Source: Desulfofundulus salinus
GTDB taxonomy: Bacteria > Bacillota > Desulfotomaculia > Desulfotomaculales > Desulfovirgulaceae
Length of the DNA: 64,000 nucleotides
Assembly (NCBI RefSeq): GCF_003627965.1
Contig: NZ_RBWE01000001.1
Span: 2,108,572-2,172,571, forward strand
Direction of reading: 5' to 3'
In this document: piece by piece, positions 1-64,000 of the stretch
Numbering within the stretch: position 1 is the stretch's first letter
How the letters are laid out: each line of letters opens with the position of its first letter
Notes under the pieces: model-generated
Database searches by the model: none
What the model was told of the DNA's origin: nothing
What the model saw: only the letters and a program-made list of their open reading frames with translations
Position numbers and translations under genes: made by a program

Positions 1-77
1 CGTGCCGGGGTAAAATATTTTTGCCACTGCCCTAAAACGGCCTATTCATCTCTACTTCCGAACATCGCAATTGGCTC
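1..77. repeat. Left copy of a perfect 77-bp inverted repeat
   Basis: Bases 1-77 are identical, base for base, to the reverse complement of 20784-20860. Identity stops at base 78. The repeat could extend left beyond the window. It ends 6 bp from the spo0M stop codon. It has no ORF and looks like a transposon end or a small mobile repeat, but no transposase adjoins it. Confidence 0.95.
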
Positions 78-83
78 GTATAA

Positions 84-881
84 TCAGCAACTGGGTTCCT
101 TTCCGGTTAAGTGGCTTTTGTCCACCGGCCTCAAAGCGTCCCATAAACGCCGGATAATCCTTTCCCCAATACACTGGTGGGCCGGCGTTCCATCGGAACG
201 GAACATTTCCTGATAGGGAATGGCCACGGTGAAATAATTGTCGGCATCAAGATTACCCAGCAGGTCAACCTTTGCCTTCATGTGAATACGTAGCCCGTCC
301 TCTTCGTTTACAAAAATCATTTCAATGTGTTCAATGTGGCGAAAATCCGCCGGCGTGCCCGGACCGGAACAAAACTTAAACACCTGCTGCCGGGAGGTAG
401 AGGTAAGGCCACAGGAGGCAAAACCCAAATGCCAGGATAAGGCTTCCCATACGGCAGTGATAGCCGGGGAAGGCTTTATGGTCAGTTCGATCATGCGGGT
501 GACATCGGGGGCAAAGGCAATCACCACCTGTACACGCAAAAAACAACGGTGGTGATCACTGCTGATGGCCAGGTTCAGGGGCAGGTGCAAGGTGAAAGGT
601 AATTCCATCGTTTCGCCCGGATGTACGGTTACTTCCCTGGCCAGTTCCATTTTGGCCGCGCTTTCCCTTTGCCGGCGACGTCCCTTCCCCCCATCCTCCC
701 CCTCGTACCATTCCTCCAGTAATTCCAGCTGTATCCCCTTGATGCGCCGGGAAGTTCTTACCGCTTTCAAGAAAACTTCCCCTTGTACCGTGCCTCCCTG
801 GACATACTCCAGGAACGGCAAACGCACGTCCAGGGAGAGATCGGGGAAAACTTTCCCTTTTAAGTTATTCCATAAACTCAA
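84..881 (-). CDS. spo0M: Spo0M-like sporulation-control protein (arrestin fold)
   Basis: A protein of about 265 residues resembling the Spo0M (SpoOM) family, arrestin-like beta-sandwich proteins that affect Spo0A-dependent sporulation in Bacillus. The N-terminal half carries the typical hydrophobic beta-strand pattern (residues about 20-60: a VRLPFLEYVQGG stretch, then VQGEVFLKA). I prefer a TTG start at 881, directly after a strong purine-rich GGAGGGAGGG site; an open frame continues to a TTG at 899. Its 3' end stops 6 bp from the left inverted-repeat copy, so the last few residues may have been changed by that insertion. The assignment rests on recalled family features. Confidence 0.75.
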   Translation of the reverse strand: MSLWNNLKGKVFPDLSLDVRLPFLEYVQGGTVQGEVFLKAVRTSRRIKGIQLELLEEWYEGEDGGKGRRRQRESAAKMELAREVTVHPGETMELPFTLHLPLNLAISSDHHRCFLRVQVVIAFAPDVTRMIELTIKPSPAITAVWEALSWHLGFASCGLTSTSRQQVFKFCSGPGTPADFRHIEHIEMIFVNEEDGLRIHMKAKVDLLGNLDADNYFTVAIPYQEMFRSDGTPAHQCIGERIIRRLWDALRPVDKSHLTGKEPSC

Positions 882-914
882 CCCCCACCCTCCCTCCAAT
901 AAATTGGTCTCTTG

Positions 915-1208
915 CTAATTATTCGCTGTGGGAGCAAGTAATTCCTGCCCTTGGCAAACAGAAGTTAAGGCAAGATGTGCAATGGTTTCCACATCAAGGG
1001 GCAAACCGATACGCAAAAAATTTTCCACGCAGCGAATGGTCACATCGTCCATTATTTCCAGGGCTGTGGGAATAACCCCGACACCAATTATGGCGGTGAT
1101 GGTCCAGGCCGCCTCTTCGACAGTAATGACACCGGGCTCCACTATGGCCAACATCTCAGCAGGGTCTATTTTAACAATGATGTCACCTAACCTTATCCTG
1201 CTTTTTTC
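915..1208 (-). pseudogene. Remnant of a GlcD-type FAD-linked oxidase gene
   Basis: The open frame (first ATG at 1154, frame open up to a stop at 1209) joins two separate parts of a glycolate-oxidase GlcD-like protein. The first, VKIDPAEMLAIVEPGV, resembles the FAD-binding region. The second, IPTALEIMDDVTIRCVE followed by IGLPLDVE, resembles the C-terminal FAD-oxidase region. Roughly 150 residues expected between them are absent, and the tail then diverges. There is no convincing ribosome-binding site. I read it as an internally deleted, decayed gene; a novel 79-residue protein is the less likely alternative. Confidence 0.6.
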
Positions 1209-1224
1209 TCAAACATCTTGAAAT

Positions 1225-1250
1225 AAAAAACCTGCCGGGAAGGCAGGTTT
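1225..1250 (-). terminator. Intrinsic terminator after the 105-residue hypothetical gene
   Basis: On the minus strand AAACCTGCC and GGCAGG form a stem with a short TTCCC loop, followed by six T residues (1225-1230). It lies just after the stop of the gene at 1258-1575. Confidence 0.8.
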
Positions 1251-1257
1251 AATTCGG

Positions 1258-1575
1258 TTAAGCCGTCACTCTGAATGAGCGGGTCGATTCCAGTGGCTCT
1301 ACCAACGTAACCCGGGAGCCATGTTCGACTGCCCAGAGAATCTGAGATACGAGGCTGCCCACATCTCCTTCCCGGATAGATTTGGCCGGCAAGGCCAGGG
1401 GAAGGCAGAACTCCGGGCGATCGGCATAGCGCAGGCAGACCTGCAGGTGCAACCGCTCCCCCACGGAACGAAGCGGGGCAACGCGCGTTATCCGCCCATC
1501 CCGGGACGACAGCTCGTCCTGGACCTGAGCCAGCAGGGCATTCAGGCTAGAGTCCCACAGACCGCCGCTGTACAT
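1258..1575 (-). CDS. Hypothetical protein, 105 residues
   Basis: I do not recognise this protein. The ATG at 1575 is 7 nt after an AGGTG site; an in-frame GTG at 1584 is possible. The product is soluble and mixed alpha/beta by composition, with no signal peptide, membrane segment or cysteine motif. It is followed by a good terminator, which argues for a real transcription unit. Its neighbours (a decayed oxidase gene and a structured RNA) give no functional clue. Confidence 0.55.
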   Translation of the reverse strand: MYSGGLWDSSLNALLAQVQDELSSRDGRITRVAPLRSVGERLHLQVCLRYADRPEFCLPLALPAKSIREGDVGSLVSQILWAVEHGSRVTLVEPLESTRSFRVTA

Positions 1576-1800
1576 AAAAGACACCTCACTCCATGCTCTG
1601 GGCTTTCTTTTATTATATTAATCGAGCCATGGCGGGGTAAATTTTCTAAAGGCCAACAACATAAATGAAGCACCTAACTGACAGCAGAAAAGTTAAATGG
1701 TAAACTTTGAGGGGGCCTGGCCGCAATAGTCTCTTCTTTTGCCATTCAACCGACTTTAAAGCAGTTTAAACGGAAAAAAGCAATTTGGTTTTATTTACCA

Positions 1801-1828
1801 TTGAAGTAGTTGCATATAACCTGATAAA
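1801..1828 (+). promoter_or_regulatory. Candidate sigma-A promoter for the structured RNA
   Basis: TTGAAG (1801-1806), 16 bp, GATAAA (1823-1828) would start transcription near 1836. A second reading is TTGCAT (1810-1815), 17 bp, TAATAA (1833-1838). Both are imperfect. The surrounding stretch 1576-1800 is AT-rich and I see nothing else in it. Confidence 0.4.
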
Positions 1829-1835
1829 AGGGTAA

Positions 1836-2290
1836 TAATACGAACAACAGGGTCGGTAATGGCCGAGCCAAGACTGCTACAGGGTCGCAAATGGCTCTGT
1901 AGCAGTCGGCCAAAGGTTGATATCGGGTCACATTGGCTCGATATCAGCCGGCGGGCAGATCAATGGAGGTTCCGGCAGGCTCGGCAGCAGTCCGAAGGAC
2001 TGCTGCCGGGTCGTAAGGGATATCCATTGATCGAGCTAAGATCAGTACAGGTGCCGGAGTATTTTTGTCGGCTACGACTAAAATAGAGAGGTCTGGTGCA
2101 GTCGAGAGATTGCATCAGGCTTCCCAGGTATCTGCACTGGTCGAGCAAAGGTCATTACGGGTTCCGTAATGGTCCGCGGTAGCCGAAAGGTTACCGTGGG
2201 CTATGCAGGGATGCGTAATGGCTGTAGCGCAGGTCATTACCGGCTCGAAAAAGAAACCCTTCTCCAATGGAGAAGGGTTTCTTATTTATA
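1836..2290 (+). ncRNA. Candidate large structured non-coding RNA, class not recognised
   Basis: No plausible ORF covers this stretch, but it folds by eye into a closed multi-helix RNA. P1 is 1850-1864 with 2232-2246 (15 bp, including three G-U pairs). P2 is the hairpin 1872-1907 (15-bp stem). P3 is the hairpin 1915-1949 (15 bp). P4 is 1958-1967 with 2023-2032 (10 bp), enclosing hairpin 1978-2012 (16 bp, GAA loop). P5 is 2040-2052 with 2130-2142 (one mismatch), enclosing hairpins 2053-2072 and 2089-2122. P6 is 2150-2174, P7 is 2175-2198 (GAAA tetraloop) and P8 is 2200-2228. An intrinsic terminator follows. Many pairs are G-U on this strand and would be A-C on the other, so the plus strand is the transcribed one. 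The pairing GGGUC with GGCUC recurs in P1, P2, P3 and the P4 hairpin. Lacking their signature sequences, it is not tmRNA, RNase P RNA or 6S RNA. Ends are approximate. Confidence 0.75.
2251..2290. terminator. Bidirectional intrinsic terminator between the structured RNA and ileS
   Basis: A 15-bp stem (2251-2265 with 2269-2283) has a 3-nt loop. On the minus strand a T-rich tract (TTTCTTTTTC) follows, terminating ileS. On the plus strand TTTCTTATTTAT follows, terminating the structured RNA. The two transcripts converge here. Confidence 0.85.
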
Positions 2291-2331
2291 GTGCTGCAGG
2301 TTTTAAAACTGATGGTGCGCCAGTCCCGCGT

Positions 2332-5115
2332 TTACCCCAGTGTTCCCACGACGTCCACACAGCGGGGGCACAGGGTGGGATGCTCCTGGTGCCGGCCAAC
2401 GCCGGGGTGATACATCCAGCACCGCTCACATTTTTCTCCCGGCGCCCTTTCCACCACCACCGCCAGCCCCGGGATTATTTCAGAAACCACCGCCTTTTCC
2501 GGCAGGTCCCCGGTCCACTTTTTAAGCTCCACGGCGGAGACGATGAAAATGGTAGGTAAATCCTGGACCCTGGACAGAAAATCGTACATTTCCTCCCGGG
2601 CGTACAAGATCACTGCAGCCTCCAGGGAGTTGCCGATTACTTTTTCCCGCCGGGCCGCCTCCAGGGCCCGGGTAACCTCTCCCCGCACGGCCAGCAGGCG
2701 TTCCCACCTGGACTCCAGCTCTACATCCAGGTAATCTTCGTTAACCTGGGGCATGTCGGTTAACTGTACACTTACCGGCGCATCCTTTTCTTTCGGGGCA
2801 TAGCGCCAGATTTCCTCCGTGGTAAAGGCCAGAATAGGTGCAAGCAAGCGTACCAGGGCATGTAATACCTGGTAGAGCACAGTCTGGGCCGCCCGGCGTT
2901 CCGGGGATTGGGCGGAGGTGGTGTAGAGCCGGTCTTTAATCATATCCAGATACAGCGCGCTCATATCAATGGTACAGAAGTGATGAATGGTATGGAAAAC
3001 CACATGGTACTCGTAATCCCTGTAGGCAGCCAGCACCCGCTCCATCATCCGGTGCAGGCGCAAAAGCGCCCAGCGATCCATCTCGGGAAGCCGGTCATAA
3101 GGTACCTGGTCGCCGGGTCCGAAGTCATACAGGTTCCCCAATAAAAACCGGCAGGTATTGCGGATCTTGCGGTAGGCTTCGGTCATTTGCTTGAGAATGT
3201 TCTGCGATACCGCCAGATCACCCCGGTAGTCGGCAGAGCTCACCCACAGGCGCAAAATATCGGCACCCATTTGATCGACAATCTTCAGGGGATCGATTAC
3301 ATTACCCAGGGATTTGCTCATCTTACGGCCCTGTTCATCAACCACAAAACCGTGAGTAAGCACAGCCCGGTACGGGGCCTGACCCCGCACCGCCACCGCC
3401 GTGGACAGGGAACTGTTAAACCAGCCCCGGTGCTGGTCGCTGCCTTCCAGGTAGAGATCCGCCGGCCAGCGCAGTTCCGGCCAGATGTCCGGTTGCTCCA
3501 GCACGCCCACGTGGGAAGTGCCGCTGTCAAACCAGACATCCATGATATCGGTTTCCTTGGTAAACTCGCCGGCCCCGCAGGACGGGCATTTGAACCCGGA
3601 AGGAAGCAGTTCCGCCGCTTCCCGCACAAACCAGACATCCGAACCGTGCTCCTTGAACAATCCCTGCAGGTGGGATATGGTTTCTTCGGTAATAATTTCC
3701 TTGCCGCAACCGGTGCAGTAAAAGATGGGTATGGGAACGCCCCAGGTCCGCTGCCGGGAAATGCACCAGTCGCCGCGGTTGGCCACCATATTGTAAATGC
3801 GCTCTTCTCCCCAGGCCGGGATCCAGCGCACCTGGCGGATGGCCTCCAGAGCTTTCTGGCGAAAGCCCTCAATAGAAGCAAACCATTGTTCCGTAGCCCG
3901 GAAAAAAACCGGCCTTTTACAACGCCAGCAGTGGGGGTACTGGTGGTTTATGGTATCGCTTTTAAGCAGTTTACCCCTGGCCCTTAACTCGGCAATGATG
4001 CCCTCGTTGGCGTCCGTATAAAACTGTCCGGCAAACTGCCCCGCTTCCCCGGTAAAACGCCCCCGGCCGTCAATAGGAGACAGGATGGGCAAACCGTAGC
4101 GCTGCCCCACCAGGTAGTCTTCGTGGCCGTGGCCCGGAGCAGTGTGCACGCAGCCGGTACCGGCATCCAGGGTAACGTGATCCCCTAAAATGACCAGGGA
4201 ATCCCGTTCAATAAAGGGATGCCCCAGAACCACGCCCTCCAGGTCACTGCCGGCAAACTCTTCTTTAATGGTCCAATCATTGAGTCCCACAGCCCGGGCA
4301 AAAGAAGGCAGCAGTTCTTTAGCCACCACATATTCCTCTTCCCCGGAGGCCACCAGAACATAGGTAAAATCGGGATGCAGGCAAACGGCCACGTTGGCAA
4401 TTAACGTCCAGGGAGTGGTAGTCCAGATGACCACCTGGCTGCCCGCCGGCAAACGCCCCTTTCCATCCTTTACGGGAAAACGAACATAGATGGACGGGGA
4501 CTTTTTATCCTGATATTCCACTTCCGCCTCAGCCAGGGCCGTTTCACAGGTGGCACACCAGTAAACGGGTTTTAAGCCCTTGTAAATGTAACCCCGGCGG
4601 GCCATTTCCCCGAAGACGCCAATTTGCGCCGCCTCATAGTGGGGCATCAGGGTGAGATAGGGATGCTCCCAGTCTCCACGCACGCCCAGGCGCTTAAACT
4701 CCTGCCGCTGGACGTCCACAAATTTCAAGGCGTATTCCCTGCACTTGTGCCGGAACTCCACCGGGTGAACGGCATGCCGGTTTAACCCCAGGTTTTTAAT
4801 GGCCTGCTGTTCAATGGGCAACCCGTGGGTATCCCAGCCAGGCACATAGGGGGCATCGTAGCCGGCCATGGAGTGATACTTGATTACAATATCCTTGAGC
4901 ACCTTGTTCAGGGCAGTCCCCAGGTGGATGTGCCCGTTGGCGTAGGGCGGCCCGTCATGCAGAATAAACTTGGGCCGGCCGGCATTTTTTTGCTGTACGA
5001 GGCGGTAAATATTAATTTCATCCCAGAATTTTAAAATCTCCGGTTCCCGTTGGGGCAGATTGGCCCGCATGGGAAAATCGGTTTTGGGCAGGTTTAAGGT
5101 CTGGCTGTAATCCAT
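2332..5115 (-). CDS. ileS: Isoleucyl-tRNA synthetase
   Basis: A class I aminoacyl-tRNA synthetase of 927 residues that charges tRNA-Ile in the cytoplasm. The HIGH-type motif is HIHLG near residue 63 (in PPYANGHIHLGTA), and the KMSKS loop is intact (GRKMSKSLGN, near residue 600). A long editing domain lies between them. The C-terminal zinc site CERCWMYHPG...CPRC near residues 895-920 is present, as in bacterial IleRS. Its own promoter and an isoleucine T-box leader lie upstream, and a bidirectional terminator follows. In related genomes ileS closes the ylm/divIVA group; here about 19 kb of accessory DNA lies between them. Confidence 0.98.
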   Translation of the reverse strand: MDYSQTLNLPKTDFPMRANLPQREPEILKFWDEINIYRLVQQKNAGRPKFILHDGPPYANGHIHLGTALNKVLKDIVIKYHSMAGYDAPYVPGWDTHGLPIEQQAIKNLGLNRHAVHPVEFRHKCREYALKFVDVQRQEFKRLGVRGDWEHPYLTLMPHYEAAQIGVFGEMARRGYIYKGLKPVYWCATCETALAEAEVEYQDKKSPSIYVRFPVKDGKGRLPAGSQVVIWTTTPWTLIANVAVCLHPDFTYVLVASGEEEYVVAKELLPSFARAVGLNDWTIKEEFAGSDLEGVVLGHPFIERDSLVILGDHVTLDAGTGCVHTAPGHGHEDYLVGQRYGLPILSPIDGRGRFTGEAGQFAGQFYTDANEGIIAELRARGKLLKSDTINHQYPHCWRCKRPVFFRATEQWFASIEGFRQKALEAIRQVRWIPAWGEERIYNMVANRGDWCISRQRTWGVPIPIFYCTGCGKEIITEETISHLQGLFKEHGSDVWFVREAAELLPSGFKCPSCGAGEFTKETDIMDVWFDSGTSHVGVLEQPDIWPELRWPADLYLEGSDQHRGWFNSSLSTAVAVRGQAPYRAVLTHGFVVDEQGRKMSKSLGNVIDPLKIVDQMGADILRLWVSSADYRGDLAVSQNILKQMTEAYRKIRNTCRFLLGNLYDFGPGDQVPYDRLPEMDRWALLRLHRMMERVLAAYRDYEYHVVFHTIHHFCTIDMSALYLDMIKDRLYTTSAQSPERRAAQTVLYQVLHALVRLLAPILAFTTEEIWRYAPKEKDAPVSVQLTDMPQVNEDYLDVELESRWERLLAVRGEVTRALEAARREKVIGNSLEAAVILYAREEMYDFLSRVQDLPTIFIVSAVELKKWTGDLPEKAVVSEIIPGLAVVVERAPGEKCERCWMYHPGVGRHQEHPTLCPRCVDVVGTLG

Positions 5116-5161
5116 CAGTAACCACCCCAGTTTACGTATAATAGCTCAAGTGTGTCCGGCT

Positions 5162-5448
5162 AAAATAGAAAAAATCCCGCCCCAAGGGACGGGATTTTCC
5201 CGCGGTACCACCCTTATAGACAGGTTAACGTTCACTAACCTGTCCCCTCGTTTTGCCGGTAACGGCGGCCAGCCGTCCGGGCCTACTAAACGGGGGTAAT
5301 CCCGCCGTTCAGCCGGCGCCTCCCGGGTGATTTTCGCCATGGTTTCCTGTACCCGGTTTCCAGCTTCCCCGGGCTCTCTGCAACAGGAGGGACCTGGCTA
5401 CTCGTCCCGCTCACAGGCTTTGCAACATAAGCTTTTGCAACATAAACA
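5162..5448 (-). promoter_or_regulatory. T-box leader (isoleucine) controlling ileS
   Basis: The minus strand carries the T-box sequence AGGGTGGTACCGCG (5201-5214). It is followed by a terminator hairpin (AAAATCCCGTCCC / GGCGGGATTTT, 5171-5198) with a T-rich tail. Upstream, Stem I sequences AGAGAGCC...GGAAGCTG...ACAGG are visible. The triplet ATC (5329-5331, in GAAAATCACCC) sits where the specifier codon is expected, matching isoleucine. Uncharged tRNA-Ile should stabilise the antiterminator and turn ileS on. Confidence 0.95.
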
Positions 5449-5454
5449 ACAAGT

Positions 5455-5484
5455 ATTATACACAAAAAATAGGGATCAGGTCAA
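5455..5484 (-). promoter_or_regulatory. Sigma-A promoter of the ileS T-box transcript
   Basis: On the minus strand TTGACC (5479-5484), an 18-bp spacer and a perfect TATAAT (5455-5460). Transcription should start near 5448, just before Stem I of the T-box. The stretch from here to 5598 holds nothing else I can recognise. Confidence 0.8.
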
Positions 5485-5598
5485 CATGCCTGGGCCATTC
5501 CCCAGTAGGATCTCCAAGCTTTGGTCAATGGCCTAACTTTGCTCCCACTGTTTATATGGGCCTCGCACTTCAATGCTCATCCTTGGATTCTGAATTTT

Positions 5599-6759
5599 TT
5601 ATCTTAAGTATTCAATAGCAAAATTACAATAAAAACCTATTGCCTCAAGGAGCTTTGAAATTTCTATATACTCATTTGGCTGATGTGCCAGCCTGGCCTC
5701 TCCCGGCCCGAATATGAAGAAGGGTAGTTTTGTGGGAGGAATTAAGACTGCCGCATCAGTATAGTAGCTAACCCCCTCTATTGCAACTTCCCTCCCCAAG
5801 GTCTGGCTGGCAACTTTTTCTCCCATCTTTACAAGTTCATGGTTCATAGGGGTATCAACGGAAGGCCTATCATTTATAATTTCTACTTCAGCTTCAAGAC
5901 CTTGTTCTTCCAATATGTCCTGTATGTCCCTCAGTATTTCCTGATGAGCCATTCCCGGTACAGTACGTATATCCACCGTCAGCACACACTTATCGGGAAC
6001 AACATTGGTTTTTATACCGCCGGAGATTGTCCCTATATTTAACGATGGTTTACCCAATAAAGGATGCTCCATGAATCTGAAATTATATCGTTGTAGTTCG
6101 TTAATCAAAGTGTTCATCATCAGGATGGCGTTTTTCCCTTCCTCAGGCATAGAGCCATGGGCGGTCTTACCGTAGGTAGTTATCTTTAACCACAAGGCCC
6201 CTTTCTCCGCAACATAAATATTGTTATTGCTAGGTTCACCAATTATTACTGCCCCTACTTTATTCAAAACACCGCCCTGCAGGAGACGCTTGGCGCCCAC
6301 GCTATCCACCTCTTCGCCAGCGGTGCCGGCCACAATGAGATCTCCAGCCAGTTCAACCCCTGCTGCTTTGAGTATACCGGCAGCCATGATCATAGCCACT
6401 AAGCCGCCCTTCATATCAGCGGCTCCCCGCCCGTAAACCCTATCCCCAATAATTTGACCAGACAGTGGATCATATTCCCATCCCACGTCCCCCGTAGGAA
6501 CAGTATCCAGATGGCCGTTATATAAAAGTGCCGGTTTATCCCCTCGCCCCTTCAGTACTCCTACTACATTGGCACGATTTTTTTCTAGGGACTCGACCAT
6601 AACTTCTAGACCCATCATCCTCATCTGTTCGGCTAGGTACAGAGCTAGGGGTTCTTCATTTCCGGGAGGGTTTACGGTATTTATTTGTATAGATTTTACC
6701 AGAACATCGAGTATTTTTCCCTGGTCCATGTATTCACTAGCCGAAATGTGCGAAAACAT
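5599..6759 (-). CDS. M20-family metallopeptidase (ArgE/DapE/ACY1 type)
   Basis: A dinuclear-zinc amidohydrolase of 386 residues. The metal ligands and catalytic acids are visible: GHLDTVP (His, with catalytic Asp), GRGAADMKGG (bridging Asp), GEE near residue 145 (general-base Glu and metal Glu), the GEPS segment and AHQPNE near the C-terminus (His). The dimerisation lid lies between about residues 190 and 300. Family members remove acyl groups from amino acids (acetylornithine, succinyl-diaminopimelate, N-carbamoyl or N-acyl amino acids); the substrate cannot be read from sequence. Its start follows the nitrilase-like stop by only 2 bp, so the two probably act on the same amide or N-acyl compound. 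Base composition looks more AT-rich than ileS. Confidence 0.9.
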   Translation of the reverse strand: MFSHISASEYMDQGKILDVLVKSIQINTVNPPGNEEPLALYLAEQMRMMGLEVMVESLEKNRANVVGVLKGRGDKPALLYNGHLDTVPTGDVGWEYDPLSGQIIGDRVYGRGAADMKGGLVAMIMAAGILKAAGVELAGDLIVAGTAGEEVDSVGAKRLLQGGVLNKVGAVIIGEPSNNNIYVAEKGALWLKITTYGKTAHGSMPEEGKNAILMMNTLINELQRYNFRFMEHPLLGKPSLNIGTISGGIKTNVVPDKCVLTVDIRTVPGMAHQEILRDIQDILEEQGLEAEVEIINDRPSVDTPMNHELVKMGEKVASQTLGREVAIEGVSYYTDAAVLIPPTKLPFFIFGPGEARLAHQPNEYIEISKLLEAIGFYCNFAIEYLR

Positions 6760-6761
6760 TT

Positions 6762-7664
6762 TTATACCTCCATACTTTTTAGATTTAACATGTCAACAAA
6801 GCATGCCTTTGACAATTCCCTCAAGACGAGGAACCTTTTCAGATCTCTGAGATAAGGGATTCTTCTACGTTGCTCTGTTATCTCAGCCAGATCCACAGTG
6901 GCAACAATTGCCTCATCATCGTTTTTAGCCTCCATTAAAACCTTACCCTGTGGGTTCACTATCCGAGAGTGACCGGCAAACTGGGTATCCTTTTCCTGAC
7001 CAGATCTATTGGCGGCAATTAAAAACAACCCGTTTTCCAGCGCTCTGGAACGGGTAGCAAGATCCCACGCATACAACCTGGGTAATCCAAAGGCCGACGG
7101 ATAAAGGAGCATATCTGCCCCCTTTAAAGTAAGGATGCGAGCACTTTCGGGGAACCCTACCTCATAACATATCTGTATTCCGACCCTACCAAAGGGAGTA
7201 GGAAAAACCGGGTATTCCTCGCCACAGGCCCACCGCAGTTGCTCCCTATCCCAGAGGTGAACTTTGCGATAAGTGCCGATTAGCCCCTCGGGGCCAATTA
7301 AAAAAGCCGTATTATAAACTACTCCCCTCTTTACACCCACTTCCATGATGGTACCAGCCAAGAAAACCTTCTTTTCCCGAGCATACTTTCCTAATTGTTC
7401 TACAGCGTAACCCGGTATGGTCTCGGCAAGGGCAAGATCTTCTTCTTCAACACGGTAACCTGTTAAAAAAAGCTCAGGCAAAATAATAAGCTCTGCCCCC
7501 TTGCTCCGGGCATCATCAATCAAAGTTAATGCTTTTTGCAGGTTCTTTTCTTTATTTCCCGGGAAACATTTCATTTGTACCGCTGCTACCGTTATCGGAT
7601 TGGTGCTCAAATTCTCATCCCCCTCTTTACCTATTAAAGTATTCGCCTTAACGAACCAGTTCAT
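6762..7664 (-). CDS. Carbon-nitrogen hydrolase (nitrilase superfamily)
   Basis: A nitrilase-fold amidase or carbamoylase of about 300 residues. The catalytic triad is visible: Glu in LPELFLTGY, Lys in YRKVHLWD and Cys in IQICYEVGF. Such enzymes hydrolyse linear amides, N-carbamoyl amines or ureido acids. The ATG at 7664 overlaps the end of the chemoreceptor gene by 17 bp; an in-frame TTG about 57 bases further in, preceded by AGAGGGGG, is an alternative start. It is followed almost directly by the M20 peptidase, suggesting a two-step breakdown of an N-substituted amino compound. The substrate is unknown. Confidence 0.9.
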
Positions 7665-8592
7665 TAGCCTGCTTTTTTAAAACTACTGTCAAATTGCTCA
7701 GTTCATTAACTGCAGCACTTATCTCTTGAGTTGAGGCAGCCTGCTGTTGAGCCGCCGCCGATATTTGTTCAATCGCGTGCGTCAAATCCAGAATAGAGCG
7801 TTGTATTTCCTGCAGTGCTTGCATAACTTCTTTTGCCGAACGCTGTGTATTTTGAGAAAGGTTACGTATTTCCCCTGCTACTACATTAAAGCCACGTCCT
7901 GCATCACCTACCCGAGCTGCTTCAATAGCCGCGTTTAAACCCAGCATGTGAGTCTCCTCGGCAATATCCCGTATTAGGTTCACTATGCTATCTGTTTTTC
8001 TGACTTCATCCTTGAGAGCTTGAGCAGTACTATTCAAGTTTTCCGTAGTGGCCGCCAACTCCTCTGTAGTAGCGGAAAGATTAGTTATAGCCGTTGCAAT
8101 AGTGTTAACCTGGTCTTCCATCTTCTCCGCCGCTGCCATCAGATCTTCCTGGCGGTCAATGGGAGAGGTTATGGCCAGCGCACCAACTACTTTACCCGTA
8201 GCGGGGTCAGTTATAGGATATGCTATGCCAATATACGGAATACCGTAAACTTCTTTTCCCACACGCATGACAACCCTTTGCCTTTTTTTCAAAGCCAGAG
8301 CTGTTGCACTCCCCTCTCCAAAGGCATCTCCCGCCTTTAAAGGAAGGCGAACGCTACCGTGGTTACAGTATATGCACTGTTCCAGGTTCGAAACATATAA
8401 ACCAACTTCCTCGCCCAAAAGCCCCTTGATAAAGGGTGCCAGCTCCAGCGCATAGGAAAGGAGGTCACGTGATGGTAATGATAGCGAGCCTTCATTTTTT
8501 TCTTCAACGGAAACATGTGAAAAATTCTCTTCTATTAAACGTTCTGCTTCTTGTGTTTTAGGTGCCTGTTTATAGAAAAATGAGAAAAACAT
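7648..8592 (-). CDS. Soluble methyl-accepting chemotaxis-type receptor
   Basis: A cytosolic chemoreceptor-like protein of about 314 residues with no membrane segment beyond a hydrophobic N-terminus (MFFSFF). Residues about 40-160 form a small sensory domain (an EQCIYCNHG segment and [19 protein letters not shown], a GAF/PAS-like pattern). The C-terminal half is a short signalling coiled coil with the conserved hairpin tip ([21 protein letters not shown]). It lacks a C-terminal NWETF-type methyltransferase tether. I chose the ATG at 8592, with a GGAGGG site upstream; the frame is open to 8730. Being in the same operon as two hydrolases suggests it senses their substrate or product. Confidence 0.85.
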
Positions 8593-8732
8593 AAATGGAA
8601 GCACCCTCCCTCTGAAAAAATAAAAGCACGGCCGCCGGAGATGGTTAACCTTTGCTTCCCGCGGCGGATAGTACCATTCTTCTTTGTATAACGCTAGTTG
8701 GAAAAATGAAACAGGCTGGAAGAAAGTCAAGA

Positions 8733-9446
<714 letters not shown>

Positions 9447-9487
9447 AAAAGGGATCCGCTCCCTATTTGGAGGGCGGATCCCTTTTT
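9447..9487. terminator. Terminator of the hydroxybutyrate operon
   Basis: GGGATCCGCTCCCT (9451-9464) pairs with AGGGCGGATCCC (9471-9482) to make a long stem. On the minus strand it is followed by TTTT, on the plus strand by TTTTTAC. It lies 20 bp after the enoyl-CoA hydratase stop. Confidence 0.75.
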
Positions 9488-9508
9488 ACTTCTAAAAGTA
9501 GTTGAACC

Positions 9509-10288
9509 TCAAACACCTCTAAATTGAGGTGACCGCTTCTCCAGGAAAGCTCTGGCCCCTTCTTTCTGGTCCTCCGTTGCACAAAGGCTACCAAAGAATT
9601 CTGCCTCTGCTTCCAGCCCTTTGTCCAGCGGCAAATCCAAACCACGGTTGATGGCCTCCTTGGCCGCCCGTACAGCCAGCGGGGCTTTACCGTCAATGAC
9701 GGCCGCCACCCTTAAAGCCTCTTCCAGGGCCCTTCCCTCAGGCACCACCCGATCCACCAGCCCGATACGCAGCGCCTCTTCCGCTAAGAGCGTTTCACCG
9801 GTAAAGATCAGTTCCTTGGCTTTACCCGGGCCCACCAGGCGCGCCAGGCGCTGGGTACCACCATAGCCGGGGATCAGTCCCAAATTCACTTCGGGCTGTC
9901 CCAGACGGGCATTGGCTGCCGCTATCCGGATATCACAAACCATAGCCAACTCCAGCCCGCCGCCCAGGGCATAGCCGTTAACGGCCGCAATTACCGGACA
10001 GGGGAGGAAAGCCAGTTCCTCGAAAATAACCTGCCCCTCCCTGGCCAGCTCCCGACCACTGACGGGATCAAGTTCTAGAAAACGGGTGATGTCCGCTCCG
10101 GCCACGAAAGATTTTGGCCCATTACCGGTAACGACCACCGCCCGGACGTCACCTGCTTCTATTTGCTGCCGCAGCCTTTGAATTGCTTCCCTAAGTTCTT
10201 TTAATAACGCTGCGCTCAGGGCATTCACTGGCGGGTTATCTAACCGGATAATTGCCGTTCGTCCTGCATATTCAAGGTGAACAGGCAC
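9509..10288 (-). CDS. Enoyl-CoA hydratase (crotonase)
   Basis: A crotonase-fold protein of 259 residues that hydrates crotonyl-CoA to 3-hydroxybutyryl-CoA. The oxyanion-hole segment FVAGADI and the two catalytic glutamates, in GGGLEL and in QPEVNLGLIPG, are present, so it should be a true hydratase and not an isomerase-only relative. It is the last gene of the sigma-54-linked operon and follows 3-hydroxyacyl-CoA dehydrogenase. In context it consumes the crotonyl-CoA made by the 4-hydroxybutyryl-CoA dehydratase encoded about 7 kb upstream. Confidence 0.95.
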   Translation of the reverse strand: MPVHLEYAGRTAIIRLDNPPVNALSAALLKELREAIQRLRQQIEAGDVRAVVVTGNGPKSFVAGADITRFLELDPVSGRELAREGQVIFEELAFLPCPVIAAVNGYALGGGLELAMVCDIRIAAANARLGQPEVNLGLIPGYGGTQRLARLVGPGKAKELIFTGETLLAEEALRIGLVDRVVPEGRALEEALRVAAVIDGKAPLAVRAAKEAINRGLDLPLDKGLEAEAEFFGSLCATEDQKEGARAFLEKRSPQFRGV

Positions 10289-10354
10289 GATTTATCACCT
10301 CACAAGTCTTAAGTGCAAGCAGGGGTAACCTTTCCCATAAACCGCCCCGGAAGT

Positions 10355-11197
10355 TTAATACGTATAAAAGCCCTTACCGGTCTTCCGTCCCAGGTACCCG
10401 GCGCGGACGAGCTTTCTCAGTAGAGGACAGGGACGGTACTTGGCATCGCTGAATTCGGCGTACAGAGTTTCCATCACTGCCAGGCATACATCGATGCCGA
10501 TCATGTCCGCCAGGGCCAGGGGACCTATGGGGTGGTTGGCACCCAACTTCATGGCCGTGTCGATATCTTCGGCACTGGCCACACCTTCCATAAGGATGTA
10601 CGCGGCTTCATTGATCATGGGTACCAGCATGCGGTTCACAATGAAACCGGGCGCCTCATTAACGGCCACGGCGGTTTTGCCCAGTTTTTCCACCATAACC
10701 TTGATGGTGGCAAAGGTTTCCTCGCTGGTAGCGGACCCCTTGACAACCTCCACCAGTTGCATGACCGGTGCCGGGTTAAAGAAGTGCATACCGATGACCT
10801 TTTCCGGCCGGGAAGTAGCAGCGGCCAGAGCACTAATACTTAAAGCCGAGGTGTTGCTGGCCAGAATGGCCTCTTTCCTTATGGTACGGTCCAGTTCCCG
10901 GAACACGTTTATTTTTAATTCCAGGTTTTCAATAACCGCTTCTATAACCAGATCAACATCAGCCCCGTCAGCCATATTGGTGGTAGTTTTTATTCGTCCC
11001 AGAATAGCTTCTTTATCCGCGGCCGCCATCTTCCCCTTTTCCACCTGACGGGCCAGGTTTTTCTCAATTAGAGACAGGCCCTTTTGTACAAAACGATCCT
11101 CCACATCGCACAACACAACGGGAAACCCGGCCTGGGCCACCACCTGGGCTATACCCGACCCCATGGTGCCGGCTCCCAGAACCAATACCTTCTCCAT
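10355..11197 (-). CDS. 3-Hydroxybutyryl-CoA dehydrogenase
   Basis: A 280-residue NAD(P)-dependent 3-hydroxyacyl-CoA dehydrogenase, the normal length for the single-function clostridial Hbd type. The N-terminal Rossmann motif is [13 protein letters not shown]. The catalytic His lies in [15 protein letters not shown], and the C-terminal dimerisation domain includes [15 protein letters not shown] chose the ATG at 11197, which follows an AGGGGGG site; the upstream open frame only overlaps the thiolase gene. It oxidises 3-hydroxybutyryl-CoA to acetoacetyl-CoA, between the hydratase and the thiolase. Confidence 0.95.
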
Positions 11198-11229
11198 GGT
11201 AGTTTTTCCCCCCTCTTTTGTTTCTCCCT

Positions 11230-12411
11230 TCAGGCAAGCATTTCGACGACCGTGGCCATGGCCGGGCCGCCACCCACGCACAGGGAAGCCACCCCGTAGC
11301 GTGCGCCCCGGCGGCGTAGTTCGGACAGAAGGGTGACGATAATCCGGACCCCGGTGCACCCCACCGGATGACCCAAAGCAATACCGGAACCGTTGGCATT
11401 TACACGCTCCATGTCCAGCTTCAATTCCCGGTTTACGGCCAGGAATTGAGCGGCAAAGGCCTCGTTGATCTCAAAGTAGTCGATGTCTTCCAGTTGCAGC
11501 CCCGCATACTTCAATGCCCTGGGAATGGCATAGGCCGGCCCGATGCCCATGATCTCGGGAGCCACACCAAAAGAAGCGGTAGCAATAATTTTTGCCAGGG
11601 GTTTTACGCCCAGCTCCCGGGCTTTTGATTCAGCCATCAGGATAAGTGCTGCCGCAGCGTCATTGATCCCGCTGGCATTACCGGCCGTTACGGTTCCCCC
11701 CTCTTTGAATACAGGTCGGAGTTTTGAAAGAGCATCCAGGGAAGTGTCTGGCCGGGGATGTTCGTCGGTGTCTATCACCACAGTTCCCTTCCTGGTCTTG
11801 ACCTCTACGGGGACGATTTCCTTTTTAAATTTTCCTTCCCGGATGGCGGCTACGGCGCGCTGGTGGCTTAACAGGGCCAGTTCGTCCTGTTCCTGACGGG
11901 TGATACCGTATCTTTCCGCCAGATTCTCGGCGGTCACCCCCATATGGTAACCGTGGAATGCATCATGCAGCGCATCGTATAGCAGGGCATCCTCTACTCG
12001 CCCGGGACCCATCCGGTATCCCGTACGCACCCCCATCAGCAGGTAAGGCACCTGGGACATGCTTTCCATACCCACTACCAGGCTAATACTGGATTTCCCG
12101 AGCATAATCTGCTGGGCTGCAACCTCCACCGCACGCATACCGGAGGCACACTGCTGTTCCACGGTAACCGCGGCAGCCTCCACCGGAATTCCGCACTTTA
12201 ACTGCACCTGCCGGGCCGGGTTGCCCTTTACACCTTCCTTGTACACCATCCCGCCCACTACATCCTCCACCTGTTCGGGGCTAACCCCGGCACGCTCCAT
12301 GGCCGCCCGGGCTGCGATTACCCCCAGATCTACCGCTGAAACATCTTTCAAGCTACCCAGAAAATCACCAATAGGGGTCCGGGCCGCACCTACAATGACG
12401 ACACTTTCCAC
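11230..12411 (-). CDS. Acetyl-CoA C-acetyltransferase (thiolase)
   Basis: A 393-residue thiolase with all catalytic residues: nucleophile Cys in [14 protein letters not shown], the His in [12 protein letters not shown] and Cys in ASLCVGGG. It starts at GTG (12411) 6 nt after AAGGAGGG. It should cleave acetoacetyl-CoA with CoA into two acetyl-CoA, the last step of the pathway. A 135-bp gap separates it from the MFS gene and contains a hairpin, so expression here may be partly uncoupled from the upstream genes. Confidence 0.95.
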
Positions 12412-12495
12412 TGCTTACCCTCCTTGGTATACTGACAGAATTTCTTTTAAGGCAATCTTGTCCTGCCGGCTTTACACCTGGAACGGGTAAATGAC

Positions 12496-12529
12496 GGCGG
12501 GGTGATGACTTTTAGCGTCATCACCCGCC
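12496..12529 (-). terminator. GC-rich hairpin between the MFS and thiolase genes
   Basis: GGCGGGGTGATGAC pairs with GTCATCACCCGCC (one bulged G), giving a 13-bp stem. No T-tract follows on the minus strand, so it is more likely an mRNA-stability or attenuating hairpin than a full terminator. Confidence 0.5.
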
Positions 12530-12545
12530 ATGCGTCGTACATTAC

Positions 12546-13871
12546 TTATGCCTTTACTGTGGATTCGGATTTCGGTAGGGTAGCGGTCAGTGGTTTCTCA
12601 CTCAGGAAAAGGGTAAGCACGGCAGCAATCACGGCCATGGCTGAAAAGAAGATAAATACGTTTGTATAAGAAGCCCCTCCGCCAGCCTTCTCCACCACCA
12701 GATAACCGGCAATGAGTGGAGCCACAAAGGAACCGAACTGGCCAAACCCGTTAGAAATTCCTACCGCACTGCCCACAACCTCTCGCGGGTAACGGATCTG
12801 CGGATAGGCGTAAACCGCCCCAAAGCTCAAGTTTACAAAGAATCCCATCAGCGCCAGCATGGCCACGATCATGGATACGTTTCCTTTGGGAATCATCCCA
12901 ATGTACAACAGAACCGGAATGCTTACAAGATAGGAGATTAGCAGTACAGGACGGGTCTTGTTCTTAAATACATTATCGGTGAGCCAGCCGCCCAGAATCA
13001 TGGCCACAAAGGCTACGGCATAGGGTAGGGAAACCAGGGCACCCATAGTTTTCAGGCTAAAACCATGCTGTTCATAAAGGAAGGAGGAAATCCATGTGGT
13101 GCTGCCCCAATAGATTGCCAGGTTCATGAACAGGACAATGCAATACATCCAGAAGTACACGTCCCTGGCCACAACAGTTAGCCCACCTTTAGAATCACCC
13201 TTTACGGACTCCGACACCACACCAGCTTCAATGTAGTCGGCCTCCGCCTGGGTCATCCGGCCCCGCCGGACCATTTCTTCCGGCTTATCAGCCACAAAGT
13301 ACCAGAGCAACAGGATACCGATAATCCCCGGAACGGCCAGCCAGAAGAACACCGGTCGCCAGCTCCCGTAAAAAGCAGCCACCCATGTGATGATTATCGG
13401 AATAATAGCGGGCCCCACAGCCCACGAGGTGGAGAAGAATCCAGCAGCCCGACCTTTTTCCACTTTAGGAAACCAGTTGGCAATGGCTTTATGAGAAGGA
13501 GAGAAATGGTGACCTTCGAAGAAACCCAGTCCTAATCGAACAAGGATGAAGTGGGTGAAATTACGAATGAACCCCGTGACAAAGGTAACGGCAGTGAAGG
13601 TAGTGATAGCAATATACATCACCTTCTTTGGCCCAATGCGGTCGGCAAGCCACCCGCCGGTAAACTGAGCAATCGCATAGGCGAAGAAAAACAGGGATGC
13701 ACCAAGACCGGCCTGGGCAGCCGTCAGTCCCAGATCGCTCCGGATAAGTGGCAGAAACGTCAGTACCGCAATACGGTCAAAGTAGTTAATAATATAGACA
13801 AGCCAAAGAACAATAAGTACTATCCACCGGTACCGGGATACCTTGCCCAAAACATTTTTTGCGGTTTCCAC
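12546..13871 (-). CDS. MFS transporter, anion:cation symporter-like
   Basis: A 441-residue carrier of the major facilitator superfamily with about 12 hydrophobic segments. The loop after TM2 has the family signature GGWLADRIGPKK, and the N-terminal INYFDRIAVLTFLP pattern resembles the ACS family of carboxylate and sugar-acid symporters. I chose the GTG at 13871, 9 nt after GGAGG; the frame is open to 13946. Lying between the SDR and thiolase genes in the sigma-54-linked operon, it probably imports the organic acid that the operon degrades. The substrate is inferred, not shown. Confidence 0.9.
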   Translation of the reverse strand: METAKNVLGKVSRYRWIVLIVLWLVYIINYFDRIAVLTFLPLIRSDLGLTAAQAGLGASLFFFAYAIAQFTGGWLADRIGPKKVMYIAITTFTAVTFVTGFIRNFTHFILVRLGLGFFEGHHFSPSHKAIANWFPKVEKGRAAGFFSTSWAVGPAIIPIIITWVAAFYGSWRPVFFWLAVPGIIGILLLWYFVADKPEEMVRRGRMTQAEADYIEAGVVSESVKGDSKGGLTVVARDVYFWMYCIVLFMNLAIYWGSTTWISSFLYEQHGFSLKTMGALVSLPYAVAFVAMILGGWLTDNVFKNKTRPVLLISYLVSIPVLLYIGMIPKGNVSMIVAMLALMGFFVNLSFGAVYAYPQIRYPREVVGSAVGISNGFGQFGSFVAPLIAGYLVVEKAGGGASYTNVFIFFSAMAVIAAVLTLFLSEKPLTATLPKSESTVKA

Positions 13872-13930
13872 AGGCTTAAACCTCCTTTGTTGCTGGATGA
13901 ATAATGGCAACATTCTGAATCCGTTTTTTG

Positions 13931-14695
13931 TTACTGGGCCGTCCACCCCCCGTCAATGACCAGGCACTGGCCAGTCATATAACTGGCGGCATCGGAAGCC
14001 ATGAAGACCACCGCTCCGGCCATGTCTTCAATCCGTCCGAGCCGGCGCATGGGAATATTCCTGAGCAGGTGGTTATAAATCTTTTCGTTCTTCAAATCAG
14101 CCTCATTCATGGGAGTAATGACATAGCCTGGACAGAGGGCATTGACACTGATGTTGTATTTGGCCCATTCCAGTGCCAATGCCCTGGTCATCTGGATGAC
14201 ACCACCCTTGGCCACGCAATAGGGCAGCACCTGGCGTTCGCCCACCAGTCCAAGGATGGAGGCTACGTTGATGATTCGACCGCCGCCCTGCTTGATCATC
14301 TGCCGGCCCACGGCCTGGGCAACAAAAAAGACCGCCCGCTGGTCAAGGGCCACCACCCGCTCAAAATCCGCTTCCGTCAGGTCTTCTGCCCTCTTCGTAA
14401 TGGCAGTACCGGCGTTGTTCACCAGGATATCAATCCTGCCATATTCCGCCACGGTCCTTTCCACCAGTTTCTGCACCTGATCATTTTGGGTTACATCGGT
14501 GGCGACACCTATAGCCCGGCGGCCCATGCCACGAATTTCATCGGCCACACGGTCACAATCGGCCTGATTCCGACTGACTATAACCAGATCCGCTCCGGCC
14601 CCGGCCAGCGCCAGCGCAATACCGTAGCCAATACCCTTGGTGGATCCCGTAACCAGGGCCACTCTACCGTTTAAACCAAACGTGGGAAATTTCAT
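13931..14695 (-). CDS. Short-chain dehydrogenase/reductase
   Basis: A classical SDR of 254 residues. It has the nucleotide-binding TGSTKGIG motif, NNAG, a catalytic Ser in NVASILG and the YCVAK Tyr-Lys pair. An Arg-free, Ser-Arg-Asn region (IVSRNQ) after beta-2 suggests NADP(H) preference, which is only a hint. The position in the operon suggests oxidation of a hydroxy acid or reduction of a semialdehyde linked to 4-hydroxybutyrate. 3-Oxoacyl-ACP reductase-like and gluconate-dehydrogenase-like members look similar, so the substrate is open. Confidence 0.9.
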   Translation of the reverse strand: MKFPTFGLNGRVALVTGSTKGIGYGIALALAGAGADLVIVSRNQADCDRVADEIRGMGRRAIGVATDVTQNDQVQKLVERTVAEYGRIDILVNNAGTAITKRAEDLTEADFERVVALDQRAVFFVAQAVGRQMIKQGGGRIINVASILGLVGERQVLPYCVAKGGVIQMTRALALEWAKYNISVNALCPGYVITPMNEADLKNEKIYNHLLRNIPMRRLGRIEDMAGAVVFMASDAASYMTGQCLVIDGGWTAQ

Positions 14696-14832
14696 GCTCC
14701 TCTTCCTCTCTCAAGGTATAATCAACGATGCACAAAAGAATCTCCCCACAATTCATACACGCACTTCCCATCCGCACATTAAACTTAACCGGCACCCGAG
14801 TAGAAGTACTCCCTGAAGGCCCGCCGGGCTAA

Positions 14833-15699
14833 TTAAAAGAGCTGCTGCAGTTCCTCCAGGGAACCTTCCAGAAGTTGAATGTAGCTCTCGAAGGTAAGGT
14901 TTTTGAGGCCGTTGTTGGTATAGATACCGGCCCGGTCTATAATGCGAATGATGCGCAGCTGTTCCTCAGTGGGAGGAGGCGTAACTTTGACTTCCGGAGC
15001 TACCTTAAGATCCCAGGAAACATTGGCCCGCACCTCTTCCACACTCACTCCGGGGTGAACGCTGTCCAGATAGGCCTCTTTGGTTTCCGGATCAAACCGG
15101 AAGATACATTTATTGGTAATGATGGCTACCGGACCTCCACCCGGCAGACCTGCTTTTTTACGAGAATTGTAACCGTCCAGGTACCCGGGAGAGGTGATGT
15201 AATCGACCCGCTCCAGGAAGCGTCTCTTTTCCAGGGGGATGGTGATGACGGTTCGGTGGGCTGAACTCGCAATGTCGTTGGCTCCGCCGCTTCCCGGCAA
15301 CCTGGAGGCAGGATGGTAGTAATCCCCACTGCCAAAAATGGCCGTGCTATTCAAGTTACCATACTTATCCACCTGGGCACCACCGACCATCCCCACATCA
15401 AAGTAACCCCGTTGCTGATCGGCAAAGAGCCGCCATAATGAGGTGGTGCAAATGGCATTTTCCACACATGCGTTATCCCCAATACCCAGCACTATACGGT
15501 AAGGCATAGGGCCAACGCTTCCTGACTCCATGGCCATGATAAGATTCGGTGCGTGGGTGAGCTTAGCCACCAGGGCCCCTAACAGAGGCACCCCCACACC
15601 GACAAACACCACGTCGCCGTCCCGAAGCTCCCGGGCAGCTGCCGCCACCAGCAGTTCCGGCAAGTTATAATCCCGGGCGAAATTTTGACTCTCTGCCAT
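14833..15699 (-). CDS. CoA-transferase family I, subunit B (GctB-like)
   Basis: A 288-residue beta subunit of a glutaconate-type CoA-transferase. The catalytic Glu is expected in the AMESGSVGP segment near residue 57, matching the position used in GctB to form the enzyme-CoA thioester. Its start follows the A subunit by 12 bp. In this operon it most plausibly activates 4-hydroxybutyrate (or another short carboxylate) by moving CoA from acetyl-CoA. A 3-oxoacid or glutaconate substrate cannot be excluded. A 137-bp gap to the SDR gene holds nothing notable. Confidence 0.9.
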   Translation of the reverse strand: MAESQNFARDYNLPELLVAAAARELRDGDVVFVGVGVPLLGALVAKLTHAPNLIMAMESGSVGPMPYRIVLGIGDNACVENAICTTSLWRLFADQQRGYFDVGMVGGAQVDKYGNLNSTAIFGSGDYYHPASRLPGSGGANDIASSAHRTVITIPLEKRRFLERVDYITSPGYLDGYNSRKKAGLPGGGPVAIITNKCIFRFDPETKEAYLDSVHPGVSVEEVRANVSWDLKVAPEVKVTPPPTEEQLRIIRIIDRAGIYTNNGLKNLTFESYIQLLEGSLEELQQLF

Positions 15700-15711
15700 T
15701 CTGTTCCCCCC

Positions 15712-16641
15712 TTAGCAGCTGATGTGGGTAAACCTTCTTTCAACGCGCCGTAACCTTTCCAATCTATCCCAGCCCACCTTTTCCATATACCCCTCCCAGC
15801 TATCCACACCAAAACACCATTCGTCCAGCCACTTTTCAAAGCCCTCGCGGGTCCGGAAAGCTGCCAGTTGTTGTACATGAAAGGGAATATCATAAGCGTA
15901 GTAGTAAGGCATGTTCCAGGGATGACAGGCGAAAGGCACTTCTACCACAGCATCCACGGTATACTCCGGCGCAATGGTTAGATTGGGATGACGGCGCACT
16001 TCATCAGTAGAAACTATCTCTTCACAGGTGATAATGACTTTTTTTGCCGCCCTTACCAAATTCTCGGCATTAGAGGAGAAACCAAACATCTGTGCGTTAC
16101 CCCTTTTATCAGACCGGCTGACGTGGACAATGGCTACATCCGGTCTGGCTGCCGGTACCAGAGCCACCTTTTCTCCCGTGTAGGGATCATCCATGGTTTT
16201 AATTCGCGCATTGTATTTCGGCAGATCTGAACCCAGCAAGGATTTGGTAGGCAAGAAGGGTACGTTCATGGCCCCCGCCAAAAACCTCAAGCCAATAGTA
16301 AAATTAGAATAATCCTCCACCTCTATTGGATGTGGAATTCCCTTTTCCACGGCCCGGCGGAAATTGTAGGCCAAACCTGCCACGGCGTAGGAGCACCATG
16401 CAATTTCCATCCGTTTTAAGACTCCCGCCCCCACCAGCAGGTCTCCAGCCTCGCAGGGACTGTCCCCAATGAGGGTAAGATTTCTCTTGCCCTGTCTTAT
16501 GATCTCGTAGGCATGAGCTACGCACTGGATGCCACCCATCCCGCCAAAGGCAATAGTATCTCCATCTTCTACGAAAGTAGCGATGGCTTCTTTCAGGGTC
16601 ATACGTTTATCCGTTTTCTTCTTGGTGTTCATAAATTCCAT
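15712..16641 (-). CDS. CoA-transferase family I, subunit A (GctA-like)
   Basis: A 309-residue alpha subunit partner of the following GctB-like gene. The N-terminal region has the expected glycine-rich segment GDTIAFGGMGG near residues 27-37, and DVAIVHVSRSDKRGNAQM near the middle is typical of GctA-type subunits. The two subunits together form the active transferase. It follows the small cysteine-rich protein gene by 6 bp. Confidence 0.9.
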   Translation of the reverse strand: MEFMNTKKKTDKRMTLKEAIATFVEDGDTIAFGGMGGIQCVAHAYEIIRQGKRNLTLIGDSPCEAGDLLVGAGVLKRMEIAWCSYAVAGLAYNFRRAVEKGIPHPIEVEDYSNFTIGLRFLAGAMNVPFLPTKSLLGSDLPKYNARIKTMDDPYTGEKVALVPAARPDVAIVHVSRSDKRGNAQMFGFSSNAENLVRAAKKVIITCEEIVSTDEVRRHPNLTIAPEYTVDAVVEVPFACHPWNMPYYYAYDIPFHVQQLAAFRTREGFEKWLDEWCFGVDSWEGYMEKVGWDRLERLRRVERRFTHISC

Positions 16642-16647
16642 TCCCTA

Positions 16648-16977
16648 CTATCCCCCTTTCCTGGTACCGAAGACTTCAAGCCCCTCATCCAGACAAGCCT
16701 CCAGCAAATTTTCCGCTGGATGACCGGTTGGTACATGCCATTCCCGCACTTCATCGGCGGCAATCTCTATGCGGGGGCCATTAAAGGGCGGCCGGGTGGC
16801 ACAGTCGGACGGGCAAGCACTTACCACCAGCAGGACGTCATAGGTCTGGTCATTCCAAGGAACCACCTTCAGTTCCGGAAGCCGGCTCTGTAATTTACGA
16901 ACCAGAGCCGGGCCGTCCTCCTGCGGGTTACAGTGCCCGCAGTACTTTACACCCGCCTTCAGCTTACCTGTCGCCAA
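16648..16977 (-). CDS. Uncharacterised cysteine-motif protein (CGHCNP...CPSDC)
   Basis: A 109-residue protein I cannot assign. It has two cysteine pairs, YCGHCNP near residues 12-18 and CPSDCATRP near 55-63. DVLLVVSACPSDC has the look of a beta strand ending in a cysteine loop, as in small Rossmann-like or metal/cluster-binding domains. There is no signal peptide. It lies 6 bp from both flanking genes, between 4-hydroxybutyryl-CoA dehydratase and the CoA-transferase, so it is certainly co-transcribed. It could be a cluster-delivery, redox or activase-like partner of the oxygen-sensitive iron-sulfur dehydratase, but that is inference. Confidence 0.7.
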   Translation of the reverse strand: MATGKLKAGVKYCGHCNPQEDGPALVRKLQSRLPELKVVPWNDQTYDVLLVVSACPSDCATRPPFNGPRIEIAADEVREWHVPTGHPAENLLEACLDEGLEVFGTRKGG

Positions 16978-16983
16978 GGCGGA

Positions 16984-18429
16984 TCATTCCTTTTCCGGTA
17001 TACCGGCCAGGATCCTGGCCAGTTTCTTCTTCTGCTCCAGGTTCCCCTGACGCATGATCATTACACGCTGCGCCTGGGGAGAACCGGCTCCGTGCATACT
17101 TTCGGCCAGGGCGGTACCGCCGGTCATGTTTTCAATCAGCCGGGCAATCCGGATCCGGTCCTCCGTCGGGACACTGGCCACACCCCGGAAATATTTCTCT
17201 ACATAGGGACCAACTTCTGGACAGCGAAGATCCTGCTCCGAGGGCAAAGTGGCAATAAAACCGCCCGCAATATCGTGGCTGAGACGACAAATCTCATAGA
17301 TAAACCGCGTAACGTTTAGCTTGGTGATGTTAGCCAGCAATGGATCGACAAAATAGGCGCCGGAAGGGGTGGGCCTGCCTTCGGCGGAACAGGCAATGGA
17401 ACCGGCATAAAGAGTTTCCGTTAGATGGATCATCTCCGTGAGCTTATCCCGCACATGGGATGCTTTGGCAACGCCATTATAGTCCGCGATAAGTGCCGTA
17501 GCCCCAATAATCACGTCACTTACGCCACCTTTACAGCCCCCGTAATTCTGCCGGTGGTATGAGGCAAAACGCTCCACCAGGGTACCGGCAAACTGCCACT
17601 CGCCACACATAAACACACGCTCCCATGGAACAAAGACATTTTCCAGAACGGTCAGTGCCTCACCTCCCACTATACCATAACGGGCATTCCCCTGGTCAAT
17701 CTGACCGTTCTTACGGGAGTCATTGGTCTGCCGTCCAAAGACGTGAATGACACCGGGAGCATCTACCGGAATAGCACAGGCTACGGCATACCGGGCGTCC
17801 TCGGCCGTCATGGCTGTGGTGGGCATGATGAGCATTTCGTGGGAGTTCACAATTCCTGTCTGGTGGGCTTTGGCTCCGCGAAGCACGATGCCCTTTTCGT
17901 TCTTTTCAACTACGTGAACGTAGAGGTCTGGATCCGCCTGCTGGGATGGTCGTAGGCTGCGATCCCCCTTGGGATCGGTCATGGAACCGGCAACCATAAT
18001 GTCCGTATCCTGAACGTATAAAAGGTACTCTTTGAAACGTTCGTGATAGTTGGTTCCCAGGTTCTGGTCCATTTCATAGGTAACGGAATACAACGCATTA
18101 AGACCATCGAACCCCACACACCGCTGGAAACAGGTACCTGTACGCCGGGCAATCATGCGCAGCATTTTGACCTTTTTTACAAGGTCTTCTGTGCTTTGGT
18201 GAATGTGGGTAAACCGACTGATCCGCTTACCGGTAAGGTGAGAAACAGCCGTCACCAGGTCTTCGGTTACTGGATCATGGGCCATGTCATAAGTTACGGC
18301 TGCCGCGTTGATGTGGGGCCGGAATAACGGGTTATCAACCAGGTCTGTTACCTGCTCCCCGAAAGCGTATACCTTTGTTTTAAGCCTGCGCAGGCTTTCG
18401 ATGTACTCGGAGCCTGTTTTCATGACCAT
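16984..18429 (-). CDS. abfD: 4-Hydroxybutyryl-CoA dehydratase / vinylacetyl-CoA isomerase
   Basis: A 481-residue member of the HpaB/AbfD flavoprotein family. The four ligands of the [4Fe-4S] cluster in the Clostridium aminobutyricum enzyme (Cys99, Cys103, His292, Cys299) have matches. CFQRC is at residues 100-104, and HRQNYGGC later gives His and Cys seven positions apart. This separates it from the 4-hydroxyphenylacetate hydroxylases, which lack these residues. The reaction is a radical dehydration of 4-hydroxybutyryl-CoA to crotonyl-CoA. It is the first gene of the operon, about 40 nt downstream of a sigma-54 promoter, with GGAGG before ATG (18429; a second ATG at 18423 is possible). Confidence 0.92.
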   Translation of the reverse strand: MVMKTGSEYIESLRRLKTKVYAFGEQVTDLVDNPLFRPHINAAAVTYDMAHDPVTEDLVTAVSHLTGKRISRFTHIHQSTEDLVKKVKMLRMIARRTGTCFQRCVGFDGLNALYSVTYEMDQNLGTNYHERFKEYLLYVQDTDIMVAGSMTDPKGDRSLRPSQQADPDLYVHVVEKNEKGIVLRGAKAHQTGIVNSHEMLIMPTTAMTAEDARYAVACAIPVDAPGVIHVFGRQTNDSRKNGQIDQGNARYGIVGGEALTVLENVFVPWERVFMCGEWQFAGTLVERFASYHRQNYGGCKGGVSDVIIGATALIADYNGVAKASHVRDKLTEMIHLTETLYAGSIACSAEGRPTPSGAYFVDPLLANITKLNVTRFIYEICRLSHDIAGGFIATLPSEQDLRCPEVGPYVEKYFRGVASVPTEDRIRIARLIENMTGGTALAESMHGAGSPQAQRVMIMRQGNLEQKKKLARILAGIPEKE

Positions 18430-18478
18430 AATCTCCTCCTTATTTTCTTGCCGGGATAGACCTTGTTATCCTTTATCA

Positions 18479-18494
18479 GGCAAGTCCTATGCCA
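18479..18494 (-). promoter_or_regulatory. Sigma-54 (-24/-12) promoter of the hydroxybutyrate operon
   Basis: TGGCATAGGACTTGCC on the minus strand matches the consensus TGGCAYRNNNNTTGCW in spacing (GG, 10 bp, GC) and all core bases. It predicts a start near 18469, about 40 nt before the dehydratase ATG. The divergent control logic fits the adjacent sigma-54 activator gene. Confidence 0.85.
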
Positions 18495-18540
18495 GCCCAC
18501 CAGTTCGACACATCTGTCCTCCCTGATCCCGAAAACCAAA

Positions 18541-18578
18541 AGCAAAAGAGGCGTTCAGGTCATACGCCTCCTTTGCTT
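18541..18578 (-). terminator. Terminator after the sigma-54 activator gene
   Basis: On the minus strand AAGCAAAGGAGGCGT pairs with ACGCCTCTTTTGCTT, then TTGGTTTT follows. It isolates the operon's sigma-54 promoter from read-through of the regulator gene. Confidence 0.75.
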
Positions 18579-18612
18579 AACACCCTGGCTTAACCGGATA
18601 AATGTTTTAAAT

Positions 18613-18636
18613 CGCTACAGCGTAGCGTTTCGCTAC
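18613..18636. promoter_or_regulatory. Candidate enhancer site for the sigma-54 activator
   Basis: CGCTAC, a 3-bp spacer and GTAGCG make a perfect inverted repeat (18613-18627). A third half site CGCTAC follows at 18631-18636. It lies about 130 bp upstream of the -24/-12 promoter, the normal range for an upstream activating sequence, and close to the 3' end of the activator gene. Confidence 0.6.
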
Positions 18637-18719
18637 AATACATTCCTGTCCTGGGCACTCAATCAGAGGGGGTTAAATTCGAGGAAATAACCAACTCACA
18701 ATTGATTTGTCCGGTTATA

Positions 18720-20687
18720 TTAATCCCGATCGCAACGCAATCCGTATTTGGCCATCCTCCGGTACAGGGTAGTCCGGGCTATGCCCAACTGGTTCGCCAC
18801 CCGTGAGAGATTACCCTTATTTTCCTCGAGCAATTTCAAAATTACCTGCTTTTCGTAGTCCGGTACTGGTAAAAGATCCTTTCGTGCCTGCAGGTTGTTT
18901 TGGACCCTGCGGATTTCCTCCGGCAGGTGTTCCGGTCGCAACGTCGGACCACCGGCAAGGTGCAGGGCCCTCTCCACCACATTTTGCAGCTCACGGACAT
19001 TGCCGGGCCATGGATAGGCTTTAACGAGGGGCCAAACCCTCTCATCCACCGAAAGGACATGTTTTCCCATTCGCTTACCCAACCGCTCCAGGAAATGCCA
19101 CAGGAGAAGTTCAATATCTCCTTGGCGTTCTCTGAGAGGAATCAGTCGGATGGTAACCACGTTCAAGCGGTAATACAGGTCCCGCCGGAAGTTTCCCCGT
19201 TCCACCTCTGCAGCCAGGTCCCGGTTGGTAGCCGCAATGACACGTACATTGACAGGCAATACCGTAGAACCGCCAATACGGGTAATGGCCTTTTGCTCCA
19301 GTACCCTGAGAAGGGTAGTTTGCAATTCCAGAGGCATATCCCCAATTTCATCCAGAAAAATGGTCCCCCCGTCTGCCAGTTCGAATTTACCGGGACTCCC
19401 TCCCTTCCTGGCGCCGGTGAAGGCACCTTCCGTATAGCCAAAAAGTTCGCTCCCGATCAGGTCCCGGGGAATGGCTCCACAGTTAATGGCCACAAAGGGG
19501 CCCTTCGCCCGTTGACTGGCGTTATGAATGGCTTGAGCCAGGATATCTTTACCGGTGCCACTCTCCCCCAGCAGCAATACCGTGGAGTCACTGCTCGCTG
19601 CCGCACGGGCAAGGCGCAAGGATTCTCGGAACTTGGGGTCCTCACCCACCATATCGTCAAAGGTGAGCCTGGCCACTGCCCCGCTCATTCTTTGAGTCAA
19701 CTTCCGGGCGCGGGTAATTTCATTCAGGACCATAACGATACCCTCACATTGCCCGTCGTTTCCACGAATGGGCCGGGAGGTCACGGTTAGCTTTACGGTC
19801 CCGAAAGGTGTGGTCACATCCAGTTCCCGGTCGGTGATAAATTTCTGCCCGCTTACAATTGCTTCCCAATCCGCCCCCTCACCACCCAGGACCTTCCGGA
19901 CGTCCACCCCCACCGCTCTTTCTTTTTTTGTACCTAAAAGGCGAACAGCCTCTTGATTCATATGGATTACTCTTTGACAGCAGTCCGTGGCCAGGATTCC
20001 TTCCGAAATTGATTCCATCAGGGCCTCCCGAACCCGGTTGGCCAGGTCCCGCTCCCGCCAGGCCCTTTTCATGGCCATTTGCCGTTCAATGGCATCCGCA
20101 CCTGCCACCACCATTCCCAGTGTATGGGGATGGACCTTTTCAAAGGACCCGGTCATATCCAATACACCAATCAGATTGCCATCCGGATCATGAATGGGTG
20201 CCGCAGAACAGGTCCACCGGTGGGAACAGATGCAATAGTGTTCGTAGCTGAAAATTTGTAATGGTTGATTCATAATAAGTGCAGTGCCAACGCTATTTGT
20301 ACCGGCGCTAAGTTCGCTCCAATCGGCTCCTGGTATAAAATTCCCTTTTGCAATAGCTTGAACCACTTCTGGATCACCAATTACTTCCAGCAAATAACCT
20401 TCACAGTCTGCGACTGCAACCACAAAACCCGACCCGGCAACAAACCTGTATAAGGTTTCCATTACCGGGCGAGCAATTTCCAGCCACTCCCTATTTTTTT
20501 CACGGCGCGCCGCCAGAGCTTCCGGATCCAGTACGGTGGGAACCACCTTTTGATAAGGGTTAACACCGGCGCGCCGACAGCGTTCCCACGACTCCCGCAC
20601 GATAGGCCTGAGCATTTGTAAGCCATCTTCGTTCCCAGCAACAAAGGCATGCCAGGCAGCCCGCAATTCCTTCTGAACCGGTGCCAC
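18720..20687 (-). CDS. Sigma-54-dependent transcriptional activator (AcoR-like)
   Basis: A 655-residue enhancer-binding protein. An N-terminal GAF-like sensory domain (about residues 55-200, with a cysteine-containing EHYCICSHRWTCSAAP segment) is followed by a PAS domain (about 215-320). The AAA+ domain (about 335-570) has Walker A GESGTGKD, the sigma-54 contact loop GAFTGA and Walker B TIFLDEIGD. A Fis-type HTH closes the protein (NQLGIARTTLYRRM). It starts at GTG after AAAGGGG. By layout it activates the adjacent operon, with the operon's organic acid or a CoA derivative as the probable signal. The right copy of the 77-bp repeat lies 97 bp upstream. Confidence 0.95.
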   Translation of the reverse strand: MAPVQKELRAAWHAFVAGNEDGLQMLRPIVRESWERCRRAGVNPYQKVVPTVLDPEALAARREKNREWLEIARPVMETLYRFVAGSGFVVAVADCEGYLLEVIGDPEVVQAIAKGNFIPGADWSELSAGTNSVGTALIMNQPLQIFSYEHYCICSHRWTCSAAPIHDPDGNLIGVLDMTGSFEKVHPHTLGMVVAGADAIERQMAMKRAWRERDLANRVREALMESISEGILATDCCQRVIHMNQEAVRLLGTKKERAVGVDVRKVLGGEGADWEAIVSGQKFITDRELDVTTPFGTVKLTVTSRPIRGNDGQCEGIVMVLNEITRARKLTQRMSGAVARLTFDDMVGEDPKFRESLRLARAAASSDSTVLLLGESGTGKDILAQAIHNASQRAKGPFVAINCGAIPRDLIGSELFGYTEGAFTGARKGGSPGKFELADGGTIFLDEIGDMPLELQTTLLRVLEQKAITRIGGSTVLPVNVRVIAATNRDLAAEVERGNFRRDLYYRLNVVTIRLIPLRERQGDIELLLWHFLERLGKRMGKHVLSVDERVWPLVKAYPWPGNVRELQNVVERALHLAGGPTLRPEHLPEEIRRVQNNLQARKDLLPVPDYEKQVILKLLEENKGNLSRVANQLGIARTTLYRRMAKYGLRCDRD

Positions 20688-20783
20688 GACTGGTGCACCC
20701 CTTTAAAGTTTTTCAATTGTTCTTATCAGTATTATTCAACAACGTATTTGGAATCACCTTTTTATTTTCGCTTTACTTATGTT

Positions 20784-20860
20784 GAGCCAATTGCGATGTT
20801 CGGAAGTAGAGATGAATAGGCCGTTTTAGGGCAGTGGCAAAAATATTTTACCCCGGCACG
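20784..20860. repeat. Right copy of the perfect 77-bp inverted repeat
   Basis: Reverse complement of bases 1-77 without a mismatch. It lies between the divergent sigma-54 activator and flavoprotein genes. Just outside it is the palindrome GGCACGTGCC (20855-20864). The remaining gap to 21049 is AT-rich, contains a TTGACA (20919-20924) without a good -10, and shows nothing else. Confidence 0.95.
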
Positions 20861-21049
20861 TGCCTTGGAAAACGTCCCTGTCTGGTATGGGCTTTAGCCT
20901 CCCAGAGGGTAAAAATGTTGACAACGCAAATAGCTCTTATGTTAGTAAAATATTGATTCAAATTGCGAAAAATGGTACATTAACCTGGAGGTTAACTATT
21001 GGTTAATAGCCTAAAAGCAATTCCACCAATATTTCGGAGGTGCCTAAAA

Positions 21050-21909
21050 ATGGCCACCATACTTGGTATCTGCTGTTCCCGGCGTCCCCTGGGAAATAGT
21101 GAGGTGCTCTTACGGGAAGCCCTGGACGCGGCGCAAAAACCGGCACGGCCGTAACTTTTTTACGCCTGCCGGACCTGCGGTTCGAACCCTGCCGGGGTTG
21201 CCTGGCCTGTGTCTACAAGGGGTCCTGTGCCATCAAAAATGACAACCTGGGGGCTTTGCTGGAGAAAATCCTGGAGGCCGACGGGTTAATCATCGCCGCA
21301 CCCACCTACCTTTTGGGCCCGGCAGGCATAGTCAAGCTGGTAACGGATCGGGCCCTCAGCCTCTCCCCCCACCTGGAAGAGCTGGCCGGTCGCACCAGGG
21401 TGGCCGCCACCATCAGTGTAGCCGGCAACAGAAAGTGGAACCCGCTGGGGGTAGAACTTCTAAACCTTTTCCCACTGGCCTACGGCTACCGGGTCATCGA
21501 CTACCTGGAAGCGTATGCTCCCGGGCCGGGGGAGGTGCTGCTGGAACAGACAAACGTTGCCCGGGCCCGCGAGTTGGGCCGGCGGGTAGCCCGGGCCCTA
21601 TCCGGAGAAATCGAGGCGCGTCCTCCGGAAGAGCAGCAATGCGGCAACTGCTACGGTCGCGCCTTTCGCCTCAGTGGGCAGGACAGGGTTACCTGTGTGG
21701 TATGTAATACCACAGGACGGCTGGTTCCAGATGAGAGCGGCCTGCGCTTCGTACCTGACCCGCCGGGCCCCCATGGCCATTTCTGGACGGCAGAACATCG
21801 CCGCCACCATCTGAATGACTGGATTGTTCCCAGCCGCGACCGTTATTTAGCCCGGCGGGAGCAGATCAAGAAACAGCTGACCAGGTATGAACGTAAGTGG
21901 AAGAGGTGA
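21050..21909 (+). pseudogene. Iron-sulfur flavoprotein (NADPH-dependent FMN reductase family), frameshifted
   Basis: The ATG at 21050 has GGAGG 9 nt upstream and begins MATILGICCSRRPLGNS, a typical flavodoxin-like FMN-binding start. The frame hits a stop at once after an A5 run (21135-21139). One extra A restores a continuous protein of about 286 residues: FLRLPDLRFEPCRGC..., with the compact cluster motif CRGCLACVYKGSC (C-x2-C-x2-C-x5-C) of Isf-type proteins, then PTYLLGPAGIVK. The C-terminal part has a CGNC...CVVC pair, perhaps a second metal site. Either the gene is inactivated by a 1-bp deletion or the homopolymer was misread. An electron-transfer role is expected for the intact form. Confidence 0.8.
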
Positions 21910-22213
21910 TGCGCCTGGTTCAAAAAACCTAACAATTCCTGATACATTGTACCATTCCTTGTTAAGCGGCCTCCCCATGACCAGGTTTTCGCTCCTTTCC
22001 GGATTGGATTTGCCCGCCCCTGGGGGCAGGCTGCAGCGACAGGGAGACCTCGGCCCCGGGAGTCCCACCCGGACGGGAGATGGAAAAATCCTGCTCCAAA
22101 CGGGCGCAAGGACGTGAGGCCCTTACGTGGACCGCCTGGAGGGAGGTTAACTCCGCCCCCCGCGACCTGTCAGGTACGGCCTACCGGTTTGTCCGAACAC
22201 CGGCTAAACGGGG
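21910..22213 (-). other. Right end of the IS607-type element; possible guide-RNA (omega RNA) region
   Basis: There is no ORF of note. In TnpB-carrying elements the RNA scaffold usually spans the 3' end of tnpB and the element's right end, read in the tnpB direction. This GC-rich stretch with short inverted repeats is in the right place. I cannot fix the element boundary, because IS607 elements lack terminal inverted repeats. Confidence 0.35.
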
Positions 22214-23920
22214 TCACCTACTCAGCAAAACCAGCTCCTTCAAGTCGTGCCAGACAGAATAAAACGATTCCTGCTTGTAACGGGTCAGCCCGTTGTGGAC
22301 AAGAATCTTTTTGTCCAGCCACTTGAAGAGCCGCCTCACCTTTCGGGTCATCCCTTTTCCTTCCCCAGGTAAGGAATCTACCTTTCGGTTCAGCTTCTCT
22401 TTGACAGCTTGAATTTTTTGCTTCAGTTCACCGGTAATTCGTTCCTTGAAACCAATCGCCCGGCGGGCTATAGTTAATGCTGCAGCGTGGTGGATAATTA
22501 CCCCGTACCGCTCCATGTACTTGTAATAGCCGATGGCGGACGTGTGCGCCGGCCAGACAAGTTTTATACCGACGCCTTCCCTGAATGCCCTCCGTACAAC
22601 GGCCTCGACTATCTTCTTGAACGGAAAGTTGGCCGCCATGCGGTTGAATCTCCTGTCCGTGTCCAGCCGGTCCTTCCCGAAGTCCAGGTCCTCCAATGCG
22701 ATGGGCTTGCCCAGAGCTTTTGCAATGTCCACCACCACTTTGGCCAGCACGCCTATTAAATATGTGCGCCGATACCCGCGGCTATAAGCTAGTTCAGGCA
22801 CCTTGATGTAAAGAAAACCGTTCGGGTGTACTGTCACCTGAAACTCTCCGTCAAATTTGTGTAGGGCTTTCGGATATAGCACGTTGAAACCCTCATGCCA
22901 GGATTCGGGCTGACCGAAATAATTGACATTGGCCAGGGCCACACCGTCCGAGTTGGTATCCATCCCCAAGTAACCACGGTTGGGGTTGGTCACTAAAACG
23001 GGTGCTGTAACAACAAAGGTAATGTGTGCCCTGTACCGCCCATCTCTACCCCTGATCAGTTCCACAGTGTAGGGCGCGCCCGACAGTAGCAGTTCCCACA
23101 CCTTCAACCGGTGCTTCTCCGGCAGCCAGAGCTTTCCCTCTACCCGGGGCGCCCTGGCCATCACCGGCCTGCCCTTCTTGTCTGTCCCTTTCTGCTCGGA
23201 CAGGTGAGAAATGGTTACTGACAGGGAAAAATCTCCGTTCCGATAGCATATCTTGATGTTAGGGTTGCCGCCTTTGGTTTCGTCGCCGCGGGCAAAAAGC
23301 CGGTTCTGCCGGGCTTGCCTCCATTCTTCTTTTGTGGCTCTACCCTTACAGACTCGCTTCCACAAAGAACGGCCCCCAAAAACTACGGCAGATATGGTGC
23401 CGTTACTTTGATGGGTCTTCAGCTCATCCAGCTTATCACTCAGTTTTTTGACCCGCACTTTGCGGCCGCGTACGGCGCGTTTGGCTTTCTCGATTTTTAC
23501 CGGGTCGTTTGCTTTAACCGCTTTGTCCAGGTCTTTTTCCGCCCGGCCAAGTTTCTTCCTGGCACGGGCCAGCTTCGTTTCCGTCTCTTCGATTTCCAAT
23601 GCCAGAAGTTCCTTCTGCGATTCAATAACGGCCTTTGCCTTCAATACGGCATCGTCACAAAAACGGGAGTTTATGCTAAATAACCCCTGACCTTCCCTTT
23701 TGAGCTCTTTACGGGAACGGCCTTCCAGCAGCCGGTTGAACGCCCAGCGGGTACAGGCGCAAAAAAGGCGCATCTCTGTGTCCAGAGGCGTTTCGTCTTC
23801 CTTGCCGTAAAGGTCGGGATGATAGTCCCAGAATAAGGGGAACCATTCGCCGCATACGGTGTACTTTATGCCATCGTCAGATTCGGTAAGTTTCTTTTTG
23901 TTCTTTTCCCGTTTTTTCAT
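22214..23920 (-). CDS. tnpB: TnpB-related protein (RuvC-fold, IS200/IS605-IS607 accessory)
   Basis: A 568-residue protein of the TnpB-related family. RuvC-I is GYLGMDTNSDG and RuvC-II is IALEDLDFGKDR. In place of the usual zinc finger and DxNAA RuvC-III motif, the C-terminal part reads PAHTSAIGYYKYMERYG and HHAAALTIARRAIG. So the CxxC...CxxC finger is missing and the third Asp aligns with His. Residues about 90-170 are a lysine/glutamate-rich coiled coil, making it longer than common TnpB proteins (about 400). TnpB nucleases are RNA-guided; whether this branch cuts DNA is unclear. Its start overlaps the tnpA 3' end by 44 bp. Confidence 0.85.
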   Translation of the reverse strand: MKKREKNKKKLTESDDGIKYTVCGEWFPLFWDYHPDLYGKEDETPLDTEMRLFCACTRWAFNRLLEGRSRKELKREGQGLFSINSRFCDDAVLKAKAVIESQKELLALEIEETETKLARARKKLGRAEKDLDKAVKANDPVKIEKAKRAVRGRKVRVKKLSDKLDELKTHQSNGTISAVVFGGRSLWKRVCKGRATKEEWRQARQNRLFARGDETKGGNPNIKICYRNGDFSLSVTISHLSEQKGTDKKGRPVMARAPRVEGKLWLPEKHRLKVWELLLSGAPYTVELIRGRDGRYRAHITFVVTAPVLVTNPNRGYLGMDTNSDGVALANVNYFGQPESWHEGFNVLYPKALHKFDGEFQVTVHPNGFLYIKVPELAYSRGYRRTYLIGVLAKVVVDIAKALGKPIALEDLDFGKDRLDTDRRFNRMAANFPFKKIVEAVVRRAFREGVGIKLVWPAHTSAIGYYKYMERYGVIIHHAAALTIARRAIGFKERITGELKQKIQAVKEKLNRKVDSLPGEGKGMTRKVRRLFKWLDKKILVHNGLTRYKQESFYSVWHDLKELVLLSR

Positions 23921-24549
23921 CCCGCTCCACTCCCGCTATCAGCTCCCGAAACCCCTGCCTGACCTTCTTGCCTCCCCTGGCGCCGTACAAACGGGCCGAA
24001 AAGGTCGTGACTATGGCCAGAAGATCCCGGACCAACTCAGTATAAGCGTCCTCCGGCTCTTTTTCCGCGATGGTGATTATTTCTACGCCGCAGTACCTTA
24101 AATGGCGTTCGAATATACTCATAACCAAACCGGGCCAGCCGGTCGGGATATTCGATGATGAGCTTTTTATACTCGCCCTGCTCGGCCAGCTTGAGCACGT
24201 TGGCTAAACCGCGGCGCTTCTGGTTCAGGCCGCTGGCTACGTCCGTGAATTCCGCCCTGATGGTAAAACCGTTTTCCCGGGCGTACTGCCGCAACCGTTC
24301 CATCTGACGGTCCAGATTGCCCGCGTCGGCCTGCTTTTTTGTGGACACCCGAGCGTATAGCACAACTGTCTCTCGTCCGTCAGTCAATTGACCGGACTGC
24401 AGAAGCCTATTGAGTTCGTCCATAGAGTACCGGCGCTGGCCTCCGGGCAGACGGACGGGCTTGATTAAGCCGCGCTTTTCCCAGTTGCGCAGGCTGTTGG
24501 GGTGAACGCCTAATTTCTTTGCCGCTTTGTTGATGGTTAATAGTTCCAT
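23877..24549 (-). pseudogene. tnpA: IS607-type serine recombinase TnpA, frameshifted
   Basis: The first frame (24549 to about 24112) encodes a MerR-like HTH (LTINKAAKKLGVHPNSLRNWEK) and the serine-recombinase core with the catalytic Ser in LYARVSTKKQ and the ...DRLARFGYEYI segment. There the frame is lost. The correct continuation, ERHLRYCGVEIITI...DLLAIVTTFSARLYG, is in another frame ending at 23877. One base too many near 24112 explains this. The restored product of about 220 residues would be a normal-length IS607 TnpA. Confidence 0.85.
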
Positions 24550-24689
24550 ATTTTTATGGCAACTGTTTTGTTATGTTTTGTCAATATTTGTTGACCTGTT
24601 GGTAGCTGCTACAAACCTCCTTAACACGGTGCATTACCTCTTCCACTCTTTTAAAGAATGAAGCTTTTGGTTGATGTGATTAGCCAAGC

Positions 24690-24986
24690 CTATCTTTGGG
24701 CTGACATCAAAGAGCGCACCTTTTCGACAGAAATCCCCTGCACCCGCACCAGCTTGTTACGCCCGGCATGTCCGGTCACGATTTCCACCCGTGCCCTGGG
24801 CACTCCCAGCAGCCGGGCAAAAAAATCCCGGCAGGCTTCGTTGGCCTCCCCTTCCACCGGGGGCGCCGTTAAACGGACCTTCAGGGCGTCTTCAAAAATC
24901 CCGGCCAGTTCATTTCTGGCCGCCCGGGGCTGAACGCGCACTTTAAAGACCACTGCTCCCTTTTCTTCCCGCAGGAAGATCATCAA
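24690..24986 (-). CDS. DUF167 (YggU) family protein
   Basis: A 98-residue conserved protein with the family pattern VRVQPRAARNELAG...LKVRLTAPPVEGEANEA near residues 16-50. The molecular role is unknown. In Firmicutes such genes often lie in or near the ylm group ahead of ileS, so this is the first gene of the conserved backbone on this side of the accessory block. Its start is 12 bp after the ylmH stop. Confidence 0.9.
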   Translation of the reverse strand: MMIFLREEKGAVVFKVRVQPRAARNELAGIFEDALKVRLTAPPVEGEANEACRDFFARLLGVPRARVEIVTGHAGRNKLVRVQGISVEKVRSLMSAQR

Positions 24987-24998
24987 CCCGTCACCCCA

Positions 24999-25787
24999 TT
25001 AAACATACCGGTGCAAAATAACCGCCAGGCGGCCGCTTTTAGTGGTTCCCGTAACCCGGGTTACCTCCACCCGACCGCGTCCCCGGGCGGAAATTATGTC
25101 CCCTTCCCGCACCGGACGGGAAAGCTCACTGCAGACCTGCCAGTTCAGGCTAACCCGCTGGGCGGTAATCTCCCGGGCCATGCGTGTGCGGGAAGTGCCA
25201 AAACCGGCGGCGGCCACCACGTCCAGGCGCAGGGAAGGTACGGTGGCCTTGATTTCCCGGACCCGTCGGGGAGGAGGGCAGAGTTGCTCCCTGGCAATCT
25301 GGTGTACGGTCACGGGGATGCGGCCCACACGGGTAAGCTGGGACTGGATAAAGGGAGCTATTTCGCCGGTGACCACCACCTGGGCCTGGTCGTGATGCAG
25401 GAGGATGTCCCCAATTTTCCCCCGGCGCAAGCCGAGGGCCAGCAGAGCCCCAAGAAAATCCCTGTGGCTGAGTCCCTGATCTTCAAAGGAACCCTGGATG
25501 GACAAAAATGCCAGATCCCATTCCTCTTCCCGGGGATCGAGATAATCGGGATAAATAAGAATACGCACCCGCTCGGCACCGGGGTAACCACCATCACTTT
25601 GTACGGCCAGATCGGGCACTTTTTCCAAAGCCTTAAGCACCAGATTTGCATGATGGGGATCAAGGAAATCCGTTACCCGCGGTTGGCGGATACGCAAAAC
25701 TCCCTGCACCAGGTCACAAACCCGGGCCAGCAGTTCTTTTTCCTCCTGGGTTTGGGCACGGGACAGCAGAAACTCTTTATCCAGCAC
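24999..25787 (-). CDS. ylmH: S4-domain RNA-binding protein YlmH
   Basis: A 262-residue YlmH homologue. The N-terminal two thirds match the YlmH-specific region (LLHHDQAQVVVTGEIAPFI). The S4 domain is near residues 180-240 (SLRLDVVAAAGFGTSRTRM...VREGDIISARGRG). Recent work on the family links it to ribosome-associated quality control; it is traditionally placed with division genes because of its position. It lies between yggT and DUF167. Confidence 0.95.
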   Translation of the reverse strand: MLDKEFLLSRAQTQEEKELLARVCDLVQGVLRIRQPRVTDFLDPHHANLVLKALEKVPDLAVQSDGGYPGAERVRILIYPDYLDPREEEWDLAFLSIQGSFEDQGLSHRDFLGALLALGLRRGKIGDILLHHDQAQVVVTGEIAPFIQSQLTRVGRIPVTVHQIAREQLCPPPRRVREIKATVPSLRLDVVAAAGFGTSRTRMAREITAQRVSLNWQVCSELSRPVREGDIISARGRGRVEVTRVTGTTKSGRLAVILHRYV

Positions 25788-25799
25788 ACCCTCACTCCT

Positions 25800-26069
25800 T
25801 TAGACATGGAACCCTAACACCCGGATTACATTCAGCACCAGCTGGCGTAGTAATTCCAGGGCAAAGAAGGCTACCAGGGGTGAAAAATCCAGCATCCCCA
25901 CGGGAGGGATAAAGCGCCTGAAGAAACCCAGAACCGGTTCGGTAATCTCATAAACAAAACGAATCAGTGGGTGGTAGGGGTTATGCCGCACAAAGGATAA
26001 GATGATACGGATAAAGATCAGCCAGTCATAAACCTGAAAGGCCACGTTAATAATGCGTTCCAGACTCAT
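25800..26069 (-). CDS. ylmG: YggT family membrane protein (YlmG)
   Basis: An 89-residue protein with two hydrophobic segments, about residues 5-27 and 60-82, flanking the conserved PLIRFVYEITEPVLGFFRRFIPP motif. It belongs to the YggT/YlmG family found after sepF in Gram-positive division gene groups. Its role may be in membrane organisation during division; that is not established. Confidence 0.92.
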   Translation of the reverse strand: MSLERIINVAFQVYDWLIFIRIILSFVRHNPYHPLIRFVYEITEPVLGFFRRFIPPVGMLDFSPLVAFFALELLRQLVLNVIRVLGFHV

Positions 26070-26081
26070 AATGCTCTCCTT

Positions 26082-26912
26082 TTATTTTAATGCACTGGAC
26101 ATTTCCCGGGAGCGACGGGTAGCTTCTTCCACCGCACGCATCATGGTTACGCGCAGTCCCCCTTCTTCCAGGGCATAGACACCGGCAATGGCCGTCCCCC
26201 CTGGCGTGGTAACCATGTTTTTCAGGCGGCCGGGATGCTCGCCGGTTTCTAAAACCATCCGGGCCGATCCCAGCATGGTCTGGGCGCTGAGTAAAAGAGC
26301 CACATCCCGGGGCAGGCCCACCCGTACTCCGGCGTCAGCCAGGGCCTCCAGAATAACATACATATAAGCAGGCCCGCTACCACTTAGACCCGTTACTGCG
26401 TCCATAAGCTCTTCCGGTACTTCCACCGCCCGACCGACGGCACTGAAAATAGCCATGGCCCGCTCCCGATCCCGGGCACCGGCGTGGGTACCGAGACACA
26501 GGGCACTGGCTCCGGATCCCAAAAGGCAGGGCGTGTTGGGCATTACGCGGATTACCGGCACCGGGTGGGTCAGAAAACTTTCCATGAACTGGATGGCAAT
26601 ACCGGCGGCAATGGAGATTAGAGTCTGATGGGGCTGGAACAGGGCTCCCGTCTCCTCCAGAACCTCTTCCACTACCTGAGGTTTGACTGCCAGAATAACC
26701 ACATCCGATTCTTTTACCAGCTCACTGTTATTTGCTCTGGTATGTACACCCAGCTCCCGGTGCAAAAACTCCAGCCTTTCCCGGCGGGTATCGCTTACAT
26801 ACAGGTTTTGGGTCTGGACACCGCTTTTAATCAATCCTGTGAGCAAGGCCTGGGCCATGGCCCCGCCTCCCAGGCAACCAATTGTAAGCCCTGTTAATGG
26901 CAAAAGGAACAC
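26082..26912 (-). CDS. proC: Pyrroline-5-carboxylate reductase
   Basis: A 276-residue enzyme of the last step of proline synthesis. It has the N-terminal Rossmann motif IGCLGGGAMAQALL, the VKPQ segment and the conserved C-terminal stretch SGSGPAYMYVILEALADAGV with TTPGGTA. The GTG at 26912 is the longest start; a TTG four codons further in is equally placed relative to the ACGGGGG site. Its location between sepF and yggT is common in Peptococcaceae-type genomes. Confidence 0.95.
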   Translation of the reverse strand: MFLLPLTGLTIGCLGGGAMAQALLTGLIKSGVQTQNLYVSDTRRERLEFLHRELGVHTRANNSELVKESDVVILAVKPQVVEEVLEETGALFQPHQTLISIAAGIAIQFMESFLTHPVPVIRVMPNTPCLLGSGASALCLGTHAGARDRERAMAIFSAVGRAVEVPEELMDAVTGLSGSGPAYMYVILEALADAGVRVGLPRDVALLLSAQTMLGSARMVLETGEHPGRLKNMVTTPGGTAIAGVYALEEGGLRVTMMRAVEEATRRSREMSSALK

Positions 26913-26917
26913 CCCCG

Positions 26918-27364
26918 TTACTGCTCTATCCAGGAGAAAATCCCCCGCTCCCCAAATTCTTTAATGTCGCCGGCTATATCCATATTACTGGGTACAAAGA
27001 GAAAAATGCCGTTACCTACCTTTTGCATGCTCCCGTTCAGGGCGTATGTAGCACCGCTGACAAAATCCACCACGCGCCTGGCCAGTTCGCTCTCAGCCCG
27101 CTCCAGATTAACCACCACCGGCCGGCGGTTTTTTAAATGCTCCGCTATGCTCTGTACGTCCTCAAAGGCCCTGGGTTCGGCCACAATGACCCGCACCTGG
27201 CGCTGGGCGTGTAAACTAAAGACCTGCCCTTTGCGCTTGACCTGGGGTACGGTTTCTTCATCCCGGAACCGTTCTTCCCGGAAGCGCTCCTTTTCCTCTT
27301 CTTCCACCGGCTCTTCTTCAAAGCCTATAAAACCAAGGACCTTATCCACCAGTTTTTTCGCCAT
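26918..27364 (-). CDS. sepF: Cell division protein SepF
   Basis: A 148-residue SepF: an N-terminal amphipathic membrane-binding helix (KKLVDKVLGFIGF), an acidic linker, and the C-terminal domain with RPVVVNLERAESELARRVVDFVSG typical of the family. SepF anchors FtsZ to the membrane and shapes the Z ring. The ATG at 27364 follows GGAGGG; its start lies inside the yggS 3' end (23-bp overlap), showing translational coupling. Confidence 0.95.
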   Translation of the reverse strand: MAKKLVDKVLGFIGFEEEPVEEEEKERFREERFRDEETVPQVKRKGQVFSLHAQRQVRVIVAEPRAFEDVQSIAEHLKNRRPVVVNLERAESELARRVVDFVSGATYALNGSMQKVGNGIFLFVPSNMDIAGDIKEFGERGIFSWIEQ

Positions 27365-28064
27365 GGTTATCCCTCCTTGGGTTTTGTCTTGGTCCAAAAA
27401 TGGCGCTACCTACCCGAATTATATTTGCCCCTTCTTCTACAGCCACCGTAAAATCGTTGCTCATGCCCATAGACAGGAAATCCAGCGGTATCCCCGGCAG
27501 CTCCTGTTTCAACCAGCCGACCATTTGATACAATTCTCGAAAAACCGGCCTTACCTCTTCGGGATCCGGGACCAGGGGAGCAATGGTCATTAATCCACGC
27601 ACGCAGATACCGGGAAGCTCCGCCACCCCGGCAATAAAGTTCCTCACCTCCGCGGGGGGTAAACCGTATTTGGTTTGTTCCCCGGATATATTTACCTGCA
27701 CCAGCACTTCCACCGTTAAACCCTGTTCCTGTGCCCGGCGGCTGATTTCCCGGGCCAGGCGCCAGCTATCCAGGGAATGGATCAGCCGGACCTTATCCAC
27801 AATATATTTAACCTTATTGGTTTGTAAATGGCCGATAAGGTGCCATTCCACATCAACCGGCAGCTGGGGGTGTTTGACCACCAGTTCCTGTACCCGGTTC
27901 TCCCCAAAGGCATTTATTCCTGCTGCCAGCGCTTCCCGCATAATGTCGACGGAAACATTTTTGGTCACTGCTACCAGCTTAACCGAGCCAGGATCCCGGC
28001 CGGCCTTTTTAGCCGCTTTTGTGACCTGCTCAATTACATGAGAAAGGTTTTCCCTGACTCCCAA
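27342..28064 (-). CDS. yggS: YggS/PLPBP family pyridoxal-phosphate homeostasis protein
   Basis: A 240-residue PLP-binding protein of the YggS/YlmE/PROSC family. The PLP lysine lies in KLVAVTKNVS near residue 33, and the conserved HLIGHLQTNK and MGMSNDF segments are present. The family keeps vitamin B6 and amino-acid pools balanced and has no known catalytic turnover. It is normally directly upstream of sepF, as here. Confidence 0.95.
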   Translation of the reverse strand: MGVRENLSHVIEQVTKAAKKAGRDPGSVKLVAVTKNVSVDIMREALAAGINAFGENRVQELVVKHPQLPVDVEWHLIGHLQTNKVKYIVDKVRLIHSLDSWRLAREISRRAQEQGLTVEVLVQVNISGEQTKYGLPPAEVRNFIAGVAELPGICVRGLMTIAPLVPDPEEVRPVFRELYQMVGWLKQELPGIPLDFLSMGMSNDFTVAVEEGANIIRVGSAIFGPRQNPRRDNHGEKTGG

Positions 28065-28082
28065 TATCTTTCCCCCCAGCTC

Positions 28083-29009
28083 TCATTCCAGCCTGTCTCC
28101 CTCCCGGACCCAGAAAGGGTTGGTCACATAACGGATACGGGTAGATAGACCCTGGCCGGAAATGACCACCCGTCCTGACGTTTCGCCCAGAACCTGAACG
28201 GGCATCCAGGTGGCCCGGCGCCGGGAAATAACATAGATACCGGGTTGCCCGCCCCGCTCCACAACCGCCCGGGGAGGAACCATAAAACCGGCCACTTCTC
28301 CCGCCACCAGCTCCAGCTGGACATGGCGCTGGTGGACCAGAACGCCTGGATAAGCGGGTAAAAGAAAGAGCATTTCCTCGCCGGTAATTTTCTCTAAACG
28401 CATACGTATCTGCTGTCCCTGCCACAGGGCAACCACTGACTGCCCGGTGGTCCACTTTGCGGGAATAGCTGGTTCCCATGGGATGCGACACCAGTACCAC
28501 ATCCCGGACAGGTTATCCACCAGCTTACCTACCGGCTGCCCTTTTTCCACCCGGTCACCCGTAGCGGGGGAAGAGGACTTTGCCCCCAGTTTTTCCACGG
28601 CTTCCATTTCTAATGCATTTCCAGGTCGTAAAACCCTTTCCATTCCATCAATATGGTTGCAAAAAACTCCCCCCCGGGGTGCATAGACAACCACCTTTTC
28701 CTCACCGGTACCGCTATTGACCAGCAGAACTTCGGCCACCGCCGCCCCGGCCCGCACCCGCTGCCCATCACCCACCAGCAACCTTAACTGACCCCGCCCG
28801 GGTGAAGATAACAGTTGCTCCTCTTTAATCAGCCAGCCGGAAGTGGTAATGGTGCGGGAAATTTGGCCCTCCTCCAACCATTCGATCTTGACCATGCGGC
28901 TCTCGACCAGGTACCAGGCCCGGTTGGCCAGCCACCAGAGGAAAAAAAGAACCACCAGGGAAAGAATAACCCGGGGGAAATATCTACTGTCCCTGAACAG
29001 GGAGATCAA
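28083..29009 (-). CDS. HlyD-like membrane-anchored protein
   Basis: A 308-residue protein with one N-terminal membrane segment (about residues 13-31, VILSLVVLFFLWWLANRAW) and an extracytoplasmic part with two biotinyl-lipoyl-like halves and a beta-barrel, the arrangement of HlyD/periplasmic adaptor proteins. No ABC transporter is next to it. Its fixed place before yggS-sepF in Peptococcaceae suggests an envelope role, but no specific function is known. The start at 29009 is a TTG. Confidence 0.75.
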   Translation of the reverse strand: MISLFRDSRYFPRVILSLVVLFFLWWLANRAWYLVESRMVKIEWLEEGQISRTITTSGWLIKEEQLLSSPGRGQLRLLVGDGQRVRAGAAVAEVLLVNSGTGEEKVVVYAPRGGVFCNHIDGMERVLRPGNALEMEAVEKLGAKSSSPATGDRVEKGQPVGKLVDNLSGMWYWCRIPWEPAIPAKWTTGQSVVALWQGQQIRMRLEKITGEEMLFLLPAYPGVLVHQRHVQLELVAGEVAGFMVPPRAVVERGGQPGIYVISRRRATWMPVQVLGETSGRVVISGQGLSTRIRYVTNPFWVREGDRLE

Positions 29010-29082
29010 CCCCCGTCATGTGGCACCATCAAGCAGTGATACGTAACTTGTCCTATTCGACGGTTCACGGTACAAATCCTGC

Positions 29083-29112
29083 GATAAAAGCGCCGGGAAC
29101 CGGGCGCCTGGT
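29083..29112 (-). terminator. Probable terminator after phoU
   Basis: On the minus strand GCGCC...GGCGC forms a short GC-rich hairpin followed by TTTTATC, directly after the phoU stop. Confidence 0.5.
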
Positions 29113-29120
29113 TAAAAAAA

Positions 29121-29786
29121 TTAGTTCAGCTCCCGGCGTTCACCCGTGACCAGATAGATAACCGCTTCCCCGATGTTGGTAGCGTGATCGGCAATCCTTT
29201 CCAAATAGCGACTGACATAAAGAAGGTAGGCTGACTGCATCACCGTTTTGGGATTCTCCATCATGCCGTTGATCAGTTCCCGGAACACTTTGGCAAAGAT
29301 ATAATCCACTTCATCATCCAGGGCACACATCTCCCTGGCCTTTTGGACATCACCGTTAACATAGGCGTCCAGTCCATCTTTGACCATCTGCTGGGCCAGC
29401 CGTCCCATTTGGGGGATATATTCCAGGCATTTTACCGTCAAAGGCTGCCCGCTTAAACACATGGTGGCCCGGGCAATGTCCACCGCATGATCGGCCATCC
29501 GCTCCAGGCTCAAGAGGATTTTGATCCCGGTGATGGCCACCCGCAAATCCCGGGCAATGGGTTGCTGGGTGGCAATTAACTTGACGCATTTATCTTCAAT
29601 TTCCAGATAAAGTTCGTCTATCATCTCATCGCCCATGATTACCTGGGCCGCCCCGGCCACGTCGAGCTTGACCAGGGATTGCACCGCATCATAAATGGCC
29701 TGTTCCACCAGACTGGCCATGCGCAGGATATCCTGCTGGAGCTCGGCCAGTGCTTTATCAAAGGAAGAACGGGGACTCACCGTCAT
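29121..29786 (-). CDS. phoU: Phosphate signalling protein PhoU
   Basis: A 221-residue all-helical PhoU with its two repeated three-helix bundles. Each has an acidic metal-binding signature: GDEMIDELYLEIE near residue 52, and LDDEVDYIF near 155; LERMADHAVDIA and LERIADHATNIGEAV are the paired E-R-x-A-D-H motifs. It tunes phosphate uptake and the PhoR kinase. It follows pstB by 70 bp and is presumably co-transcribed from the Pho-box region upstream of pstB. Confidence 0.97.
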   Translation of the reverse strand: MTVSPRSSFDKALAELQQDILRMASLVEQAIYDAVQSLVKLDVAGAAQVIMGDEMIDELYLEIEDKCVKLIATQQPIARDLRVAITGIKILLSLERMADHAVDIARATMCLSGQPLTVKCLEYIPQMGRLAQQMVKDGLDAYVNGDVQKAREMCALDDEVDYIFAKVFRELINGMMENPKTVMQSAYLLYVSRYLERIADHATNIGEAVIYLVTGERRELN

Positions 29787-29856
29787 CCCTCCCTAAAGAG
29801 TCGTTTGCTTTCATCCTATGCGCCACCAGTTACGGGGGACCGGCCAGAGCGAATTA

Positions 29857-30618
29857 TTAACCGAACCGGCCGGTAATGTAATCTTCGGTTCGCTGATCTT
29901 TAGGACGGGTAAAGATTTCATCGGTCGTCCCCCATTCCACCAGTTCGCCGTTTAAAAAATAAGCGGTAATGTCTGAAACCCGGGCGGCCTGCTGCATATT
30001 ATGGGTCACAATCACAATGGTGTAATCTTTTTTTAGCACCTGGATTAGTTCTTCTATTTTAAGGGTGGAAATGGGATCCAGAGCAGAACTGGGTTCGTCC
30101 ATCAGTAACACTTCCGGTTCTACCGCCAGGAGACGGGCAATGCACAGGCGTTGCTGCTGGCCCCCGGAAAGGCCCAGGGCCGATTTAAATAAGCGGTCCT
30201 GCACCTCATCCCACAGGGCCGCGTCCCGCAGGCTCCTTTCCACAATTTCGTCCAACAGCCGTTTATTCTTGATACCGTGAACCCTTGGACCGTAAGCCAC
30301 GTTATCATAAACCGACATGGGAAAGGGGTTCGGACGCTGGAAGACCATCCCGACCCGTTTGCGCAGGTAAACCACATCCACATCGGGGGCGTAGATATCC
30401 TGACCGTCCAGTAAAACCGTTCCCTCTATCCGTACTCCCTCAATAAGATCGTTCATCCGGTTTAAAGTACGCAAAAAGGTTGACTTACCGCAACCGGAAG
30501 GACCAATAAGGGCAGTGATTTTGTTGGCCTTTATGTCCAAATTAATATTTTTTAGGGCGTGAAAATCTTTATAATAAAGGTTCAGATCTTTAACGGCAAT
30601 TTTTACGTAGTCCTCCAT
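29857..30618 (-). CDS. pstB: Phosphate ABC transporter ATP-binding protein PstB
   Basis: A 253-residue ATPase with Walker [10 protein letters not shown], signature LSGGQQQR, Walker [13 protein letters not shown] and the switch His in VIVTHNM. It energises PstSCA-mediated phosphate import. The usual pstS, pstC and pstA genes are not next to it: phoR ends only about 95 bp upstream. The missing parts must be elsewhere in the genome or lost. Confidence 0.97.
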
Positions 30619-30678
30619 CGGGCACCCCCCTGAAAATATCCTCTCTTTTTATCATTGTGGCCCATTCTAACAAAGGAA

Positions 30679-30706
30679 TGTTAATCGTGGTTAACAAAAA
30701 GGTTAA
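30679..30706 (-). promoter_or_regulatory. Candidate PhoP-binding site (Pho box) upstream of pstB
   Basis: On the minus strand TTAACC, TTAACC and TTAACA follow each other at about helical spacing (12 and 10 bp start to start), matching the TT(A/C)ACA tandem repeats bound by Bacillus-type PhoP. It sits about 60-90 bp before the pstB start, next to genes for a PhoP-PhoR pair. Confidence 0.65.
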
Positions 30707-30713
30707 TTTTTGA

Positions 30714-32105
30714 TTAAGGAGACGCCGGTTCAGCCAGGGGCAGGGTGAAGTAAAACAAACTTCCCTTGCCAGGGGTGCTTTCCACCTCAATCTTGCCGCC
30801 ATGGGCGCGGATAATATGTTTCACAATGGCTAGGCCGATGCCAAAACCCCCCAGTTCCCGGGAACGGGCCTTATCCACGCGGTAGAAACGTTCAAAAATA
30901 CGGGGCAGGCTTTCGGCAGGAATGCCAATGCCCGTGTCTTCTACCTCTACCCGCAACTCATCCTCCAGCACCATGGCCCGAATGGTTATGCTACCCCGGG
31001 GCGGTGTATATTTAATGGCGTTGTCCAGCAAATTAATTAACACCTGAGCCAGCATATCGGGATCCCCATATACGCTGGGCAAATCCCGGGGCACTTCCAG
31101 GGAAAGGGTGAGCTCTTTCTCCTTTGCCTGCGGGCGAAACAGGGAGGCCACACGGTTGATGATGTCTACCATATTCACCGGCTGCCAGCGGTGCACCACC
31201 CGCCGTTCCTCAATCTTGGAGAGATCCAGCAAATCATCAACCAGGCGGCTCAGGCGTTCGGTTTCCTGGCCCATTATTTCCAAGAACTGGCGGGTAGTTT
31301 TAGGATCATTCATGGCCCCATCCAGAAGGGTTTCCAAAAAACCCTTGATGGAAGTGAGGGGAGTACGCAATTCATGGGAAACATTGGCCACAAACTCCGT
31401 GCGCATCTGTTCCAGCTTTTTGCGTTCGGTGACATCCCGCAGGACGACCACCACTCCCCCGGTTTCCCGTCCGGAGCCTTTTAAAGGGGTGGCATGGAGG
31501 CGGAAAATGCGGGGGTCGGGGCCGGCCCCGAAAATTTTCACTTCCTCGCTGGTGGGTTTTTGCGTCTCCAGCGCCTTGCACAAAAGGCGCTCCACGTCAT
31601 AGTTGCGAATAACTCCCAGGATTTTTTTCCCAAGACAGGTTTCCTGCCGCAGGTCAAATATTTCCTGGACCACCGGGTTTATGAGCAGCACCCGCCCCTC
31701 CCGGTCCAGGGCAATTACCCCGTCGGCCATGCTGTCCAGAATGGCGCGGGCCCGGTTCCTTTCCTCGGTGATCAGGGCAATAGTGCTCCGCAGTTGACGG
31801 GCCATGTCATTAATGCTGCGGGCCAGTTCCCCTATTTCATCCTGTGTATAAATACGCAGTTCCCGGTCCAGGTTGCCCCGGGCCATATCCCTGGCCGCAG
31901 CAATGATTTCATTCAACGGTCCGATGACCCTTTGGTATAAAAGCCAGGCCAGTATTACCGATAGGGGCAGGATAATAAATAAAGCGCCGACCACGCTCAG
32001 TTTTTTAGCGGCATACAGTTGCAAAAGGGCAAAAAAGATGACCATTAAGAAAAAATAACTGACCACCGGCCGCCAGGAAATACCCCGCAGGAAATTAAGC
32101 TTCAC
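30714..32105 (-). CDS. phoR: Sensor histidine kinase PhoR
   Basis: A 463-residue kinase. Two close membrane segments (about residues 12-31 and 37-57) leave almost no extracytoplasmic loop; HAMP (about 58-110) and PAS (about 115-220) follow. The HisKA box is FVANVSHELRTPLTS with the phospho-acceptor His, and the ATPase has N, G1 (DTGIGIP) and G2 (GGFGIGLAI) boxes. The PhoR label comes from family resemblance and from pstB-phoU next to it. The lack of an external sensing domain suggests it reads the Pst/PhoU state. Confidence 0.92.
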   Translation of the reverse strand: MKLNFLRGISWRPVVSYFFLMVIFFALLQLYAAKKLSVVGALFIILPLSVILAWLLYQRVIGPLNEIIAAARDMARGNLDRELRIYTQDEIGELARSINDMARQLRSTIALITEERNRARAILDSMADGVIALDREGRVLLINPVVQEIFDLRQETCLGKKILGVIRNYDVERLLCKALETQKPTSEEVKIFGAGPDPRIFRLHATPLKGSGRETGGVVVVLRDVTERKKLEQMRTEFVANVSHELRTPLTSIKGFLETLLDGAMNDPKTTRQFLEIMGQETERLSRLVDDLLDLSKIEERRVVHRWQPVNMVDIINRVASLFRPQAKEKELTLSLEVPRDLPSVYGDPDMLAQVLINLLDNAIKYTPPRGSITIRAMVLEDELRVEVEDTGIGIPAESLPRIFERFYRVDKARSRELGGFGIGLAIVKHIIRAHGGKIEVESTPGKGSLFYFTLPLAEPASP

Positions 32106-32108
32106 CCC

Positions 32109-32819
32109 TTAAGGCACCTCCCGGAAGCGATAACCCACCCCACGCACCGTTTCAATATACTGGGGCGCGTTAGGCACCTGTTCCAGCTTTTGACGGATAT
32201 GACGGATATGCACATCCACCGTCCGGGAGTCCCCGGCATAATCGTAACCCCAGATTTGTTCCAGCAGGTATTCACGGGAAAAAACTTTTCCCGGCTCACT
32301 GGCCAGAAAACGCAGCAATTCAAATTCCTTTGGGGTTAGGTCCTGCTTAATGCCGTCCACGGTAACCAGGAAACGATCCTGGTCAATCACCAGCCGCCCG
32401 CGAACCAGCCTTCCCCCCGAGGGGCGAGCACCCCTGCCTTCGCCTTCCACGGACGCCCGGCGCAACCGGGCTTTGACCCGCGCCACCAGCTCCCGCGGGC
32501 TAAAAGGCTTGGTCACGTAGTCGTCGGCTCCCATTTCCAGACCCAGGACCTTATCCAGCTCCTCCCCCCGGGCACTGATCATGATCACCGGAATATGCCG
32601 GGTTTCGGCCTCCTGTTGTAAGGCGCGACAGACCGCCAGGCCATCCTGTCCCGGTAACATGACATCCAGGAGGATCAGGTCGGGCCGCTGGGAGCGCGCC
32701 ATTTCGATGGCGGTATTCCCGTCAGTGGCGGCTATTACCTGGTAACCTTCCTTTTCCAGGTTATAGCGGATCAACTCCACAATATGCTCTTCATCATCCA
32801 CAACCAGGATTTTAGCCAT
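32109..32819 (-). CDS. phoP: Response regulator PhoP (OmpR family)
   Basis: A 236-residue regulator. The receiver domain has the acidic pair DDEEH, phospho-acceptor Asp in LILLDVMLPG and Lys in DYVTKPFSP. The C-terminal winged helix has DLTPKEFELLRFL and DVHIRHIRQKLE, typical of OmpR/PhoB proteins. It is followed by phoR after 3 bp. The TTAAC-type repeats before pstB are its probable target. Confidence 0.94.
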   Translation of the reverse strand: MAKILVVDDEEHIVELIRYNLEKEGYQVIAATDGNTAIEMARSQRPDLILLDVMLPGQDGLAVCRALQQEAETRHIPVIMISARGEELDKVLGLEMGADDYVTKPFSPRELVARVKARLRRASVEGEGRGARPSGGRLVRGRLVIDQDRFLVTVDGIKQDLTPKEFELLRFLASEPGKVFSREYLLEQIWGYDYAGDSRTVDVHIRHIRQKLEQVPNAPQYIETVRGVGYRFREVP

Positions 32820-32844
32820 TTATTCGCCTCCTTTAAGCGACCGG

Positions 32845-33672
32845 TTAAGTTAACATGATCAGAGCCGCCATCCTCCCGGTACGGCCGCCACTCCCCCGGT
32901 AGGAAAAAAAGAGGTCCTGCCGGCAACAGGTGCACACACCAGCTACAAAAATGTTTTCCGGCCCAAGGCCAGCTTCCACCAGAACGCGCCGGTTAGCCTC
33001 CCAAAGATCCAGCTGCCATTTGCCGGACGGATTAGGAACAAATAGATCCTGCCAGAAGGGAAAGTGATCTTTAAACCGGTCAACTACGGGAGCATCCACT
33101 TCATAGCAACAGGGTCCAATGGAGGGGCCAATACCAGCCAGACAATCCCCGGGGCGGCTGCCAAAGAACCGGCCCATGGCCTCCACCGTTTTGGCCGCAA
33201 TGCCAAGGTACGTCCCCTTCCAACCGGCATGGGCCAGACCCACCACCCGCCGGACCGGATCCAGAAGGAAAACCGGCACGCAATCGGCATAGTAGCTGGA
33301 CAGGGGTACCAGGGGTTCCCCGGTAATCAGGGCATCGGTGGCGGGCAGGGCATCTTCCGCCGTCCGGGCCCCCCGGCCGCGGTGAGCCTTCCCGACCACC
33401 GCCACCCGGTCCCCGTGGACCTGCTGGCCGGCCACCAGGTGTCCGGGGTTCATTTCTAAAGCCCGGCAGGCCCGCTCCCGGTTGGTCAGCACATGGGCCT
33501 GGTCATCACCCACATGAAAGGCCATATTTAAAGTAGCGTATTCCCCGGTGCTGACACCGCCATGACGGGTGGTAAAGCCATGGCTCACCAAACCGGTGTC
33601 CAGGAAGGCTTCCCAGAGCAGGTACTTAACCGTCCCTCCTTCTTTCCACAGGTAGCCGGGCACGGAAATCAA
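32845..33672 (-). CDS. pgeF: Peptidoglycan editing factor PgeF (YlmD, multicopper-like)
   Basis: A 275-residue YfiH/YlmD-family protein with the metal-binding and active-site motifs QVHGD, SYYADCVPVFLLDP, GLAHAGWKGT and GPSIGPCCYEV, and the final CTCC...FFSYR. E. coli YfiH removes wrongly incorporated serine-containing peptidoglycan precursors; relatives are also called laccase-domain or purine nucleoside phosphorylase-like. In Firmicutes it lies in the ylm group, as here. Confidence 0.94.
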   Translation of the reverse strand: MISVPGYLWKEGGTVKYLLWEAFLDTGLVSHGFTTRHGGVSTGEYATLNMAFHVGDDQAHVLTNRERACRALEMNPGHLVAGQQVHGDRVAVVGKAHRGRGARTAEDALPATDALITGEPLVPLSSYYADCVPVFLLDPVRRVVGLAHAGWKGTYLGIAAKTVEAMGRFFGSRPGDCLAGIGPSIGPCCYEVDAPVVDRFKDHFPFWQDLFVPNPSGKWQLDLWEANRRVLVEAGLGPENIFVAGVCTCCRQDLFFSYRGSGGRTGRMAALIMLT

Positions 33673-33680
33673 TCCCTCCC

Positions 33681-33704
33681 AAAAAATCGGGAAAATCCCC
33701 GATT
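33681..33704 (-). terminator. Terminator after the beta-CASP RNase gene
   Basis: On the minus strand AATCGGG pairs with CCCGATT across a short loop, followed by six T residues. It separates the RNase gene from pgeF. Confidence 0.8.
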
Positions 33705-33746
33705 ACACCATAATTATATCGGTACGCCTTGTTTTAGGCAATGTAT

Positions 33747-35309
33747 TTAACTGGCCTGCTTTTGAATGGATGCCAGCAGGGCGTTCAAATGGTCCAGCTG
33801 TTCCACAATCTCCTGGTAATGCCCCCTGCCCAGACCACTGGCCAGCACATCCTGCAAACGGGCCGCCACCGCGGCATAGGCCCGGCGCAACTCCTCCTCG
33901 CCAACCGGTGAAGCCGGGGTAAGCTGCACTTCTTCCTCAAGCACGGGAATGTGCACGGAATAACCGTAACGGCGGGCAATATCCTGCGCCAGAACATTCA
34001 TGGAAGAAGGTTCCCCGTGCACCAGGAAAACCCGGGTAGGGGGTTTTTGCAAGTGTCCCAACCATTCCAGCAATTCTTCTTTATCCGCATGGGCAGAAAA
34101 ACTATCGATACTTCTGATGGCAGCCCGTACGGCCACTTCTTCCCCGTGAATGCGCACGTATTTTGCCCCGTCTTTTATCTTGCGGCCCTTGGTTCCAGGA
34201 GCCTGGTAACCAACAAAAAGAACGGTGCATTCGGGACGCCACAGGTTGTGGCGCAGGTGGTGCTTGATCCGGCCGGCCTCGCACATGCCGCTGGCCGCTA
34301 TGATGATGGCCCCGCTTTTAATTTTATTTAAAGCCATGGATTCTTCGGTGGTGCGGGTAAACTCCAGACCGGCCATGCTCAGGGGATTATTCCCCCGGGC
34401 TATAAGTTCCCGGGTCTCCTGGTCAAAATAAGGGGTATACTTTTTGAAAACTTCCGTGGCCGCCACGGCCATGGGGCTGTCAATATAAATCTTCATGGGC
34501 GGGAAACGGTTATTGATGATCAGGAGATTGAGATCATAAATCAAATCCTGGGTGCGTTCCACGGCAAAAGCGGGAATGATTAAATTGCCGCCCTTGCGAT
34601 AGGTCTCCCAGACAACATCGTGGAGTAAATTTAAATGATCTCCCTGGTCCGGGTGCAGGCGGTCGCCATAGGTGGACTCGATGAACACATAATCGGCATG
34701 GTCGATGGACGAGGGATCTTTAAGGAAGGGCTTGTTCTTTTTCCCTAAATCGCCGGTAAAAACCAGTTTAGTTTCTTGCTGCCCCTCCCTCACCGTAAGC
34801 TCCACCATGGCCGAGCCAAGGATGTGTCCCGCTTCCAAAAAGCGTACGCTGATCTCTTTGGTAAGATTCACCGTCTGGCCGTAATCGACTGGTTGAAAAA
34901 AATTCATGGCCCGGTTGGCGTCTTCAACGTTATAAATTGGTTCTATGAGCGGACGGTTGGCCCGGGCAGCCTTGCGGTTAAGCCTTTCTACCTCCATTTC
35001 CTGGATATGCCCGCTGTCGGGCAACATGACTGCACAGAGATCAATGGTAGCCGGGGTGGCCAGCACCTTGCCCCGAAAACCATGTTTCACCAGCTTGGGA
35101 ATTAAGCCGCTGTGATCAATATGGGCGTGGGTAAGCAAAACGTAATCTATGCTAAGGGGTGACACAGGGAAAGGCCGGTAGTTGCGCTCCCTTAACGCCC
35201 GCGGCCCCTGAAACATGCCGCAATCCACCATCAACCGGTTGGGCCCCACTTCTAAAAGGTAGCAGGAGCCCGTAACCGTTTGGGCAGCTCCCAGAAAACG
35301 AACGCGCAT
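33747..35309 (-). CDS. MBL-fold beta-CASP ribonuclease-like protein
   Basis: A 520-residue metallo-beta-lactamase protein with the beta-CASP insertion, similar to CPSF-73/YSH1-type RNA-processing nucleases. Metal ligands are visible in THAHIDHSG, in AGHILGS and in FTGDLG, and the beta-CASP motifs in IPAFAVERTQD, AASGMCEAGR and the late SFSAHADKEE. It probably cleaves RNA in the cytoplasm; its specific target is unknown. A C-terminal extension (about residues 450-520) is family-variable. It faces the fmdB gene on the other strand. Confidence 0.92.
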   Translation of the reverse strand: MRVRFLGAAQTVTGSCYLLEVGPNRLMVDCGMFQGPRALRERNYRPFPVSPLSIDYVLLTHAHIDHSGLIPKLVKHGFRGKVLATPATIDLCAVMLPDSGHIQEMEVERLNRKAARANRPLIEPIYNVEDANRAMNFFQPVDYGQTVNLTKEISVRFLEAGHILGSAMVELTVREGQQETKLVFTGDLGKKNKPFLKDPSSIDHADYVFIESTYGDRLHPDQGDHLNLLHDVVWETYRKGGNLIIPAFAVERTQDLIYDLNLLIINNRFPPMKIYIDSPMAVAATEVFKKYTPYFDQETRELIARGNNPLSMAGLEFTRTTEESMALNKIKSGAIIIAASGMCEAGRIKHHLRHNLWRPECTVLFVGYQAPGTKGRKIKDGAKYVRIHGEEVAVRAAIRSIDSFSAHADKEELLEWLGHLQKPPTRVFLVHGEPSSMNVLAQDIARRYGYSVHIPVLEEEVQLTPASPVGEEELRRAYAAVAARLQDVLASGLGRGHYQEIVEQLDHLNALLASIQKQAS

Positions 35310-35398
35310 GTAACCCCTCCTAATTACTGCAACTTAGATTTTTATTAATTCCCTTTCAACGAGGACAATCCCTTCTAACACAGTGAAAAAGGTCTTCC

Positions 35399-35451
35399 TT
35401 GACAGGTGCCGGTCCGCGGCGTAAGCTAAAAATAGCCGGGAAGTCCCGGCT
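35399..35451 (+). promoter_or_regulatory. Promoter and leader hairpin of fmdB
   Basis: TTGACA (35399-35404), 17 bp, TAAGCT (35422-35427). The short leader contains the perfect hairpin AGCCGGGA-AG-TCCCGGCT (35434-35451) just before the AAAGGGG ribosome-binding site, so translation may be modulated. Confidence 0.6.
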
Positions 35452-35477
35452 GTGAATGGGGAAAGGGGTGTTACGGA

Positions 35478-35708
35478 ATGCCTATTTATGAATTTCGCTG
35501 CAACACCTGCGGTCACCGCTTTGAAAAATTATGCTCACTGGGAGAAAGTGGTGAGCATCAGGTATGCCCGGTATGCCAGGCCACCGGCGCAAACCGGGTG
35601 ATGAGCAGCTTTGCCTCCCTGGGCAACCGGGATGCCGGCGGTAGCAGCAGTGGTGGCAGCAGCTGCGGCGGGTGCGCCGGGAAAAGCTGCGCTACCTGCG
35701 GACATTGA
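35478..35708 (+). CDS. FmdB-family zinc ribbon protein
   Basis: A 76-residue protein with the FmdB zinc ribbon: MPIYEFRCNTCGHRFE, then CPVCQ, giving a CxxC...CxxC metal site in the first 35 residues. The C-terminal tail is a glycine/serine-rich, cysteine-containing segment (SSCGGCAGKSCATCGH). The family is often called a regulatory protein, from the fmd formamidase system, without general proof. It is one of the very few plus-strand genes here and has its own promoter and terminator. Confidence 0.93.
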   Translation: MPIYEFRCNTCGHRFEKLCSLGESGEHQVCPVCQATGANRVMSSFASLGNRDAGGSSSGGSSCGGCAGKSCATCGH

Positions 35709-35733
35709 AAAAGGGGTTTTCAAACCCCTTTTT
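35708..35733. terminator. Bidirectional terminator between fmdB and nrdG
   Basis: AAAAAGGGGTTT and AAACCCCTTTTT form a perfect 12-bp stem with a 2-nt loop; the flanks give T-runs in both directions. It ends fmdB on the plus strand and nrdG on the minus strand. Confidence 0.92.
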
Positions 35734-35761
35734 CGCTATATGGGGGCCGGAATTCCGTCCA

Positions 35762-36277
35762 TTATCCAATCCTACCCCATGAAGCGATGACCACCCGGCC
35801 GCAGGCAAGGGAGGCGGGTACATCAATAATGCGCTGGTTGCTGGAACCGCGGAAGGGCAGTGCCGGATCCCTTTTTTCCTGGATATAGGGACCGTCCACA
35901 ATATAATCGGAAAGCTCCAGAAGCTCTTTTACCGCCCCATCCCTTTTGGCGAGCTCAAGGAGTTCCTCCCAGGTATAGCCCGTATAAGTAGTCACATCCC
36001 GGCCCAGGGCGCGAACCTGCCGGGCCAGATAAGCCAGGGCACCGGCCTGGGCAAAGGGCTCGCCCCCGGAAAGGGTTATCCCTTTTAAAAGGGGGTTTTT
36101 CTTTACCATGGCCAGAACTTCTTCCACCTCAACCGAGGTACCTCCGGCCGGATCCCAGGTATGGGGATTATGGCAGCCAGGACAGCGATGGGGGCAACCC
36201 TGGGCAAAGACCACCAGCCGCAGGCCCGGCCCGTCCACCACACTTTCCTTAATTATCCCGGCTACACGTAACAGCAT
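35762..36277 (-). CDS. nrdG: Anaerobic ribonucleotide reductase activating protein
   Basis: A 171-residue radical-SAM activase with the cluster motif CPHRCPGC (CxxxCxxC) near residues 28-35, the SAM segment LSGGEPF and a short C-terminal region, the normal NrdG size. It generates the glycyl radical on NrdD. I chose the ATG at 36277, with GGAGAGG upstream; the longer frame to 36301 has no site and abuts the nrdD stop. Confidence 0.95.
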   Translation of the reverse strand: MLLRVAGIIKESVVDGPGLRLVVFAQGCPHRCPGCHNPHTWDPAGGTSVEVEEVLAMVKKNPLLKGITLSGGEPFAQAGALAYLARQVRALGRDVTTYTGYTWEELLELAKRDGAVKELLELSDYIVDGPYIQEKRDPALPFRGSSNQRIIDVPASLACGRVVIASWGRIG

Positions 36278-36301
36278 AAATACCTCTCCTCGATAAAGCA
36301 T

Positions 36302-38320
36302 CTAACTCAAGCTGTGGGGCAAACGGTCGTTTAATTCCGCCACCTTGCTATCGTTGAAGCGGTCCACGGTGGAAAGGTAACCGGTAATCCGCCGCACCCG
36401 CCGGATGGCTGCCGACCCGCAACGGGGGCAGTTGTTTTCGTTGATTACGCCCATTAAGTTGCAGCTGGTACAGAAATCCACCGGGAAATTAATGGCCGCA
36501 TAACCCATATCGCTGGCCGCCATGTGGCGGATAAGCGCTTCCACCGCCTCGGGGTTATGTACCGGCGGTGAGGCCATTTCCACATAGCTGATATGCCCGG
36601 CATTGCAGTATTTATGATAGGGCCCCTCCAGGCTGATCTTCTCAAAGCTGTTGATGGGATAGTATACCGGAATATGGAAGGAGTTGGTGTAGTATTCCCG
36701 GTCCGTCACCCCGGGAATAATTCCGAACTCCCGCTGGTCTATCTGCACAAAGCGCCCGGAAAGACCTTCAGCCGGCGTGGCCAGCAGTGTATAGTTCAGG
36801 TCATATTCCTCGCAGGCCTCATCAATACGCCGGCGCATAAAGGCCACGATCTCCTGCCCCAGGGCCTGGGATTCCTCGCTTTGGCCGTGATGCCGCCCGG
36901 TTAAAGCCACCAGGGCTTCGGCCAGGCCGATAAAACCAACTGCCAGGGTGCCGTTGACAATGGCCGGCTCGATACAATCGTCCTCCTTCAGCCCCTCCGA
37001 ACCCAGGTAAATACCCTGCCCCATGACAAAGGGCATGTCCTTGACCTTGAGCCTGGCCTGCACCCGGAAACGATGGTAAAGCTGCCTGATTGCCAGGTCC
37101 ATAACCTCCGACAAAAGCCCATAGAACCGCTTGAGATTTCGCTCGGCCTTTATGCCCAGCCGGGGCAGGTTGATGGTGGTGAAGGACAGGTTCCCCCTAC
37201 CCGGCGTGACCTCCGGGCCCCGCCTGTTGGCCATCACCCGGCTGCGGCAGCCCATATAGGCCACCTGATCCCCGTAAGGACGGTTGAAAGAAGAATCCAT
37301 AAAGGCAAAGGAAGGATTCAGCCGTTTGCTGGCTACCCGAATGGCTAACTGGAACAAATCATAATTCGGATCCCCGGGTTCAAAGTTGACCCCCTTCTGT
37401 ACACGGAAAATGATATTGGGGAAAATGGGGTTTTCTCCCCGTCCCAGCCCGGCTTCGTAGGCTAAAAGCAAGTTGCGGGTTACCTTGCGCCCGGCCTCGG
37501 AAGTATCGGTGCCCAGGTTGATGCTGGAAAACGGCACCTGGCTCCCCGCCCGGGAGTGCATGGAGTTGAGGTTGTACACCAGGGCTTCCATGGCCTGGAA
37601 TGTCTCGTTCTCATCGGCATCTTCCACAAAAGGAGCCATTTGCCGGTCAAAAAAGGGGAAGGACTGTCCGCCGAACATATCGTTCTGTGAACTCTGCAAA
37701 ATGATTGCCGCCAGGGCCGTGGCCGAAGTGGGCCGTTTCGGGGGCCGGATATACCCGTGACCGGTATTAAAGCCTTCGGTTAAGAGCCTGTCCAGGGGCA
37801 GCTGCAGGCAGTTCAAGGTTTTGGCGTACCAGTCAAGATCGTGAATGTGGATGTCTCCCCGCATATGGGCATTGGAAAAATCCTCGTCCAGAAGGCGGGT
37901 GAGATAATACTTCTTGCTGGCTGCGCTGGCAATCTGCAACATTTTGGCCGAGGGGGAATTGCCCACATTGGCATTTTCCCGGTTGGTTTCCGCCAGGATT
38001 TCCCCCACCGCATCCATTAAATCACCCTTGGCTTCCCGGATGCGGGTCCGTTTGTCCCGGTAGAGGATGTAGGCCTTGGCCGTGCGGGCATGACCGGCTT
38101 CAATGAGCACCTTTTCCACCACGTCCTGGACATCTTCCACGCCGAAGACCTGGCCGTTGTACTTCTTCTTAAGCATCTTGAGGACCTCAATGGTGAGCTC
38201 CATGGCCGTCTGGCGGTCCTCACCCCCTACCGCCCGGGCGGCCTTAAAGATGGCATCAGTAATTTTGGTCTCATCAAAGGGCACTTCCCGCCCATCCCGT
38301 TTGCGGATAACCTTGAACAA
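36302..38320 (-). CDS. nrdD: Anaerobic (class III) ribonucleoside-triphosphate reductase
   Basis: A 672-residue class III reductase. The N-terminal ATP-cone (about residues 3-95) senses ATP/dATP. The C-terminal zinc site CTSC...CPRC and the glycyl-radical segment RRITGYLSTVDRFN are present. It makes deoxynucleotides without oxygen, consistent with strictly anaerobic life. It is co-transcribed with nrdG. The 108-bp gap upstream of its start shows no clear regulatory site; regulation probably comes with nrdR. Confidence 0.97.
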   Translation of the reverse strand: MFKVIRKRDGREVPFDETKITDAIFKAARAVGGEDRQTAMELTIEVLKMLKKKYNGQVFGVEDVQDVVEKVLIEAGHARTAKAYILYRDKRTRIREAKGDLMDAVGEILAETNRENANVGNSPSAKMLQIASAASKKYYLTRLLDEDFSNAHMRGDIHIHDLDWYAKTLNCLQLPLDRLLTEGFNTGHGYIRPPKRPTSATALAAIILQSSQNDMFGGQSFPFFDRQMAPFVEDADENETFQAMEALVYNLNSMHSRAGSQVPFSSINLGTDTSEAGRKVTRNLLLAYEAGLGRGENPIFPNIIFRVQKGVNFEPGDPNYDLFQLAIRVASKRLNPSFAFMDSSFNRPYGDQVAYMGCRSRVMANRRGPEVTPGRGNLSFTTINLPRLGIKAERNLKRFYGLLSEVMDLAIRQLYHRFRVQARLKVKDMPFVMGQGIYLGSEGLKEDDCIEPAIVNGTLAVGFIGLAEALVALTGRHHGQSEESQALGQEIVAFMRRRIDEACEEYDLNYTLLATPAEGLSGRFVQIDQREFGIIPGVTDREYYTNSFHIPVYYPINSFEKISLEGPYHKYCNAGHISYVEMASPPVHNPEAVEALIRHMAASDMGYAAINFPVDFCTSCNLMGVINENNCPRCGSAAIRRVRRITGYLSTVDRFNDSKVAELNDRLPHSLS

Positions 38321-38428
38321 GTCGGTAGCCTCCTCTAACTAAGGTCTGGATAACATCCGGCGGTCCTAGCTTTTTATGTAAAAGATCTAGCGTTACAATT
38401 CCAGCTGCTATAACTTAAAGCTAAACTT

Positions 38429-38884
38429 TTACGGCGTTTCGGATAAGCGCTGGATTTCCCGCAAAAATTCCTGCACATCCCGGAACTCCCGGTATACTGA
38501 AGCAAAGCGCACATAAGCTACTTCATCCAGGACACGCAGCCGTTCCATAATCATTTCGCCGATTTGCCGGCTGGAAACCTCCAGCTCCGCTGTGCTGCGC
38601 AATGTTCGCTCCACCTCGTCCACCAGGGCCTCCAGGGTGACCATGGACACGGGACGCTTTTGACAGGCCTTCACCAGCCCGGCCAGAAGTTTATTGCGGT
38701 TAAAAACCTCCCGCCGGCCGTCCTTTTTTACCACCACCAGGGGAAGCTCATCCACCCGCTCGTAGGTGGTAAACCGCCGGGCGCATCCCGCGCATTCCCT
38801 CCGGCGGCGGATGGAATACCCGTCCTCCGCCGAGCGGGAATCCAGCACCCGGCTTTCCGAAAAACCGCAAAAGGGACAGCGCAC
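38429..38884 (-). CDS. nrdR: Transcriptional repressor NrdR
   Basis: A 151-residue NrdR with the N-terminal zinc ribbon (MRCPFCG...CAGCARRF, cysteines 3, 6, 31 and 34) and an ATP-cone domain from about residue 48. It represses ribonucleotide reductase genes in response to ATP/dATP. It sits upstream of nrdD, its likely target, and a pair of AT-rich box-like sequences lies in its own promoter. Confidence 0.97.
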
Positions 38885-38941
38885 GCTGCTTCACCACTCT
38901 TTCCCACCACAGGCCCTGGGGATAAAGCATCACTTTTCTTC

Positions 38942-38980
38942 ACATATATAGTACAGCTGGCTCAGACATTATACTATATA
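38942..38980 (-). promoter_or_regulatory. Candidate NrdR boxes overlapping the nrdR promoter
   Basis: ACATATATAGT (38942-38952) and ACATTATACTATATAT (38966-38980 and one base on) resemble paired NrdR boxes (acaCTATATaTtGtgt-like). The second overlaps a TATAAT (38968-38973, minus strand), so a bound repressor would block transcription. The -35 region is weak. Confidence 0.45.
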
Positions 38981-39070
38981 TAGGGGCAAAACAAAAACAT
39001 GAAAAGGGTACCCCTCGCGAAACCATAAACGATTTCCTCCTTCTTTGTCCGCCAGAGGCACCCTTTTCAT
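38969..39070 (-). CDS. Possible 33-residue small protein before nrdR
   Basis: An ATG at 39070 opens a 33-codon frame (MKRVPLADKEGG..., then LWFREGYPFHVFVLPLYIV). A second ORF in another frame starts at an ATG 9 nt after a perfect GGAGG inside the same stretch (28 codons: MVSRGVPFSCFCFAP...). The region is an imperfect stem 39002-39069 whose ends (GAAAAGGGT...ACCCTTTTC) also look like a terminator for the ymxH transcript. I do not recognise either peptide. Both may be chance. Confidence 0.3.
   Translation of the reverse strand: MKRVPLADKEGGNRLWFREGYPFHVFVLPLYIV
39002..39069. terminator. Large hairpin between ymxH and nrdR
   Basis: GAAAAGGGT and ACCCTTTTC bracket a loop of about 50 bases. On the minus strand ATGTTTTTGTTTT follows; on the plus strand ATATTTTTTCC follows. 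It is probably a bidirectional terminator, with an unusually long loop. Confidence 0.55.
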
Positions 39071-39156
39071 ATTTTTTCCGCTGCGGGTGATGCTTGTCCT
39101 ATTTTTTAGTCCAGAACGAGACTACCTGGACAAGACACGGGTAGTTTCGGAGGTTC

Positions 39157-39453
39157 TTAGAAATAACGTTCTTTCCCGTTGCCCGGAAAACCACCTTCGG
39201 GCCGCACGTCGGTAACATCCCGCAGATCGATTAGAATTACATCCAGGCCGATTTTTTTAATTTTGTGCCAGGGAACCACAATTTCCTCTTCCCGACCAAA
39301 TAACCCTAAAAGGCGATTTCCCTGACCGGGGAGAATAATGGCGCTGATGCGCCCCTGTTCCAGGTCAATGTCAATATCCTTAATCGGCCCCATACGGCGC
39401 CCGTCGGCAATGTTAATTACTTCCCGCATGCGTAAATCTGATACCTTTACCAT
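39157..39453 (-). CDS. ymxH: YlmC/YmxH family sporulation protein (PRC-barrel)
   Basis: A 98-residue PRC-barrel protein. MVKVSDLRMREVINIADGRRMG at its start and DIDIDLEQGRISAIILPG are typical of the YlmC/YmxH family, found in spore formers near sigG. The ATG at 39453 follows GGGGGTG. Function is not established. Confidence 0.9.
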   Translation of the reverse strand: MVKVSDLRMREVINIADGRRMGPIKDIDIDLEQGRISAIILPGQGNRLLGLFGREEEIVVPWHKIKKIGLDVILIDLRDVTDVRPEGGFPGNGKERYF

Positions 39454-39534
39454 CGCCTGCACCCCCTGGGATATTATATGCCGCCAGAAGAGCAGGCTGA
39501 ACCGCCAGGTTAAGGCGGAAATAAATATCAGCAG

Positions 39535-40410
39535 TTACTCCGCAGTTCGGCTACTCCAGAAACGATCCAACCAGCCCTGCACACCGGCGAAGAAGTCCAG
39601 AATGCGGAAGCGAAATTCCACGGGCGTGCCGTCGGAGGAATTCGCTCTTAATACGACACCCTCGTCTTCACCGGCCCGGTGGACGGGAGCCAGGGTGGCT
39701 ACGGCGGGGGGCCCGGTCCATTTAAAAGCCGGCTGCGCTTTTGAACCCGTCGCGGCATCCAGTTCCCCTTCTCTGCTTTCATCCGCCGGGGACAAAGGTT
39801 TTTGCTCCGGCTTTTTTTCAGCCGGATCATGCTTCACCCCGGGGTCCGGCCGGGGCGGGTTTTCCCGTTCGCCGGCACAAGGTCCGGCAGAATTGTGAAG
39901 CTCTACAAAACATAGGGGCGGGAACAACACGCACCACCAGTTCGCCCCGGCACCCCGGCCGATGACCACCCTCACCGCTTCATATTCACCGGCGGGCAGG
40001 GTCAGGTCATGAACTTCTCCCGGGTTGGCATTAGCCACGCGATAGGTTTTCGCCGGAAACCGGTAGTGACCCAGGGAAACGGTGACAGGGTAATCCGCCC
40101 CGGCATTGCGGATTGCCTGCCTGGCTAGTTGCTCCATGTAATCCAGGTTGGCCCGGGCGATGATCCTGGCTTCTTCAATATTGCGGGCCTGCTGGAAGCT
40201 AGGGGTCATGGCCTGGATAAGCACATCCCGCACCCGGTATTTCAGCGCCTGGTCGGCAGGCGAGTCACTGTTGGCAATGACATGGAAGCGGATCAGGTGA
40301 TCGGGACGGTAAGGGTTAACCATGGCAGCCCTGTGCCAGCCCCAGCCAGCCAGCAGCGCCACCGCCAGCACGCCCGCAACCCAAAAGCCGATCCGCCTTT
40401 GCGAGAGCAT
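39535..40410 (-). CDS. spoIIR: Stage II sporulation protein R
   Basis: A 291-residue SpoIIR homologue, the forespore signal that triggers pro-sigma-E processing by SpoIIGA across the septum. An N-terminal membrane/secretion segment (about residues 8-27) is followed by the conserved LIRFHVIANSDSPADQALKYRVRD. Past residue about 190 is a proline/glutamate-rich linker (PDPGVKHDPAEKKPE) longer than in Bacillus, then a short end domain. A perfect sigma-F promoter lies about 48 nt before its start. Its partner spoIIGA-sigE is 2 kb upstream. Confidence 0.95.
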   Translation of the reverse strand: MLSQRRIGFWVAGVLAVALLAGWGWHRAAMVNPYRPDHLIRFHVIANSDSPADQALKYRVRDVLIQAMTPSFQQARNIEEARIIARANLDYMEQLARQAIRNAGADYPVTVSLGHYRFPAKTYRVANANPGEVHDLTLPAGEYEAVRVVIGRGAGANWWCVLFPPLCFVELHNSAGPCAGERENPPRPDPGVKHDPAEKKPEQKPLSPADESREGELDAATGSKAQPAFKWTGPPAVATLAPVHRAGEDEGVVLRANSSDGTPVEFRFRILDFFAGVQGWLDRFWSSRTAE

Positions 40411-40457
40411 TTTCTCGTTCCCCCATTACTTAACTTGCAAAATATTTGTTCTACCCC

Positions 40458-40487
40458 TAGTTTTACCCGTATTTCGACAACTTAAAC
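40458..40487 (-). promoter_or_regulatory. Sigma-F type promoter of spoIIR
   Basis: On the minus strand GTTTA (40483-40487), exactly 15 bp, GGTAAAACTA (40458-40467), matching the Bacillus sigma-F consensus GYWTA-N15-GGNRANAMTW at all positions. It fits the known control of spoIIR by sigma-F. Confidence 0.85.
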
Positions 40488-40529
40488 CTGAAGTAATGGA
40501 GGCACAGAAAAGCGAAAGCGCCGGTAAGT

Positions 40530-40569
40530 TTTGTCCCCCGGGAGCGGCCAGAAGGGACAACACCGGCGG
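40530..40569. repeat. Imperfect inverted repeat upstream of spoIIR
   Basis: CGCCGGT...TTGTCCC pairs with GGGACAA...ACCGGCG around a 16-base loop. No T-tract follows on either side. It may be a fold-back remnant or a weak end signal for sigG transcripts. Confidence 0.5.
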
Positions 40570-40599
40570 CAGAAAGAAACGTCAAAAACAAAACCTATA

Positions 40600-40881
40600 G
40601 TAAATGTTCAGTAAAACCGCTTTGTTACTACAAAGGCACGGCGTTGTTTATAACGAACGATTTTGCGGAACGCCGGTAACAACACCCGGTGAACCCAGCA
40701 CTCACCGGCAAAGATGCTTCATTCCAAGGCAAATGCAAAATGCAGTAGAAAATTTGGCCTTTGCAGTATGGCTTATTCAGTGAGTGCTGGGCGGCCCGAA
40801 GCGAACCGCGGTGTTGTCGGCGCGGAGCATATGAGTGAGCGGAACAACGCCGTGCCTTAAGCGGCTTAACCAAACATTTAC
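40600..40881. mobile_element. MITE-like palindromic element with 8-bp target duplication
   Basis: This 282-bp non-coding element has related terminal inverted repeats: GTAAATGTTCAGTAAAACCGC at the left, GTAAATGTTTGGTTAAGCCGC at the right (read inward). AAGGCACGGCGTTGTT is repeated inverted further in, as are CCAGCACTCAC/GTGAGTGCTGG and ACAACACC/GGTGTTGT, so the whole element can fold back. The direct repeat AACCTATA flanks it on both sides (40592-40599 and 40882-40889). An 8-bp duplication and no ORF make a miniature inverted-repeat element likely. The right-hand duplication contains the sigG stop codon. Confidence 0.88.
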
Positions 40882-40884
40882 AAC

Positions 40885-41658
40885 CTATAAATACTTGCGC
40901 ATGTTATTTAAAGCGGCTTTTTCCAGGCGGGATACCTGGGCCTGGGAAATGCCGATTTCTTCCGCCACCTCCATCTGGGTTTTCCCCTCGTAAAAACGCA
41001 AGGTGAGAATCAGTTTTTCCCGATCGCTCAACTTTCTCAAGGCATCCCTGATGGCGATGCCTTCCAGCCAGTTATGGTCGTGGTTCTTTTCGTCCTTAAT
41101 CTGGTCCATGACAAAGATGGGGTCCCCGCCGTCATGATAGATGGGTTCAAACAGGGAAATGGGTTCCTGGATGGCATCCAGGGCAAAAACTATTTCTTCC
41201 CGGGGCAGCTTCAATTCGCCGGCAATTTCATTGATAGACGGTTCCCGGGAATACTTGTTGACCAGGTTGTCTCTCACCTGCAGGGCTTTGTAGGCAATAT
41301 CCCTTAAAGAGCGGCTTACGCGAATGGAATTGTTATCCCTTAAATAACGGCGTATTTCACCAATGATCATGGGAACGGCGTAGGTGGAAAACTTAACGTT
41401 CTGGGAGAGGTCAAAATTATCGATCGCCTTCATCAATCCGATGCAACCTACCTGAAAGAGGTCGTCCACATATTCACCGCGGTTGGTAAACCGCTGGATT
41501 ACCGAAAGGACCAAGCGCAGGTTACCGTTAATCAACTGGGTTCGGGCTTCCTGGTCTCCGTTGTGCATTGCTTCGAACAACTGGCGCATCTGGGCCCCCG
41601 TTAGCAGGGGGAGTTTCGAGGTGTTCACACCACTGATCTCTACCTTGTTCACCAGCAT
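40885..41658 (-). CDS. sigG: RNA polymerase sigma-G factor
   Basis: A 257-residue late-forespore sigma factor. It begins MLVNKVEISGVNTSKLPLL, the sigma-G N-terminal signature; region 2 (GEYVDDLFQVGCIGLMKAIDNFD) and the region 4 helix-turn-helix (MEVAEEIGISQAQVSRLEKAAL) are intact. I chose the ATG at 41658 by comparison with Bacillus SigG. A sigma-F type promoter precedes it. Its stop codon (40885-40887) lies within the target duplication of the adjacent MITE, so the protein was spared by the insertion. Confidence 0.97.
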   Translation of the reverse strand: MLVNKVEISGVNTSKLPLLTGAQMRQLFEAMHNGDQEARTQLINGNLRLVLSVIQRFTNRGEYVDDLFQVGCIGLMKAIDNFDLSQNVKFSTYAVPMIIGEIRRYLRDNNSIRVSRSLRDIAYKALQVRDNLVNKYSREPSINEIAGELKLPREEIVFALDAIQEPISLFEPIYHDGGDPIFVMDQIKDEKNHDHNWLEGIAIRDALRKLSDREKLILTLRFYEGKTQMEVAEEIGISQAQVSRLEKAALNNMRKYL

Positions 41659-41707
41659 GGAAGACCGCCCACCTCTTTTCAAGTTTTTATGCGTTTGGCC
41701 ATAACCT

Positions 41708-41737
41708 CATTATTACCCCGGCCTATGACGTTTATAC
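41708..41737 (-). promoter_or_regulatory. Sigma-F/sigma-G type promoter of sigG
   Basis: On the minus strand GTATA (41733-41737), 15 bp, GGTAATAATG (41708-41717); one base departs from the sigma-F consensus. Both sigma-F start-up and sigma-G autoregulation of sigG are known in Bacillus. Confidence 0.8.
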
Positions 41738-41754
41738 ATGACCATTCCGCCGGA

Positions 41755-41784
41755 CAAAAAAAGCCCCGGCGGACTTTGGGGCTC
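41755..41784 (-). terminator. Terminator after sigE
   Basis: On the minus strand AGCCCC/GGGGCT with a 10-base loop, followed by seven T residues. It separates the spoIIGA-sigE unit from sigG. Confidence 0.9.
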
Positions 41785-41793
41785 TTAGCCATC

Positions 41794-42525
41794 CTATTCC
41801 AGCCGGTGCATTTCTTTCTTGAGCCGCTTGATAATCCTCTTTTCCAACCGTGAAATGTAAGACTGGGAAATACCCAGTAAATCGGCCACCTCCTTCTGAG
41901 TCTTTTCCACCCCGTTGTTCAAACCGAAACGCAGTTCCATAATCTTGCGTTCCCGGCCGCTCAATTTGTTCAGGGCCATATACAAAAGCTTTTTATCTAT
42001 CTCATCTTCAATGTACTTGTAGATAATATCGTTTTCTGTACCCAGCACGTCGGAGAGCAATAACTCGTTGCCCTCCCAGTCAATGTTCAGGGGTTCGTCA
42101 AAGGATACCTCGGCCCTGGTTTTATTGTTGCGGCGCAGGTACATGAGAATTTCGTTTTCAATGCACCGGGAAGCATAGGTGGCCAGCTTGATTTTTTTTG
42201 TGGGGTCAAAGGTGTTTACCGCCTTAATCAGCCCAATGGTTCCAATGGAAACAAGGTCCTCTATCCCCACGCCGGTATTTTCAAACTTGCGGGCTATATA
42301 CACCACCAAACGAAGGTTGCGTTCAATGAGCACGGTGCGTACGGCGTTGTCCCCGGCCTCCAGCTTGTTAATCAAAAAGGATTCTTCATCGGTGGAAAGG
42401 GGTGGCGGGAGTGCCTCACTGCTGCCTACATAATGGATTTCCCTCTGGTAGCCCAACCAGGCCGCCAGCCTGATCAGTAGCAAGCGGCAATGCCACTTCA
42501 GTTGCACAATTCTCGGCAAAGACAT
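41794..42525 (-). CDS. sigE: RNA polymerase sigma-E factor (pro-sigma-E)
   Basis: A 243-residue early mother-cell sigma factor. The N-terminal amphipathic pro-sequence ([20 protein letters not shown]) is followed by the segment [13 protein letters not shown], matching the processing site region removed by SpoIIGA. Regions 2 and 4 ([18 protein letters not shown]) are complete. I chose the ATG at 42525 after GGTGGG. It is co-transcribed with spoIIGA, 37 bp upstream. Confidence 0.97.
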
Positions 42526-42562
42526 ACTTTCCCACCCCACCTTGAAATTGCTCCCCGACCCG

Positions 42563-43474
42563 TCAGGCTGCCCTGACCAGTGCCGGAGGCACCAGTGCCT
42601 GGTAATTTCCCAACGAATGCCTGTAAATACCTACGACCACCTGATGAACCCCGGTACTACCACCTTTTTGGAGAATTTCCACCCGGTCCGGACGAATACC
42701 AATCAACATCCCCTGCTCCTGGCCCACGGAGCGAAAGGGAATCAAACAGAGGCGGACCGCCCAGTCGGTTCCGGCCAGGGCTGCCAGCAGGGAAGGGTCG
42801 CCGGAATCCTCCGGTTCCTCGAAAATTTGCCGCACCGCCGGGGGCAATATGGGCAGCAAGGCGGTGTACTCCACAACAATCACCGGGTGACCGGTAAGAG
42901 GGTCCCTTAAACTGTTACCCGTATCCACCAGGCCACTTACCTCTACCCGCCCCCCTTCCACTTCCACCACCAGGGTCACCCGGTGGCCCTGCTGCTCCAG
43001 CCGCAAATGCAACAACAGGACCAGTACACGCCCTCCCCCTACCAGGGTTAAAAGAGCCAGCAACAGGCCGGGCCAAAAATAACGCTGGATGATGCGCAAT
43101 ATCTGGTTTACGGCGGAAGCAAAATCGCTACTGGAATAAAGAAAATAAATAAAACCCAGCCAGATGCCTCCCAGGGCAAAAGATGATAGGTAAAAAAAAC
43201 CCAGACAGGCGAGCAGTCTCCGCAGGGGCAAAGGAGCAAAGGCTCCCACGACCATTAAGCATGAAAAGAAAATTTTCAAAGGCAAACTAAATAACTGGTT
43301 AAAGCCTGGAACAAAAAAGAACAAAGCGTATACACTGCCCAGGGCACTGGATAATACCAGCCGGAATAAAGTTGTCCTCACCTGTGATAGTCGCCCGGCC
43401 GTCCATAATAGAATATAGTTGAAGAGCAAATTGCCTGCCAGGACCTGATCCACATAGACGACGTAGCCGGTCAT
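42563..43474 (-). CDS. spoIIGA: Sporulation sigma-E processing protease SpoIIGA
   Basis: A 303-residue membrane aspartic protease that cuts pro-sigma-E. The N-terminal half has about five hydrophobic segments; the cytoplasmic C-terminal half has the catalytic Asp in [14 protein letters not shown] (residue about 187). The ATG at 43474 follows GGGAG; the frame extends to 43501. It responds to SpoIIR, whose gene is 2 kb downstream. Confidence 0.95.
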
Positions 43475-43512
43475 CAAGCCCACTCCCACCTGGCCATGCA
43501 CAGCCCTCTACC

Positions 43513-43544
43513 ATTATATGGCCGCCTCCAAACCTTTATGACAA
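43513..43544 (-). promoter_or_regulatory. Candidate Spo0A-type promoter of spoIIGA-sigE
   Basis: On the minus strand TTGTCA (43539-43544), 20 bp, TATAAT (43513-43518). The unusually long spacing recalls the Bacillus spoIIG promoter (22 bp), which needs Spo0A. No perfect TGTCGAA box is visible. Confidence 0.45.
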
Positions 43545-43582
43545 CCCTACAGATGAATACGCAAAAATACAACGGGTACGCA

Positions 43583-43619
43583 AAAATAAAAGTCTGGTCT
43601 TATTATACAATACCAGACT
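43583..43619 (-). terminator. Terminator before the spoIIG promoter
   Basis: On the minus strand AGTCTGGT pairs with ACCAGACT, followed by TTTATTTTT. It ends the short transcript of the 47-residue protein gene. Confidence 0.8.
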
Positions 43620-43635
43620 GGTAAAATATGTCAGT

Positions 43636-43779
43636 TTATGTTTCCCAGGCTTTCTTTTTTCTCTTATTCTCCGGCCCCCGTTCGGGATCAACAAGACGCT
43701 GGGTGCCCCTGATGCGGTTAAGATCTTTCTTGCGATTTCCCTTCACTTCCACTGTTTTCTCGTGCTCCGGATGCTCCAC
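43636..43779 (-). CDS. Small basic protein, 47 residues, between ftsZ and spoIIGA
   Basis: A GTG at 43779 lies 8 nt after GGAGGAG and opens a 47-codon frame: MEHPEHEKTVEVKGNRKKDL, then NRIRGTQRLVDPERGP and a lysine-rich end (NKRKKKAWET). It is hydrophilic and strongly charged, with no membrane segment. A good terminator follows 17 bp after the stop and another separates it from ftsZ, so it has its own unit. I do not recognise it. It could be a small nucleic-acid-binding or spore protein, which is speculation. Confidence 0.6.
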   Translation of the reverse strand: MEHPEHEKTVEVKGNRKKDLNRIRGTQRLVDPERGPENKRKKKAWET

Positions 43780-43811
43780 TGTCCATCTCCTCCCTCCCCC
43801 TTATTTTGCAC

Positions 43812-43848
43812 TAAAACAAAAAAGCCATGTCTTTAAGACCGGCTTTTG
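43812..43848 (-). terminator. Terminator after ftsZ
   Basis: On the minus strand AAAAGCC...GTCTT / AAGAC...GGCTTTT forms a hairpin followed by TTTTGTTTT. It closes the dcw cluster. Confidence 0.88.
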
Positions 43849-43879
43849 TAAAAAAATTTGCTTAAAAACTTATTGCACA

Positions 43880-44932
43880 CTAATTGCGGCGGCGTAAAAA
43901 GGCCGGAATGTCCAGGTCGTCGTGGCTGGTGAAGGGCTTAATTTCTAACTCATCTTTAGCCCGTTCTTTTTTAACCACTTTTTGATCAAAACCGGTAGCA
44001 ATGACCGTTACCCGCACTTCATCTTCCATGCGCTCATCGATGACCGCACCAAAAATGATGTTGGCTTCGGGATCAGCGGCCTGGGAGATAATTTCCGCCG
44101 CCTCATTTACCTCAAAGAGACCCAGGGAGGTACCGCCGGTAATGTTTAACAGTACGCCCCTGGCCCCTTCGATGGAGGTTTCCAGCAACGGGCTGGAAAT
44201 GGCCATGCGGGCCGCCTCGGTAGCCCGGTTCTCACCGCTGGCCACCCCGATACCCATGAGGGCGGAACCGGTATCCTTCATGATTGTCTTCACATCGGCA
44301 AAATCCAGGTTGATCAAACCGGGAACGGCAATCAGGTCCGAAATGCCCTGCACGCCCTGGCGCAGAACATCGTCAGCTATGCGAAAAGCCTCTACAATGG
44401 AGGTATGCTTGTCAATAACCTGCAACAGGCGATCGTTGGGAATGGTGATCAGGGTATCCACCTTGCCCTTCAGGTTCTGAATACCCATCTCTGCCTGGTT
44501 CATCCTCTTTCTTCCTTCAAAGGTAAAAGGCTTGGTCACCACCCCTACAGTCAAAGCACCCAGCTCCTTGGCCACCTCGGCCACCACCGGCGCCGCCCCG
44601 GTACCGGTACCGCCACCCATACCGGCAGTAACAAAAACCATGTCTGCCCCCTTCAAGGCCTGGATGATATCATCCCGGCTCTCCTCGGCCGCCTTCTGCC
44701 CAATCTCCGGATTGGCACCGGCACCCAGCCCTTTGGTTAACTTGGCCCCGATCTGGATTTTGTTGCTTGTTTGGGCCAGCTGGAGGGCCTGGGCATCGGT
44801 GTTAACAGCAATGAACTCCACTCCCCGCAAACCGGCCATAATCATCCGGTTAACGGCGTTGTTACCTGCCCCTCCCACTCCGATGACCTTAATATTGGCA
44901 AACTGGTTGTTTTCAAGCTCAAAGTCAAGCAT
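43880..44932 (-). CDS. ftsZ: Cell division protein FtsZ
   Basis: A 350-residue tubulin-like GTPase that forms the Z ring. It has the nucleotide motifs [13 protein letters not shown] and [12 protein letters not shown] and the T7-loop NLDFADV. The C-terminal peptide [12 protein letters not shown] is the docking site for FtsA and SepF, both encoded in this window. It follows ftsA by 37 bp. Confidence 0.99.
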
Positions 44933-44969
44933 GAATTATCCCCCTCTATGGTTTCTCAAGCAAAATACT

Positions 44970-46187
44970 TTAACCGTCAGTACCGCTTCCATGAGGGTAA
45001 CTCCGGCGTAAATGGGCAAAAATTTGTCTTACACCCCGCGGCTCGAACCGGAACTCCCCGGCTGCCACCGCCAGCCTGTAGTTTTCCCGCCTGGCTACCC
45101 ATGCTGCCATATGCCTGGCCAAAAAACGGGCAGCCTGCCAGTCCGGTTCCGTTGTAGCAACCCGGACGGGCAATTGCAAAACCCGAGAGGCCAGATCGGG
45201 CAATCCTTTTAAACAGGAGCCCCCGCCGGCGAGTATAACCCCTCCGGGCAACGCCTTCCCCCGGGCGAGCCTGTCAATGTTTTGCTTAATTAGATCCAGA
45301 ATCTCCAGCACTCTTGATTCGATAATCTGCCTGATAGTAGCCAGGCTGGCCCGCCTGGAGGCCAGGCCGCCCATGGAAGGTAATTCCACAAATACTGCTT
45401 CTTGTGGAAGGAGGCCGATCTCGCGTTTCACCTTTTCGGCCGCATCCAGGGAAGTCCTCACTCCAATAGCCAGGTCGCTGGTAATATGTTCCCCACCCAC
45501 GGGAATAACGGTCATATCCACCAGGGTCCCACCTTTGAAAACCGTGACGGCCGTAGTTCCACCACCTAAATCCACCAGAGCCGCGCCAAGTTCCCTCTCG
45601 ACGGTACTCAAAACTCCCTGCGCCACTACCAGTGGGTTTAAAACAACCTCCACCACCCGGAGTCCCGCCGCTTCTACCGCGGTAACCAACTGATCTACAA
45701 TTTGACTATCTACAGTTACCACCCGTGCTTCCAGGGATAGTTTGGAACCCGTACGTCCGACGGGATTATCCCTCCGGGGCACACCGTCAATCATAAATTC
45801 CACTGGCACTACTTGCAAAACCCGCCTTCCGGCAGGAACTTCCACTTGCCTCAGAATTTGTATCAGGTCAGCCACATCACCGGTGGTAATTTTTCCGCCG
45901 TGACCAATAGTTATATCGGCATGTCTGGTGAGCACATTTACGCCATGGCCGGAAAAACCCACGCAAACAGTGCCGATCCTGCATCCGGTAGCCTCCTGGG
46001 CCATCTCCACGGCCCGCCGCACCGCCTGGGCTACCCCTTCCAGGTCAATGACTATACCCTTGCGCATGCCCAGGGATGGGCACCAGCCCACTCCGGCCAC
46101 CCGTTCGGGATCGGCAACCCGGGCCACCACCGCCACCATACTGGACGTACCCACATCCAGGCCGGCAACAACTTCCTTTCCAGTCAA
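44970..46187 (-). CDS. ftsA: Cell division protein FtsA
   Basis: An actin-like protein of about 405 residues tethering FtsZ to the membrane. The phosphate-1 motif is GLDVGTSSMVAVV, and LVDLGGGTTAVTVF and VILAGGGSCLKG mark the other nucleotide-binding segments. A 1C domain lies near residues 80-160. I prefer the TTG at 46187 after GGGGGGTG; a TTG at 46229 is also open. The C-terminus (RRSYPHGSGTDG) has a weak amphipathic end compared with Bacillus FtsA. Confidence 0.93.
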   Translation of the reverse strand: MTGKEVVAGLDVGTSSMVAVVARVADPERVAGVGWCPSLGMRKGIVIDLEGVAQAVRRAVEMAQEATGCRIGTVCVGFSGHGVNVLTRHADITIGHGGKITTGDVADLIQILRQVEVPAGRRVLQVVPVEFMIDGVPRRDNPVGRTGSKLSLEARVVTVDSQIVDQLVTAVEAAGLRVVEVVLNPLVVAQGVLSTVERELGAALVDLGGGTTAVTVFKGGTLVDMTVIPVGGEHITSDLAIGVRTSLDAAEKVKREIGLLPQEAVFVELPSMGGLASRRASLATIRQIIESRVLEILDLIKQNIDRLARGKALPGGVILAGGGSCLKGLPDLASRVLQLPVRVATTEPDWQAARFLARHMAAWVARRENYRLAVAAGEFRFEPRGVRQIFAHLRRSYPHGSGTDG

Positions 46188-46256
46188 GCGGGGCACCCCC
46201 CTACCAGTTACTAAAAATGTAAAATTCAACGCTAGCCGTTCTTTTCCCTTTAAACT

Positions 46257-46604
46257 TTATTTTAATTTTTTAAACAGATGGCGCCGGATAATGGCCAGGT
46301 TTTGAAACAGCCGCACCCCGAAGGCCACCACGGCGGCTAAATAAAGATCGATCCCCAGGCGTTCTCCAATGAAGGCCAGACCGGCGGCCAGCAGGGCATT
46401 GCTGAAGAAACCGGAAATAAAGACGGTGTTATCAAACTGGTCCTCCATGGCTGCCCGGATGCCTCCAAAAACCGAGTCCAGGGCCGCCAGGGCCGCCACG
46501 GAAAGATACTTGGCGTAAACCTGTGGCAACACCAGGGGGATATTCAGCCCCAGCAGCACTCCCAAAACCAAACCGGCAACAGCCAGCCAGATACCCAACC
46601 ACAT
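46257..46604 (-). CDS. sbp: Small basic protein Sbp (DUF1290)
   Basis: A 115-residue membrane protein with about three hydrophobic segments and the family pattern AALAALDSVFGGIRAAMEDQFD. The C-terminus is basic (RRHLFKKLK). Sbp lies beside ftsA/ftsZ and DUF881 genes in spore formers; its function is unknown. Confidence 0.92.
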   Translation of the reverse strand: MWLGIWLAVAGLVLGVLLGLNIPLVLPQVYAKYLSVAALAALDSVFGGIRAAMEDQFDNTVFISGFFSNALLAAGLAFIGERLGIDLYLAAVVAFGVRLFQNLAIIRRHLFKKLK

Positions 46605-46610
46605 TTTTTC

Positions 46611-47318
46611 TCACCCTTTTACCACTGGTTTGGCATAGTGAAACTCCGTCGTGCGGGAATAACCCGGGATGGTAAGCCGGTCATAGGGCTGAATTTTTAC
46701 CTGGACCCCCAGATCCTGTAAATACTCCACCAGTCCGCCGGGGATCTCCAGGGCGCTTTTTAAATTGTCCGGCTTGCCAATGGCCAGGATATGATAGGGC
46801 GGTACTACTCTAGTCAAGTTAACATTAATAAAGGGGGCGGCCCAGCGGATTTCGGTGTGGGCCACTATGCGCTGGCCGTTAATGGAAAGGGCCTCGGCCC
46901 CCGCACCCCGCAGTTCATTGATCACCCGCAAGAGGTCCTCGTCCCGGATGGCATAAAGGCTCACGGGCCCCCGTCCACCGGCCTGCTGGGGAGGATTGTC
47001 CAGGGTTACCTCAATCCCGGGTCCGGTAACGGGAACCAAACCGGCCAGCAACCTGGCTTTGGCCAGCTCATCCTTGAGGGCCTTCTCTGCCTCGGTTTGC
47101 CCCCGGGTAACCTGCTCCAGTTTAAGGCTTAAGTCATTGGCCTCGGCCTCAAGTTTGCTCTTATCCTTTTCCAGCTGGCGCAGTTCCAGGGCCAGCTCCT
47201 GTGCACGGCCGGCCGGAATACCCTGTTCAATGTGCCTGGTAACCCGGAACTGGAAAACAATCAGCACACCCAAAACCAGGGCCACCAATCCGAGGGATAG
47301 ATAGGTGGACAGCTTCAT
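46611..47318 (-). CDS. DUF881 family protein, copy 1
   Basis: A 235-residue protein with an N-terminal membrane anchor (about residues 6-24), a coiled coil (about 35-80) and an extracytoplasmic DUF881 domain (LVPVTGPGIEVTLDNPPQ..., INGQRIVAHTEIRWAAPFINVN, PYHILAIGKPDNLKSAL). In sporulating Firmicutes these genes accompany ftsQ and sbp. It is a tandem paralogue of the next gene upstream, with a 4-bp overlap. Confidence 0.92.
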   Translation of the reverse strand: MKLSTYLSLGLVALVLGVLIVFQFRVTRHIEQGIPAGRAQELALELRQLEKDKSKLEAEANDLSLKLEQVTRGQTEAEKALKDELAKARLLAGLVPVTGPGIEVTLDNPPQQAGGRGPVSLYAIRDEDLLRVINELRGAGAEALSINGQRIVAHTEIRWAAPFINVNLTRVVPPYHILAIGKPDNLKSALEIPGGLVEYLQDLGVQVKIQPYDRLTIPGYSRTTEFHYAKPVVKG

Positions 47319-48037
47319 TGTTTTCCTCCCTCCTCCAGTGGGCGGGCATATTCAAAGCGCACCCCTCCCGTGTAGGCCGGCACGGTTAGTTGCGCCACTT
47401 TTCTAACCTCCACCTGGATACCCCAAAAGCGCAGCTGCTCCACTACCCCACCCCGCATCTGCAGGGAATTAATTAAATTGTCGGGATTACCAATGGCGGA
47501 GATGATAAAAGGGGGGGTCAGGCGCTGATTGCGGTTGGTTAAAATGGTCGGGCCGATACAGCGTATTTCACTGGTGGCCAGCATGCGCTGCCCGTTGATG
47601 GCTATGGCCTCGGCCCCGGCAGCCTTTAACTCGTTGATAATTTTTAGCACATCCTCATCGTGCAAAACATAAAGGTTTGGATTTTGGCCCGGCTGCAAAA
47701 CCTGGTTGCTGTCATTTAAAGTTACTTCTACCCCCGGCCCGGTAACCTCTACCAGGCCGGCTGTAATACGCACCCGGTTCAGCTCTTCTTTTAACGCATT
47801 TAAGCGGGGATCGGCCGCCACTTCATCCAGGCGGGCCCGCAGGTCACTTACCCGTCTCTGGAGATCATCCCGATCCTTTTTAGCTTGATTAACCTGGGCA
47901 GCCAGGGTTTGCGTTTGCTTAACGGGGGGCGTTTCCTGGATATCCTTGGTCAAACGAAACTGCACCGCCAGCATCAGACCCATGACCAGCCCCACCAGGA
48001 CCAACGCCCAGTGAAATCCCCTGATTTTCACGGTCAT
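47315..48037 (-). CDS. DUF881 family protein, copy 2
   Basis: About 240 residues with the same layout as its neighbour: a membrane anchor at about residues 7-27, a coiled coil, and GLVEVTGPGVEVTLNDSN..., INGQRMLATSEIRCIGPTILTNRN, PPFIISAIGNPDNL. I chose the ATG at 48037. The two copies differ well beyond a recent duplication. Related membrane-anchored proteins interact with the division machinery in some species; the role here is unknown. Confidence 0.92.
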   Translation of the reverse strand: MTVKIRGFHWALVLVGLVMGLMLAVQFRLTKDIQETPPVKQTQTLAAQVNQAKKDRDDLQRRVSDLRARLDEVAADPRLNALKEELNRVRITAGLVEVTGPGVEVTLNDSNQVLQPGQNPNLYVLHDEDVLKIINELKAAGAEAIAINGQRMLATSEIRCIGPTILTNRNQRLTPPFIISAIGNPDNLINSLQMRGGVVEQLRFWGIQVEVRKVAQLTVPAYTGGVRFEYARPLEEGGKQ

Positions 48038-48048
48038 GCCCCCCAATT

Positions 48049-48759
48049 TTATCTGGCATATTTGACTACTGGAACACCGGTGAGATCTACATAAGCTATT
48101 TTCTGACCGCGTATCTGCTCCAGAACCTGCAGGAGCACACTGGCCTTTCTGTTGATATCCACAGGAGCACCCAGGCGGCATTCCACCCCGTCAAGGGTAT
48201 ACAGCACCACCTGACCCTGACCATTAACGTGTATTTCGGAAAGTTTCTTGAGCAGTGACCCGGGCAACTGATTGATCACCTGCAGGGCGGTACCCAGTTT
48301 CGCATCCCGGATCACCTGCCCCGGGACAGGGGTGGGAACAACCGCCCCCGTTACCACCGGCAGGGAACCGGCCACCCCGCTTTCCTGCAGGCATACCCCT
48401 TCCCGGTCCACCTGCATGAAACCGTCTTTGACGGGAAGCAAGGCCACCGCTTGTCTTTCCTCTACCGCAATCACTATACGGGACGGGAACTCGCGGGCTA
48501 GGTGGACATCTTTGATGAGCGGCACGGTGCGGATCCGGACTTCAGACTCTTTTAAATTAACCTTGAAAATATTTGTGCCGGCGGTGATCCCGGAAAGCTC
48601 CACAATTTTTTTATCCGGCAGCGAGCTGTTGCCGGTAACTTCAATCTGGCGTACCTCGAACAGGGGCGAACCCAGGAGGATAAAGGCGGCCAGCAGGACC
48701 ACAAAGGCAAATAAAATCCTTTCGGCAAGATATTTTCCGGTATGCCGCGGTATGCCCAA
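48049..48759 (-). CDS. ftsQ: Cell division protein FtsQ/DivIB
   Basis: A bitopic protein of about 236 residues. The membrane segment (about 18-35) is followed by the POTRA domain (FEVRQIEVTGNSSLPDKKIVEL) and the FtsQ-specific domain. I chose the TTG at 48759, 8 nt after AGGAG; a GTG 6 bases upstream or longer forms to 48822 are possible. It links peptidoglycan synthases to the septum through FtsL. Confidence 0.92.
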   Translation of the reverse strand: MGIPRHTGKYLAERILFAFVVLLAAFILLGSPLFEVRQIEVTGNSSLPDKKIVELSGITAGTNIFKVNLKESEVRIRTVPLIKDVHLAREFPSRIVIAVEERQAVALLPVKDGFMQVDREGVCLQESGVAGSLPVVTGAVVPTPVPGQVIRDAKLGTALQVINQLPGSLLKKLSEIHVNGQGQVVLYTLDGVECRLGAPVDINRKASVLLQVLEQIRGQKIAYVDLTGVPVVKYAR

Positions 48760-48957
48760 CCTCACCACTCCTAATATTTTGTCCTGGAACCGGCAGAATT
48801 GATGCCCGCGGATACCTGGCATCCCTTGTATGCGGCCAGCCCGCCGGCTGGCCCAAATAAGCGATTAATACCCGGTTTTCCCGTTCCCGGATTATTATAC
48901 CAAAATATTATAGCAACCGGAAAAACTTGTCCACCCAAAAACTAAAAAAGAACCATA

Positions 48958-50211
48958 TCAAATGGATACTCTCACAATTCTGGCCCCCAGGGCGGCATAT
49001 TTTTGTTCCAGTCTTTCGTAGCCCCGGTCGATATGCTCCACACCTTCAACCACCGTACCGTTTTCTGCAACCAGGGCCGCCAGGACCAGGGCGGCGCCCG
49101 CCCGCAGATCCGTGGCCATCACCGGTGCCCCGGTGAGCCTTTCTACCCCCTTGACGATGGCCGTCTGCCCCTCCACCTTGATGTCGGCACCCATCCGCCG
49201 CAGTTCGCTCACATGCTTAAAACGGTTTTCAAAAACGGTTTCGGTAATTACGCTGGTTCCTTCGGCCAGGCAGGCCAGGGCCATCATCTGGGGCTGCATA
49301 TCGGTGGGAAAGCCTGGATGGGGCAACGTTTTGATATCTACTGCCCGCGGCCGCCCCTGGGCCACCAACCGCACATATTCATCGCCCGTCTCCACCAGGA
49401 AGCCCATTTCCTTCAACTTGGCCAGCACGGGCTCCACGTGTTCGGGAATGACGTTGGTTACCGTGACATCTCCGCCAGTAATGGCGGCGGCTACCAGGTG
49501 GGTGCCCGCTTCAATGCGATCGGGAATCACCGCGTGTTCCACCGAATAGAGGTGTTTGACCCCTTCGACGCGGATCACATCCGTACCCGCGCCCTTAATG
49601 CGCGCTCCCATCCGGTTCAAAAAGTTCTGCAGGTCCACAATCTCCGGCTCCCTGGCAGCATTGCGGATGATGGTGGTGCCCCTGGCCAGCACGGCAGCCA
49701 TCATAATGTTTTCGGTGGCGCCCACACTGGGAACATCCAGGTGGATTTCGGCGCCCACCAGTTTATCAGCTTCCACGGTAATATAGCCAAATTTTTCCTC
49801 AATCCTGGCCCCCAGGGCCTTGAGCCCCTTCAGGTGGAGGTTCATAGGCCGGGAACCGATGTTGCAGCCTCCTGGATAAGAGATTTTCACCCGGCGAAAG
49901 CGCCCCAAAAGAGGCCCCAGCACCAGGTTGGACGCCCGCATCCGGCGCATTAAATCTTCCCCTACCTCCAGGGATTGTATATGGGTGGCGTCAACCCTGA
50001 TGGAATCCCCTTCCCTGTTCACCCGGGCACCCAGGTATTCCAGGACATCGCACATGGTCGCTACGTCCTTTAACGCCGGCACCTGCTGGATTACGTTGGG
50101 TGTCCCGTGCAAGAGACAGGCGGCCAGGATCGGTAGGGTAGCGTTCTTGCTGCCGCTGGCCCGCACGGTGCCCCGCAGGGGATTACCGCCCGTAATGAAA
50201 AACCTGACCAT
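48958..50211 (-). CDS. murA: UDP-GlcNAc enolpyruvyl transferase MurA
   Basis: A 417-residue first committed enzyme of peptidoglycan synthesis. The N-terminal substrate Lys is in ASGSKNATLP, and the catalytic Cys lies in YPGGCNIGSRP near residue 115. Because that is Cys, not Asp, fosfomycin sensitivity is expected. The 198-bp gap to ftsQ shows no clear signal. Confidence 0.98.
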   Translation of the reverse strand: MVRFFITGGNPLRGTVRASGSKNATLPILAACLLHGTPNVIQQVPALKDVATMCDVLEYLGARVNREGDSIRVDATHIQSLEVGEDLMRRMRASNLVLGPLLGRFRRVKISYPGGCNIGSRPMNLHLKGLKALGARIEEKFGYITVEADKLVGAEIHLDVPSVGATENIMMAAVLARGTTIIRNAAREPEIVDLQNFLNRMGARIKGAGTDVIRVEGVKHLYSVEHAVIPDRIEAGTHLVAAAITGGDVTVTNVIPEHVEPVLAKLKEMGFLVETGDEYVRLVAQGRPRAVDIKTLPHPGFPTDMQPQMMALACLAEGTSVITETVFENRFKHVSELRRMGADIKVEGQTAIVKGVERLTGAPVMATDLRAGAALVLAALVAENGTVVEGVEHIDRGYERLEQKYAALGARIVRVSI

Positions 50212-50226
50212 GCTGTCACCCCCGCC

Positions 50227-51138
50227 TCAATCCTCACCGAGAACCTGTACCTCCAGAGTTAGAGTTATCCCGAAGCGCTCGTGAACCAGTTGCTGTACCC
50301 GGTGGATCAGGATTTGCACATCCCGGGCGGTAGCCCTCCCCAAATTGACAATGAAATTGGCGTGGACCAAAGATACCTGGGCATCACCCTGGCGCATACC
50401 CTTGCACCCGGCCTGTTCAATTAACCAGCCGGCCGTTTTGCCGGGAGGATTTTTAAAGACGCTGCCGGCACTGGGGTAGGACAGGGGCTGGGAAGCCCGG
50501 CGGCGGGCGAGATACTGCTCCATATCGGCCCGGATCAGGTCGGCGTCCCGGGCCACGCCCCGGCAGGTCACCTCCAGCACCACCAGCGAACTGCCCAGCA
50601 AATTGCTGGTGCGGTAACCAAAACCCAACTCGCCGGCGTTCCGGCGTTCCAGCTCACCGGATGAATCCATAACTATAACTTCCTGCACCAGGTCGGCCAT
50701 GGATGAACCGTTGGCGCCGGCATTCATTACCACCGCCCCGCCTACCGTTCCGGGAATGCCGGTGGCAAATTCCAAACCGCCCACGCCGCTCTTCTGGGCT
50801 ACGGACGCCAGCACACCCAGCATTGTCCCGGCCCCTGCGATCAAGGTTGTTTTTCGTACCTGGACCTGACCGAAGGCACGGCCAATTTTCACAACTATGC
50901 CGCGGATGCCACCATCCTTTACCAGAAGGTTGGAACCGTTGCCAATAAAATAAAGGGGGAGGCCACGGCCGTGTACCCAGGTAACCAGCCGGGCCAGTTC
51001 CTTCACTCCCGCCGGTTCCACAAAAATATCTGCCGGGCCACCGATACGCCAGGTGGTATGGCGGGCCATGGGCTCATTGGCCTTCACCTGTCCGGGTAAC
51101 AGGGCATTTAATTCTTTAAAACCGGCCGGCAAATTCAT
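50227..51138 (-). CDS. murB: UDP-N-acetylenolpyruvoylglucosamine reductase MurB
   Basis: A 303-residue FAD enzyme producing UDP-MurNAc. The FAD domain includes FIGNGSNLLVKDGG and ATGIPGTVGGAVVMNAGA; the catalytic Ser is in YPSAGSVFKNP. It starts with a 4-bp overlap at the murC stop and is followed by murA after 15 bp, so the three genes are one transcript. Confidence 0.98.
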   Translation of the reverse strand: MNLPAGFKELNALLPGQVKANEPMARHTTWRIGGPADIFVEPAGVKELARLVTWVHGRGLPLYFIGNGSNLLVKDGGIRGIVVKIGRAFGQVQVRKTTLIAGAGTMLGVLASVAQKSGVGGLEFATGIPGTVGGAVVMNAGANGSSMADLVQEVIVMDSSGELERRNAGELGFGYRTSNLLGSSLVVLEVTCRGVARDADLIRADMEQYLARRRASQPLSYPSAGSVFKNPPGKTAGWLIEQAGCKGMRQGDAQVSLVHANFIVNLGRATARDVQILIHRVQQLVHERFGITLTLEVQVLGED

Positions 51139-52526
51139 GCTGTTTTCTCCCTTAACCTTTTTACCAGTTCAATACCACAGAGCCAGACATTTCCCGCACC
51201 CATGGTTAAAATCAAATCGCCGGGCAGGGCAATGGCAGCCAGGTAATTGACTATTTGTTCCCTGGTCGGCAGATAAACCACTGGTGGGCGGCCATGGTTT
51301 TTAATGGCCTGGACAATCAGCTGGGCGTTGACCCCTTCTATGGGTTGCTCCCCGGCACTGTAGATCTCATTGACTATAACCAGATCGGCTTCGCCAAAGG
51401 CCTCCCCAAACTGTTCCTTTAATAAGGCCGTCCGGGTGTAGCGATGAGGCTGAAAGACGACGATCAGGCGCTTTGGCTCCGTCTGGCGGGCCGCCTGCAA
51501 GGTAGCCTTTATTTCACTGGGATGGTGGGCATAGTCATCCACCACCCGCACATTCCCCACTTCACCCAGCAGTTCAAACCTTCTCCTGGCCCCCCGGAAC
51601 TCTTTGAGTATCTGAGCGATGAGCTGAAAATCAAGACCGATCCAGCGGGCTGCAGTCACTACGGCCAGGGCGTTTAACATATTATGTTTCCCAAGGACGG
51701 AAAGTTCCAGGGTGCCCAGGTGCTGATCATGATAATACACTTCACCGCGGGAACGTTCACCGTCCAGGGATAAATGGCGGAGCACATAGTCGGCACCGGA
51801 ACTCTCGATGCCGTAGGTGACCACCGGTCGGTCTAAATCCTGCAACACTTCCCGTACATTGGGATCGTCGGTACAGGCAATGACCAGCCCGTGTTCCGGC
51901 ACTTTGCCCATAAACTGCCGGAAAGCCTTTTTAATTTCCGCCACCGAACCGTAATGGTCCAGGTGATCATCTTCAATATTGGTCACGATCACTGCCAGCG
52001 GACTCAACTTTAAAAAGGACCCGTCACTTTCATCGGCTTCAGCTACCAGATATTCCCCCCGACCCAGCTTGGCGTTTCCGCCAATATCGTTCAATTCACC
52101 TCCGATGACAATGGTCGGGTCAAGTCCGCTCCTTTCCAGTACCAGGGCCAGCATGGAGGTGGTGGTGGTTTTGCCATGTGCCCCGGCAACGGCAATACCC
52201 TTTTGCCGCTGCATCAACCAGGCCAGCAGATCCCCACGATGCATCACCGGGATGCCCTTTTCCCGGGCTGCCAGCAATTCGGCGTTATCCGGTTTAATCG
52301 CCGAGGAAATCACCACCAGCTGCGCAGCATCCAGGTTCTGGGGGGCGTGCCCCACGTGGCAGACGGCCCCCCGGGACTCCAGCCTGCGGGTGGTATCAGT
52401 GGAGGAAAGATCCGAACCGCTAATCTTATAACCCAGATCCAAAAGAATGCTGGCCAGGCCACTCATACCAGCCCCGCCAATACCGATAAAATGTACCCGC
52501 CGGGGTATTACCTGCAAGGACTTCAA
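51135..52526 (-). CDS. murC: UDP-N-acetylmuramate--L-alanine ligase MurC
   Basis: A 463-residue ATP-dependent ligase adding L-Ala. The N-terminal GIGGAGMSGLA motif binds the UDP-sugar, and AGAHGKTTTTSML is the ATP P-loop. NHEQ-like His residues in DYAHHPSEI are conserved. A 140-bp gap separates it from murG; nothing clear is seen there. Confidence 0.98.
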   Translation of the reverse strand: MKSLQVIPRRVHFIGIGGAGMSGLASILLDLGYKISGSDLSSTDTTRRLESRGAVCHVGHAPQNLDAAQLVVISSAIKPDNAELLAAREKGIPVMHRGDLLAWLMQRQKGIAVAGAHGKTTTTSMLALVLERSGLDPTIVIGGELNDIGGNAKLGRGEYLVAEADESDGSFLKLSPLAVIVTNIEDDHLDHYGSVAEIKKAFRQFMGKVPEHGLVIACTDDPNVREVLQDLDRPVVTYGIESSGADYVLRHLSLDGERSRGEVYYHDQHLGTLELSVLGKHNMLNALAVVTAARWIGLDFQLIAQILKEFRGARRRFELLGEVGNVRVVDDYAHHPSEIKATLQAARQTEPKRLIVVFQPHRYTRTALLKEQFGEAFGEADLVIVNEIYSAGEQPIEGVNAQLIVQAIKNHGRPPVVYLPTREQIVNYLAAIALPGDLILTMGAGNVWLCGIELVKRLREKTA

Positions 52527-52666
52527 CTCCTTTCCCGGTTACAGCTCCTGGCAAACGTGACGGCTTCGCGATACACCATATACTATGCCCGGTCTAAAAA
52601 AGGTGTGCCATTCCCGGGCTTGTCCGGCCGTGCTACCTGGTTCACGAAGGGCAGTAGCCACCGTTT

Positions 52667-53785
52667 TTACCGGGCCAGGTTGTCTATTAGCTCAAGTATT
52701 TCATCCAGGGCCTGGGAACGTCCCAGGCGGCGGCTGGCCCCGGCCATCGCCTTCAGTTTTGCCGGCTGCGCCAGAAGCCGGGCCAGCTTTTCAGCCAGCA
52801 AAGGCCCCGTTAACTCCCGATCCCGGATGACCAGAGCGGCACCTTCTTTCTCCAGGGAACGGGCATTGTATTCCTGGTGATTCCCGGTAGCATAGGGGTA
52901 GGGAATGAGGATGGCCGGCAACCCTACCACCGTCAACTCTGCCAGGGTGGCTGCCCCGGCACGACAGATGGCAAGGTCGGTCGCCGCCAGTGCCCGGGGC
53001 ATTTCGTCAAGATAAGGTACAAGGATAATATTGCCATTTTCGGATATACTTAAACCCGCCTCCCTGGCTCGGGCGCAAAACTCCTCATATTGGCCGGGAC
53101 CGGTTACATGGAGGAAGTATACCCCATTCCGGTCCCCAAACTGCTTTAAAACCTCGATCATGGCCAGGTTGATCGCCCTGGCCCCTTGACTACCCCCAAA
53201 GGAGAGGACGAGCCGGGCATCTTCAGGGATACCCATGGCCCGCCTGGCCTCGTCCCGCCGCCAGGCCAGCACCTCCGGACGCACCGGTAGCCCGGTAACT
53301 TTAACCCGGGCTTTACGGGGAAAATATTTCCGGGCGTCGTCAAAGGTTAACGCCACCTGGCTGACAAAACGGGACAGCAGCCGGTTGGTCAAACCGGGCA
53401 GGGCATTTTGCTCGTGGATCAGGGTGGGAATACCCAGCAGAACGGCGGCCAGAACCACCGGCCCGCACACATACCCCCCGGTACCTACTACCACCCGCGG
53501 CTTGAAATCGGCCAGAATCTGCCGGGCCAAAAGAACCCCCCGGGCTGCCTGCCAGAACACCAGCAGGTTCCGCGGGGACAGGCTGCGCTTTAAACCGGTT
53601 ACCGGGATGGAACGAAAGGGCAGATTTGCTTTCGGCACCAGGTCGGCCTCCAGACCACCGGCCCGGCCGATGTAAAGCACCTGGGCTTCAGGGTATTTGG
53701 CCAACAGTCCCCGGGCAATGGCCAGGGCGGGGTAAATATGCCCTCCCGTACCACCCCCGGTTACCACAAAATGCAAATGCTCCAC
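52667..53785 (-). CDS. murG: Lipid II synthase MurG
   Basis: A 372-residue GT-B glycosyltransferase adding GlcNAc to lipid I at the membrane's inner face. The three G-loops are visible: GGGTGGHIYPALA, the VVGTGGYVCGP segment and FGGSQGARAIN. HEQNALPGL is the conserved acceptor-side motif. Confidence 0.98.
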   Translation of the reverse strand: MEHLHFVVTGGGTGGHIYPALAIARGLLAKYPEAQVLYIGRAGGLEADLVPKANLPFRSIPVTGLKRSLSPRNLLVFWQAARGVLLARQILADFKPRVVVGTGGYVCGPVVLAAVLLGIPTLIHEQNALPGLTNRLLSRFVSQVALTFDDARKYFPRKARVKVTGLPVRPEVLAWRRDEARRAMGIPEDARLVLSFGGSQGARAINLAMIEVLKQFGDRNGVYFLHVTGPGQYEEFCARAREAGLSISENGNIILVPYLDEMPRALAATDLAICRAGAATLAELTVVGLPAILIPYPYATGNHQEYNARSLEKEGAALVIRDRELTGPLLAEKLARLLAQPAKLKAMAGASRRLGRSQALDEILELIDNLAR

Positions 53786-53791
53786 CTCCCG

Positions 53792-54901
53792 TCATTTGGG
53801 AGCACTGTAGCGGGATATGTTCAGCAATACCCCTACCCCCAGCAGGGTGAACACCAGGGATGTTCCCCCAAAGCTGATAAAGGGCAGGGTAATGCCGGTT
53901 ACCGGCAGGGAGCTGGTGACCACGCCGATATTAATGATTGCCTGGATACCCACGCCGGAAACAATCCCGGCGGCAAGCAGGCTGCCAAAGGGATCGGGAG
54001 AGGTAATGGCCACCTTCAATCCCCGCCAGATGAACAAAATGAACAATAGGATAACCAGGCAGGCGCCGATAAAACCCAGCTCTTCTCCGATCACGGCAAA
54101 GATAAAGTCCGTCTGTCTCTCGGGGAGGTAAAGGAACTTGGAATGGCGACCCTGCCCCAGGCCGGTGCCCAAAAGGCCACCGGAACCAAGGGACATGAGG
54201 GAATTCAAAATATGCCACCCCGAGCCCGAGGGGTCCTTCTCCGGATCCAGAAAGGCTAAGAATCTCCTCAGGCGGTAAGGCTCCATCCAGATGGCCAGGG
54301 CCAGGGCTCCCGTTCCCAAAAAACCCAGGGCGCCCAGGTGCACCAGGGAAGCACCGGCCGCAAAAAGCATCAACACGATGGTACCGGCCAGGGTAACGGC
54401 CGTACCCAGGTCCGGCTGCATGAGAATCAGCCCCGCCGCCAAACCCATTATCACCAGGTACGGCAACATTCCCCGGCGAAAATTGGTAATCCGTTCGGGC
54501 CGCCGGGAAAGGCCGTAGGCAGTGAAGACCACCAGGCAAAGCTTGGCAAACTCCGAAGGCTGAAAACTCAAGGGACCCAGGTTCAACCAGCGCTGGGCTC
54601 CCAGCTTGGAAACGCCAACCCCCGGAATAAGTACAGCAATCAGCAGGGCAAAGGCCAGGACCAAAAGCGCTCCCGCCCACCTTTTCAAATGCCAGTAGTC
54701 ATAATTTATCATTACAAACATAGCCGTGAGGCCGATGATGGCCCAGATGGACTGGCGGATCAGAAAATGAAAAGGGTTGTTAAAGGGCGGAAACATGGCG
54801 TAGTAGTAACTGGAACTAAAAACCATCACTATGCCCACGCTTAAAAGCATGAGTACGGTAAGGAAGAGGATAAAATCCGGTGGCCGCCTGCGTAAGCGCA
54901 T
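53792..54901 (-). CDS. ftsW: SEDS-family septal glycosyltransferase FtsW
   Basis: A 370-residue membrane protein with about ten segments, matching FtsW/SpoVE. The ATG at 54901 follows AGGGAG and gives MRLRRRPPDFILFLTVL; upstream codons to 54952 only overlap the murD end. Conserved AQRWLNLGPLSFQPSEFAKL contains the catalytic-loop Asp-free SEDS signature. It pairs with the SpoVD-like PBP for septum or spore-cortex synthesis; whether FtsW or SpoVE is the better name is open. Confidence 0.93.
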   Translation of the reverse strand: MRLRRRPPDFILFLTVLMLLSVGIVMVFSSSYYYAMFPPFNNPFHFLIRQSIWAIIGLTAMFVMINYDYWHLKRWAGALLVLAFALLIAVLIPGVGVSKLGAQRWLNLGPLSFQPSEFAKLCLVVFTAYGLSRRPERITNFRRGMLPYLVIMGLAAGLILMQPDLGTAVTLAGTIVLMLFAAGASLVHLGALGFLGTGALALAIWMEPYRLRRFLAFLDPEKDPSGSGWHILNSLMSLGSGGLLGTGLGQGRHSKFLYLPERQTDFIFAVIGEELGFIGACLVILLFILFIWRGLKVAITSPDPFGSLLAAGIVSGVGIQAIINIGVVTSSLPVTGITLPFISFGGTSLVFTLLGVGVLLNISRYSAPK

Positions 54902-54927
54902 GGGAGTCTCCCTACCTTCCCGGTAAG

Positions 54928-54949
54928 GTAAATGTTCAGCAAAACCGTT
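54928..54949. repeat. 22-bp sequence matching the end of the 40.6-kb MITE
   Basis: GTAAATGTTCAGCAAAACCG... here matches the left end of the element at 40600 at 20 of 22 positions (T/C and C/T differences). It spans the murD stop codon and the gap before ftsW, so the last codons of murD lie inside it. No second end or target duplication is visible nearby. Confidence 0.6.
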
Positions 54950-56327
54950 CACTGCCCCCGGCCATTTCCCGTATGATCAGCTCATGTACCAGCTTTTTAA
55001 ACATTTCCCCGCGCTCCTCGTAACTTTTGAACATGTCCCAGCTGGCGCAGGCCGGGGAAAGCAGGACCACTTCCCCCGGTCGGGCTGCCCGGTAGGCTTG
55101 AAACACTGCATCTCGAAAGTCCTGGGCCCGGATAATTTCCCCGACCCCGGCCGCCCTGGCGGCCGCTTCAATTTCCCGGGCACACTCTCCCAGCACCACC
55201 AGCACCCTTACTTTCTCCTTTACCAGGCGGGCAAAGGTGGTAAAATCGTTACCCTTGTTTCTGCCCCCCGCCAGTAAAACGATGGGCTGATCATAGGCCT
55301 CCAGGGCTTTTATGCTGGCCTCGGGATTGGTGCCCTTGGAATCGTTGATATATTTCACGCCGTTGATCTCGACGACAAATTCCAGGCGGTGGGGGACGCC
55401 GGAGAAGTGGTGCAGCGTAGCGGCCAGCTGCGCTTCCCTGATTCCCAGCACCCAGGCGCAGGCAACGGCGGCCAGGGCGTTTTCCAGGTTGTGGGCGCCC
55501 GGAATACGCAGGGCGCTTGCCGGTAAAACGGGATGAACCGCCTCCCCTTCCCTGACCGCTATATAGCCGTTGTGCACGATTACCCCATCTTCCAGATTAT
55601 GCCGCCGGCTGAAAAATATAACCTTTCCGGGGCATACGGATGCTAAATCCCTGGTCAGGGGATCGTCGTAATTTAAAACCGTGTAATCGTCCCCGGCCTG
55701 GTTGGCAAAAATGCGCGCCTTTGCCGCCACATAGCCCTCCATATTGCCGTGCCGGTCCAGGTGGTCGGGGGTTATGTTTAAGATGGCGGCCACCCGGGGA
55801 CGGAAAGACCGCGTGGTCTCCAGTTGAAAGCTGCTGACCTCCAAAACAATCAGGTCGTTTGGTCCATATTTTTCCACTTCCGTAATCAGGGGCTGGCCGA
55901 TATTACCGGCCACCAGGGTCTTGATCCCGGCGTCGGCAAAAATTTGACCTACCAGGCTGGTGGTGGTGGTTTTACCGTTGGTGCCGGTAATGGCTACTAT
56001 GGGTGCCCTGGCCAGGCCGTAAGCCAGCTCCAGCTCACCCGTCACCGGAATACCCAGCTCCCGGGCCCGGGCTGCCGGCGGAATGGTGAGGGGTACCCCT
56101 GGGCTGATTACCACCAGGTCAAAGCTGCCCTCCTCCACCTCCGGGTAGCGGCCAAGCACCAGCTCCACCTCCGGCGGCAAGAAGGATGAAAGGGGCGGAT
56201 CAAAGGAAGCAGCCTCCTTCCGATCGGTTAAGACCACCCGCGCCCCCTTACCCGCTAGAAAACGGCTCACCGCCACCCCGCTTTTACCTGCTCCGATAAC
56301 CAGAACCTTTTGTCCTTCAAATGCCAA
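54936..56327 (-). CDS. murD: UDP-N-acetylmuramoylalanine--D-glutamate ligase MurD
   Basis: A 463-residue ligase. The N-terminal GAGKSGVAVSRFLAGKG binds the UDP moiety; TGTNGKTTTTSLVG is the P-loop; the central NDSKGTNPEA segment is the MurD-specific C-terminal hinge. The last four residues (ERFC) are encoded within the MITE-like 22-bp match. Confidence 0.98.
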   Translation of the reverse strand: MAFEGQKVLVIGAGKSGVAVSRFLAGKGARVVLTDRKEAASFDPPLSSFLPPEVELVLGRYPEVEEGSFDLVVISPGVPLTIPPAARARELGIPVTGELELAYGLARAPIVAITGTNGKTTTTSLVGQIFADAGIKTLVAGNIGQPLITEVEKYGPNDLIVLEVSSFQLETTRSFRPRVAAILNITPDHLDRHGNMEGYVAAKARIFANQAGDDYTVLNYDDPLTRDLASVCPGKVIFFSRRHNLEDGVIVHNGYIAVREGEAVHPVLPASALRIPGAHNLENALAAVACAWVLGIREAQLAATLHHFSGVPHRLEFVVEINGVKYINDSKGTNPEASIKALEAYDQPIVLLAGGRNKGNDFTTFARLVKEKVRVLVVLGECAREIEAAARAAGVGEIIRAQDFRDAVFQAYRAARPGEVVLLSPACASWDMFKSYEERGEMFKKLVHELIIREMAGGSERFC

Positions 56328-56371
56328 GTCCCTTACCTTCCTTCTTAAACAAGTAATGTCCTTTAAAAAAG

Positions 56372-57373
56372 CTAACCCAGTTGATACAGCCCGGCCAGCC
56401 CCAGGAGGGCCAGGACCAGGGTAACCCCCCAGAAGGTATAGACCACCCGCTGTTCACTCCAGCCACCCAGCTCAAAGTGGTGGTGCAGGGGGCTCATCCG
56501 GAATACCCTCCGGCCGAAGAGCTGGAAGGAAATGACCTGGATGATTACCGACAGGGCCTCCAGTACATAGACGCCCCCAATAACCAGCAGGAATAACTCG
56601 CTCCTGGTCAATACCGCCGCCGCCCCCAGGGCCCCTCCCAGGGCCAGGGAGCCGGTGTCGCCCATGAATATCCGGGCCGGATGGTGATTGTAGACCAGAA
56701 AACCCAGGCAGCCACCCATCAGGGCGGCCATGATGATGGCAACCCCCAACTGATCCATTAAGAGGGCAATAAGCACAAGAGCCGCGGCCACCGGTACGGT
56801 TACTCCGGCGGCCAGGCCGTCCAGGCCATCGGTGAGATTCACCGCGTTGGCCGTACCCACCACTACCAGCACGGCAAACAAAAGAAAACCCCAGGTTCCC
56901 AGCTCCAGGGTTAATCCCCCGGGAACAAAAAAACCGCTAAAAGGGATTACCAGATCCGTCCCCCGGCCAAAGGTAGAAACAGCCAGCAAGGCGAGCAACA
57001 CACTTAAGATCACCTGACCGAAAAGCTTTTCCCGGGCCCGCAGGCCCAGGGATCTCTTCAAAGCCACCTTAATGTAGTCGTCTAAAAAACCAATCAACCC
57101 GAATCCCAGGGTAACCCCCAGCACCAAAAGGCCCTCCGGAAAACGGTGAGCCAGCCAGAACCCGGCCACGGTTGTTCCGGCCAGGAACATGATTCCGCCC
57201 ATGGTGGGAGTACCGCCTTTAGAAAGGTGAGTGGCCGGCCCATCGTCGCGGATACTCTGACCGAACTTAAGACGGCGCAAAAGGGGTATGGTCAGGGGTC
57301 CTAAAAGAAGGGTGACGGCCAGAGAAGTAAGCAAAGCTTTGCTTAAAAGAAGCCATAAATCATTAGTCCCCAT
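56372..57373 (-). CDS. mraY: Phospho-N-acetylmuramoyl-pentapeptide transferase MraY
   Basis: A 333-residue membrane enzyme (ten segments) making lipid I. The Mg-binding Asp pair is in LIGFLDDYIK, the nucleophile region in NAVNLTDGLDGLAAG, and the HHHFELGGWSE loop is intact. Confidence 0.98.
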   Translation of the reverse strand: MGTNDLWLLLSKALLTSLAVTLLLGPLTIPLLRRLKFGQSIRDDGPATHLSKGGTPTMGGIMFLAGTTVAGFWLAHRFPEGLLVLGVTLGFGLIGFLDDYIKVALKRSLGLRAREKLFGQVILSVLLALLAVSTFGRGTDLVIPFSGFFVPGGLTLELGTWGFLLFAVLVVVGTANAVNLTDGLDGLAAGVTVPVAAALVLIALLMDQLGVAIIMAALMGGCLGFLVYNHHPARIFMGDTGSLALGGALGAAAVLTRSELFLLVIGGVYVLEALSVIIQVISFQLFGRRVFRMSPLHHHFELGGWSEQRVVYTFWGVTLVLALLGLAGLYQLG

Positions 57374-57470
57374 CCGGTACCACCTGCGGCGGATTCCCTC
57401 CTTTTTCGGAAGTTAGAGGTACATGCCGGGCGCCGGTCGTTCCGCGCCGCCATAGCCAACTGTTGCCAGC

Positions 57471-58874
57471 TTATGTGTCCTGGTGCAAAAAGGTGTTTTG
57501 TCCCTGAACCAGGGCCTGCACAATCCCTTCCATGCGCATGCCCCGGGAACCCTTAATCAGCACCACATCCCCGGGTCGGGCCAGATCCTTCAATATTTCT
57601 ACGGCCCCGCCGTTGGATGCGCACCGGAAGATGCGCCCGCCGGGCATTCCGGCCGCCAGCGCTCCGTCGGCAAGAAAACGGGCCAGATTGCCCACCGTAA
57701 TCAGGTAATCCACCACCCCGGCGGCATCACCGCCCACCCGGCGATGAGCGTCCTGAGCCTCTTCTCCCAGTTCCAGCATGTCTCCCAGAACGGCAATGCG
57801 GCGCCCTTTGGCATCCGCTTCAGCCAGCACCTGCAGGGCGGCCCGGGTCGAGGACGGGTTGGCATTATAGGCATCGTTAATGATTTTCAGCCCCCGGCAA
57901 TCAATTATTTCCAGGCGCATGGGCGTCAAGACGGCCCCGGCCAGGCCAGCGGCGATATCTTCCAGCGGCACCCCCAGTGCCCAGGCTACCCCCACCGCGG
58001 CCAGGGCGTTTTCCACATTGTGCCGCCCCGGCAGGGGTAAATAAATTTCTACTTCCTCTCCATCGGGCACCCTCACCCGAAACCGGTTACCGCCCTTTTC
58101 GGGACGAATGTCCCGGCCAAGGATATCTGCCTCACCACCGATGCCGAAAAAGTACACCTGCCCCCGGCAACGGGCCGCCTCCCGCCGGATATAGGGGCTG
58201 TCCCGGTGCAAAACGGCAAACCCTTCCGGCCCGATGGCTTCCAGAATTTCTCCCTTGGCCCGGGCAATGTTATCCACCGACCCCAGGCGCTCTATATGGG
58301 CCTCACCGATATTGGTGATTACCGCTCCCGTGGGGAAGGCCAGGCGGCAAAGGAAGGCAATTTCCCCTAGTCCCCGCATGGCCATTTCCACCACCACGGC
58401 CTGGTAGCGCTCATCAAGCTCCAGGAGGGTGAGGGGTAAACCAATTTCGTTGTTCCTGTTGCCCGTGGTTTTCAGGGTGTTAAACCGCCGGGAGAGGGCA
58501 GCCTCCACCAGGTCCTTGGTACTGGTTTTACCGGAACTGCCGGTAATACCAATCACCGGCACCCGGTAAGCCTCCCGGTTATAGCGGGCCAGCTGTTGTA
58601 AAGCTTCCAGGGTGTCGTCCACCTGGATCACGGCTGCCCCCGGATTTATACCGGACACCATACGCTCCACCACCACCCCGGCAGCACCGGCGGCCAGAAC
58701 CTGCGGTACAAAATCATGGCCGTCATGCCGTTGCCCCCGGAGGGCAAAAAACAGCTCGCCTCCCGCAAGGCTGCGGCTGTCGATGGAGACGGCCCGGACC
58801 CGGACGCCTGCGTCCCCCTGACACAGCCTGCCATTTACGGCCCGCGCTACTTCGTCGAGGGTCATCGTTTTCAC
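57471..58874 (-). CDS. murF: UDP-MurNAc-tripeptide--D-Ala-D-Ala ligase MurF
   Basis: A 467-residue ligase with P-loop GSSGKTSTKDLV and the conserved NDAYNANPSST segment. It adds D-Ala-D-Ala to the tripeptide. Its start overlaps the murE stop by 4 bp; a 97-bp gap to mraY is unremarkable. Confidence 0.98.
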   Translation of the reverse strand: MKTMTLDEVARAVNGRLCQGDAGVRVRAVSIDSRSLAGGELFFALRGQRHDGHDFVPQVLAAGAAGVVVERMVSGINPGAAVIQVDDTLEALQQLARYNREAYRVPVIGITGSSGKTSTKDLVEAALSRRFNTLKTTGNRNNEIGLPLTLLELDERYQAVVVEMAMRGLGEIAFLCRLAFPTGAVITNIGEAHIERLGSVDNIARAKGEILEAIGPEGFAVLHRDSPYIRREAARCRGQVYFFGIGGEADILGRDIRPEKGGNRFRVRVPDGEEVEIYLPLPGRHNVENALAAVGVAWALGVPLEDIAAGLAGAVLTPMRLEIIDCRGLKIINDAYNANPSSTRAALQVLAEADAKGRRIAVLGDMLELGEEAQDAHRRVGGDAAGVVDYLITVGNLARFLADGALAAGMPGGRIFRCASNGGAVEILKDLARPGDVVLIKGSRGMRMEGIVQALVQGQNTFLHQDT

Positions 58875-60355
58875 GGTTGTTCTCCTCTACTTAAAATTTC
58901 GTCCAGCGCTTTGATAGCTTCAATGCGATCATCAAAAGGATATTTAGTGGTACCGATAATTTGGTAATTCTCATGCCCTTTACCGGCAATAATGACCGTA
59001 TCCCCCGGGGCGGCTATCCCCAGGGCAAAACGAATGGCCTCCCGCCGGTCGGGCACCACCCGGTAGTTAGAACGGACCCGCCGCACCCCTTCTTCCACCT
59101 GGGCAATGATTCTCATGGGATCCTCGGTACGGGGGTTATCCGAAGTAATCACCGGAAGATCACTCAGGCGGGCGGCAATTTCCCCCATGATGGGCCGCTT
59201 GGTGGGATCCCGGTCGCCGCCACAGCCAAATACGGTAATCAACCTTCCCGGGGTTATGGCCCGGGCGGTGGTGAGGATGTTTTCCAGCCCGTCGGGGGTG
59301 TGGGCGTAGTCCACCACCACGGTAAAGTCCTGCCCCCGGTCCACCAGTTCAAACCGGCCCGGCACACCTTCCACCGACTCCAGTGCCCGAGCCGCCAGCG
59401 GCAGGGGAATTCCCCCGGCCACTGCTGCCGTCATGGCGGCCAGGGCGTTATAAACGTTGAAATAACCGGTTAACTTTAAGCTTACCGGAATTTCACCCCA
59501 GGGGCTGGTGACGGTAAAAGAAACGCCCCTGGGGGTAACTTTAACCTCCTGTGCCCGCACCTGCGCTTCTGCCGTGAGCCCGTAGGTAAAAACGGGTACT
59601 CTGGTTTCGGCCACGATCCTTCCCGCCCGGGGGTCATCGGCGTTAATGACCGCCAGGGCAGGCTTGCCATCCTGCCCCAGCCCCCGGAACAACAGCGTCT
59701 TTGCCGCCAGGTAATCGTCCATGTCCCGGTGGAAATCCAGGTGGTCCTGGGTAATATTAGTAAATACCCCGGCATCAAAGGCACATCCGGCCACCCGGTT
59801 TAAAGCCAGGGCATGGGAACTTACCTCCATTACCGCTACCGTAACCCCCTCAATCACCATTTCAGCCAGCAACTTCTGCAGGTCCAGGGATTCGGGGGTG
59901 GTGTGGGCTACCGGCAATACCCGGTCACCAATCCAGTTGGCAATGGTACCAATAAGCCCTACCTTGTTTCCCGCAGCCCGGTAAATGGCTGCCAGCAAAT
60001 GGGTGGTAGTGGTTTTACCGTTTGTCCCGGTAACCCCGATCAATTTTAATCTCCGGGATGGGTAGCCATAAAAGCGCGCCGCAAGTAAAGCCAGGGCTAA
60101 GCGGGTGTCTGGCACGCGCACATAGGCAATACCGGAAGGAAGGGGGATTTCCTTTTGCACCACCACGGCTACTGCACCCCTGGATACGGCCTGCTCCACA
60201 TAACGATGGCCATCGGTGGTGAAACCCTCCACGGCTACAAACAGAAAACCGGGTTGCACCTGCCGCGAGTCGTAGGCAATGCCCGATATGTGTACCTGTT
60301 GATTGCCTCCCACAGCCAAACAGTTTTGCCCCTTGATCAACTCGCTAAACAGCAA
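58871..60355 (-). CDS. murE: UDP-MurNAc-tripeptide synthetase MurE (meso-DAP adding)
   Basis: About 494 residues. The P-loop is GTNGKTTTTHLL and the DNPRTEDP motif near residue 405 is the signature of meso-diaminopimelate specificity, so the peptidoglycan is of the meso-DAP type. I chose the TTG at 60355, 7 nt after AAGGAGG; longer forms (to 60424) have no site. The 134-bp gap to spoVD is AT-rich. Confidence 0.95.
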   Translation of the reverse strand: MLFSELIKGQNCLAVGGNQQVHISGIAYDSRQVQPGFLFVAVEGFTTDGHRYVEQAVSRGAVAVVVQKEIPLPSGIAYVRVPDTRLALALLAARFYGYPSRRLKLIGVTGTNGKTTTTHLLAAIYRAAGNKVGLIGTIANWIGDRVLPVAHTTPESLDLQKLLAEMVIEGVTVAVMEVSSHALALNRVAGCAFDAGVFTNITQDHLDFHRDMDDYLAAKTLLFRGLGQDGKPALAVINADDPRAGRIVAETRVPVFTYGLTAEAQVRAQEVKVTPRGVSFTVTSPWGEIPVSLKLTGYFNVYNALAAMTAAVAGGIPLPLAARALESVEGVPGRFELVDRGQDFTVVVDYAHTPDGLENILTTARAITPGRLITVFGCGGDRDPTKRPIMGEIAARLSDLPVITSDNPRTEDPMRIIAQVEEGVRRVRSNYRVVPDRREAIRFALGIAAPGDTVIIAGKGHENYQIIGTTKYPFDDRIEAIKALDEILSRGEQP

Positions 60356-60489
60356 ACGAAATCCTCCTTCCTTACCAGAAAGGCTTCCCGTGGTTATACT
60401 ACCACCCCTGCTGTTACAATGCAATAAGAGCCCTTTGGTCCTTTTTATGGTATTATTGCCACTTTATATTAATTATACGTAAAATAATG

Positions 60490-62673
60490 CTATGGTCTCT
60501 CAACAAATTCCCGCACCCGCCGGGCAGTTGCAGGAGGTGCCTGGGACGGCTCGGATCCGGGTTTAAACTCTACCCTCACCGTGGTACCCCGGGGGACTTT
60601 TTCCCCCGGCCGGGGGTTCTGGCTGGCGGCCTGCCCGATCCCCACCGCTTCCAGGCGGAGATCCATACCCGCCAGCAGGGCGGCCACTTCGGTAATGGTC
60701 AGGCCCGTAAGATTGGGAACGGTCACCGTTCCCTCCCTTGATTTACCTCCGGGGGGTTGCAAATCCAGCACCACCGAGGTACCACTTAACACCTCGGCTC
60801 CCGCTTTTGGTGTTTGCTCCTGGACAATAGCTCCCTCCCCCCGGACCACAAAGGACAGTCCCGCCTCGCGCAAGATATTCTGGGCCATTTCCAGGGGATA
60901 ATTGACCACGTTTGGCACCCGGACCTTAACCCGGGGCTGTTCAAAGTATACGAAAGGATCCTTTGGTTTTTCGAGGCCAGGCGTTTCAGGCACCTGCAGG
61001 TAATGCAGGGTGTCCCGGACCACTTCCCGGAACACCGGAGCAGCTACCTGGCTGCCGTAATAGATGCCACCTTGCGGCTCCGCAACCATAACCAGGGCGG
61101 CAACCCGCGGGTTGTCTGCCGGGGCAAAGCCGGTAAAGGAAGCCACGTATTTCCCGCTTACGTAACCGCCCCCTTCACCTACCACCTGGGCGGTACCGGT
61201 TTTGCCGGCCACCCGGTAGCCGTCGATGAAGGCGTTTCTACCAGTACCCTTCATAACCACCGCCTGAAGCAGGTCCACAACCTGGCGGGCCTTTTCCCGG
61301 TCAAGCACCCGGCGCACCACCTCGGGCTGAAAGGTCTTGATTACTTTGCCCGAGGGGTCGCGGATTTCTTTCACCAGGTGCGGGCGCAATAAAAGACCAC
61401 CGTTGGCCACGGCGCAGGTGGCAGTCAGCAGTTGAATTGGCGTCACGGCAATGGATTGACCGATGGCCATGGTGGCCAGGTTAAGGTTGGTAGCCTTCTT
61501 TTCGGAAATGACAATACCGGTAGCCTCCCCCGGCAGGTCAATGCCCGTAACGTCCCCGAAACCAAAGTTTTTAATATAGGAATAAAACCTTTCCTTACCC
61601 AGGCGCAGGCCTACCTCCACAAATCCGGGGTTGCAGGAATTCATCACCACCTGTTCAAAGGTCTGGCTGCCGTGGCCTCCGTCGGCCCAGCAGCGGATGT
61701 AGCGGTCGGCAACCTTTACGTAGCCCGGATCGAAGAACTGGTCATCTGGCTTGACCACCCCTTCGCTGACGGCCGCAGCCGTGGTGATGATTTTAAAGGT
61801 AGAACCCGGTTCGTAGTTATACCAGATGGCTGGATTCCGGTCCCAAACCCCCTGCGGAGCAGTCATCCAGTTTTTCGAATCAAAGCTGGGGCGATTACCC
61901 ATGGCCAGGATTTCCCCGGTTCGGGGGTCCATGACGATAATCACCGCCAGTTTGGGGTTGTATTTGGCCACCACCCGGTCCAGTTCCCGCTCCACAAACT
62001 GCTGGATGGTTTCATCCAGTGTCAGGACCAGACTGTTTCCCTGCCGGGGGGAAATATATTTATGCAACGCTCCGGGAACCTCCCGCCCGGTGGCATCCTG
62101 TTCTACCACAATGCGGCCGGGGGTTCCCTGTAATTCCCGGTCAAACGTCTTCTCTATGCCCATGAGCCCCTGGTTGTCTACGCCGGTAAAGCCCAGGACG
62201 TGGGGCGCCAGGGAGCCAAACACGTAATGCCTGACGCTTTCTTCAACAAAAAAGAGGCCGGGCAACTTGAGCTGCTTAATTTTCTCCACTATCCCCGGTT
62301 CTAATTTACGGGCAACCCATTCATAGCAGGACTTGCGGGTGAGGATTTGATAGAGGTGTTCCACTTTCATATCCAGGAGAGGTGCAAGCTGTTCGGCAAC
62401 CCGGCGGGGATCCTTTACGAGATAGGGAATGGTATAAAGGGACTCGGCGCTGACGCTGGTTACGAGTAGACGCCCGTTCCGGTCGTAAATATTACCTCGC
62501 CTGGCCTCCACCGGAATATCCCGCATCCGCACTTCCAGAGCCTTTTGCTGCAATTCATCCGCCCTTATAAACTGAATCCAGGCCAGGCGGCCTATCAAAA
62601 TAACGAGGGCCGCAGTGGCCAGAAGGAAAAGAGAGGTCAGCCTGCGGCGGATAATGATGTTGGTGGTACGCAT
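60490..62673 (-). CDS. spoVD: SpoVD-like penicillin-binding protein with two PASTA domains
   Basis: A 727-residue class B PBP. One N-terminal membrane segment (about 11-28), a dimerisation domain, then the transpeptidase with SxxK in EPGSTFKII (Ser near residue 295), SxN in NSCNPG and KTG in VAGKTGTAQ. Two PASTA repeats (about residues 580-645 and 650-715) close it; PASTA tails mark SpoVD-like PBPs of spore formers. It is the only PBP in this dcw cluster, so it may serve both division and cortex synthesis. Confidence 0.95.
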   Translation of the reverse strand: MRTTNIIIRRRLTSLFLLATAALVILIGRLAWIQFIRADELQQKALEVRMRDIPVEARRGNIYDRNGRLLVTSVSAESLYTIPYLVKDPRRVAEQLAPLLDMKVEHLYQILTRKSCYEWVARKLEPGIVEKIKQLKLPGLFFVEESVRHYVFGSLAPHVLGFTGVDNQGLMGIEKTFDRELQGTPGRIVVEQDATGREVPGALHKYISPRQGNSLVLTLDETIQQFVERELDRVVAKYNPKLAVIIVMDPRTGEILAMGNRPSFDSKNWMTAPQGVWDRNPAIWYNYEPGSTFKIITTAAAVSEGVVKPDDQFFDPGYVKVADRYIRCWADGGHGSQTFEQVVMNSCNPGFVEVGLRLGKERFYSYIKNFGFGDVTGIDLPGEATGIVISEKKATNLNLATMAIGQSIAVTPIQLLTATCAVANGGLLLRPHLVKEIRDPSGKVIKTFQPEVVRRVLDREKARQVVDLLQAVVMKGTGRNAFIDGYRVAGKTGTAQVVGEGGGYVSGKYVASFTGFAPADNPRVAALVMVAEPQGGIYYGSQVAAPVFREVVRDTLHYLQVPETPGLEKPKDPFVYFEQPRVKVRVPNVVNYPLEMAQNILREAGLSFVVRGEGAIVQEQTPKAGAEVLSGTSVVLDLQPPGGKSREGTVTVPNLTGLTITEVAALLAGMDLRLEAVGIGQAASQNPRPGEKVPRGTTVRVEFKPGSEPSQAPPATARRVREFVERP

Positions 62674-62720
62674 ACCCTTCTCCTCCAGATAGCGCCCACC
62701 CGTGAAAAAATAGGTGCCCC

Positions 62721-63227
62721 TTAGCCGGAATGTCCGGAGGAACGGTGAATGACCAGATCGGCCAGGGCCTGCAGGATCCAGTGATGCTCCCTGGGTACAC
62801 GGCCTCTCTCCGTATCATCAGACCCAGATTTTTCTGCCGGCCTGGGTTCCGGGGGGACATCCTGGGCATCGCTTACGGCCTTAACCAGTACCACCTGGCG
62901 CTCGTCTGGCTTCACCATGCCCAGGCGGGTGGTGGCCACAGCTTCCACCCGTTCCAGGGAGGATAGCCTGGACACCTCTTCGGTAAGACCCCGGGTCTCG
63001 ATTTCCAGCTCGGCCAGCTCCTTTTGCATGCGGGTGATCTGATATCCGGTAATGAGTATCCGGGAATAGAAAATCGAAATCAGGATACCCAATGCAAAAA
63101 CAAGCAGGATCAGCAGCGTTAGTACCAGATGTTCCCGGGGCCGTGCTTGCGGCCGGGGATGACCCGCAGGGCTATACCTTTCCCCGGGCGGGCTTTGGTG
63201 GTAAGGTTGTTCCTTGGCTACTATCAA
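62721..63227 (-). CDS. ftsL: Cell division protein FtsL
   Basis: A 168-residue bitopic protein: a short cytoplasmic part, one membrane segment (about 35-57) and a leucine-zipper-like coil (QKELAELEIETRGLTEEVSRL). The LGMVKPDERQVVLVK motif is typical of FtsL. The C-terminal 40 residues (from DVPPEPRPAE) are an unusual charged extension, longer than Bacillus FtsL. Confidence 0.9.
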   Translation of the reverse strand: MIVAKEQPYHQSPPGERYSPAGHPRPQARPREHLVLTLLILLVFALGILISIFYSRILITGYQITRMQKELAELEIETRGLTEEVSRLSSLERVEAVATTRLGMVKPDERQVVLVKAVSDAQDVPPEPRPAEKSGSDDTERGRVPREHHWILQALADLVIHRSSGHSG

Positions 63228-63230
63228 AGC

Positions 63231-64000
63231 TTATTCACCCCCCGTGGCATTTAGAACCGACCTTAATTTTTCTGCCACCCGCAAGCGGGCACTGCGGGAG
63301 CGGGGATTTAAATTTACCTCCCTTTCCGAGGGTACCACCCCCCCGGGAGTGAGTACCCGCAACAAAGGCTTTTGACCGCATACGCACCGGGGGAAACTGG
63401 GTGGACATACGCATGGGTTGGCCAGCTGACGAAATAATTTTTTGACGATCCGGTCCTCCAGTGAGTGAAAAGTGATCACCAGAATGCGCCCCCCTGGCAA
63501 GAGCAGGTCTACCGCCTGACGCAAAGCTTCCGGCAGAACCTCCAGTTCCCGGTTAACGGCAATTCTTAAAGCCTGAAAGGTTCGCCGGGCCGGGTGGGGA
63601 CCGCTGCGCCTGCTTTTTGCCGGTATGGCTTCCTTAATTATTTCCACCAGCTGAGAGGTGGTTGTTATGGGCTGGTGCTGTCTTTTCCGCACAATGAAGG
63701 AAGCGATCCTCCTGGCCCAACGTTCCTCGCCATAACGGGCAATGATTCCGGCCAGTTCCTCTTCTTTCAGGTTATTGACCAGGTCGGCGGCCGTATGGTG
63801 CATGGTTGGGTCCATGCGCATATCCAGTGGACCCTCGTGGTGGTAGCTGAAACCCCGTTCGGGAATATCCAGCTGGGGAGAACTCACACCCAGGTCAAAG
63901 AGTATGCCGTCTACGGCCGGAATACCCAGTTCAGCGAGGACCCGGGGCAGGTTGATAAAGTTTTCCCGTACCAGGGTGACCCGTTCCCTGTAAGGGGCCA
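63231..64000 (-). CDS. rsmH: 16S rRNA (cytosine1402-N4)-methyltransferase RsmH (5' part beyond the window)
   Basis: The C-terminal 256 or so residues of RsmH/Mra[19 protein letters not shown], the DMRMD segment and [16 protein letters not shown] are family signatures. The frame runs past base 64000 without a start, so the N-terminus with the SAM site is missing. It methylates 16S rRNA and is normally the second gene of the dcw cluster, after mraZ. Confidence 0.97.

Follow-up and report, generated by a model that had tools for sequence, protein, structure and literature searches.

The window analysed here, a 64,000-nucleotide stretch of the Desulfofundulus salinus genome, encodes a real structured RNA at positions 1850-2246, as confirmed by fold energy, homologues and covariation, all of which agree with the original prediction of a large multi-branched structured RNA at this place. 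We demonstrate below its fold, its covariation, the repetition of its parts, its spread and its independence of gene context. The reading that we favour, and consider reasonably probable, is that it represents a new class of large forespore RNA with a trans-acting role, probably that of a rigid scaffold while the spore matures or lies dormant.

Fold, covariation and architecture

The plus strand of window 1850-2246 folds at -253.7 kcal/mol (z -21.1 against shuffles, with 0 of 100 shuffles folding as well), compared to -153.7 kcal/mol (z -9.5) for the minus strand, which is 100 kcal/mol worse; the RNA is thus on the plus strand, as had been proposed. The 15-bp closing helix P1 had been placed exactly (1850-1864 with 2232-2246), and beyond it the consensus structure shows ten helix segments, two of them only 2 bp long, where at least eight were expected. 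The expected GAAA tetraloop lies at 2185-2188 and reads GAAA in 92 of 97 aligned rows. The downstream intrinsic terminator, also expected, was located at 2251-2283 (+), with a 15-bp stem and a T-rich tail, and a similar hairpin follows the RNA in at least 16 of 48 aligned rows. From the promoter described below and this terminator, we predict a transcript of about 440 nt (1846-2283, +), starting about 6-7 nt past the -10 box and ending with the terminator.

Homologues in relatives and covariation among them, which had been named as the check on the RNA, were both found. Alignment A2 contains 48 copies, the window's own included, with pairwise identities of 55-98% (median 69%). RNAalifold predicted 143 pairs on it, 104 with changes on both sides. 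This structure was edited by hand: pairs 155/196 and 330/335 of A2 were removed and 298/330, which is G.U in 47 of the 48 rows, was added. In the edited structure 97.9% of 6773 cells are paired, and 103 of 142 pairs show two-sided changes. The covariation score was 0.485, compared to 0.08-0.13 after the partners had been slid by 1-3 columns, which also cut pairing to 30-41%, and none of 500 column shuffles reached any of five covariation measures; this contrast with shuffled or slid partners is partly expected, because the structure was derived from the same 48 rows. When another 49 copies, which are related to these, were aligned later, pairing was seen in 6858 of 6956 cells.

Six helices radiate from a single junction (all coordinates on the plus strand). 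P1, with 99.6% of its cells paired and two-sided changes in 9 of 15 pairs, carries a wobble module at 1851-1853; its 3' strand is placed by both fold and alignment. A GC extension of P1 (1867-1868 with 2227-2228) is paired in 99.0% of cells and is weakly supported, since two-sided changes are absent from it. Arm 1 (1872-1907) is a 15-bp hairpin with its module at 1883-1885/1894-1896 and two-sided changes in 13 of 15 pairs. Arm 2 (1910-1954) is composed of a CC/GG base, weakly supported with 1 two-sided change, an A-rich internal loop and a 15-bp hairpin (module 1926-1928/1936-1938; two-sided changes in 11 of 15 pairs). Arm 3 (1958-2032) has a 16-bp base helix, an internal loop and a module-bearing tip helix, 1979-1992/1998-2011, with two-sided changes in 14 of 16 base pairs and 10 of 14 tip pairs. 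In arm 4 (2035-2146), the base helices 2035-2037/2144-2146 and 2040-2055/2127-2142 are followed by a variable insert and then by a tip, 2090-2103/2108-2121, with a module and a GNRA loop; two-sided changes affect 14 of 19 base pairs and 9 of 14 tip pairs. The insert (A2 columns 242-297), whose length is very variable, is the most freely varying stretch of the RNA. Arm 5 (2150-2223) comprises a base (2150-2165/2208-2223), a GUA/GCA internal loop and a tip (2170-2184/2189-2203) with a module and the GAAA loop, and changes on both sides in 12 of 15 base pairs and 10 of 15 tip pairs. Individual copies depart from this plan: loci L046 and L049 have an arm 3 without its tip, and in L016, which shares genome G039 with a second copy, the outer P1 5' strand is altered and the arm 1 3' strand is missing its end; this copy is perhaps a decaying duplicate.

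We read the helices as two groups of three. A length of 15 bp is common to P1, arm 1 and arm 2, while arms 3, 4 and 5 follow a common plan of base helix, internal loop and tip helix and have a near-invariant U-A pair in their bases (146/204 in 48 of 48 rows, 238/339 in 48 of 48, 372/426 in 47 of 48). GNRA loops end arm 4 in 94 of 97 rows and arm 5 in 95 of 97. The joints approximate GAGCNAA, the commonest forms being GAGCCAA, GGCCAAA, GGCGGGCA, GAGCUAA, GAGCAAA and GUAGCGUA. Each helix contains one module, 5'-GNU-3'/5'-GNU-3' (wobble, Watson-Crick, wobble), six in all, and in the three 15-bp helices it occupies base pairs 12-14 counted from the junction. Counting only A2 rows with letters, the twelve module wobble pairs read G.U or U.G in between 42 of 47 rows, the lowest figure, and 48 of 48, and among the 49 further copies in 46-49; at module pair 48/65 three copies have changed from G.U to U.G, retaining the wobble. 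Nine further pairs outside the modules are at least 80% wobble. This repeated architecture, with the module in all six helices, had been missed by the original prediction, which had pointed to G-U pairs in most helices. Four that it named, 1851-2245, 1853-2243, 1862-2234 and 2182-2191 (A2 pairs 14/460, 16/458, 25/449 and 397/406), are indeed mostly wobble across the rows (42/47, 45/48, 42/48 and 43/48, respectively). A fifth, 2096-2115, is G.U in the window, but the pair (304/324) is mostly Watson-Crick in the relatives, and the '2082-type' positions fall in the variable insert of arm 4, outside the conserved structure.

A covariance model of arm 5, run on the window, matched the arm 2 region (1902-1972; 39.3 bits, E 2.3e-11) and the arm-4 tip (2087-2126; 24.2 bits, E 1.1e-6), so that by sequence and pairing arm 2, the arm-4 tip and arm 5 qualify as repeats in the statistical sense. 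The same search did not find arms 1 and 3, so the division into three plus three is based on positions and motifs that match.

Novelty, gene context and spread

The original prediction had stated that signatures of tmRNA, RNase P and 6S RNA are absent and that the RNA is apparently undescribed. OLE, GOLLD, ROOL, raiA, tmRNA, RNase P and 6S are all among the families of Rfam 15. No Rfam 15 family matched the RNA at the curated cut-off in the window, where the single match, elsewhere, is a T-box, and none matched it in 20 loci of relatives, where the two matches, a 16S rRNA and a c-di-GMP riboswitch, both lie outside it. Below threshold, the best match on the RNA scored 22 bits, where the cut-off is 70. 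On this basis tmRNA, RNase P, 6S and the other Rfam RNAs are ruled out, in line with that statement. A literature search, with most subscription journals and preprints outside its scope, found no description of the six-armed RNA; the main texts of PMC6429828 and PMC11109978 hold no relevant mention of Desulfotomaculum, Moorella or similar organisms, and in PMC12456014 nothing on such an RNA was found.

The genes around the RNA vary. The nearest upstream frames form 53 clusters in 93 loci and the nearest downstream frames 58 clusters in 94 loci, 68 of the 94 being on the opposite strand (frames of 70 aa or more were called mechanically, singletons counted as clusters, and some loci had only 1.5 kb of flank). 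Neighbours across the loci include genes for ileS, SpoIVA, SpoVT and RecJ. Since the nearest frames change between lineages, the RNA is not the leader of one gene, and a cis-regulatory leader is ruled out by the lack of any constant downstream gene in the same direction among those 94 loci; the varying neighbours indicate instead an independent gene, equipped with a promoter and a terminator of its own. A protein-coding gene was likewise rejected for the one frame followed across relatives: the 75-codon frame from the ATG at 1859 stays open for at least 70 codons in only 9 of 97 rows, which bears out the earlier view that no plausible ORF covers the RNA.

Several other features were noted in or near the window. 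Upstream of the RNA gene lies a Spo0M-family gene (84-899, -; PF07070, E 3.2e-18), and the window also contains a SpoIIR gene (about 39898-40302, -; PF09551). An ssp-like gene is found about 2.3 kb ahead of the window start. The T-box leader (5182-5423, -; RF00230) upstream of ileS is ordinary. A 79-aa frame (915-1154, -) matches the FAD-oxidase C-terminal family and is perhaps a gene remnant.

BLASTN gave a match at E 1e-5 or better in 42 of 60 genomes, counting that of the window. Covariance model R1, built from arm 5 and used at a cut-off of E 0.001, matched 165 of the 398 genomes sampled from the phylum, again with the own genome counted; as the filters were strict, this is a lower bound. 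We also scanned 84,980 species, each represented by one genome, for an exact pattern. Of the 62 stretches obtained, a profile confirmed 61, of which four matched only partially or in split form; the sole exception was L145, titled Bacteroidetes. The confirmed stretches include Desulfotomaculum, Pelotomaculum, Carboxydocella, Ammonifex, Desulforudis and Sporotomaculum, as well as Thermoanaerobacterales and Tepidanaerobacteraceae. Three others carry titles that look wrong (L124 and L132, Actinobacteria; L116, Deltaproteobacteria).

Some genomes have two or three copies at separate places by BLASTN. In Sporotomaculum syntrophicum (L108) tandem copies occupy 685-1078 and 1193-1584, and in L084 two copies lie about 2.2 kb apart. 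Such multiple and tandem copies would fit a mobile or repetitive element whose hairpins act at the DNA level. We regard this as extremely unlikely, because the conserved G.U pairs would be A.C mismatches on the other strand, with its fold worse by 100 kcal/mol, and because promoter and terminator have been retained. We rejected a phage or plasmid element on the searches made: plasmids gave no match to the RNA, viral contigs none to the exact pattern, and phages at best 42 bases at E 0.04.

Promoter and link to sporulation

The predicted promoter lies at 1808-1840 (+), with the -35 region AGTTGCATA (1808-1816), a 14-nt spacer and the -10 region GGTAATAATA (1831-1840). It was missed by the original prediction, as was the link to sporulation. 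We compared its layout with the Bacillus forespore promoter consensus. From the upstream regions of 96 unique copies, leaving out L065, L075 and other partial matches, we obtained the motif K.ATA, spacer, GGNCATAMTA, with a spacer of 14-15 nt in 93 of 96; it ends some ten bases upstream of P1 (window positions 1840 and 1850). By this layout, the promoter is of the forespore SigG/SigF type and unlike sigma-A. In PMC3789822, the SigF and SigG consensus sequences of C. difficile are described as alike and as resembling those of B. subtilis, a G precedes the -10 of the C. difficile SigF promoters, and the ssp genes of that species are SigG-dependent. Because SigF and SigG promoters overlap (PMC7438776), either factor, or both, may act here.

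The same type of site precedes ssp genes. Four of six Desulfofundulus ssp loci have ATA, 14 nt and GGCCATAATA; of the other two, one has GGTCATAATA and one GCCCATAATA after 15 nt. When 30 ssp loci, one per genome, were scored with the matrix trained on the 96 RNA upstreams, 24 exceeded the 95% level and 17 the 99% level of random 130-base windows, from which the RNA upstreams were excluded; for 30 upstream regions of spoIIR, a SigF gene, the figures were 17 and 1. Some of the ssp and spoIIR stretches are longer than the reference windows, which favours matches slightly. Twelve of the 96 RNA copies themselves fell below the 99% level, though the matrix was trained on them. The only kept-out test is that of a second matrix, since the first was trained on all 96 upstreams. 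Its training set was 47 copies of the order. Of the 22 kept-out copies, 21 scored higher than 99% of random windows (AUC 0.998), and 20 exceeded the 99% level set by shuffled upstreams; 21 of the 22 came from outside the order and one (L113) had no stated kinship, and close relatives were included among them (L062/L063, L077/L079).

These results also bear on whether the forespore promoter has been misread and the RNA is instead a structured RNA of the growth phase, made from a housekeeping promoter as raiA/ModT would be. ModT offers a precedent, as a structured RNA of Bacillota whose loss leads to a sporulation defect (PMC11706538). We consider this reading very unlikely, given the performance of the forespore motif on the kept-out copies and given that a sigma-A-like pattern occurs in 3 of 96 upstreams and that a search for sigma-70-type sites in window 1700-2400 found none; a sigma-A promoter was rejected on these two counts. 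The sequences thus strongly suggest that the RNA is expressed in the forespore.

The RNA occurs together with sporulation genes. SpoIVA is present in 336 of the 398 sampled genomes: 160 have both RNA and SpoIVA, 5 the RNA only, 176 SpoIVA only and 57 neither, the 176 without an RNA match having been obtained under strict filters. SpoIVA is thus found in 160 of 165 RNA-bearing genomes versus 176 of 233 without a match (Fisher p 4.5e-10, uncorrected for phylogeny and assuming that both searches drew the same 398 genomes). The five RNA-bearing genomes without SpoIVA all have SASP genes, so all 165 have spore genes. Since under half of the SpoIVA-bearing genomes (160 of 336) gave an RNA match, it is an accessory and not a core sporulation factor.

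Proposed role and relation to known RNAs

The RNA belongs among the large structured RNAs and the forespore RNAs, and we know of no other with a comparable six-arm architecture. According to PMC9147052, Bvs196 (S547) and CsfG of Bacillus are forespore RNA genes controlled by SigF/SigG, as we propose for the present RNA. Bvs196 is transcribed independently and has a stable fold that is conserved, reported as 294 nt and -82 kcal/mol; spores that lack it are less resistant to heat and UV, which makes it the nearest precedent for a structured forespore RNA affecting spore resistance. At the sequence level our RNA has the promoter of SigF/SigG type and the terminator of its own that RNAs of this kind have. 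Unlike them, it is about 400 nt long, folds at -254 kcal/mol, has six arms with repeated modules and occurs in Desulfotomaculum-type and other anaerobic spore formers; it is by these descriptions that it is set apart.

In the scheme that we propose, forespore RNA polymerase with SigG, and/or SigF, would transcribe the stand-alone gene, and the gene's own terminator would end the transcript. This would fold into a rigid six-helix junction with P1, arms 1 and 2 and the longer arms 3, 4 and 5, and may act in trans as a scaffold. The presence of six equivalent modules suggests repeated docking of one partner, copies of which, either of a forespore protein or of the RNA itself, could bind at the modules. 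The resulting particle might serve the spore during maturation or dormancy, for instance by contributing to its resistance or by silencing the machinery of the core.

The precedent of Bvs196 also raises the question of an antisense-type forespore sRNA that is made under SigF/SigG, pairs with spore mRNAs and tunes their translation. The promoter type and the terminator match such an RNA. The conserved bases, however, are mostly paired, in the wobble modules, or sit in the joints, in the internal loops and in the GNRA loops that end arms 4 and 5; in arms 1 and 2 the hairpin loops vary (61 and 69 forms, respectively, among 97 rows), and no long single-stranded conserved seed was seen. This pattern argues for a scaffold over antisense pairing, and we judge an sRNA of this type to be quite unlikely.

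The original prediction had likened the RNA to OLE, GOLLD and ROOL. The likeness holds in that it is a large structured RNA with its function open, and it does not extend to a match with any Rfam model. OLE, too, is described as large and structured, with an open biochemical function; it comes from Gram-positive bacteria that are anaerobic or extremophile and is about 600 nt long. Like GOLLD and ROOL, our RNA is large, ornate and multi-helix, and a quaternary structure is possible; unlike these two, which form RNA nanocages (PMC12286853), it gave no Rfam, plasmid or viral-contig match. It shares with the raiA motif (ModT) the character of a widespread structured Bacillota RNA tied to sporulation; ModT is, in contrast, abundant in growing cells (PMC11706538), and our RNA gave no Rfam match to raiA.

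Could the RNA, then, be an RNA-only homo-oligomer, a cage or lattice like those of GOLLD, ROOL or OLE, deposited in the spore core? The rigid arms of fixed length, the six equivalent modules, the A-rich joints and the GNRA loops on arms 4 and 5 (94/97 and 95/97 rows) would suit this, and PMC12286853 reports that all three oligomerise without protein. The same paper describes the raiA motif, likewise large, as a monomer. The missing Rfam match to GOLLD, ROOL and OLE and the variable loops of arms 1 and 2, which leave no conserved kissing loop there, count against it, and we think a homo-oligomer unlikely, if somewhat less so than an antisense role. More speculatively, and with a similarly small chance, a pseudo-symmetric RNA that arose by internal duplication could build a regular RNA or RNP lattice in dormant spores, its modules docking with each other, with the A-rich joints of neighbours or with six copies of one forespore protein.

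To our knowledge, large structured bacterial RNAs without known function are few, and for many of them there is little clue to the time of action. The RNA described here is widespread among anaerobic spore formers and comes with a testable prediction for its expression, in the forespore under SigG/SigF. Its architecture is unusually regular, with twelve wobble pairs that stay wobble across lineages, and the RNA is a strong target for cryo-EM. If the lattice in the spore core were true, RNA would have a structural role in dormancy. With this RNA it can be tested directly if spores possess a structural or regulatory RNA of their own.
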